Shown: one piece after another, positions 1-24,771 of the stretch
Numbering within the stretch: the stretch's first letter is position 1
Layout of the letters: every line of letters starts with the position of its first letter
Origin: a virus
DNA length: 24,771 nucleotides
Direction: 5' to 3' (one strand)
Virus record (IMG/VR): IMGVR_UViG_3300034064_000240
Location: 1 to 24,771 of that record
Position numbers and translations under genes: made by a program
Notes under the pieces: model-generated
What the model saw: only the letters and a program-made list of their open reading frames with translations
Databases searched by the model: none
What the model was told of the DNA's origin: nothing

Positions 1-26
1 CTTTTGTAACTCAGCCGATCAAGAGC

Positions 27-371
27 ATGGCTCCCATCGATCAAGCCTATACCAAGATGCTAAACGACATTGTGTTGTTGATTGTTGGTGGCATTGGTGG
101 CATCGTTGGTAAACGGGCTGTGGGTGCTGTAACAAGCACAACGCCTACACCTCAGATTTCAGCGCCTCCTACGCCTGTTCCTGCCCCTCCTAGCCCTCCT
201 GCAACCTCTACATGGACTTCTCCATCTGGTGCTTTGCCTGTTTGGGTCAATCCACCTTTAGATGAAACCTGGACACCCCCACCTCCCCCCACTACCCCAC
301 CCCAACATTTAGAAGCTGACTCAGTGCGGGAAGAAATCGCTCTTGCTAGACAAGAGGTGAAGAATGCTTAA
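27..371 (+). CDS. Proline-rich single-TM protein at lysis cassette (possible holin or accessory), may be 5' truncated
   Basis: The protein of 114 residues from this ATG has one hydrophobic, glycine-rich segment at about residues 13-31 (LNDIVLLIVGGIGGIVGK), then a long Pro/Thr-rich stretch (35-95) and a charged C-terminal helix. The frame has no stop before the left window edge, so the true start could lie upstream. It overlaps the following Rz-like gene by 8 bases. The position directly before spanins and endolysin suggests a lysis role such as holin, but one TM segment plus a proline-rich tail is not diagnostic. A virion or other membrane protein is possible. The coding call is fairly safe; the function is a guess. 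Confidence 0.6.
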   Translation: MAPIDQAYTKMLNDIVLLIVGGIGGIVGKRAVGAVTSTTPTPQISAPPTPVPAPPSPPATSTWTSPSGALPVWVNPPLDETWTPPPPPTTPPQHLEADSVREEIALARQEVKNA

Positions 372-855
372 CCCGTACTTCATCATTGGTGCCATGATTG
401 CTGTGGGTGGTGCTTATGGGTACGGGCATCATGTTGGATGGGGTGACAGGGATGCTGAGATGCAAGTCGAGATTGCCAAAAAGAATGATGAAGCAAGAGA
501 GAAAGAGCGTGAACTTGCCCAACAACTGAATGAACAATCAACCAAACTTTCGGAGGCCAATAATGTCATCACTCAAAAACAATCTAGTCTTGATTCTGCT
601 ATTCGTGCTGGTAGGTTGCGGCTCCCGTCCACAAGTTGTGTACAAGCCCCCACAAATGCCCCCACTCCCACCGGAGATAGCCCAAAAGAAAGAAGTGAAC
701 CTGTCAGACAGGTTTATGAAACTTCTGACTCCGACAGAGCAACCCTCGCAGCCATTGCCGAAATCATTGCCCAAGGCGACAGAAACACGGCCCAATTGAA
801 TGCGTGCGTGGACAGTTATAACAAGGTAATGGAGGTGATGAATGGTCAACGCTGA
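364..855 (+). CDS. Rz-like inner-membrane spanin (i-spanin)
   Basis: The protein of 163 residues has an N-terminal signal-anchor (about residues 4-20), then a long charged, heptad-rich coiled coil (about 30-85, EIAKKNDEAREKERELAQ) and a looser C-terminal part with two Cys. This is the topology of phage Rz i-spanins, which span the periplasm and fuse inner and outer membranes after endolysin action. The strongest evidence is a lipoprotein gene nested in the +1 frame (563-799), the classical Rz/Rz1 arrangement. The start overlaps the preceding gene and the end overlaps the endolysin start at 842, so the three lysis genes are translationally coupled. Confidence 0.85.
   Translation: MLNPYFIIGAMIAVGGAYGYGHHVGWGDRDAEMQVEIAKKNDEAREKERELAQQLNEQSTKLSEANNVITQKQSSLDSAIRAGRLRLPSTSCVQAPTNAPTPTGDSPKERSEPVRQVYETSDSDRATLAAIAEIIAQGDRNTAQLNACVDSYNKVMEVMNGQR
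563..799 (+). CDS. Rz1-like outer-membrane lipoprotein spanin, nested in the Rz frame
   Basis: The reading frame lies entirely inside the Rz-like gene, in another frame. I start it at ATG 563 (MSSLKNNLVLILLFVLVGCG) rather than the upstream ATG at 530. A good ribosome site (cggagg, 551-556) precedes 563, and this start gives a standard lipoprotein signal with lipobox LVGC; the Cys would be lipidated. The mature part of about 60 residues is rich in proline (PPQMPPLPPE), as in Rz1 proteins. It would pair with the i-spanin in the periplasm to complete lysis of a Gram-negative host. The length of 78 residues fits the family. Confidence 0.82.
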   Translation: MSSLKNNLVLILLFVLVGCGSRPQVVYKPPQMPPLPPEIAQKKEVNLSDRFMKLLTPTEQPSQPLPKSLPKATETRPN

Positions 856-1441
856 ACAACTAAAGAAACTCCACATTGGGGTTGAGTGGGTTGATGCCCT
901 TAATGAAACCTTCAACACTTTTGGCATTAACACACAGCGCCAGCAAGCAGCCTTTATTGGGCAGTGTGGGCATGAGTGCGGTAACTTTAGAACCCTGGAA
1001 GAGAACCTCAACTATCGTGCTGAAACCCTGATGAAACTGTGGCCCAGGCGGTTTCCTACTCTTGAGTTTGCCAAGCAATACGAGCGTCAGCCTCGTAAAA
1101 TTGCCAACAGCGTTTACAGCAATCGTATGGGAAACAGAGATGAGGCATCAGGTGATGGGTATCGTTTTAGGGGCAGAGGTTGCATACAATTAACTGGGCA
1201 TTCCATGTATTTTCACGCTGGAAAAGCCTTGGGTGCTGACTTTGTGATGGAGCCTGACCTTGTTGCAACGCCTAAGTATGCGGCATTGACTGCTGGTTGG
1301 TTCTGGTCAACTCACAATTGCAACAACCTTGCAGAAGCTGCTGATTGGGTTGTACTGACCAAGAAGATCAATGGTGGCACTATTGGTCTGGATGACAGGA
1401 TTAAGCACACTAACGAGGCTTTTGCGGTTCTTGGTTCTTGA
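842..1441 (+). CDS. Endolysin, glycoside hydrolase family 19 (chitinase-like muramidase)
   Basis: The protein of 199 residues is a single GH19 catalytic domain. Visible landmarks are QAAFIGQCGHECGNF (residues 35-49) with the likely catalytic acid Glu45, the second acidic pair Glu53/Glu54, the substrate-cleft motif FRGRGCIQLTG (109-119) and INGG (177-180). There is no signal peptide, so export would depend on a holin. GH19 phage endolysins cleave the peptidoglycan sugar backbone. The start overlaps the Rz-like 3' end by 14 bases. The 3' end runs 32 bases into a convergent leftward gene. Confidence 0.92.
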   Translation: MVNAEQLKKLHIGVEWVDALNETFNTFGINTQRQQAAFIGQCGHECGNFRTLEENLNYRAETLMKLWPRRFPTLEFAKQYERQPRKIANSVYSNRMGNRDEASGDGYRFRGRGCIQLTGHSMYFHAGKALGADFVMEPDLVATPKYAALTAGWFWSTHNCNNLAEAADWVVLTKKINGGTIGLDDRIKHTNEAFAVLGS

Positions 1442-1625
1442 GTTTTCCACGATTGAATATCTTGTGTTTCTTGAAGAAGTACAAGATAGCTTGATAGGCA
1501 ACACCAAACCTTTTGGCAATCTCTTTCTTGCTCACGCCATCTTTCCATAGCGTCAATGCTCTGGATTCGCTGATTTGAGTGGGTTTCCTGCCACTTCCAG
1601 GTCTTGCGCCACCCTTAGTCTTCAT
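1410..1625 (-). CDS. Small helix-turn-helix DNA-binding protein
   Basis: The protein of 71 residues begins with a basic, glycine-rich arm (KGGARPGSGRKP, residues 4-15) followed by a resolvase/sigma-like HTH (about 22-50: ALTLWKDGVSKKEIAKRFGVAYQAI). The arm is common at the start of phage DNA-binding proteins. It may be a regulator or a nucleic-acid architectural protein; nothing ties it to a target. The gene is the last of the long leftward early cluster and overlaps the 3' end of the tiny membrane-protein gene upstream by 11 bases. It converges on the endolysin, overlapping it by 32 bases. Confidence 0.7.
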   Translation of the reverse strand: MKTKGGARPGSGRKPTQISESRALTLWKDGVSKKEIAKRFGVAYQAILYFFKKHKIFNRGKLKNQEPQKPR

Positions 1626-1740
1626 TCAAGGCCATCCAAACCATGATGCAAACGCCTCCAATGGCTAGTGCAATGCCCAGAAAACCTATGGCAAAGATTG
1701 TGATGATTGTCTCAATCACAAAACCCCCCTCATCTCCCAT
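1615..1740 (-). CDS. Tiny single-TM protein (41 aa)
   Basis: Translating the complement from ATG 1740 gives 41 residues, MGDEGGFVIETII then a hydrophobic helix rich in Ile, Gly and Ala (about residues 10-36), ending ALNED. The gene overlaps both the upstream 50-residue gene (1716-1868) and the downstream HTH gene, which fits the coupled style of the cluster. Such peptides are seen in phage early regions as membrane or superinfection factors, but no function can be assigned. The coding call rests on overlap context and a clean hydrophobic helix. Confidence 0.5.
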   Translation of the reverse strand: MGDEGGFVIETIITIFAIGFLGIALAIGGVCIMVWMALNED

Positions 1741-1868
1741 CCTGCAATAAAGTAGTTCCATCTGCCTTGCATAGCGGGATTGGTGTACTTGTCGCCACTC
1801 ATGGCTAAATCAGACTCTGTATAGCCCTTAGAGGACATTAGGGCGTGGAATACTTCTCGTGATTTCAT
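1716..1868 (-). CDS. Small phage protein of unknown function (50 aa)
   Basis: The 50-residue frame starts MKSREVFHALMSSKGYTESD and ends with the segment NPAMQGRWNYFIAGWEMRGVL. The aromatic core (RWNYF, AGWEMRG) resembles small proteins I recall from several phage early clusters. Its ATG overlaps the stop of the upstream gene as ATGA (1865-1868), a typical coupling joint, and its 3' end overlaps the tiny TM-protein gene. No catalytic motif is visible. It is confidently coding, with function unknown. Confidence 0.68.
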   Translation of the reverse strand: MKSREVFHALMSSKGYTESDLAMSGDKYTNPAMQGRWNYFIAGWEMRGVL

Positions 1869-2317
1869 TGGTTCTTCTCCTCGGCAAAGCCGTTCTTTTG
1901 CTTGAGTTTGGCTTCAATGGCGGTGTAAAAAGTAAACTGTGTTGTTGAGGATTCCCTGCAACAAGCCACTATTTCTTCAATCGTCAGCCCTACCCACGGG
2001 CGCTGTGGTGGGTGGGTGTATTCAATTTGCATGGTCAACTTGTCTGAGTAACCACAGCTATGACACCGAAGCAATACATTGCTTGTTTTTAGTTTTGCCA
2101 CAGGCTCTTGCTCTGTGCTTCGTGGTGGCACTGGTTGTGCATCCAACATATCTCTACACGCAAGGATGGATGCAATGTCATCACCCACAGGCTCTTGCTC
2201 TGGCTGTGCCAATCGTTCTTTGAGTGCGGTAATGGCTTTTTCATAGATTGATCCACGCTCAATCATTAGCGTTTCCAACGCCTCAAGCGCCCGTTTCATT
2301 GCTTCTTTGTCAGTCAT
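1865..2317 (-). CDS. Early phage protein with EQEPV linker repeats and a CxxC motif
   Basis: The protein of 150 residues has an N-terminal amphipathic helix (MTDKEAMKRALEALETL), two copies of an EQEPV linker (about residues 40 and 69) matching a 17-base direct repeat in the DNA, and LLRCHSCGYS (82-91), a half zinc-ribbon. The C-terminal segment (about 108-150) is alpha-helical and charged. Similar modular proteins with QEPV spacers are familiar from phages of Burkholderiales. Start: ATG 2317 preceded by aagggg at good spacing, overlapping the end of 2310-2486. Function unknown; the joined modules suggest shuffling. Confidence 0.72.
   Translation of the reverse strand: MTDKEAMKRALEALETLMIERGSIYEKAITALKERLAQPEQEPVGDDIASILACRDMLDAQPVPPRSTEQEPVAKLKTSNVLLRCHSCGYSDKLTMQIEYTHPPQRPWVGLTIEEIVACCRESSTTQFTFYTAIEAKLKQKNGFAEEKNQ
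2099..2202. repeat. 17-base direct repeat (EQEPV linker cassette)
   Basis: The sequence cacaggctcttgctctg occurs at 2099-2115 and again at 2186-2202, both in the same frame of the leftward gene, and encodes the repeated linker EQEPV. The repeat could promote cassette loss or gain by recombination. Confidence 0.8.
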
Positions 2318-2486
2318 GCTTGTCCCCTTGCTTCAAGTATTCCAGTACATTGCCAGCAGAACACCACCTATCCCTGTCTTCCCTCAGTCTAATTATTTCC
2401 ACTCCGCACCATTCCAGTGCCTCTACTAATTTGTTATAGTCAAGTTCGTTAATCGGAACACCATACCAAGTAGAAAATTTATTCAT
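2310..2486 (-). CDS. Small phage protein of unknown function (58 aa)
   Basis: The frame reads MNKFSTWYGVPINELDYNKL and continues through a segment with WCGVEIIRLRED to LKQGDKHD. The 3' end overlaps the next gene by 8 bases and the 5' end overlaps the 3' end of 2483-2737 by 4 bases (ATGA). It looks like a small mixed alpha/beta fold. No catalytic or metal-binding pattern is visible. Coupling on both sides and normal codon use support a real gene. Confidence 0.65.
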   Translation of the reverse strand: MNKFSTWYGVPINELDYNKLVEALEWCGVEIIRLREDRDRWCSAGNVLEYLKQGDKHD

Positions 2487-2737
2487 TTTTGCTCCCTTGC
2501 TCTAATTGCAGTGGCACATTCATTGCCATAAGCCGAATCTTCCGTTGCCATACCATTTGCTGGTGTGTCCCACAATGTTTCACACACCTTTGCACAGGCT
2601 TCACGCTCTTTCTCTGCTACCAGTTTGGCAAAGGCTTCCAAGTGATAAACAAACCTTGCTCTGTCTTTGCCAAGACCATATAACTCCATGCCGGAATCTC
2701 TAGCCATTTGGATGATTTCTTGTGTCATGGTTTCCAA
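2483..2737 (-). CDS. Small helical early protein with EREACAKV motif
   Basis: The protein of 84 residues (or 81 from the Met at residue 4, MTQEIIQMARDSGM) consists of a helical N-terminus, the motif EAFAKLVAEKEREACAKVCE (about 33-52) and a C-terminal ECATAIRAREQK. The same EREACAK motif appears in the gene at 3339-3584, so the two belong to a common group of small phage early proteins. I know of no assigned activity. It overlaps its upstream neighbour by 13 bases and its downstream neighbour by 4. Confidence 0.7.
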   Translation of the reverse strand: METMTQEIIQMARDSGMELYGLGKDRARFVYHLEAFAKLVAEKEREACAKVCETLWDTPANGMATEDSAYGNECATAIRAREQK

Positions 2738-2874
2738 TCCTCATACCAACCATCAACATACATATCATGAAATCCCCATGCAAATAGCCATGTCCAACTA
2801 AGTGCAGCATCTCGGGGATAGTTAATCTTTGCCATCATGAGGCAAAGTTCTTTACTCGGAGGTGGTGCTTTCAT
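2725..2874 (-). CDS. Small tryptophan-rich protein (49 aa)
   Basis: I start this gene at ATG 2874 (MKAPPPSKELCLMMAKINYP), because it overlaps the previous stop as ATGA; the longer frame to 2943 lies inside the neighbour. The 49 residues carry five Trp in the second half (SWTWLFAWGFHDMYVDGWYE), suggesting a compact folded or membrane-peripheral peptide. Function unknown. It is tightly coupled within the leftward cluster. Confidence 0.6.
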   Translation of the reverse strand: MKAPPPSKELCLMMAKINYPRDAALSWTWLFAWGFHDMYVDGWYEDWKP

Positions 2875-3095
2875 TTTGTTTTGAGTCCTCTTATGTACAC
2901 AGTAAACGATTGAATCGTGTCCTTGCCAAACGCTAGAGTGCATTTCTCAATGTGTTGGGCGACTTCTTCAATCACTTCGTTTCGCGCATTGTTCTCCGCA
3001 TAACGCATGATCTGATGCTTGCGTGACCCTTGCAGACCCCAATCGCCTTGTCTGCGACTGAGTTCTTCGAAAGCCTCGTCTTCAGGTTCTTTCAT
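2871..3095 (-). CDS. Small charged early protein (MKEPEDEAFEELSRRQGDW type)
   Basis: The likely start is ATG 3095, with aagga nearby upstream, giving 74 residues that begin MKEPEDEAFEELSRRQGDWG. The upstream Met at 3128 is inside the preceding gene and its extension (SSVTIRKLQ) looks foreign. The acidic, helical N-terminal motif is one I recall from many small phage early proteins, with no known function. The first 14 bases overlap the upstream gene and the last 4 overlap the next one. Confidence 0.65.
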   Translation of the reverse strand: MKEPEDEAFEELSRRQGDWGLQGSRKHQIMRYAENNARNEVIEEVAQHIEKCTLAFGKDTIQSFTVYIRGLKTK

Positions 3096-3342
3096 CTGCA
3101 ATTTCCTTATCGTTACGCTGGATTTCATGCTTCAAATAGGCCAAATCAGCATAGGACAACTCATCTGTTATGTCCTTAATTTCCAAGTTAAAGCGCATCC
3201 ACTTGACTGTTTTCTCACAGTATGCGATTAAGCCAACAGAGTCATCTGCTTCATGCCATTGGTAATCAACCTCAATGCGGTCAATCTCTGGATTAAAGTC
3301 ATCGTCTACCCAATCAAAAGGCACAAATTCAATTGTTGTCAT
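3082..3342 (-). CDS. Hypothetical early protein (86 aa)
   Basis: The protein of 86 residues starts MTTIEFVPFDWVDDDFNPEI and is acidic, with alternating beta-like segments (EVDYQWHEADDSVGLIAYCEK) and a helical C-terminus (YADLAYLKHEIQRNDKEIADERT). A strong ribosome site (aagggg) precedes ATG 3342, and the ATG overlaps the upstream stop (ATGA). No recognised domain. It is coupled at both ends in the leftward operon. Confidence 0.68.
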   Translation of the reverse strand: MTTIEFVPFDWVDDDFNPEIDRIEVDYQWHEADDSVGLIAYCEKTVKWMRFNLEIKDITDELSYADLAYLKHEIQRNDKEIADERT

Positions 3343-3584
3343 GTGTTTCCCCTTGCTTTGATTTCATCTGAAATTTCTAACAGCAATAACCAAAGTTGAT
3401 TTTTTCTTGGTATGTGTGCATAGGTTTTGCCACTAATAATCTTTGCACACGCCTCACGCTCTTGTTTGATTGCCCGATTAACCAGTTCAACTATTTGAGG
3501 TGTTGAAATTGTCCAGGTTGTGAATTGCTGATTAGTAGCAATCACACTACGCAATTCTTTTAATACTTCATCTTGTGTCATCAT
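3339..3584 (-). CDS. Small helical early protein with EREACAKI motif
   Basis: The protein of 81 residues (start ATG 3584 or the adjacent ATG 3581) contains a helix pair and the motif NRAIKQEREACAKIISGK (about 36-53), related to the motif in gene 2483-2737. It is preceded by an ataggagt ribosome site. The function is unknown. The first bases overlap the 58-residue gene upstream. The shared motif may mean that the two genes descend from a duplication or belong to one binding family. Confidence 0.68.
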   Translation of the reverse strand: MMTQDEVLKELRSVIATNQQFTTWTISTPQIVELVNRAIKQEREACAKIISGKTYAHIPRKNQLWLLLLEISDEIKARGNT

Positions 3585-3744
3585 TCACTCCTATCTGTTC
3601 AATGTCTTGTGCGGCAAGGAGGGCATCTAGGGCCACAGATTTAAGGATTACAAGGACACTCTCTGGCGAGGATAGATTGAGAGCCTTGTGAGCCTCTACA
3701 TCCTGCCAGAAAGCGTTTAAACGATTGGTTTGTTGTTGGTTCAT
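3568..3744 (-). CDS. Small hypothetical protein (58 aa)
   Basis: Translating the complement from ATG 3744 gives 58 residues beginning MNQQQTNRLNAFWQDVEAHK and ending IEQIGVNDDTR. The middle (about 27-50) is a hydrophobic helix (SVLVILKSVALDALLAAQDI). It overlaps the next gene by 17 bases, and that gene's ribosome site lies inside its coding end. Function unknown; it looks like an all-helical small protein. Confidence 0.6.
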   Translation of the reverse strand: MNQQQTNRLNAFWQDVEAHKALNLSSPESVLVILKSVALDALLAAQDIEQIGVNDDTR

Positions 3745-3774
3745 GCGTCAATTCTGCCTTGTCTGACAGAGATT

Positions 3775-3793
3775 GGAATAGGGATTTACCCTA
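3775..3793. promoter_or_regulatory. Operator-like palindromic motif, copy A
   Basis: GGAATAGGGATTTACCCTA carries inverted TAGGG/CCCTA arms. It matches 16 of 19 positions of the motif in the divergent control region at 6675-6693. This copy straddles the stop codon of the winged-helix gene, just upstream of the gene starting at 3744. It is a candidate binding site for a phage regulator. Confidence 0.4.
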
Positions 3794-4124
3794 CCTTACG
3801 CATAACCCTTTGGAGCCGCCCAGAAACGCCTTTACGGGTTCCAATGACCTCAATGAAGCCCTTGTCAATCAGCGCCTTGTAACGGGCTGTGACGCTGGAA
3901 TAGGGCAGGAATGGCAGTTTGGAAAGTACATCATCTGAGATGCAACCATCTGGCCCATAGGCTGCAATGGTTTCATAGACCAAGGACTCCATCTTTGTGG
4001 TGTCGATTGCCTGTGCTGCCATGTGGGAAGTGGCAGGGTCTTCTTTGCGAGCAAGTTTAAACGGGGCAGTTCCAAAGAACTTTTCGACTGCACCACCAAA
4101 CCAAGATTGATCTAATTTTGTCAT
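3786..4124 (-). CDS. Winged-helix DNA-binding protein
   Basis: I start at ATG 4124 (MTKLDQSWFGGAVEKFFG), which has an ataggagt ribosome site; a longer frame to 4190 covers only leader sequence. The 112 residues contain FKLARKEDPATSHMAAQAID (about 22-41), then a winged helix: helix LVYETIAAYGPDGCISDDVL, recognition region YSSVTARYKALIDKGFI and wing TRKGVSGRLQRVM. This is a domain type found in phage early regions, probably regulating transcription or replication. A palindromic motif overlaps its stop, so feedback control nearby is possible. Target unknown. Confidence 0.75.
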   Translation of the reverse strand: MTKLDQSWFGGAVEKFFGTAPFKLARKEDPATSHMAAQAIDTTKMESLVYETIAAYGPDGCISDDVLSKLPFLPYSSVTARYKALIDKGFIEVIGTRKGVSGRLQRVMRKVG

Positions 4125-4304
4125 GTTAACTCCTATCTGATTGTTTATTAAAAATGGTGGGTTGGTTGATTCCGCTATGCCCACCGCCATAGTTTGGGTG
4201 TTTATTTGTATTTCTAGCGTCTTTCTTTCGCTCCTGGGAACAAATAAACTTCTTAATCAGTCACATCAACCAAGTTAGATTAAGAGATCGCCGAAAATCC
4301 CAGG
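4125..4304. other. Intergenic leader between SSB-like and winged-helix genes
   Basis: About 180 bases lie between the stop of the SSB-tail gene and the start of the winged-helix gene. No convincing gene is present. On the leftward strand ttgatg and tatttg stand 17 bases apart (near 4271 and 4248), a weak sigma70-like promoter candidate for the downstream leftward genes. The longest gap inside the leftward cluster is a sensible place for a second promoter. Confidence 0.3.
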
Positions 4305-4541
4305 TTAGAAAGGAATATCGTCATCCGCATAAACTATCTTTTTGGGATTAGCTGCTGGAGGTTGTGCATCTTTGGGATTGACTGCCAAGCCCATGAACTT
4401 GCCACTCTTGCCCTCTTTGATCCATGCTGAGAGCCAATATTCTTGACCATCAACAGTTATGTTACCTTTGTAATCTGGCTGGTTAGCCGATTCCTTTTTG
4501 TCGTTCTTAAACAAAACGCCTGAGTTGTCTTTCTTTTCCAT
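4305..4541 (-). CDS. Small ssDNA-binding-type protein with SSB C-terminal tail
   Basis: The 78-residue protein begins MEKKDNSGVLFKNDKKESAN, has a central beta-rich part (YKGNITVDGQEYWLSAWIKE, GKFMGLAV) and ends YADDDIPF. The last six residues equal the acidic tip of E. coli SSB, the hub that binds exonucleases, helicases and recombination factors. The body is much shorter than normal SSB (about 110 residues plus tail) but could be a minimal OB-like sheet. It is encoded two genes downstream of the Sak-type annealing gene, which fits a recombination role. The tail is seen directly; DNA binding is inference. Confidence 0.7.
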   Translation of the reverse strand: MEKKDNSGVLFKNDKKESANQPDYKGNITVDGQEYWLSAWIKEGKSGKFMGLAVNPKDAQPPAANPKKIVYADDDIPF

Positions 4542-4559
4542 ATTTACACCTTAATGTTG

Positions 4560-4796
4560 TTAAGTTTTTCCACCAAGAGGCAAGTCACCCATTGCAGGAA
4601 TGGTTTTGCCTATCTCATTGCTAAACATAGCAATTTTAGTTTCACTATACAAACTTTCGCTAATGTTTTTAGCAAGTTTATGCAGTGTCATTGCTTTCTC
4701 TATATCCAAACTTCCGTCCAAGACACTTTTGGCAGCATTGGCAAGCAGTTGCCTTAGTTGTCCTGTTGTTTTGATTTCCTGATTTTCTTTTTCCAT
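4560..4796 (-). CDS. Hypothetical helical early protein (78 aa)
   Basis: The protein starts MEKENQEIKTTGQLRQLLAN and is almost all helix (VLDGSLDIEKAMTLHKLAKNISESLYSETKIAMFSNEIGKTIPAMG), ending PLGGKT. I recall similar proteins next to SSB and recombinase genes in phages, without assigned function. The first 119 bases overlap the 3' end of the zinc-ribbon gene in another frame. No strong ribosome site is visible, so it may depend on translation coupling. It lies 18 bases upstream of the SSB-tail gene. Confidence 0.65.
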   Translation of the reverse strand: MEKENQEIKTTGQLRQLLANAAKSVLDGSLDIEKAMTLHKLAKNISESLYSETKIAMFSNEIGKTIPAMGDLPLGGKT

Positions 4797-5064
4797 TTAT
4801 TGCTTTCATTAGTTTGTTTACAAATGTTGTTAATTCATCAATGTCACGCAAGGCATGAAGAAGTGGGGCAATATCATCAGCACATTTCAAGCAAAAATCA
4901 CCCAAGTTTGGCCTTACTCGTCCAGCGTAAAGATGATCTAGCAAAGGCCAATAATCCGCTTCACTATGAACTCCACCACAATCGTCATCGTCATAATTCA
5001 TTGCAAATTCGTTTTTGCATCTATCACATTGATAGTAATACCCTTCTTCATCAAGCCGTGCCAT
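4678..5064 (-). CDS. Zinc-ribbon-like small protein
   Basis: The protein of 128 residues has CDRC (13-16) and CLKC (58-61), a likely four-Cys zinc site, separated by an acidic stretch with YDDDDCGG. The C-terminal 38 residues, including a second Cys cluster (CQCCQKC), lie in DNA that also encodes the start of the next gene in another frame. Either this tail is real or a frameshift has lengthened the protein past an ancestral stop; I cannot tell which. Role unknown; zinc ribbons of this size often contact nucleic acid or polymerase. Confidence 0.6.
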   Translation of the reverse strand: MARLDEEGYYYQCDRCKNEFAMNYDDDDCGGVHSEADYWPLLDHLYAGRVRPNLGDFCLKCADDIAPLLHALRDIDELTTFVNKLMKAINGKRKSGNQNNRTTKATACQCCQKCLGRKFGYRESNDTA

Positions 5065-5080
5065 GACACTTATCTTCTTG

Positions 5081-5758
5081 TTACTTCAAAGATTCGCCAT
5101 GCTTCTTCAGCGAACTACGAACATTACTTGGAAGCAATGCCCATAACGCCACCTTCTCTTCCTGGTCAGTGATGCCCAAGTATTCTTCATAAGCCCCGAT
5201 CAAATCGCTTGCCTCGAATCTATCTTGAACAGCAATCGCAACATCCGCAATGATGTTTTCCCTGTTCTTGTCAATAATGACTCCATCTGTGGGCTTGATT
5301 GTTGCGCCACCTTCTGGAATGTCCTCTCCCGCATAGATGTACAAGCCCAGGCCATGCAGTGACAATGCCTTAGTCATGCAACGCATGATGGCAGTGTTGA
5401 CAGCAAATGCGTCTGGGTTTGGTATTGCCTTGTTGCGATAGTCCATCACAGGCAGTTGACAGGTCATTGGTTTGGCAAACATGGTGACAGTTACAAACAC
5501 CATTGCAGTGCCGTTAATGTCCATGAAGCACTTGTCGCCAAACATCTCCACCTTGTAGGTTGCGTTTGCATCAGCCTTCAAAGCCTCTGCCCATGCCCAC
5601 GCCCATGATAGGTATGTGAGATTGTTTTTCTTCTCTGTGTGTTCGTTGACATTCTTTTTGAGCAACTCGTTTATGAGTTCACTGCGGTCAATCAAATGAC
5701 CTTTTTGCTCTAGTTTTGGCGAAAGAACTAACGCCTCTTTATCGTACTTTGTATTCAC
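5081..5758 (-). CDS. Sak/DUF1071-type single-strand annealing recombinase
   Basis: The protein of 225 residues starts at GTG 5758, preceded by aggag. Hallmarks of the family are LTYLSWAWAWAEALK (47-61), a beta-rich centre (VEMFGDKCFMDINGTAMVFVTVTMF) and AVNTAIMRCMTKALSLHGLG, followed by LYIYAGEDIPE. Proteins of this type, distantly Rad52-like, anneal complementary strands during phage recombination, usually with an SSB and a nuclease. Here an SSB-tail protein lies close downstream and a RuvC-like resolvase elsewhere in the window. No exonuclease partner was found in the window. The C-terminal about 70 residues are helical and may bind partners. Confidence 0.82.
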   Translation of the reverse strand: MNTKYDKEALVLSPKLEQKGHLIDRSELINELLKKNVNEHTEKKNNLTYLSWAWAWAEALKADANATYKVEMFGDKCFMDINGTAMVFVTVTMFAKPMTCQLPVMDYRNKAIPNPDAFAVNTAIMRCMTKALSLHGLGLYIYAGEDIPEGGATIKPTDGVIIDKNRENIIADVAIAVQDRFEASDLIGAYEEYLGITDQEEKVALWALLPSNVRSSLKKHGESLK

Positions 5759-5793
5759 TTGGGACTCCTGTTAAAAAGTGAGATTTAATTTTG

Positions 5794-6006
5794 TCAGACT
5801 TTGTTGAGAATTCTATAGGTGTTTTCCCTAACTTGTTCACATTGGGCTTGTGTGATCCACATTGTCAGCAAGGTCAGTTGGCTTTGAATTGTTTGAATGT
5901 CAGCCGTGAACCCTGCGTAGTTTTTGTTTAGACACTTGTTCTCCAGTGCTTTGGTCTTTTGCTCGATTGCTATCAGCATTGTTGCGTAATCGTTGAAGTC
6001 GCTCAT
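5794..6006 (-). CDS. Small helical early protein (MSDFNDYATMLIAIEQ type)
   Basis: The chosen start is ATG 6006, with aaaagg upstream, giving 70 residues, MSDFNDYATMLIAIEQKTKA onward. It is probably a helical hairpin with a conserved-looking LTLLTMWITQAQ. An alternative ATG lies at 6021. The first 107 bases overlap the gene at 5900-6100 in another frame; both frames look protein-like. The copy B motif (5815-5830) lies inside its 3' end. Function unknown. Confidence 0.6.
   Translation of the reverse strand: MSDFNDYATMLIAIEQKTKALENKCLNKNYAGFTADIQTIQSQLTLLTMWITQAQCEQVRENTYRILNKV
5815..5830. promoter_or_regulatory. Operator-like motif, copy B
   Basis: ATAGGTGTTTTCCCTA is identical over 16 bases to part of the site in the divergent control region (6678-6693). 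It sits in the 3' end of the gene at 5794-6006, about 55 bases upstream of the Sak start, so it could control that gene. An exact 16-base repeat in a sequence this size is unlikely by chance. Confidence 0.45.
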
Positions 6007-6100
6007 TTTTTGCCTTTTCAAATGTTTGAGTTATGTCTGTGCAAGCTGCACTCTTATAGACAAATTTAGGGTCTGTGATTGAGATTGTTGGTAGGGTCAT
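5900..6100 (-). CDS. Small early protein (MTLPTISITDPKF type)
   Basis: I start at ATG 6100, giving 66 residues: MTLPTISITDPKFVYKSAAC, then TDITQTFEKAKNERLQRL and a basic tail. The N-terminal pattern (ITDPKF, TDITQTF) recalls small proteins in phage early clusters. The longer frame to 6220 overlaps the neighbour and looks non-native. No clear ribosome site precedes 6100, so coupling to the upstream gene (35-base overlap) is likely. The 3' half overlaps the following gene by 107 bases. Confidence 0.5.
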   Translation of the reverse strand: MTLPTISITDPKFVYKSAACTDITQTFEKAKNERLQRLRNNADSNRAKDQSTGEQVSKQKLRRVHG

Positions 6101-6251
6101 CTTTGCTGGTGTTTTGTCTTTCAGCAAGATGGGCAAGCTGGGTTGCAAAGTCACAATCTCGAAATAGGATAGGACTCGTTTGATCGCAATCGTCAAATGT
6201 TTCATCTGAATTGTCTCCAATGATGTCTTGTAAGCGTGATTTCATTTTCAT
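6066..6251 (-). CDS. Small acidic early protein (61 aa)
   Basis: The start is ATG 6251 (MKMKSRLQDIIGDNSDETFD), preceded by gagtgagg and only 7 bases after the previous stop. The 61 residues are acidic (DDCDQ) with a helical part (CDFATQLAHLAERQNTSK). The longer frame to 6410 runs inside the upstream gene and is rejected. Function unknown. Confidence 0.55.
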   Translation of the reverse strand: MKMKSRLQDIIGDNSDETFDDCDQTSPILFRDCDFATQLAHLAERQNTSKDDPTNNLNHRP

Positions 6252-6258
6252 GCTGTCC

Positions 6259-6609
6259 TCACTCGTCAAACATTTGTTGAAAAGGGCCATCCATTTTAGC
6301 TTCCATGATCTTTCGCTCATCAAGGGCTTTTTGGACTCGTTCAATTCGCAGGTTGCGATAGTGCTGGAGTTCTTCAATGTCATCAATCCATTGTGTCTTG
6401 ACAACATCAAACACTCGTAACTCAGCCCTGCGGCGCACCTTGAGTTCTACTCTGTTCATCACGATTGATGCAACATCTTCAACATGGTTTGCTTTGATGG
6501 CCTCCACCAGAGCAATACTGTCGCCAATGGCATCAGCAATGTCTTCTGGGTCTAACTCCTGGACAATCGCCCAGCACTCGTATTTAAATTGTTCCTCATC
6601 AGTTGGCAT
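6259..6609 (-). CDS. First gene of the leftward early operon, helical protein of unknown function
   Basis: The protein of 116 residues, MPTDEEQFKYECWAIVQELD onward, is helical and highly charged, with a putative coiled coil near the C-terminus (HYRNLRIERVQKALDERKIMEAKM). A strong ribosome site (aggagtt) precedes ATG 6609. It is the promoter-proximal gene of the leftward cluster and faces the divergent control region. No domain is recognised. Position suggests an early regulator or host-takeover protein, but this is inference. Confidence 0.68.
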   Translation of the reverse strand: MPTDEEQFKYECWAIVQELDPEDIADAIGDSIALVEAIKANHVEDVASIVMNRVELKVRRRAELRVFDVVKTQWIDDIEELQHYRNLRIERVQKALDERKIMEAKMDGPFQQMFDE

Positions 6610-6626
6610 TTGTAACTCCTGTTGAC

Positions 6627-6644
6627 CACTGCCAAATAGCAGTG
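6627..6644. promoter_or_regulatory. Inverted repeat in the divergent control region
   Basis: CACTGC (6627-6632) and GCAGTG (6639-6644) form a perfect 6-base inverted repeat around caaata. It lies in the untranslated leader of the leftward operon, close to its ribosome site. It may be an operator or an mRNA hairpin. Confidence 0.4.
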
Positions 6645-6672
6645 ATAGGACTGTCGCACAGAAAAAAGATGC

Positions 6673-6693
6673 AGGGAATAGGTGTTTTCCCTA
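6673..6693. promoter_or_regulatory. Operator-like palindrome, copy C, in divergent promoter region
   Basis: AGGGAA (6673-6678) and TTCCCT (6687-6692) form a perfect inverted repeat, and the site shares 16 bases exactly with 5815-5830. It stands immediately upstream of a TATAAA -10-like element (6705-6710) that would drive the rightward winged-helix gene. It therefore overlaps the expected -35 region, a normal place for a repressor or activator site. Confidence 0.5.
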
Positions 6694-6704
6694 GTGCAAA
6701 AAAC

Positions 6705-6710
6705 TATAAA
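6705..6710 (+). promoter_or_regulatory. Candidate -10 element of rightward early promoter
   Basis: TATAAA lies 34 bases upstream of the winged-helix gene start. The -35 position holds only a poor match within the palindrome at 6673-6692, suggesting activator dependence or a phage-specific promoter. Confidence 0.35.
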
Positions 6711-6743
6711 TACCATCATACTGAGGTTTTTGGAGACAAGCAA

Positions 6744-7115
6744 ATGCGTTTAAACCTCACCCATCGAACACTGCTCAAGCGCCTATCAAGTGGCCCAAGA
6801 ACAATGCTTGAGATGACCCACAGCTATACAGACAACAATTCTGTATCGTTTCACTATCAAAGATACCTGCCCGATTTGGAGCAATTTGGCTATGTCATCA
6901 ACTTTCAAGAGAAGTGGCATCTGACTGAATACGGGCGCATGGAGATGAACAGGGCCATTAGTGGTGCTGCCATGCGAATTGAGAATGGGTCTGTCAAAGA
7001 ACCCTACGATGGCAAAGAACTGCGTAGAAATGTGTTTCGCAGAGGTTGTTACGACTTCTTACAACTTCCTAGCAGGTTTGGAGATAATTTTGTACCCAGG
7101 AAAACCCCTACTTGA
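6744..7115 (+). CDS. Winged-helix regulator, rightward early
   Basis: I start at ATG 6744 (MRLNLTHRTLLKRLSSGPRT), which has ggag seven bases upstream; the longer frame to 6603 is leader. The 123 residues carry a winged-helix-like pattern: helices TLLKRLSSGPRTMLEMTHSY, then SFHYQRYLPDLEQFGYVINF and wing KWHLTEYGRMEMNR (residues 1-70). This resembles small transcription regulators in which a DNA-recognition helix is followed by a hairpin wing. Opposite orientation to the leftward operon, with palindromic sites between them, suggests a Cro- or repressor-like switch protein. That role is inferred from layout only. Confidence 0.65.
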   Translation: MRLNLTHRTLLKRLSSGPRTMLEMTHSYTDNNSVSFHYQRYLPDLEQFGYVINFQEKWHLTEYGRMEMNRAISGAAMRIENGSVKEPYDGKELRRNVFRRGCYDFLQLPSRFGDNFVPRKTPT

Positions 7116-7141
7116 CAACCTGTTTTTTTATGGTGTACATT
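7112..7141 (+). promoter_or_regulatory. Candidate sigma70 promoter for structured leader RNA
   Basis: TTGACA (7112-7117) is a perfect -35 box, followed 18 bases later by TACATT (7136-7141), a 4 of 6 match to the -10 box. It overlaps the stop codon of the winged-helix gene and points into the 365-base gap before 7481. Transcripts would begin near 7148, at the first hairpin of the structured RNA. Confidence 0.5.
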
Positions 7142-7144
7142 TCG

Positions 7145-7456
7145 TTCGTCAAAAGCGCCGACACGCATAGACGAAACATGAGGCCATTTACTCATGCGTT
7201 CACCCTGAAAGGGACAGTGTGTCGGCACTGGAACGCAGTAGTAAGTGGCCTTTTGCGTTCTTGATCGTACTCCACACGATAGCAGAGCGTTTGCATGGAC
7301 GGCTTGGAAGAAAACACCGCACACAAGTACACCCCTTGTGCAAAATGTGACCAGCGTTGATTTGGCGACTGGTAAAGCACACAGTACATCGGTGGTAAAC
7401 AAGGCTGTGTGTATAAGCGAACAAATCCGTCAAGCGCACTTGGGGCTTTTTTAGTT
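7145..7456 (+). ncRNA. Structured non-coding or leader RNA candidate
   Basis: No credible protein frame exists in 7116-7480. Instead, 7181-7201 pairs with 7231-7251 (19 of 21 positions, two G-T type pairs or better excluded only at the central mismatch). Inside lie hairpins CCCT/AGGG (7203-7213) and CAGTG/CACTG (7215-7230). Upstream, TTCGTC/GACGAA (7145-7150, 7170-7175) closes a loop whose GCCGACAC (7157-7164) is complementary to GTGTCGGC (7219-7226) in the other loop, a kissing interaction. A further hairpin, CACAAG/CTTGTG, lies at 7322-7340. It may be a stand-alone regulatory RNA or a leader controlling 7481-9749. The family is not recognised. Confidence 0.6.
7432..7456 (+). terminator. Weak intrinsic terminator or attenuator candidate
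   Basis: A small AAGC/GCTT hairpin (from 7432) is followed by a run of six T residues (7447-7452), 25-30 bases before the next gene. The stem is short, so termination is uncertain. Together with the promoter at 7112 it would bound an RNA of about 310 bases. Confidence 0.3.
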
Positions 7457-7480
7457 TTTCAATCTTAATAGGAGTCAATA

Positions 7481-7714
7481 ATGAACACTGACAAGTCTGG
7501 AGAGGGAAGGATACTCAGTCTATCCACCCTTGGAGAACCTATGTCTGAACAAGAGTTTGAGGACAAAATGAACACTTACGAACTCGACCAACAGTATGCT
7601 GAGTACATCATGGAGCGCAGAAATGTTGGCAATGGAGAGATGCTTATCCGATTCATGGAGAGAGGCGAACTCTATGAGGATTTCAAAGAACATATCATGT
7701 GGGGTGGAAAATGA
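7481..7714 (+). CDS. Small acidic protein, paralogue of 8666-8848
   Basis: The protein of 77 residues starts at ATG 7481 with an ataggagt ribosome site. An internal ATG at 7541 (MSEQEFEDKMNTYELDQQYA) has its own ggaga and would give 57 residues. From there it aligns along its whole length with the gene at 8666: EYIMER, NxxNG, IRFMERGELYEDFKE against DYIMER, NLENG, FRLMNSGDFYEGFKE. Function unknown; helical and acidic. It overlaps the replication-type gene by ATGA. Confidence 0.7.
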   Translation: MNTDKSGEGRILSLSTLGEPMSEQEFEDKMNTYELDQQYAEYIMERRNVGNGEMLIRFMERGELYEDFKEHIMWGGK

Positions 7715-8061
7715 TGTTTGAAGACTTTTGGAAGGCTTGGCCTAGTAGTCCCAGAAAAGGGGCTAAATCGGCTTGCAAGAAGGTTTGGGACAAGTCCTAC
7801 TGCGATACCCAAGCAGACCAGATCATCAAGCACCTAGCCTGGATGAAAACAACAGAGCAGTGGTTAAAGGCAAATGGTGCGTTTATCCCTGCTCCCTTGG
7901 TGTATCTGAACCAACAACGCTGGGATGGCGCAGAAGTGCCTGAAATGGCTTCTAAACCATCCGTAGACCCTGCCCTAGCCAAGATCAAGGCAGACATTGC
8001 CAAAGCCTCTCCAATGCCCGATCACATTAAAGAGCGTTTGGCTCAATTAAGGCGGCAATGA
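7711..8061 (+). CDS. Replication-type protein (helicase-loader or initiator C-domain-like)
   Basis: The start is ATG 7711, overlapping the previous stop as ATGA, giving 116 residues. Pattern: FEDFWKAWPSSPRKGAKSAC (3-22), IIKHLAWMKTTEQWLKANGA (about 38-57), FIPAPLVYLNQQRWDGAEVP (58-77). This FxxFWxxxPxxxxK ... W ... FIPxPxxYLNQxRW signature is seen in C-terminal domains of phage replication initiators and helicase loaders. Here it is free-standing. It probably recruits a helicase to the phage origin, perhaps the repeat array near 12 kb. No helicase is in the window. It precedes the Mom-like gene with a 4-base overlap. Confidence 0.6.
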   Translation: MMFEDFWKAWPSSPRKGAKSACKKVWDKSYCDTQADQIIKHLAWMKTTEQWLKANGAFIPAPLVYLNQQRWDGAEVPEMASKPSVDPALAKIKADIAKASPMPDHIKERLAQLRRQ

Positions 8062-8669
8062 AGGTTTTACCCATAAAGCCTTTTGAGGCTGAACCTTGGA
8101 TTCTGAAAAAACACTATGCCAAGCGAATGCCTCAAATAATTCATGCTTTTGGTTTGTATGACACAAGGCTAGTTGGCATCGTGACTTATGGGTTGCCAGC
8201 TAGTCCTTTTCTTTGCATGGGTGTATGTGGGCCAGAAAACAAAGACATTGTTTTGGAGTTAAACCGCCTTTGCATTGAAGATGGATTGAAAAATGCCGCA
8301 TCTATGCTGGTTGGTCAAAGTCTGCAAATGTTGCCAAGGCCAAGCATTGTGGTTTCCTATGCCGACACTGAGATGAACCATGTTGGGTATGTCTATCAGG
8401 CAACAAACTTCATTTTCACTGGAACAACAAAAGAACGAACAGATATGGCTGGACTTGATGGTAAGCATTCAAGGCATAATTTTGGAGATTCTGAAAATAG
8501 AATAAATCGCAGTGCTAAACACAGATATATTTATTTTGTTGGAAGCAGAAAACAAAAACAGACCTTAAAAGACCAACTGCGTTATGAAATCCACCCTTAC
8601 CCAAAAGGCGAATCAGAAAAATATAACGCTGGTGATTCAGTAAAGACTCAGGAGTTATTATTCACATGA
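8058..8669 (+). CDS. Mu Mom-like adenine-modification protein (GNAT-fold)
   Basis: The 203-residue protein matches what I know of the Mom family: ILKKHYAKR (15-23), FGLYDTRLVGIVTYGLP (31-47), LELNRL (66-71) and SYADTEMNHVGYVYQATNF (100-118). Mu Mom is a GNAT-like enzyme that converts adenine to N6-carbamoylmethyladenine and shields phage DNA from restriction. Homologues occur in many phages. Here it sits in the early rightward operon between a replication-type gene and a small acidic gene. No com-like translational activator was seen. The C-terminal about 60 residues are basic and may contact DNA. Family call is strong; the exact modification is inferred. Confidence 0.82.
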   Translation: MKVLPIKPFEAEPWILKKHYAKRMPQIIHAFGLYDTRLVGIVTYGLPASPFLCMGVCGPENKDIVLELNRLCIEDGLKNAASMLVGQSLQMLPRPSIVVSYADTEMNHVGYVYQATNFIFTGTTKERTDMAGLDGKHSRHNFGDSENRINRSAKHRYIYFVGSRKQKQTLKDQLRYEIHPYPKGESEKYNAGDSVKTQELLFT

Positions 8670-8848
8670 CTGAACAGCAATTTGAAGCCGCAATGAGATC
8701 ATTTCGACTCGAATTGGAATATAGAGACTACATCATGGAGAGGGCCAACCTTGAAAATGGTGATGGGATTTTCCGATTGATGAACAGTGGTGATTTTTAT
8801 GAAGGTTTTAAAGAAAAGATGACAGGAAACCAAAATGAACAAAGATGA
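8666..8848 (+). CDS. Small acidic protein, paralogue of 7481-7714
   Basis: The 60-residue protein, MTEQQFEAAMRSFRLELEYR then DYIMERANLENG and FRLMNSGDFYEGFKEKM, aligns with the gene at 7481-7714 from its internal Met. Start ATG 8666 overlaps the Mom-like stop (ATGA). The two copies flank the replication-type and Mom-like genes. Function unknown; the shared core EYRDYIMER...NGD...GDFYEGFKE suggests a helical binding module. Confidence 0.68.
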   Translation: MTEQQFEAAMRSFRLELEYRDYIMERANLENGDGIFRLMNSGDFYEGFKEKMTGNQNEQR

Positions 8849-9077
8849 AGCACACCACTTGCTCAACAAAAGAAAACAAGGGCTTGCCGTTGCACAGCAC
8901 CTTGTTAACCATGCCCTCGTTGTATGCGGAGACATTGGCGCATCTTGTTGTAATGGCAAAAACTCCAGGCTGGAAGGGCCAAGCATGGCACAGGGCGCAG
9001 GAACTGGAGAAATGCCCAACATACCTATGGCTTGGGATTTCGACCGATTTAATCAACACCATGAAGGAGCACAATAA
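8835..9077 (+). CDS. Small hypothetical protein, frame A of an overlapping pair
   Basis: The 80-residue frame starts MNKDEAHHLLNKRKQGLAVA and its first 35 residues (to ALVVCGDI) look like a genuine small helical fold. The second half is low-quality (CCNGKNSRLEGPSMAQGAG). In favour: it overlaps the preceding gene by 14 bases and its stop forms TAATG with the RuvC start. Against: frame B (8845) looks better in the second half. One frame may be real throughout, or both. Confidence 0.5.
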   Translation: MNKDEAHHLLNKRKQGLAVAQHLVNHALVVCGDIGASCCNGKNSRLEGPSMAQGAGTGEMPNIPMAWDFDRFNQHHEGAQ

Positions 9078-9105
9078 TGGTGTACCTGGGCCTGGATCCG
9101 GGTAG
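8845..9105 (+). CDS. Small hypothetical protein, frame B of an overlapping pair
   Basis: The 86-residue frame contains LPLHSTLLTMPSLYAETLAH, then LVVMAKTPGWKGQAWHRAQE and LISTMKEHNN-like helices (exact: STDLINTMKEHNN). This amphipathic pattern (MAKxPGWK.xAWxRAxELEK) is familiar from small phage proteins. It overlaps frame A almost entirely and the RuvC start by 29 bases. The start is uncertain: 8845 or Met 23 at 8911. Function unknown. Confidence 0.5.
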   Translation: MKHTTCSTKENKGLPLHSTLLTMPSLYAETLAHLVVMAKTPGWKGQAWHRAQELEKCPTYLWLGISTDLINTMKEHNNGVPGPGSG

Positions 9106-9547
9106 CATATCCGGCGCAGTTGGTGCATTGGATGCAAATGGCGATTATTTAGACTCTTTTATGATCGAACATAAAGATAAGAATATATTGCCCCTTGTAT
9201 TTAAAAACATGATATTGCGGTGCATTGACCCAAGGGAAGGGGCAGAGATTTGCATGGAATCAGTCCATTCAATGCCAGGGCAAGGGGTTGCAAGCAGTTT
9301 TCAGTTTGGCAGGGCAGTAGGCGTTATCTCAGCGGTAGCTGAATTAACCCGTTACCCTTTTCACTTGGTAACCCCTCAAAAATGGAAAAAGTATTTTCAT
9401 TTATCGGCAGACAAAACCGAAAGCCTAGATTTAGCCCGATCATTTTGGCCTGAGGCAAAACTGACCAGGAAAAAAGATGGCAACCGCGCAGAGGCATTAC
9501 TGATTGCACTTTATTGGAAAGACCAAATTAATGGCAAGACCGATTAA
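9077..9547 (+). CDS. RuvC-like Holliday junction resolvase
   Basis: The 156-residue protein has the RNase H-fold resolvase signatures: YLGLDPGSISGAVG (3-16) with catalytic Asp7, ICMESVHSMPGQG (58-70) with Glu61, RAVGVISAVAE (79-89), VTPQKWKKYF (98-107), and KDGNRAEALLIALYW (133-147) with Glu139 and Asp134 or Asn136 completing the metal site. It would cut branched DNA during recombination or before packaging. Length fits phage RuvC-like enzymes. Start ATG 9077 follows aaggag and shares TAATG with the preceding frame. Confidence 0.87.
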   Translation: MVYLGLDPGSISGAVGALDANGDYLDSFMIEHKDKNILPLVFKNMILRCIDPREGAEICMESVHSMPGQGVASSFQFGRAVGVISAVAELTRYPFHLVTPQKWKKYFHLSADKTESLDLARSFWPEAKLTRKKDGNRAEALLIALYWKDQINGKTD

Positions 9548-9749
9548 ATTAGGTGCAAGAAACACAACAGTAGATTTAAGCGCAGAGCAAAGGGCAATTC
9601 TTGAAGTGCTTGGGAATGGAAACCTAAACCAGGGCGCAAGGGTAGCGATTGATTGGGCAGCGCACTTCTTCAACTGTGGGCTTGACCCTGAGATGGACTT
9701 GCGTTATGTGGGCTTGGTCACTACATTGCCAAACCAAAATGGTGATTGA
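9531..9749 (+). CDS. Small basic protein, possible DNA-binding
   Basis: The start is ATG 9531 (MARPIKLGARNTTVDLSAEQ), with ggaaag upstream and a 17-base overlap with RuvC; the longer frame to 9504 is inside RuvC. The 72 residues have a basic N-terminus and a helix pair (EQRAILEVLGNGNLNQGARVAIDWAAHFF). The beta-strand plus two helices resemble a ribbon-helix-helix layout, so a repressor or DNA-binding role is possible. It is the last gene of the rightward early operon. Confidence 0.6.
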   Translation: MARPIKLGARNTTVDLSAEQRAILEVLGNGNLNQGARVAIDWAAHFFNCGLDPEMDLRYVGLVTTLPNQNGD

Positions 9750-9762
9750 CCAAAAAAATGCC

Positions 9763-9847
9763 GCTAGAAGGGCTTAAAAGGGGCCTAGAAGAGCTTGTTT
9801 TTCTGAGGGTACATAGGGCAAGGGTCAAAGGGCTTGCAAGGGCTTAA
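9763..9847. repeat. Short repeats of aagggctt after the early operon
   Basis: aagggctt recurs at about 9767-9774, 9827-9834 and 9837-9844, with related aagaggctt-like and aaggggcc units between. A 29-codon frame (ATG 9758) spans it but lacks a ribosome site. The segment may be a slowly decaying coding repeat or a binding region. Confidence 0.35.
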
Positions 9848-9854
9848 AACAGGC

Positions 9855-9880
9855 AAGAAAAAACCCGCACTTGGCGGGTC
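9855..9880 (-). terminator. Intrinsic terminator for the leftward accessory genes
   Basis: On the leftward strand, ACCCGC/GCGGGT arms (9863-9868, 9874-9879) form a GC-rich hairpin followed by six T residues (complement of 9857-9863). It stands about 20 bases beyond the stop of the gene 9901-10059. It would also serve as a weak rightward barrier. Confidence 0.75.
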
Positions 9881-9900
9881 TTAGTTAGTGGTTGCTGACT

Positions 9901-10059
9901 TTATGAGTCAGGGTGTGGTGATTCTAGGCATCGCTTTGCAAGGTCAATCAAAATCAATGCTTCATTAACATATAAACCCCGATGCTCTGCGAATTTTTCG
10001 ATGGTTAAATAATTATTGACATAATCGAAATACATTTCAAGTAATGATTCTCTTGTCAT
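9901..10059 (-). CDS. Small protein of the MTRExLxxMYxDxVNNxLT type (52 aa)
   Basis: The 52-residue frame begins MTRESLLEMYFDYVNNYLTI and continues EKFAEHRGLYVNEALILIDL, ending HPDS. This pattern (FDYVNNYLTIEKFAEHRGL) is a recurring small helical protein of phages and bacteria with no known function. ATG 10059 is preceded by aagagg and the gene is followed by a strong terminator. It is the last gene of the leftward accessory block. Confidence 0.72.
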   Translation of the reverse strand: MTRESLLEMYFDYVNNYLTIEKFAEHRGLYVNEALILIDLAKRCLESPHPDS

Positions 10060-10126
10060 TGTGGGCCTCTTATTTTTTACGGGTTAATATTCTTAAGATT
10101 AGTGCAAGGGTTGCATATATCATGGT

Positions 10127-10210
10127 TTAACCCGTCAATCCAATGATTAACCAAAGGGCAACAAAACACCCGCAACACACCCAACACACAATTTTATCGA
10201 TGGTTTCCAT
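10127..10210 (-). CDS. Tiny Cys-rich membrane peptide candidate (27 aa)
   Basis: The frame METIDKIVCWVCCGCFVALW followed by LIIGLTG is a single hydrophobic helix with four Cys. ATG 10210 is preceded by ataggtg, the same ribosome-site style as its neighbours. It is too short for certainty but its context and leader favour translation. Confidence 0.4.
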   Translation of the reverse strand: METIDKIVCWVCCGCFVALWLIIGLTG

Positions 10211-10226
10211 AATCACACCTATTGAA

Positions 10227-10252
10227 CCCGTAAAGTGACGGGAAACACCCTA
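10227..10252. promoter_or_regulatory. Hairpin and degenerate operator-like motif upstream of tiny ORF
   Basis: CCCGT (10227-10231) and ACGGG (10238-10242) form a perfect stem, overlapped by GGGAAACACCCTA (10240-10252), which resembles the complement of the motif at 5815. The element lies in the leader of the 27-residue frame and may be a leader hairpin or regulatory site. Confidence 0.3.
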
Positions 10253-10309
10253 AACACAGCGTATAGGCCAAAACACACCCGCTAAGATGTGCTTCAGTTT
10301 ATGCGCTAA

Positions 10310-10576
10310 TTAGATATTGCAACACCCGCAGCATGGCGCGTCAATGCATCGGCCCCCCTTGTTTTGATAATAGTCTTTACCCGCTACATTAAACACATGG
10401 GAGATATAACCGGGTTTTGTTGCTGTACGCTGTGCAAAGTACACCCCCATATCGTCATGCTCACACAGCCATGCTTTGCGGGTTGATGTATCGAATTTAA
10501 TTGTGTCACCCGGATATATGGGCGAACCCGACACACTACAGCGCCCCGGGTATTTTGCAGCCATTATTTTTTGCAT
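10310..10576 (-). CDS. Small Cys-rich putative zinc-binding protein
   Basis: The 88-residue protein, MQKIMAAKYPGRCSVSGSPI onward, shows an N-terminal RCSVSGSPIYPGDTIKFD (12-29) zinc-knuckle-like strand pair, a central WLCEHD, and a C-terminal CIDAPCCGCCNI, seven Cys in all. Such compact Cys-rich proteins usually bind zinc. The start at 10576 has aagggg upstream; a Met at 10564 would form TAATG with the previous stop. Function unknown. Confidence 0.62.
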   Translation of the reverse strand: MQKIMAAKYPGRCSVSGSPIYPGDTIKFDTSTRKAWLCEHDDMGVYFAQRTATKPGYISHVFNVAGKDYYQNKGGRCIDAPCCGCCNI

Positions 10577-10737
10577 GATGCGGCCCCTTGATAATATGCT
10601 CGCACGTTGTCCCGGTGTTGCTGTGCATCTTCTTTTGTATCAAAACGGCCACCGATAGGGGTTTGATGTGGCCCACGCACAATAAACCAGCCCCCCAATA
10701 ATTTATTGTGAATAATTCTCACATTGGATTGACGCAT
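10564..10737 (-). CDS. Small basic protein (57 aa)
   Basis: From ATG 10737 (ribosome site ggaga) the frame reads MRQSNVRIIHNKLLGGWFIV, then RGPHQTPIGGRFDTKEDAQQ and a basic helical end. The beta-hairpin followed by a helix (GGWFIVRGPHQTPIGGRFDTKEDA) resembles small phage proteins with an AP2- or integrase-arm-like strand set. It overlaps the next gene by 13 bases. Function unknown. Confidence 0.62.
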   Translation of the reverse strand: MRQSNVRIIHNKLLGGWFIVRGPHQTPIGGRFDTKEDAQQHRDNVRAYYQGAASCKK

Positions 10738-10813
10738 ATTAAATTCTCCAAGGTTTAAGCTTGCAACAATGCAAACCCCATAAACCCCTTTTCAAGGGTC
10801 TACAGGCTATGCA

Positions 10814-11470
10814 TTAATGTGCTTGGTAACTCACTGGTTCAGTACCCCAACATGCCCGACATGGCCCACATTGACCCTTGTTTTTTGGGGCTTGGCACTC
10901 TAAGCCCATGGGTGTCACAGTATGTACATTGGAGACCGTGACGTTTGCCTGATTTTGCAAGCTTGCAGGAATAATTACTTGTTTGTCAACATACATAGCA
11001 GACAATCGCACAATCAAATTTTCTGGCAGTGCCCCATGTTTAGAAATGTATTGTTTGACCATAGAATACTCACGGGTCGGGAGCCAATGCATGCACTTAG
11101 GGGTTAGCTTTGCGACTGTAGCTATCTTTTCAAGATGCCAGAGACCTTGAAGGTCTCCACTATCATGCCAACGAAAATAGCTATCGTTTCCAATGTGGGA
11201 GACCATAGCATCGACCCACAATGCATCATTGAGTGAGTCTAAACGTGCATGCTGTGCGGGTTCGATATTGTTGGCATACATCATGTAGTTGCCCTTATTT
11301 GCATAGCATGTTGAGCAAATAGAACCGGGTATCTTGGCCATTTTGAAACCGGTAATGCATGCCACAGTAGGCAGAGAATAGCTCTTGCACGGCATTTTAG
11401 TCGTTTGCGTTACGCTGCCAGCTATCGTGCCAGCCTGAGACCGGGTGAAATGGATCGGTATGGTTTGCAT
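10814..11470 (-). CDS. GP88-like Cys-rich phage protein
   Basis: I choose ATG 11470 (MQTIPIHFTRSQAGTIAGSV), preceded by ataggcgtcaacact, over the longer frame to 11578. The 218 residues contain GSICSTCYANKGNY (49-62), YFRWHDSGDLQ (98-108), HWLPTREYSMVK (128-139), NLIVRLSAMY (151-160), and a C-terminal Cys cluster C192, C201, C204, C207. These match my memory of the phage gene-product-88 family, whose members are common in phages but without an established activity. The Cys pattern suggests an iron-sulfur or zinc site. It is the main gene of this leftward accessory block. Confidence 0.68.
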   Translation of the reverse strand: MQTIPIHFTRSQAGTIAGSVTQTTKMPCKSYSLPTVACITGFKMAKIPGSICSTCYANKGNYMMYANNIEPAQHARLDSLNDALWVDAMVSHIGNDSYFRWHDSGDLQGLWHLEKIATVAKLTPKCMHWLPTREYSMVKQYISKHGALPENLIVRLSAMYVDKQVIIPASLQNQANVTVSNVHTVTPMGLECQAPKNKGQCGPCRACWGTEPVSYQAH

Positions 11471-11522
11471 AGTGTTGACGCCTATTGAAGAATGATTGAA
11501 GGGGCCGCAGCCCCGGTTGAAT

Positions 11523-11735
11523 TTAAACCTTGGAAACGGACTCAAGACCCGATTCACCGATGCCAGCCACATACCCAATGAAAAACATTATTTCATGGTC
11601 TTTTCCAATGATCTCGCTGTTATTGGTGAATACAGCACTAGTAAAGAATTGAACCGCGCCATTAGTGGCCTGATACGCTGCCAGCCACTTGTTCAGGGTT
11701 GAAATGTCTTGAGTGAATCGTGCTTTGATAATCAT
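11523..11735 (-). CDS. Small hypothetical protein (70 aa)
   Basis: The start is ATG 11735 (MIIKARFTQDISTLNKWLAA), with leader ataggtgtcaacatc, nearly the same as that of the GP88-like gene; the longer frame to 11810 is leader. The 70 residues seem alpha/beta (NGAVQFFTSAVFTNNSEIIG, IMFFIGYVAGIGE). It is the first gene of the leftward accessory block. Function unknown. Confidence 0.6.
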   Translation of the reverse strand: MIIKARFTQDISTLNKWLAAYQATNGAVQFFTSAVFTNNSEIIGKDHEIMFFIGYVAGIGESGLESVSKV

Positions 11736-11765
11736 GATGTTGACACCTATAAGAATGTTAATGAA

Positions 11766-11787
11766 TGAGAGTTTTTCGATGCTCTCA
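11766..11787 (-). promoter_or_regulatory. Hairpin in leader of the leftward accessory genes
   Basis: TGAGAG (11766-11771) and CTCTCA (11782-11787) are perfectly complementary around a 10-base loop. The hairpin would sit in the mRNA leader about 30 bases before the start at 11735. AT-rich tattat/tatata stretches at 11788-11805 are a likely promoter area on either strand, but no clean -35 box is seen. Confidence 0.35.
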
Positions 11788-11810
11788 CTATATAAGCATA
11801 ATAGAATCAT

Positions 11811-11981
11811 GCCAGTTTTTATACATCGTTGATTTTAAACAAGAAAATCAGCAACATGAAAACCCTAATAGTACTAACCCCTATCTAATATCTCACGATG
11901 TGGAATGTAAATCTAAAATATTCCACATGGTGAAATGATATCGGTTAGGGTTAACCCTGATGGTATGGCGATAATGGTGCT
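11811..11981. other. Non-coding control region, left part, with two inverted repeats
   Basis: There is no credible gene. ATGTGGAAT (11898-11906) and ATTCCACAT (11920-11928) form a perfect 9-base inverted repeat with a 13-base AT-rich centre. AGGGTTAACCCT (11947-11958) is a perfect 12-base palindrome of the TAGGG/CCCTA type seen at 3775 and 6673. The region separates leftward accessory genes from the repeat array and late module. Confidence 0.55.
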
Positions 11982-12108
11982 TAGTTAGCACTCACTATCA
12001 TTATGCAAATCTTGCATAGTTAGTCATCACTCACTTATAAGTTAGCATGTACTCACTAACATCTAAGTTAGCCAGCACTTACTTAGCATTTAGTTAGTGT
12101 GTGCTTAC
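11982..12108. repeat. Five-unit palindromic repeat array (origin or operator candidate)
   Basis: Units begin at 11982, 12017, 12039, 12065 and 12091. Four share the form WAGTTAG, six bases, CTYACT; the first has a two-base centre. AGTTAG and CTYACT are nearly inverted copies of each other, so each unit is an imperfect palindrome suited to a dimeric protein. Spacings are 35, 22, 26 and 26 bases. A perfect 7-base inverted repeat, TATGCAA/TTGCATA, lies at 12002-12018 between units 1 and 2. Iterated sites in an intergenic region suggest a replication origin or a multi-site operator for the late promoter. Confidence 0.7.
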
Positions 12109-12112
12109 AAAC

Positions 12113-12163
12113 ATGGGGGGGAGGGGGTGTGTGTGGTGTGAGAGATTTTGTGGTGCCCCCCAT
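12113..12163. repeat. G-rich tract with distant C-rich complement
   Basis: ATGGGGGG (12113-12120) can pair with CCCCCCAT (12156-12163). Between them lie ggaggggg and a gtgtgtgtggtgtgag purine/GT-rich stretch. The segment follows directly on the repeat array and could be an origin element or a hairpin; only two long G runs exist, so a G-quadruplex is doubtful. Confidence 0.4.
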
Positions 12164-12269
12164 CCACAAGAAAAGCCAATTTAGACTTTTGCCAACAAGC
12201 AAGGGCTGGCTTTAGAAAGGAAGGGATTGGGTGCTACAGACAGGTAGTAGAAAGTAACAGACAATAGTT

Positions 12270-12722
12270 ATTGAACCCGTGTTTTTTCGGGAATCCTTCC
12301 TTGGAAGGGAGCCTCTCGTTTATCTTGGCTACGGGTATATTTGCTTGTCATCACAAATCCGTTCACGCTACATGCCCCGTTCATCTAGGCTCTAGCTCAT
12401 CCCGAGGTAGAGGAGACTACTTGATGACCACATGATTCGCCTGTTTATCCTACTTGGTCGGCTCAACCGCATAGAGGGATGGGTTCTGATCCCCGTGGAG
12501 TGGTTGAACTATATCAGGGTTTACCCCACTTGTCAAACAAAAGAAAGTGAGTTACATTGTTGTTGCCAAGACGCATGGAGATTGACTCTGAGGATTCTCA
12601 GGGTACGCGACAGTCTCCAGCCGTGTTGGTGTGAAGCATTGAAACAGAGTAGATCATGTGTTCCCACTGAACGACATGGCGAAGCTGGCGGCTAGAACTG
12701 TGGTGAAACCGCCCACCAACAA
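12270..12722 (+). ncRNA. Large structured RNA candidate upstream of terminase
   Basis: About 450 bases with no protein-like frame fold into many helices: ATTTG/CAAAT (12339-12343, 12354-12358) with ACGG/CCGT outside; CTCTA-CTC with GAG-TAGAG (12390-12398, 12404-12412); TCAACC/GGTTGA (12463-12468, 12502-12507) enclosing GGGAT/ATCCC; GGAGATTG/CAGTCTCC (12577-12584, 12611-12618) enclosing a 7-pair stem; TGTTGGTG/CACCAACA (12624-12631, 12714-12721) enclosing a 9-pair hairpin (12655-12678) and GGCGG/CCGCC (12687-12691, 12709-12713). The loop GTCATCA (12347-12353) pairs with TGATGAC (12422-12428), a pseudoknot. Size and place recall the large ornate phage RNAs GOLLD and ROOL, but membership is untested. 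Confidence 0.55.
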
Positions 12723-12751
12723 CCTATACTACTTCCATAACTGGGTAAAGT

Positions 12752-13168
12752 ATGAATGTGATTGATGCACTGCCAAACAACCTAAAGAAAAAGGGTCGCC
12801 CCAAGGGTGCTGTGAACAAGAAGTTCACTATGTCTACCTATGCTGAAAGACCTGCGGCTCTCCTGCCAAAGACTGAAGTTCAGCGCATCAAAGAACTTAA
12901 AGACCTCCTGATAAACAGTGCAGGTTCCAATGTCGTTCACAAAGCAATTGAGATTGCCATGAATAACAAACACCCAGCACAAGCGGCTATGCTCAAACTC
13001 TGTATGGATCGAATGCTTCCCGTCAGTCTGTTTGAGAAAGAAGGCAAGCAAAGGAATGCCGTGAACATAACAATCACTGGAATCGGCGGTGTTGAGATTG
13101 AACAATCAAAAATAATTGACGAAGCAGAAGATGTTGGGTATACTATAAAGAATAGTAACCAGGAATAA
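12752..13168 (+). CDS. Putative small terminase subunit
   Basis: The 138-residue protein begins with a basic arm (LKKKGRPKGAVNKK, 11-24), then helices RIKELKDLLINSAGSNVVHK and IAMNNKHPAQAAMLKLCMDR, the motif MLPVSLFEKEG and a beta-rich end (AVNITITGIGG). Basic HTH-like N-terminus, helical centre and position before TerL fit a TerS, which recognises the packaging site and forms a ring. I recall similar proteins before phage large terminases. Direct sequence proof is moderate. It is preceded by the structured RNA and followed at 3 bases by the endonuclease gene. Confidence 0.65.
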   Translation: MNVIDALPNNLKKKGRPKGAVNKKFTMSTYAERPAALLPKTEVQRIKELKDLLINSAGSNVVHKAIEIAMNNKHPAQAAMLKLCMDRMLPVSLFEKEGKQRNAVNITITGIGGVEIEQSKIIDEAEDVGYTIKNSNQE

Positions 13169-13170
13169 AA

Positions 13171-13686
13171 ATGAATCGCATCTTGACTGTTGAAGAACTT
13201 AAAAGCAACATTTCATACGATAAACAAACTGGAATATTTACACGCATAAAAAATCATCCAAAGCGCAAGTATCTTGCTGGATCGGTTACTGGAGTTGCTA
13301 GACCAGATGGATATGTTCAAGTGATGATTGCAGGAAAGATTTTTCTTGCTCATCGTTTGGCTTGGTTGTATGTTTATGGTGAAATGCCGAAGCACTACAT
13401 AGACCATATCAATGGCGTAAAAAACGACAATAGGATTGAGAATTTAAGAGATGTTCGGCAAACAATAAACTTGCAAAATCAAACCAAGGCCAAAAAAAAT
13501 AGAACATCATCAAGCAAGCTAGGCGTAAGTTTTGCCAATCAAGGTAAAAACAAAGATAAGCCGTTTAGATCAAGAATTGTTGTTGACAAAAAAGAAATTT
13601 ACTTAGGGATGTTTTCAGGCGAGAATGAGGCGCATGAGGCATATCTTCAGGCAAAAAGAAAATACCATGAAGGATGCACAATATGA
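13171..13686 (+). CDS. HNH homing-type endonuclease with AP2 domain
   Basis: The 171-residue protein has an N-terminal strand region (YDKQTGIFTRIKN), HRLAWLYVYGEMPKHYIDHI (62-81) and NGVKNDNRIENLRDVR (82-97), the HNH signature with DHINGxxxDNRIENLR, then an AP2-like DNA-binding part (LGVSFAN, FRSRIVVDKKEIYLGMFSGE, NEAHEAYLQAKRKYHEG). Free-standing HNH-AP2 enzymes are mobile genes that cut homologous sites lacking them. It is inserted between terminase genes and its end overlaps the TerL start by 4 bases. AT-richer codons than its neighbours suggest recent arrival. Confidence 0.87.
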   Translation: MNRILTVEELKSNISYDKQTGIFTRIKNHPKRKYLAGSVTGVARPDGYVQVMIAGKIFLAHRLAWLYVYGEMPKHYIDHINGVKNDNRIENLRDVRQTINLQNQTKAKKNRTSSSKLGVSFANQGKNKDKPFRSRIVVDKKEIYLGMFSGENEAHEAYLQAKRKYHEGCTI

Positions 13687-14942
13687 GTGACCTAAACTTT
13701 TCACTCCTTCCTTGGCAACAAATTGTTTTTAGTGATAAAACAAGGTTTAAGGTTGTGGCTGCTGGTCGGCGTTGTGGTAAGTCTAGGTTAGCGGCTACTA
13801 CGCTAATTATTGAAGCATTGCGTTGCCCAGCAGGAAGTGCGGTTCTATATGTTGCGCCTACCAATGGTCAGGCAAGGCAGATCATTTGGGATGTGTTGTT
13901 AGAGATTGGACGGGATGTTATCCAAAACAGTCACATCAACAATATGGACATCACTATGATAAATGGTGCAAAGATTTATGTTCGTGGTGCTGATAGACCA
14001 GATACCCTGCGGGGTGTATCCCTTACCTATGCGGTACTAGACGAGGTTGCGGACATTAAGCCTGAAGCCTGGGAACAGGTGATTCGTGCTTCTTTGTCAG
14101 ACAAAAAGGGCAGAGCCATATTTATCGGCACACCCAAGGGGCGCAACTGGTTCTATGATCTGTTCAAGATGGGCCAAGAGGAGACTGATCCTGATTGGAA
14201 GTCCTGGCACTTCACAACCCAAGATAACCCATTGATAGACCCAACTGAGATTGAGTCTGCCAAGAAGACGCTAAGTTCCGTTGCTTTCAAGCAAGAATAC
14301 TTGGCATCCTTTGACAACGCAGGAAGCGATGTTTTTAAAGAAGATTGGATTAAATATGGTGTGGAACCTGAGTATGGTAGTTACTTCATTGCAATCGACT
14401 TGGCGGGATTTGAAGAAGTGGCTAAACAAGCTGCTAACGCGAAAAAAAGACTAGATGAGAGTGCCATTGCAGTGGTCAAAGTCACTGATGATGGCAAGTG
14501 GTTTGTCAAAGAGATTGACCATGGTCGGTGGGACATTCGGGAAACTGCTGCCAAAATCCTGATGAAGATGCGGGATTACAGGCCAATTTCGGTGGGAATC
14601 GAGCGTGGGGCACTTAAAAACGCTGTTTTGCCCTACCTCAGTGACTTGATGCGGAAAAATAATGTATATTCCCACATAGTTGACCTAACGCATGGCAACA
14701 GGAAAAAGACAGACAGAATCATCTGGAGTCTCCAAGGGCGGTTTGAGCATGGGCGAATTGTGCTGAACTCTGAAGAAGATTGGGACGCATTTACCGATCA
14801 ACTCTTGATGTTTCCTGCCAATGGCGTACATGATGACCTTCCTGATGCTTTGAGTTATATTGACCAATTGGCTGTAACATCTTACTTTGAGAGTGAAGAA
14901 GATGAAGAGTGGGAGCCTGTAGACATCATATCGGGGGTTTAA
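13683..14942 (+). CDS. Large terminase subunit (TerL)
   Basis: The start is ATG 13683 (MSDLNFSLLPWQQIVFSDKT), forming ATGA with the endonuclease stop. The 419 residues contain Walker A AAGRRCGKS (26-34), Walker B YAVLDE (116-121), coupling motif IFIGTPKG (146-153), and an RNase H-like nuclease with FIAIDLAG (235-242), GIERGALKN (305-313) and HDDLPDAL (383-390), supplying Asp239, Glu307 and Asp384/Asp388. TerL pumps DNA into the prohead and cuts it. Length is normal, no intein or frameshift. It joins the portal gene as TAATG. Confidence 0.95.
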   Translation: MSDLNFSLLPWQQIVFSDKTRFKVVAAGRRCGKSRLAATTLIIEALRCPAGSAVLYVAPTNGQARQIIWDVLLEIGRDVIQNSHINNMDITMINGAKIYVRGADRPDTLRGVSLTYAVLDEVADIKPEAWEQVIRASLSDKKGRAIFIGTPKGRNWFYDLFKMGQEETDPDWKSWHFTTQDNPLIDPTEIESAKKTLSSVAFKQEYLASFDNAGSDVFKEDWIKYGVEPEYGSYFIAIDLAGFEEVAKQAANAKKRLDESAIAVVKVTDDGKWFVKEIDHGRWDIRETAAKILMKMRDYRPISVGIERGALKNAVLPYLSDLMRKNNVYSHIVDLTHGNRKKTDRIIWSLQGRFEHGRIVLNSEEDWDAFTDQLLMFPANGVHDDLPDALSYIDQLAVTSYFESEEDEEWEPVDIISGV

Positions 14943-17002
14943 TGGCAACAGATAAGCAAGAAAAGCTAGAGCAAAATGAGTTTTATGAGCCTACTGAGGC
15001 TGATAAAGAACTGACTGATTTTGTTACTGACCATTGCAACCGCTGGCGTGACTACAGAGATACCAACTTCCTTCCCGATTGGCTTGAGTACGAGCGAATC
15101 TTTCGTGGTCAGTGGGCATCTGAAGACAAAACCCGTGAGTCTGAGCGTTCACGCATCGTAACCCCTGCTACCCAACAAGCTGTAGAAACCCGCCATGCTG
15201 AGATCATGGAAGCTATCTTTGGTCAAGGCGAATTCTTTGACATTCAAGATGACATTCGGGATGTGAACAACAACCCCATCGATGTTGGAGTCCTAAAAGC
15301 CCAGTTGATGGAGGATTTCAAGCGGGACAAGATTCGTAAATCCATTGATGCCATTGAATTGATGGCAGAAATCTACGGCACAGGCATTGGCGAGATTGTT
15401 GTTAAGACTGAAAAGCAGTTTGTACCCTCTACTCAGGCAATTCCTGGACAAATGGGCCAAGCCGCCATTGGCGTAGTGGAAAAAGACAGGATTTCAGTCA
15501 AGATTTCACCTGTAAATCCAAAAAACTTCCTTTTTGACCCCAATGGAACCTCAGTTGATGACTGCATGGGGGTGGCAATTGAGAAATACATCTCCATTCA
15601 CAAGATTGTTGAAGGCATTGAGCGTGGTATCTACCGCAAAGTAGACATTACGCCCACTTATGAAGACACTGACTTGGAACCTACCCAAGAGGTGAGCCAG
15701 TATCAGGATGAAAAGGTGCTTTTGCTCACCTATTATGGTTTGGTTCCCCGTGAGTACCTAGAGAACCTTGAAGAGAACAAGAATATTGTTGATTTGTTCC
15801 CTGAGAGTTCCGCTGCTGAAGAATATTCAGACATGGTTGAGGCCATTGTCGTGATTGCCAACGATGGGCAGTTGCTGAAAGCTGAAGCAAATCCTTACAT
15901 GATGAAGGATCGCCCTGTTCTGACCTACCAAGATGACACTGTTCCCAATCGTCTGCTTGGGCGTGGCACAGTGGAAAAAGCCTTCAATATGCAAAAGGCT
16001 ATTGATGCTCAGATTCGTTCTCACTTGGATTCATTGGCGCTGACCACCAGCCCCATGATTGCAATGGATGCAACCCGTCTGCCCCGTGGTGCTAAGTTTG
16101 AAGTCAAGCCTGGAAAGGCCATTCTCACCAATGGCGCACCTTCAGAGATTCTCTATCCCTTCAAGTTTGGGCAGACTGATGGCAACAACCTATCCACTGC
16201 CAAGGATTTCGAGAGAATGCTCTTGCAATCCACGGGAACTTTGGATTCTCAAGGAATGGTCAGTGCTGGTGCTAGAGACATGGGCCAAGGCGGTATGTCT
16301 ATGGCAGTTGCCACTATCATCAAGAAGTACAAGCGTACTCTGGTGAACTTCCAAGAAGATTTCCTGATCCCCTTCATCCAGAAGGCAGCTTTCAGATATA
16401 TGCAGTTTGACCCAGAGCGTTACCCCTCTGTGGACATGACTTTTATTCCCACTGCCACTCTGGGCATCATTGCCCGTGAGCATGAACAACAGATGTTTAT
16501 TGGCTTGCTCCAGACCCTTGGCCCTAACACTCCTGTGTTGCCATTGATTCTGAAGGGTGTTTTGGCTAATTCTTCACTGACCAATCGCTATGAACTGATG
16601 GAGCAGTTGGACAAAATGAGCCAACCCAACCCGCAAGCAGAGCAAATGCAAAAGATTCAACAACAGTTGGATATGCAAGCAAAACAGGCTCAGATTGCTG
16701 TTAATACAACCCAAGCTGAACAGAATCGGGCAGAGGCTCAGAAGTTGTCTATTGAGGCTCAGTTGATGCCTCAAGAAGTGCAAGCAAAGAATATGGCGGC
16801 AATGACCAAGAACCTGCCAAATGAAGATGATGCTGGTTCAAAAGAGTTTGACAAGCGGGTTAAGATTGCTGAATTGATGCTCAAAGAAGCTGACATTAAG
16901 AACAAGTCCAAGATTGTCGAGTTGCAAATGGCAGACAAGAAGGGCAAAATGTCGAGCGTTGAAGATGAGTTTCTCGATCGTCTTTCCAGGGAATTAACCT
17001 AA
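14942..17002 (+). CDS. Portal protein
   Basis: I start at ATG 14942 (MATDKQEKLEQNEFYEPTEA), which overlaps the TerL stop as TAATG. The 686 residues include WLEYERIFRGQW, IVTPATQQAVETRHAEIMEA and IFGQGEFFDIQDD near the N-terminus, a central wing and stem region (VSVKISPVNPKNFLFDPNGT-like: ISVKISPVNPKNFLFDPNG), TRLPRGAKFEVKPGKAILTN, and a Gln-rich C-terminal coiled coil (about 560-640). Size resembles the P22-type portal (about 725). The dodecameric portal is the DNA channel and the site where TerL docks. The next gene starts directly after its stop. Confidence 0.85.
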   Translation: MATDKQEKLEQNEFYEPTEADKELTDFVTDHCNRWRDYRDTNFLPDWLEYERIFRGQWASEDKTRESERSRIVTPATQQAVETRHAEIMEAIFGQGEFFDIQDDIRDVNNNPIDVGVLKAQLMEDFKRDKIRKSIDAIELMAEIYGTGIGEIVVKTEKQFVPSTQAIPGQMGQAAIGVVEKDRISVKISPVNPKNFLFDPNGTSVDDCMGVAIEKYISIHKIVEGIERGIYRKVDITPTYEDTDLEPTQEVSQYQDEKVLLLTYYGLVPREYLENLEENKNIVDLFPESSAAEEYSDMVEAIVVIANDGQLLKAEANPYMMKDRPVLTYQDDTVPNRLLGRGTVEKAFNMQKAIDAQIRSHLDSLALTTSPMIAMDATRLPRGAKFEVKPGKAILTNGAPSEILYPFKFGQTDGNNLSTAKDFERMLLQSTGTLDSQGMVSAGARDMGQGGMSMAVATIIKKYKRTLVNFQEDFLIPFIQKAAFRYMQFDPERYPSVDMTFIPTATLGIIAREHEQQMFIGLLQTLGPNTPVLPLILKGVLANSSLTNRYELMEQLDKMSQPNPQAEQMQKIQQQLDMQAKQAQIAVNTTQAEQNRAEAQKLSIEAQLMPQEVQAKNMAAMTKNLPNEDDAGSKEFDKRVKIAELMLKEADIKNKSKIVELQMADKKGKMSSVEDEFLDRLSRELT

Positions 17003-18376
17003 ATGGACATTGCTGACCTTGAGCGTAAGCTAGGAATTGATGGAATCTCTGCTGAACAGCAGATGGAGATCATTACTGCTTTGCAACAGTCTGCCGCTGA
17101 GAAGATTGCCAAGGCCAAGAGCGAATCTATTGGCAAGGGCGCTGAACTTGTTATCCAGGGCTTGAAGAAGATCAAGTCAGACATGGAGCAAAAGTTTGCT
17201 CAGTTGAATGGCGAGATTCAGAGCAAAGTTGCCTCTGTACAAGATGGTCAGGATGGCAAGAATGGCAAAGATGGAAGAGATGGTAAGCAAGGGCCAGCAG
17301 GAGCAACGGGGCCAGCAGGACGAGATGGTGTTCCTGGGCGTGATGGAGTTGATGGTTCTAACGGCACTGGTGTTGCCGCTGCTCGCATTGATTTTGATGG
17401 TAGCCTTGTCATCACTCTTGATGATGGTCGTGAGATCAATGTTGGTGAGGTTGTTCCTTTTGATGTTGCTGAACGCATCAAAGTTATTACCAATGGTGGC
17501 GGTACTTCTCAGTCTGTACTTGATACTCTGACAAGCCTTCAGTCTCAAATTACGGCTTTGTCTGGATTTGTGAACTACAAAGGCACTTGGAACGCATCAA
17601 CCAACACGCCTACCCTTGTTTCTAGTGTAGGAACAAAGGGAGACTACTATGTTGTCTCTGTAACAGGGTCAACTAATCTCAATGGCATTACGACTTGGAC
17701 GCAAGGCGATTGGGCCATCTTTAATGGCACTGCTTGGGAGAAAGTAGACAACACTGACCTTGTAACTTCAGTTGCAGGGCGCACTGGTGCTATTACTCTG
17801 ACCACTGCTGATGTTGGTGGTTTAGGAACGATTGCCACCCAAGCGGCAAACAATGTCTCTATCACTGGTGGCTCAATCACGGGCATCACAGATTTGGCAG
17901 TTGCTGATGGTGGTACGGGTGCATCTACTGCTGGTGATGCCAGAACTAATCTAGGGTTGGTTATTGGGACTGATGTTCTGTCTCCAAGTGGCTCGGCTGC
18001 AAGTTTGACTTCTTTTCCCACTTTCAACCAGAACACCACTGGCACAGCATCTAATGTGACGGGCACTGTTGCGGTTTTAAATGGTGGTACAGGTGCAACC
18101 ACTACATCTGGGGCCAGGACAAACCTTGGCTTAGTAATTGGCACTGATGTGTTGGCTCCTAATGGATCAGCCGCATCTCTGACCTCATTCCCAACATTCA
18201 ATCAGAATACCACAGGAACTGCGGCATCTACGCCTAAACTATTGACTACAAACTTCACGATTGAAGAAAGTGGTGGAAAGTTGATATTCAAGTATGGGGC
18301 AACGACAATTGCATCAATGGACTCAACTGGATTGATTACCTCTTCTGCAAACATTGTCTCCAATGGAACACCTTAA
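17003..18376 (+). CDS. Collagen-like tail-fibre protein
   Basis: The 457-residue protein has an N-terminal coiled coil (about 1-80), thirteen G-X-Y triplets (82-120, GQDGKNGKDGRDGKQGPAG onward), a beta-rich middle with GTWNASTNTPTL (195-206) and AGRTGAITLTTADVGG (258-273), and a duplicated module beginning GGTGAST (303-349) and GGTGATT (361-405). Collagen-like triplets form trimeric rods in phage fibres. It probably projects from the virion and may contact host surface. The position right after the portal gene is unusual for a fibre. Confidence 0.75.
   Translation: MDIADLERKLGIDGISAEQQMEIITALQQSAAEKIAKAKSESIGKGAELVIQGLKKIKSDMEQKFAQLNGEIQSKVASVQDGQDGKNGKDGRDGKQGPAGATGPAGRDGVPGRDGVDGSNGTGVAAARIDFDGSLVITLDDGREINVGEVVPFDVAERIKVITNGGGTSQSVLDTLTSLQSQITALSGFVNYKGTWNASTNTPTLVSSVGTKGDYYVVSVTGSTNLNGITTWTQGDWAIFNGTAWEKVDNTDLVTSVAGRTGAITLTTADVGGLGTIATQAANNVSITGGSITGITDLAVADGGTGASTAGDARTNLGLVIGTDVLSPSGSAASLTSFPTFNQNTTGTASNVTGTVAVLNGGTGATTTSGARTNLGLVIGTDVLAPNGSAASLTSFPTFNQNTTGTAASTPKLLTTNFTIEESGGKLIFKYGATTIASMDSTGLITSSANIVSNGTP
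17909..18217 (+). repeat. Internal duplication of a fibre module
   Basis: Two copies of about 45 codons (17909-18049 and 18083-18217) encode nearly the same protein module, containing ARTNLGLVIGTDVL and GSAASLTSFPTFNQNTTGTA. The DNA differs at many third positions, so the duplication is old and kept by protein selection. Confidence 0.8.
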
Positions 18377-18385
18377 AGGAAAATT

Positions 18386-19822
18386 ATGGCAACCTCAACA
18401 CTAGGCAATGGAACACTTGTTCTTGCTGGAACCACATCAGGCACTACTACAGTCACGGCAACTGCTGTAGCTGGTACTACCACTTTGACGCTTCCTGCGG
18501 CTACTGACACTTTGGTTGGTAAGGCAACGACTGACACGCTGACCAATAAGACGCTGACGGGTGCGGTAATGAATGGTACTTTAGGGGCTACTACTCCAAG
18601 TACAGTGGCGGCAACTACAATATCAGCATCATCAACTGCCACCTTTGCTGCTGGCGCAGCAGGTACGCCAAGTATCACCACGACAGGCGACACCAACACA
18701 GGCATCTTCTTCCCTGCGGCTGACACCATTGCCTTTGCTGAAGGCGGTGCGGAGGCTATGCGTTTGGACAGTGCTGGAAATATGGGATTGGGTGTTACGC
18801 CTAGTGCTTGGTCATCTACATTCAAAGGATTTCAACTAGGCTCAACTGGTTCAATTTGGGCAATTGCCAGTGGAAATGGTGGAACTTATTATGGGAACAA
18901 CTATATCTACGGTGCGTCAGGTCGCACTTATTTGACCACGGGTACGGCTGTTGAACTTGCTATGTCAAATGGTAAATTTGAATTTAGTATTGCGCCATCA
19001 GGCACAGCAGGTAACGCCATCTCCTTCACCCAAGCAATGACCCTTGATGCAAGCGGTAACTTGGGTATTGGGACTACAAGCCCTTCATATAGACTTCATG
19101 CAGTAAGTTCTGCCTCTGTTGTTTCTAGACTTGGTTCTTCAGGCGGTAGTGGTGCGTTTATTAATTTTATTGACAGTGGAGCATCTCCATCTGTTGCGCC
19201 ATCTGTAGGTGCAATCGGCAACAACCTTGTTTTTATGGGTGATGGTTCTAGCTCAGAACGCGCCCGTATCGACTCCAGCGGTAACTTGCTGATTGGGACT
19301 GCAGGCTTACCTGTTGCAAATGGAACAAGATTGTCAATTTCGGGGTCTGGCGAGGTTGCGAGAATTTTGGGCACTACCACAGGCAATCCCAGTCTTGCTT
19401 TAGACAAGTCAACGAATGACTCAACAACTGGGCAAGTATTTGCTACTTTTACCATTAACAACCAAGGCGCAGGCAGCGGACAAATTAACGCCAACGGCGC
19501 TTCTCAAGCGGCGTTCGGGTCATTTTCTGACAGGCGCTTGAAACAAAACATCGTTGATCTGCCACCGCAGCTTGCAAACATCATGGCGTTGCGCCCTGTT
19601 GAGTTTGATTACATTGAGTCTGAGGGGGGTGGTCATCAAACTGGTTTTATAGCGCAAGAAATGGAAACAATATTTCCAGATTCTGTTGGTGAACGCTCTG
19701 ACGGCATGAAAACTGTAACGGGGTGGAATAAGACAGAAGCTATCCTTATCAAAGCCATCCAAGAGCAACAAGCCCTCATTACAACCCTCACCGCCCGTAT
19801 AACCGCTTTAGAAGGAGCATAA
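18386..19822 (+). CDS. Tail fibre/spike with C-terminal Peptidase S74 chaperone
   Basis: The 478-residue protein has a Thr/Ala-rich N-terminus, a motif GNLGIGTTSPSYRLHAV (224-240) typical of repeated fibre beta-structures, and a C-terminal intramolecular chaperone: SDRRLKQNI (381-389), LRPVEFDYIE (402-411), TGFIAQEMETIFPD (419-432), then a coiled coil (about 455-476). S74 domains trimerise the fibre and cut themselves off before the Ser; Ser381 and Lys386 match the known Ser-x4-Lys dyad. Ribosome site aaagga. It is probably a host-binding fibre. Confidence 0.9.
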   Translation: MATSTLGNGTLVLAGTTSGTTTVTATAVAGTTTLTLPAATDTLVGKATTDTLTNKTLTGAVMNGTLGATTPSTVAATTISASSTATFAAGAAGTPSITTTGDTNTGIFFPAADTIAFAEGGAEAMRLDSAGNMGLGVTPSAWSSTFKGFQLGSTGSIWAIASGNGGTYYGNNYIYGASGRTYLTTGTAVELAMSNGKFEFSIAPSGTAGNAISFTQAMTLDASGNLGIGTTSPSYRLHAVSSASVVSRLGSSGGSGAFINFIDSGASPSVAPSVGAIGNNLVFMGDGSSSERARIDSSGNLLIGTAGLPVANGTRLSISGSGEVARILGTTTGNPSLALDKSTNDSTTGQVFATFTINNQGAGSGQINANGASQAAFGSFSDRRLKQNIVDLPPQLANIMALRPVEFDYIESEGGGHQTGFIAQEMETIFPDSVGERSDGMKTVTGWNKTEAILIKAIQEQQALITTLTARITALEGA

Positions 19823-19825
19823 ACC

Positions 19826-20149
19826 ATGTCAACAATCGTTTGGTCAATCACAGCAATGAACGCATATCCTCAAGCAGAGGGTGAAACCGATGTAGTTTTC
19901 AACTGCCACTGGACTTGTAGTGGCACACAAGAGCAAGACGGCAAGACCTACAACGGTTCTGTCTACAGCACTTGTGGCGTGACCTACACCGCTGGCTCAC
20001 CCTACACCCCGTATGCTGACTTGACACAAGACCAAGTTCTTGGCTGGATTTGGGCATCTGGTGTGGATAAAGACGCTGTAGAGGCTTCCTTAGAGGCTCA
20101 GATTGAGTTGCAAAAGAATCCTGTAACCGCCACTGGAGTGCCTTGGTGA
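19826..20149 (+). CDS. Fibre-adjacent hypothetical virion protein (107 aa)
   Basis: The protein, MSTIVWSITAMNAYPQAEGE onward, is beta-rich and ends with a helical part (LTQDQVLGWIWASGVDKDAV, EASLEAQIELQK). I recall similar proteins (YPQxEGETDVVFNVHW, YTPYADLTQDQVxGW) next to fibre genes in many phages, unnamed in function. It begins 3 bases after the S74 gene and overlaps the next gene by GTGA. It may be a fibre-assembly or small structural protein. Confidence 0.7.
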   Translation: MSTIVWSITAMNAYPQAEGETDVVFNCHWTCSGTQEQDGKTYNGSVYSTCGVTYTAGSPYTPYADLTQDQVLGWIWASGVDKDAVEASLEAQIELQKNPVTATGVPW

Positions 20150-20385
20150 ATCAAGAACTACAGAAATATTATGAAGATCGCTTCTCTATGATGGGAAGTG
20201 ATGGATGGAAAGACTTGGTGGAGGATATTGACACCATGATTGCATCCTTGAATAATATATCTGTGATTTCTGATGAACAAAGCCTACAATTCAAAAAAGG
20301 TGAACTTTCTATACTAACTTGGCTGAAAACCTTGAAAGAGGTCAGCGAGAGAGCATACGAGGAACTCAATGAAAAGAATGTTTGA
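20146..20385 (+). CDS. Small helical protein (79 aa)
   Basis: I start at GTG 20146, overlapping the previous stop, with ggag upstream. The 79 residues, (M)NQELQKYYEDRFSMMGSDGW onward, are helical (DLVEDIDTMIASLNNISVIS, FKKGELSILTWLKTLKEVSE), likely a coiled-coil pair. Such small proteins between fibre and scaffold genes are common; function unknown. Confidence 0.65.
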   Translation: MNQELQKYYEDRFSMMGSDGWKDLVEDIDTMIASLNNISVISDEQSLQFKKGELSILTWLKTLKEVSERAYEELNEKNV

Positions 20386-20602
20386 TTTTGCCTGTGCAAA
20401 CGGGCATAAAACCGAAAGACTGACTGATTATGAGTCGATCAGTTTTAGGTGTGAATGTGGTGAAACAGCCAACCGCATTCTTTCTGCTCCAAACTTCAAA
20501 CTAGAAGGGTGGTCTGGTTCTTTCCCATCAGAGCATGGAAGGTTCGAGAAAAAACACCTAGATCAGTTGAAGTGGGAGCAAAAGCACAACTCACAAGCAT
20601 AA
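20369..20602 (+). CDS. FmdB-like zinc-ribbon protein
   Basis: The 77-residue protein, start ATG 20369 with gagg upstream (Met 20378 also possible), shows FDFACANGHKTERLTDYESI and FRCECGETANRILSAPNFKL. The C-x3-H then C-x-C arrangement is a zinc ribbon of the FmdB/regulatory-protein type. These small proteins recur before phage scaffold or capsid genes; their role is unknown. It overlaps the upstream gene by 17 bases. Confidence 0.75.
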   Translation: MKRMFDFACANGHKTERLTDYESISFRCECGETANRILSAPNFKLEGWSGSFPSEHGRFEKKHLDQLKWEQKHNSQA

Positions 20603-20651
20603 ACGCCGAGTTGATTCTCCTATAACCGAAACGGCAGGAAAAAGGGATAAT

Positions 20652-21410
20652 ATGTTGATTGACCAAGAACCTGAGATGAAGAGTGAGTTAGAAGCTGAAG
20701 AATCCAAGCTATCTGACACCATTGCGCCAACAGCACCTGGACTCCCTGATAAATACAGGGATAAAAGTCTGGAAGATATTGTTCGGATGCACCAAGAAGC
20801 TGAGAAGTTGATTGGCAAGCAAGCGCAAGAAGTGGGAGAGGTAAGGAAACTCGCTGATGAACTCATAAAGCAGAACCTCAGTTCAAAGCAACAGACTATT
20901 AAAGAGGAAGAGCCTGAAGTAGATTTCTTTGAGAATCCGCAGAAGGCAGTTCAGAAGACTATTGATAATCATCCTGATGTTCTCGCAGCCCGTCAAGCGG
21001 GTGTGGATTTCAAAAGGATGCAGATTCAGCAGAAGCTAACGCAAGAGCATCCCGACTACAGTCAGATTGCTCAAGATCAGGACTTTGTGAATTGGGTGAA
21101 ATCCTCGCCTGTTCGCCTTGGTCTGTATGCAAAAGCAGATGGTGAGTTCGATTACGATAGTGCCAATGAGTTGCTGTCTACTTACAAGCAGTTGCGTGGT
21201 GTCAAGTCAAAGCAGACTGAACAAGCGGGTGAAACCGCCAGGAAGCAGAGCATGAAGGCCGCACAAGTGGATGTTGGTGGAACTGGTGAGAGTTCAAAGA
21301 GGGTTTATCGTAGGGCTGACCTGATTCGGCTGAAGATGACAGAACCTGACAGATACGATGCTTTGAGTGGTGAAATCATGCAAGCATACGCAGATGGACG
21401 GGTTAAGTAA
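20652..21410 (+). CDS. Capsid scaffolding protein
   Basis: The 252-residue protein is highly charged and helical: GLPDKYRDKSLEDIVRMHQE (30-49), a coiled coil (50-80), an acidic linker (EEEPEVDFFENP), and a basic C-terminus (SSKRVYRRADLIRLKMTEPD, YDALSGEIMQAYADGRVK). An acidic helical body with a basic C-terminal capsid-contact motif, right before the major capsid gene, is typical of a podovirus scaffold. It would guide prohead assembly and be released. Ribosome site aggga. Confidence 0.78.
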   Translation: MLIDQEPEMKSELEAEESKLSDTIAPTAPGLPDKYRDKSLEDIVRMHQEAEKLIGKQAQEVGEVRKLADELIKQNLSSKQQTIKEEEPEVDFFENPQKAVQKTIDNHPDVLAARQAGVDFKRMQIQQKLTQEHPDYSQIAQDQDFVNWVKSSPVRLGLYAKADGEFDYDSANELLSTYKQLRGVKSKQTEQAGETARKQSMKAAQVDVGGTGESSKRVYRRADLIRLKMTEPDRYDALSGEIMQAYADGRVK

Positions 21411-21439
21411 CTTAACTTTCGTTTCTTAGGAGAAACAAC

Positions 21440-22393
21440 ATGGCAACAGCATTTTCCCCCAGTAACTCAGTTACTACGACCACAGCAGACAAATTCATTC
21501 CTGACATTTGGAGTGATGAGATTGTTGCGGCTTACAAGAAAAACTTGGTTCTTGCTAACCTCGTTATGAAGATGAACTTCAAAGGTAAGAAGGGCGATAC
21601 GATTCATATCCCCGCACCTACCCGTGGTTCAGCATCTGCCAAGGCCGCAGAAACAGCAGTCACTTTGATTGCCGCTACTGAGTCTGAAGTAACTGTGTCT
21701 ATCAACAAGCATTACGAGTATTCTCGTTTGATTGAAGATATTGTCGAGGCCCAAGCCTTGAACAGCTTGCGTAACTTCTACACCTCTGATGCTGGTTACT
21801 CCCTGGCTAAACAAGTTGATACCGACTTGGTTCAGTTGGGTCGCTCTACCAATGGTGGTGGTGGTACTAATGCTTACGCAACTGGTGCGTTCATTGGTGG
21901 TGATGGTACTTCTGCTTATGTTGCCGCAAGCAACAATGAGTCAGCACTGACCGATGCCGCCATTCGCCGCACTATTCAGCGTTTGGATGACACCGATACC
22001 CCTATGGATCAGCGTTTCTTCTTGATTCCTCCATCAAGTCGCAACACCCTGATGGGTTTGGCTCGTTATACTGAACAAGCCTTTGTGGGCGGTACTAACA
22101 GTACCATTCGCACTGGTGAGATCGGTAACTTGTATGGCATTCCTGTGTTTGTCTCAAGCAATTGCGACACTGCATCAGGTTCTGCTGCCGCACGGGTTTG
22201 TATCATGGGTCATCGTGATGCAGTGGTTTTGGTTGAGCAAGTTGCTGTTCGCTCACAAGTTCAGTACAAACAAGAGTATTTGGCTACTCTGTTTACCTCT
22301 GATACCTTGTATGGCGTTCAGATTCTGCGTTCAGCCGCAAGCGTAAGTGCAGCCAAATCTGCATCTATGTTTGCACTTTTGGTTCCCGCCTAA
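21440..22393 (+). CDS. Major capsid protein
   Basis: The 317-residue protein includes DKFIPDIWSDEIVAAYKKNL (17-36), KGKKGDTIHIPAPTRG, a helix-rich part (YEYSRLIEDIVEAQALNSLR) and a glycine-rich loop (NGGGGTNAYATGAFIGGDGT). It resembles capsid proteins I know from HMO-2011-type and other marine and freshwater podoviruses, which have the HK97 fold. The strong ribosome site (aggaga) and the terminator directly after fit high expression. It is the structural core of the head. Confidence 0.85.
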   Translation: MATAFSPSNSVTTTTADKFIPDIWSDEIVAAYKKNLVLANLVMKMNFKGKKGDTIHIPAPTRGSASAKAAETAVTLIAATESEVTVSINKHYEYSRLIEDIVEAQALNSLRNFYTSDAGYSLAKQVDTDLVQLGRSTNGGGGTNAYATGAFIGGDGTSAYVAASNNESALTDAAIRRTIQRLDDTDTPMDQRFFLIPPSSRNTLMGLARYTEQAFVGGTNSTIRTGEIGNLYGIPVFVSSNCDTASGSAAARVCIMGHRDAVVLVEQVAVRSQVQYKQEYLATLFTSDTLYGVQILRSAASVSAAKSASMFALLVPA

Positions 22394-22404
22394 TTGCAGT
22401 TGCG

Positions 22405-22435
22405 CCCCCTGCCCTAGTGGTGGGGGGACTTTTTT
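22405..22435 (+). terminator. Strong intrinsic terminator after major capsid gene
   Basis: CCCCCTGCC (22405-22413) and GGTGGGGGG (22419-22427) form a nine-pair stem with loop CTAGT, followed by ACTTTTTT. It would end most transcription after the capsid gene while letting some read through. Confidence 0.85.
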
Positions 22436-22457
22436 AACCTAATTAGGAGAAATCAAA

Positions 22458-22781
22458 ATGGCAACCGCTTCAGCAGTAGTTACCCGCCGTGGCAACGACA
22501 GTTTTCGGGGTTTGTTCTCTGATACTTGGTCAGTTGTTTGTACTTTGAATGCTGGCTCATTAGTTGATGGTGCTGGTGAAACAGATGATGTAACAGTTCC
22601 TGGTGTCGCCTTGGGTGACATGGTTCTTTGTGCATCTTTGGCTGTGGATTTGGTTGGTTTGACTGTCACTGGCTATGTCAGTGCTGCCAACACCGTCAAG
22701 TTTCGCATCCAAAACGAATCAGGTTCAACTGCGGACTTGGCATCAGCCACTATGGACATAATTATTGTTCGTATGGTATGA
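22458..22781 (+). CDS. Post-capsid hypothetical virion protein (107 aa)
   Basis: The protein, MATASAVVTRRGNDSFRGLF onward, is beta-rich with Val/Thr-rich strands (DDVTVPGVALGDMVLCASLA, LTVTGYVSAANTVKFRIQNE) and an ATMDIIIVRMV end. It lies between two strong terminators and has an aggaga ribosome site. Its size and beta pattern fit a capsid decoration or head protein, but no motif proves this. Confidence 0.65.
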   Translation: MATASAVVTRRGNDSFRGLFSDTWSVVCTLNAGSLVDGAGETDDVTVPGVALGDMVLCASLAVDLVGLTVTGYVSAANTVKFRIQNESGSTADLASATMDIIIVRMV

Positions 22782-22785
22782 GGAT

Positions 22786-22810
22786 AGGGGGGCTAGTCCC
22801 CCCTTTTTTA
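22786..22810 (+). terminator. Strong intrinsic terminator after 22458-22781
   Basis: AGGGGGG (22786-22792) and CCCCCCT (22798-22804) make a perfect seven-pair stem with loop CTAGT, followed by a T run to 22809. The same loop sequence occurs in the terminator at 22405. Confidence 0.88.
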
Positions 22811-22823
22811 TTTAAGGGTTTCA

Positions 22824-23030
22824 ATGGCTACTTTTCGTTGTCTTCAGTCTGGTAACACAGTGAGTTTTACCTTGCAACATGACATTGACTCAATGAAGGG
22901 TCATCAGGGTTATGTTCGTATTGATGAACAAGAAGTGTCTGACATTCCTGATGAAGTGAGGAAAGATACTCCCTTCATGCCGCCAGTTGTACGGCGCATG
23001 GGTCGCCCAAGGAAAGTTGCAAATGTCTGA
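22824..23030 (+). CDS. Small protein with C-terminal AT-hook-like motif (68 aa)
   Basis: The 68-residue protein starts MATFRCLQSGNTVSFTLQHD, has a short beta/helix body (YVRIDEQEVSDIPDEVRKDT) and ends RRMGRPRKVANV. GRPRK is an AT-hook-like core that can bind the minor groove of AT-rich DNA. Ribosome site aaggg. Similar small proteins follow capsid genes in several podoviruses; role unknown. Confidence 0.65.
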   Translation: MATFRCLQSGNTVSFTLQHDIDSMKGHQGYVRIDEQEVSDIPDEVRKDTPFMPPVVRRMGRPRKVANV

Positions 23031-23226
23031 TATAGACGCTAGAGATTTTGGAAGGCTGGAGGCTCAAGTTGAGGCTCTCCAGGCGGAAGTTCACTCTTTG
23101 AGCAAAGATGTGAAGGCTTTGTTGGAACTTGCTAACAAAGGCAAAGGTGGGTTTTGGATGGGAATGACCATTGCCTCTGCGGTAGGTGGCGTTCTGACAT
23201 TCATTGGAGAGAGGCTTTTCAAATGA
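23023..23226 (+). CDS. Coiled-coil plus TM protein (XhlA-like holin candidate)
   Basis: I start at ATG 23023 (MSDIDARDFGRLEAQVEALQ), within ATGTCTGA at the upstream stop, with aaggaa nearby. The 67 residues show a heptad coiled coil (RLEAQVEALQAEVHSLSKDV, about 11-47), then a TM helix (FWMGMTIASAVGGVLTFIGE, about 45-64) and a basic end. This layout matches XhlA/holin-associated phage proteins. As it lies in the late module, a holin or membrane-anchor role is plausible; not proven. Confidence 0.62.
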   Translation: MSDIDARDFGRLEAQVEALQAEVHSLSKDVKALLELANKGKGGFWMGMTIASAVGGVLTFIGERLFK

Positions 23227-23633
23227 AAGGCTTGCTCTCAGGGGTATCTTGCCCTATCGCCACTCAGGATATAACTGTTAACCTGAAAAACAGGAATAAC
23301 GCATTCAAGAAGTTTGGCTATGGCCCACCCAACCCTGATGAAGCAAATGATGCTTTCTGGCTGAAAAAAGCCAAGATGTATAACGCTCCTACCTCTGCCA
23401 TCAAGGGTATGTTGTGTGGGAACTGTGCCGCTTTCATTCAGACTCCCAAGATGATGGAGTGCATCACATCTGGTCTGGAAAAGGATGAGAATGAGGGTGA
23501 GTTGTCTTATGACGAGAACTTTGTCAAGGCGGCTAACCTGGGATACTGTGATCTGTTTCAATTCACCTGTGCAGCGGCCCGTACTTGTGATGCTTGGAAG
23601 TCTGGTGGGCCAATAACCAAGGAAAAAGCATGA
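23223..23633 (+). CDS. HiPIP-like Cys-rich protein
   Basis: The start is ATG 23223 (ATGA joint). The 136 residues include LCGNCAAFIQTPKMMEC (64-80) and LGYCDLFQFTCAAARTCDAW (106-125). Four Cys (65, 68, 109, 122) match the ligand spacing of high-potential iron-sulfur proteins: C-x2-C, later C-x-LF, and a final C-x-x-W (C-x12-C here against C-x13-C in Chromatium HiPIP). Extra Cys at 80 and 116 are also present. No signal peptide. It may bind a 4Fe-4S cluster; a plain zinc or disulfide protein is the alternative. Confidence 0.6.
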   Translation: MKGLLSGVSCPIATQDITVNLKNRNNAFKKFGYGPPNPDEANDAFWLKKAKMYNAPTSAIKGMLCGNCAAFIQTPKMMECITSGLEKDENEGELSYDENFVKAANLGYCDLFQFTCAAARTCDAWKSGGPITKEKA

Positions 23634-23788
23634 TGTACGGCAAGCCAATGAAAGCAGAAAAGTCTCCTTCAAAGAAGAAAGGTGTTCCTGTCACCATCAT
23701 GGTGGCGATTGGGAAACCTAAGATGCTCCCTAAAAAGGGTCAGCGTACTGCAACCAACATGATGAAGAAATCTTCAAGAGGTAAATAA
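23630..23788 (+). CDS. Small very basic protein (52 aa)
   Basis: I start at ATG 23630 (MMYGKPMKAEKSPSKKKGVP), forming ATGA with the previous stop. The 52 residues are Lys-rich, with VTIMVAIGKPKMLPKKG and a KSSRGK end. No fold is obvious; it is probably a DNA- or RNA-contacting or internal head peptide. It is coupled to its neighbours at both ends. Confidence 0.6.
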   Translation: MMYGKPMKAEKSPSKKKGVPVTIMVAIGKPKMLPKKGQRTATNMMKKSSRGK

Positions 23789-24072
23789 TGGCATCTTTAA
23801 CCACTCCCGTCACCCTTTTAAATGCAGTTGTTGCAACTGGTGCGTCAAAAGCTGTGCAAGCTGATGCTGGTCAACCTGCATTCCTGCAAGTTGCTGGCAT
23901 TACCAGTGCAACTGTTGCTTTTCAAGGTAGCTTGGATGGGACAACCTTTGCCACAATTGGCACTGCTTTGACTGCTGATGGCATCGTAACCATTGCCAAT
24001 GCTCCCAAGTATTTGAGAGCCAATTGCACTGTTTATGTCTCTGGAACCATCACTGCTAAAGTGTTGTACTGA
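23788..24072 (+). CDS. Small beta-rich virion protein (94 aa)
   Basis: The 94-residue protein, MASLTTPVTLLNAVVATGAS onward, has repeated Thr/Ala strands (ATVAFQGSLDGTTFATIGTA, YLRANCTVYVSGTITAKVLY) like small jelly-roll or decoration proteins. It starts at TAATG with the previous stop. The similar length and beta-rich style of 22458-22781 suggest a head or fibre accessory protein. Function unproven. Confidence 0.62.
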   Translation: MASLTTPVTLLNAVVATGASKAVQADAGQPAFLQVAGITSATVAFQGSLDGTTFATIGTALTADGIVTIANAPKYLRANCTVYVSGTITAKVLY

Positions 24073-24073
24073 T

Positions 24074-24247
24074 ATGAAAATGACCAAAGCGGCTAAAAAG
24101 GTCGGCAAAGTCATGCGTGAGTACAAAGAGGGAACTTTGCATTCTGGGTCTAAAAAGGGGCCAGAAGTGACTTCCCGTAAGCAAGCAATTGCCATTGCAT
24201 TGTCTGAAGCTGGCATGGCAAAACCTAAGAAGAAGGCTAAAAAATGA
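24074..24247 (+). CDS. DUF6496-like basic protein (57 aa)
   Basis: I start at ATG 24074 (MKMTKAAKKVGKVMREYKEG), one base after the previous stop; the longer frame to 24035 is inside the neighbour. The 57 residues contain VMREYKEGTLHSGSKKGPEV, SRKQAIAIALSEAG and a Lys-rich tail, the signature of DUF6496. Such proteins occur in many phages and some bacteria, and may bind nucleic acid; role unknown. Confidence 0.75.
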   Translation: MKMTKAAKKVGKVMREYKEGTLHSGSKKGPEVTSRKQAIAIALSEAGMAKPKKKAKK

Positions 24248-24402
24248 AACCTGGACTTTATGCCAACATCAATGCCAAACAAGCCCGTATCAAGGCTGGT
24301 TCTGGTGAGAAGATGCGGAAGGTAGGGGCCAAGGGTGCGCCTACTGCTGCTGACTTTAAACAAGCTGCAAAGACTGCAAAGAAGGTTAAAAAGGTGAAGT
24401 AG
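24244..24402 (+). CDS. Small Lys/Ala-rich basic protein (52 aa)
   Basis: Starting in ATGA with the previous stop, the 52-residue frame reads MKPGLYANINAKQARIKAGS, then GEKMRKVGAKGAPTAADFKQ and a basic KKVKKVK end. It resembles short internal basic proteins in pelagiphage-like genomes and may neutralise DNA. It is followed directly by the DUF6321-like gene (TAG ATG). Confidence 0.68.
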   Translation: MKPGLYANINAKQARIKAGSGEKMRKVGAKGAPTAADFKQAAKTAKKVKKVK

Positions 24403-24705
24403 ATGAAATCTCCTGTTTGGCAAACAAAAGCTGGTCAAAATCCCAAAGGGGGGTTGAATGCCAAGGGGAGAGCATCTTATAATGCAGAAACTGGTGGTAA
24501 TCTCAAAGCACCAGTAAAGTCGGGGGACAACCCTCGCAGAGCAAGTTTCTTGGCTCGAATGGGTGGCAATGATGGCCCTGAGTTCAAGAATGGTGAACCA
24601 ACGAGACTGCTTCTTTCGCTAAAGGCATGGGGTGCAAACTCCAAAGCTGACGCAAAGGCAAAAGCTAAAGCTATATCCGCAAGGAACAAGGCAAAGGCGA
24701 AATGA
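24403..24705 (+). CDS. DUF6321-like protein (100 aa)
   Basis: The 100-residue protein has SPVWQTKAGQNPKGGLNAKG (3-22), TGGNLKAPVKSGDNPRRASF (30-49), LARMGGNDGPEFKNGEPTRL (50-69) and a Lys/Ala-rich tail. This matches the DUF6321 pattern known from aquatic phages. Highly basic; likely nucleic-acid associated or an internal head protein, but its function is not established. Confidence 0.78.
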   Translation: MKSPVWQTKAGQNPKGGLNAKGRASYNAETGGNLKAPVKSGDNPRRASFLARMGGNDGPEFKNGEPTRLLLSLKAWGANSKADAKAKAKAISARNKAKAK

Positions 24706-24771
24706 GAGCATTATCAGTTGGTGTTAGTCCCGCAGCGGCAGTAGACACAACAGTCTATACCTGTCCAAAGG
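24702..24771 (+). CDS. Partial gene, cut by right window edge
   Basis: ATG 24702 overlaps the previous stop (ATGA). The visible 23 residues, MRALSVGVSPAAAVDTTVYT then CPK, run into the window end with no stop. The beta-like start and place in the late module suggest a small virion protein. Only the start can be supported. Confidence 0.55.
   Translation, partial: MRALSVGVSPAAAVDTTVYTCPK

Follow-up and report, generated by a model that had tools for sequence, protein, structure and literature searches.

A structured RNA family in an exchangeable slot beside the small terminase gene of uncultivated phages

The 24.8 kb virus contig IMGVR_UViG_3300034064_000240 (24,771 nucleotides, analysed in full and called the window here) possesses at 12272-12503 a member of a new family of structured non-coding RNAs, as judged by comparison of homologous sequences. 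This core occupies a slot of exchangeable cargo, flanked by a conserved G-run element on one side and the small terminase gene (TerS) on the other. The original prediction described 12270-12722 as a single RNA of about 450 bases. Structured RNA is present, and its location beside the small terminase is borne out, but the segment is a composite of two separable elements, probably with opposite read directions, namely the core and a leader cassette at 12568-12728. They are regarded as separable because some relatives have just 15 nt replacing the cassette, and because the cassette is present without the core in other contigs. That the new RNA family, its leftward gene, the cargo slot, a trans-acting role and the separate cassette hold jointly has, in our estimate, an even chance.

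The window encodes a large terminase (TerL) at 13674-14942 on the plus strand (phrog_2, E 1.2e-48), besides a recognisable portal, major head protein, tail fibre, endolysin and Sak-like annealing proteins. TerS (12752-13168, plus strand) has no PHROG match at E 0.001 and is identified by where it lies and by its homology to the TerS-TerL unit. An HNH endonuclease gene (13171-13686; phrog_99, E 6e-53) separates TerS from TerL; in many relatives TerL directly follows TerS, with no HNH gene between them. The best cultured-phage TerL reaches 47% identity across half its length. One bacterial genome contig (L269), from a beta-proteobacterial MAG, carries a TerL of 85% identity, hence our guess that the hosts of this phage group are beta-proteobacterial. 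The group itself is uncultivated and appears to be a freshwater one, partly from the name of that MAG.

Searches with TerS and TerL yielded 148 loci, in which constant flanks enclose a variable block B (about 12199-12500) and a block C (12541-12730) that is optional, measuring 15 nt in some relatives and reaching about 490 in others. Homologues were collected with a 24-base pattern from block B, which matches at least 120 virus contigs. Alignment A1 comprises 53 distinct core homologues, and a larger set contains 111 distinct sequences. Within the 53 cores 92.8% of cells at the named helices are paired, compared with 82.5% in shuffled and 36-51% in slid controls, which bears out the helices proposed for the segment. 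Cells changed on both sides number 205 (71 when shuffled), and 21 of 37 core pairs show such changes. It is because compensatory changes exceed the controls that the core is considered a structured RNA.

Covarying helices in alignment A1 are located at 12327-12329/12439-12441 (paired in all 53 sequences, as several different triplets), 12332-12333/12360-12361, 12363-12365/12433-12435, 12384-12385/12415-12416, 12390-12392/12410-12412 and 12476-12479/12490-12493, besides a hairpin at about 12297-12308. RNAalifold on the reverse complement independently recovers the same long-range helices. In some alleles a pair of additional tandem hairpins, unrelated in sequence, is present at a single position (columns 61-90). 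One matched 3' helix lay in the collection pattern, so conservation there is inflated; likewise, invariance within 12453-12476 is partly selected, because the pattern fixed part of this stretch.

A pseudoknot had been predicted between 12347-12353 and 12422-12428. The pairing is perfect in the window and compatible with just one allele group, the window's own (L185, L204); nearly all other homologues have lost it, and it was rejected as a conserved feature. A different candidate may be conserved, and joins 12309-12313 (GAGCC on the plus strand) to 12460-12464 (GGCTC on the plus strand), the latter being in the 7-nt loop of a hairpin that GGT/ACC closes. All of its cells are paired in the 53 cores, and one pair covaries from G-C to A-T (51 vs 2 of 53; 93 vs 18 of 111), a compensatory change confined to one clade. 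RNAalifold proposes a helix that competes with it.

The expected non-coding character holds as well: a stop interrupts the ORF at 12432-12695 in L005 and L049, which are sister alleles, and the lengths of the core occupy all three classes modulo 3, as expected of a sequence with no conserved protein frame. This ORF was rejected as a gene since it is not conserved among alleles. Fold energy alone is insufficient to reveal the structure, because single-sequence z values are weak: -1.54 for the plus strand of 12270-12722 (4 of 100 shuffles equally good), -0.66 for the minus strand, and about zero, with no excess, for the core alone across 18 homologues.

The read direction of the core is indicated by a sigma-70-type promoter with an extended -10 (TTGACA-17-TATAGT, 11 of 12 consensus positions) on the minus strand at 12508-12536, within the constant stretch flanking the core and pointing leftward into it. 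The best minus-strand match has 9 or 10 of 12 positions in 91 of 102 distinct homologues and 11 in two more; matches of 10 or 11 occur in 74 of the 102 vs 7 of 500 shuffles. The promoter lies mostly 22-26 nt from the collection pattern. Its main forms are TTTACA-17-TATAGT (45), TTGACA-17-TACATT (24) and TTGAAC-17-TATAGT (12), the hexamers being kept while the spacer sequence varies between clades. A plus-strand scan of the 102 homologues gives no match above 9 of 12. RNAalifold energies (minus -26.5, plus -18.5) mildly prefer the minus strand; wobble counts over 111 sequences (18 A-C, 11 G-U) and single-sequence fold energies of the core leave the strand undecided. Because the conserved promoter points into it, the core is, with good confidence, read as a putative minus-strand gene divergent from TerS. 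It would probably form an RNA gene in its own right, about 230-335 nt long, whose transcript the host sigma-70 polymerase would start at about 12501 and extend leftward. A terminator-like hairpin (AAAGCCA/TGGCTTT, then a T tract) at 12168-12213 on the minus strand is suggestive of the 3' end; a hairpin ending at TTTT is found in 63 of 109 homologues (58%), compared with 24 of 109 when shuffled and 24 on the plus strand. Alternative occupants of the slot include minus-strand ORFs (HNH, 153 aa; a basic ORF of 74 aa) behind the same kind of promoter, and the L003 type has a second minus-strand promoter ahead of another folded sequence.

Among the matches listed, the core stands directly ahead of TerS wherever the contig reaches. 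In loci L150-L268, TerS follows 74 to 641 nt downstream of the pattern in all but six, whose contigs stop 32-159 nt past the pattern start. Such an arrangement would suit cis control of TerS by a leader or a riboswitch-like element on the plus strand, as would a promoter-like site (TTGTCA-17-TACATT, 12530-12558, 9 of 12, weak alone) on the plus strand between core and cassette, directed toward the cassette and TerS. We consider cis control unlikely, since the window scan shows no plus-strand promoter-like site ahead of the core, the minus-strand promoter keeps a fixed distance from the core, and TerS stays while the slot holds minus-strand genes or nothing.

All core matches, among those listed, are in virus contigs, with no match in cultured phages, plasmids or genome contigs. 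A core model gives no hit in a set of 399 bacterial genomes from a single order (without a positive control) and does not match the L003- and L012-type alleles. Core and terminase are exchanged independently: L028 and L031 are 100% identical over the first 450 bases of TerL with cores 58.5% alike, and L185 and L203 have cores 98.7% alike with TerL 71% identical over its first 450 bases. The G-run element and TerS are present and the core is absent in L141 and L143 (TerL 93% identical), in the bacterial-genome copy L269 and in L139. L137 has a ParB-like/methyltransferase gene in the slot, by reading of the sequence, and in other relatives the slot is empty or filled by an RNA-like sequence of another kind, an HNH gene or a methyltransferase. 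Because alleles swap and slot contents differ, the core is taken to be exchangeable cargo rather than a component of the packaging motor. In L003, L008, L012 and L045 the slot holds two further types of folded sequence, which have minus-strand ORFs (z about -2.9 and -2.8 on the plus strand) and no Rfam match in the loci scanned. Small ORFs starting ATGCCTAAAGG or similar are inserted between the RNA core and TerS in L004, L076, L121, L154, L186 and L237.

Allele swapping is also compatible with neutral recombination at a hotspot. Functionless debris of such recombination would fit the high turnover and the modular inserts, and is nonetheless very improbable, as selection is needed to explain the compensatory changes and the conservation of the promoter hexamers. 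A further alternative is a role in packaging, either as an RNA of the terminase motor or as a structure that the DNA itself forms at the packaging site. The packaging RNA of phi29 is likewise a compact phage RNA adjoining packaging functions, and the constant association with terminase genes, the conserved G-run and repeats, and core helices almost without wobble pairs, as expected of DNA pairing, agree with such a role. It is quite unlikely here: unlike for phi29, there are phages with nearly identical terminases that lack the core RNA, with relatives at 85-93% TerL identity keeping G-run and TerS, so that the motor would not seem to require it, and very different core alleles are swapped beside the same TerL.

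The G-run element at 12115-12198 is a candidate packaging or regulatory site. It consists of the G-run GGGGGGGAGGGGG and then a hairpin; base pairing would be possible between the G-run and the loop of this hairpin, which reads GCCCCCC (GCCTCCC in relatives). The element is retained in relatives without the core. Upstream of it, at 11969-12110, are several near-repeats of the type AGTTAGC....ACTCACTA, possibly protein-binding repeats. No contig-end pile-up at the G-run, as a sign of a cos site, was seen by eye in the fetched-locus coordinates.

The second element (12568-12728) stands apart from the core: it is a leader cassette on the plus strand and belongs to a modular family, dispersed and with exchangeable inserts. 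Its scaffold, AAGACGCATGGRGATTG-slot A-CAGTCYCCAGCCGTG-TTGGTG-slot B-CACCAAC, is present in 80 virus contigs, in many of which the fetched stretch shows no TerL of this group. Variable slots lie inside stem A (12571-12584/12611-12624) and stem B (GTTGGTG 12625-12631/CACCAAC 12714-12720); the predicted 8-pair stem 12624-12631/12714-12721 is real and belongs to the cassette. Among the 106 distinct A stems of the fetched loci G-U far exceeds A-C pair by pair (e.g. 17 to 2 at pair 2, 10 to 1 at pair 7), which fixes the plus strand as the one on which the cassette is read. Some copies begin just past promoter-like sequences and others just past terminator-like T runs; a leader role is therefore likely for only part of the copies. 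Slot B exceeds the Rfam tRNA gathering score in L273, L275, L279 and L312, some with anticodon arms enlarged or altered by eye, and ARAGORN finds no tRNA gene in the 31 loci scanned. A cassette-type GTTGGTG...CACCAAC hairpin separates TerS and TerL in L141 and L143 (about 3896-3990).

For the core we favour a trans-acting conflict or host-takeover RNA. During infection the folded molecule would engage a host or competing-phage factor, in defence, host takeover or exclusion, and such a role would explain the allele swapping. A motor part is made less likely by the lack of the core in close relatives, and debris by the covariation; the swapping of alleles in a slot shared with other contents speaks for cargo. 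Allelic diversity, and a short RNA gene that would have a promoter to itself, would also suit an antisense regulatory or immunity RNA (P4 CI- or P1 C4-like) with alleles setting incompatibility; this is improbable, since a compact fold is indicated by the many unpaired stretches that never vary and by long-range helices of three base pairs. A bolder reading is possible but tentative: a polymorphic RNA cargo locus, in which folded RNA genes are exchanged beside TerS as weapons or shields, while leader cassettes are mobilised separately, some of their inserts being tRNA mimics in which the anticodon arm is altered. Few large folded phage RNAs are known, with functions mostly open, and a family of at least 111 distinct sequences is added here; its strong covariation, defined promoter, allele swapping next to genes that hardly vary and naturally core-less lines make function testable by comparison and deletion.

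As anticipated, no Rfam model matches the core. With cmscan at gathering scores the whole window gives no matches, including to GOLLD, ROOL and group I or group II introns, which had been named as models to search. Permissive scans of both strands (11780-12780 and 15 related loci) return only tRNA (RF00005), in slot B of the four fetched loci above, whereas slot B of the window has no tRNA match. No terminase-linked structured RNA was found in the literature searched, and the family is provisionally considered previously undescribed, because most subscription papers were outside the reach of that search. By the tests run, the core appears to be neither GOLLD nor ROOL. ROOL, which occurs in phages and prophages, is a large structured RNA with pseudoknots, its function being unknown (PMC12286853); the core is likewise a structured phage RNA, but smaller, without an Rfam match and in a window without an ARAGORN tRNA gene. 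GOLLD is a structured phage or prophage RNA of unknown function in which one part varies and another is conserved (PMC12286853), features that the core shares. GOLLD exceeds 800 nt and is often located near tRNA islands, with tRNAs that can be embedded in it (PMC12286853), whereas the core has about 230 nt, with a predicted transcript of up to about 335 nt, and lies beside a terminase in a window without tRNA.
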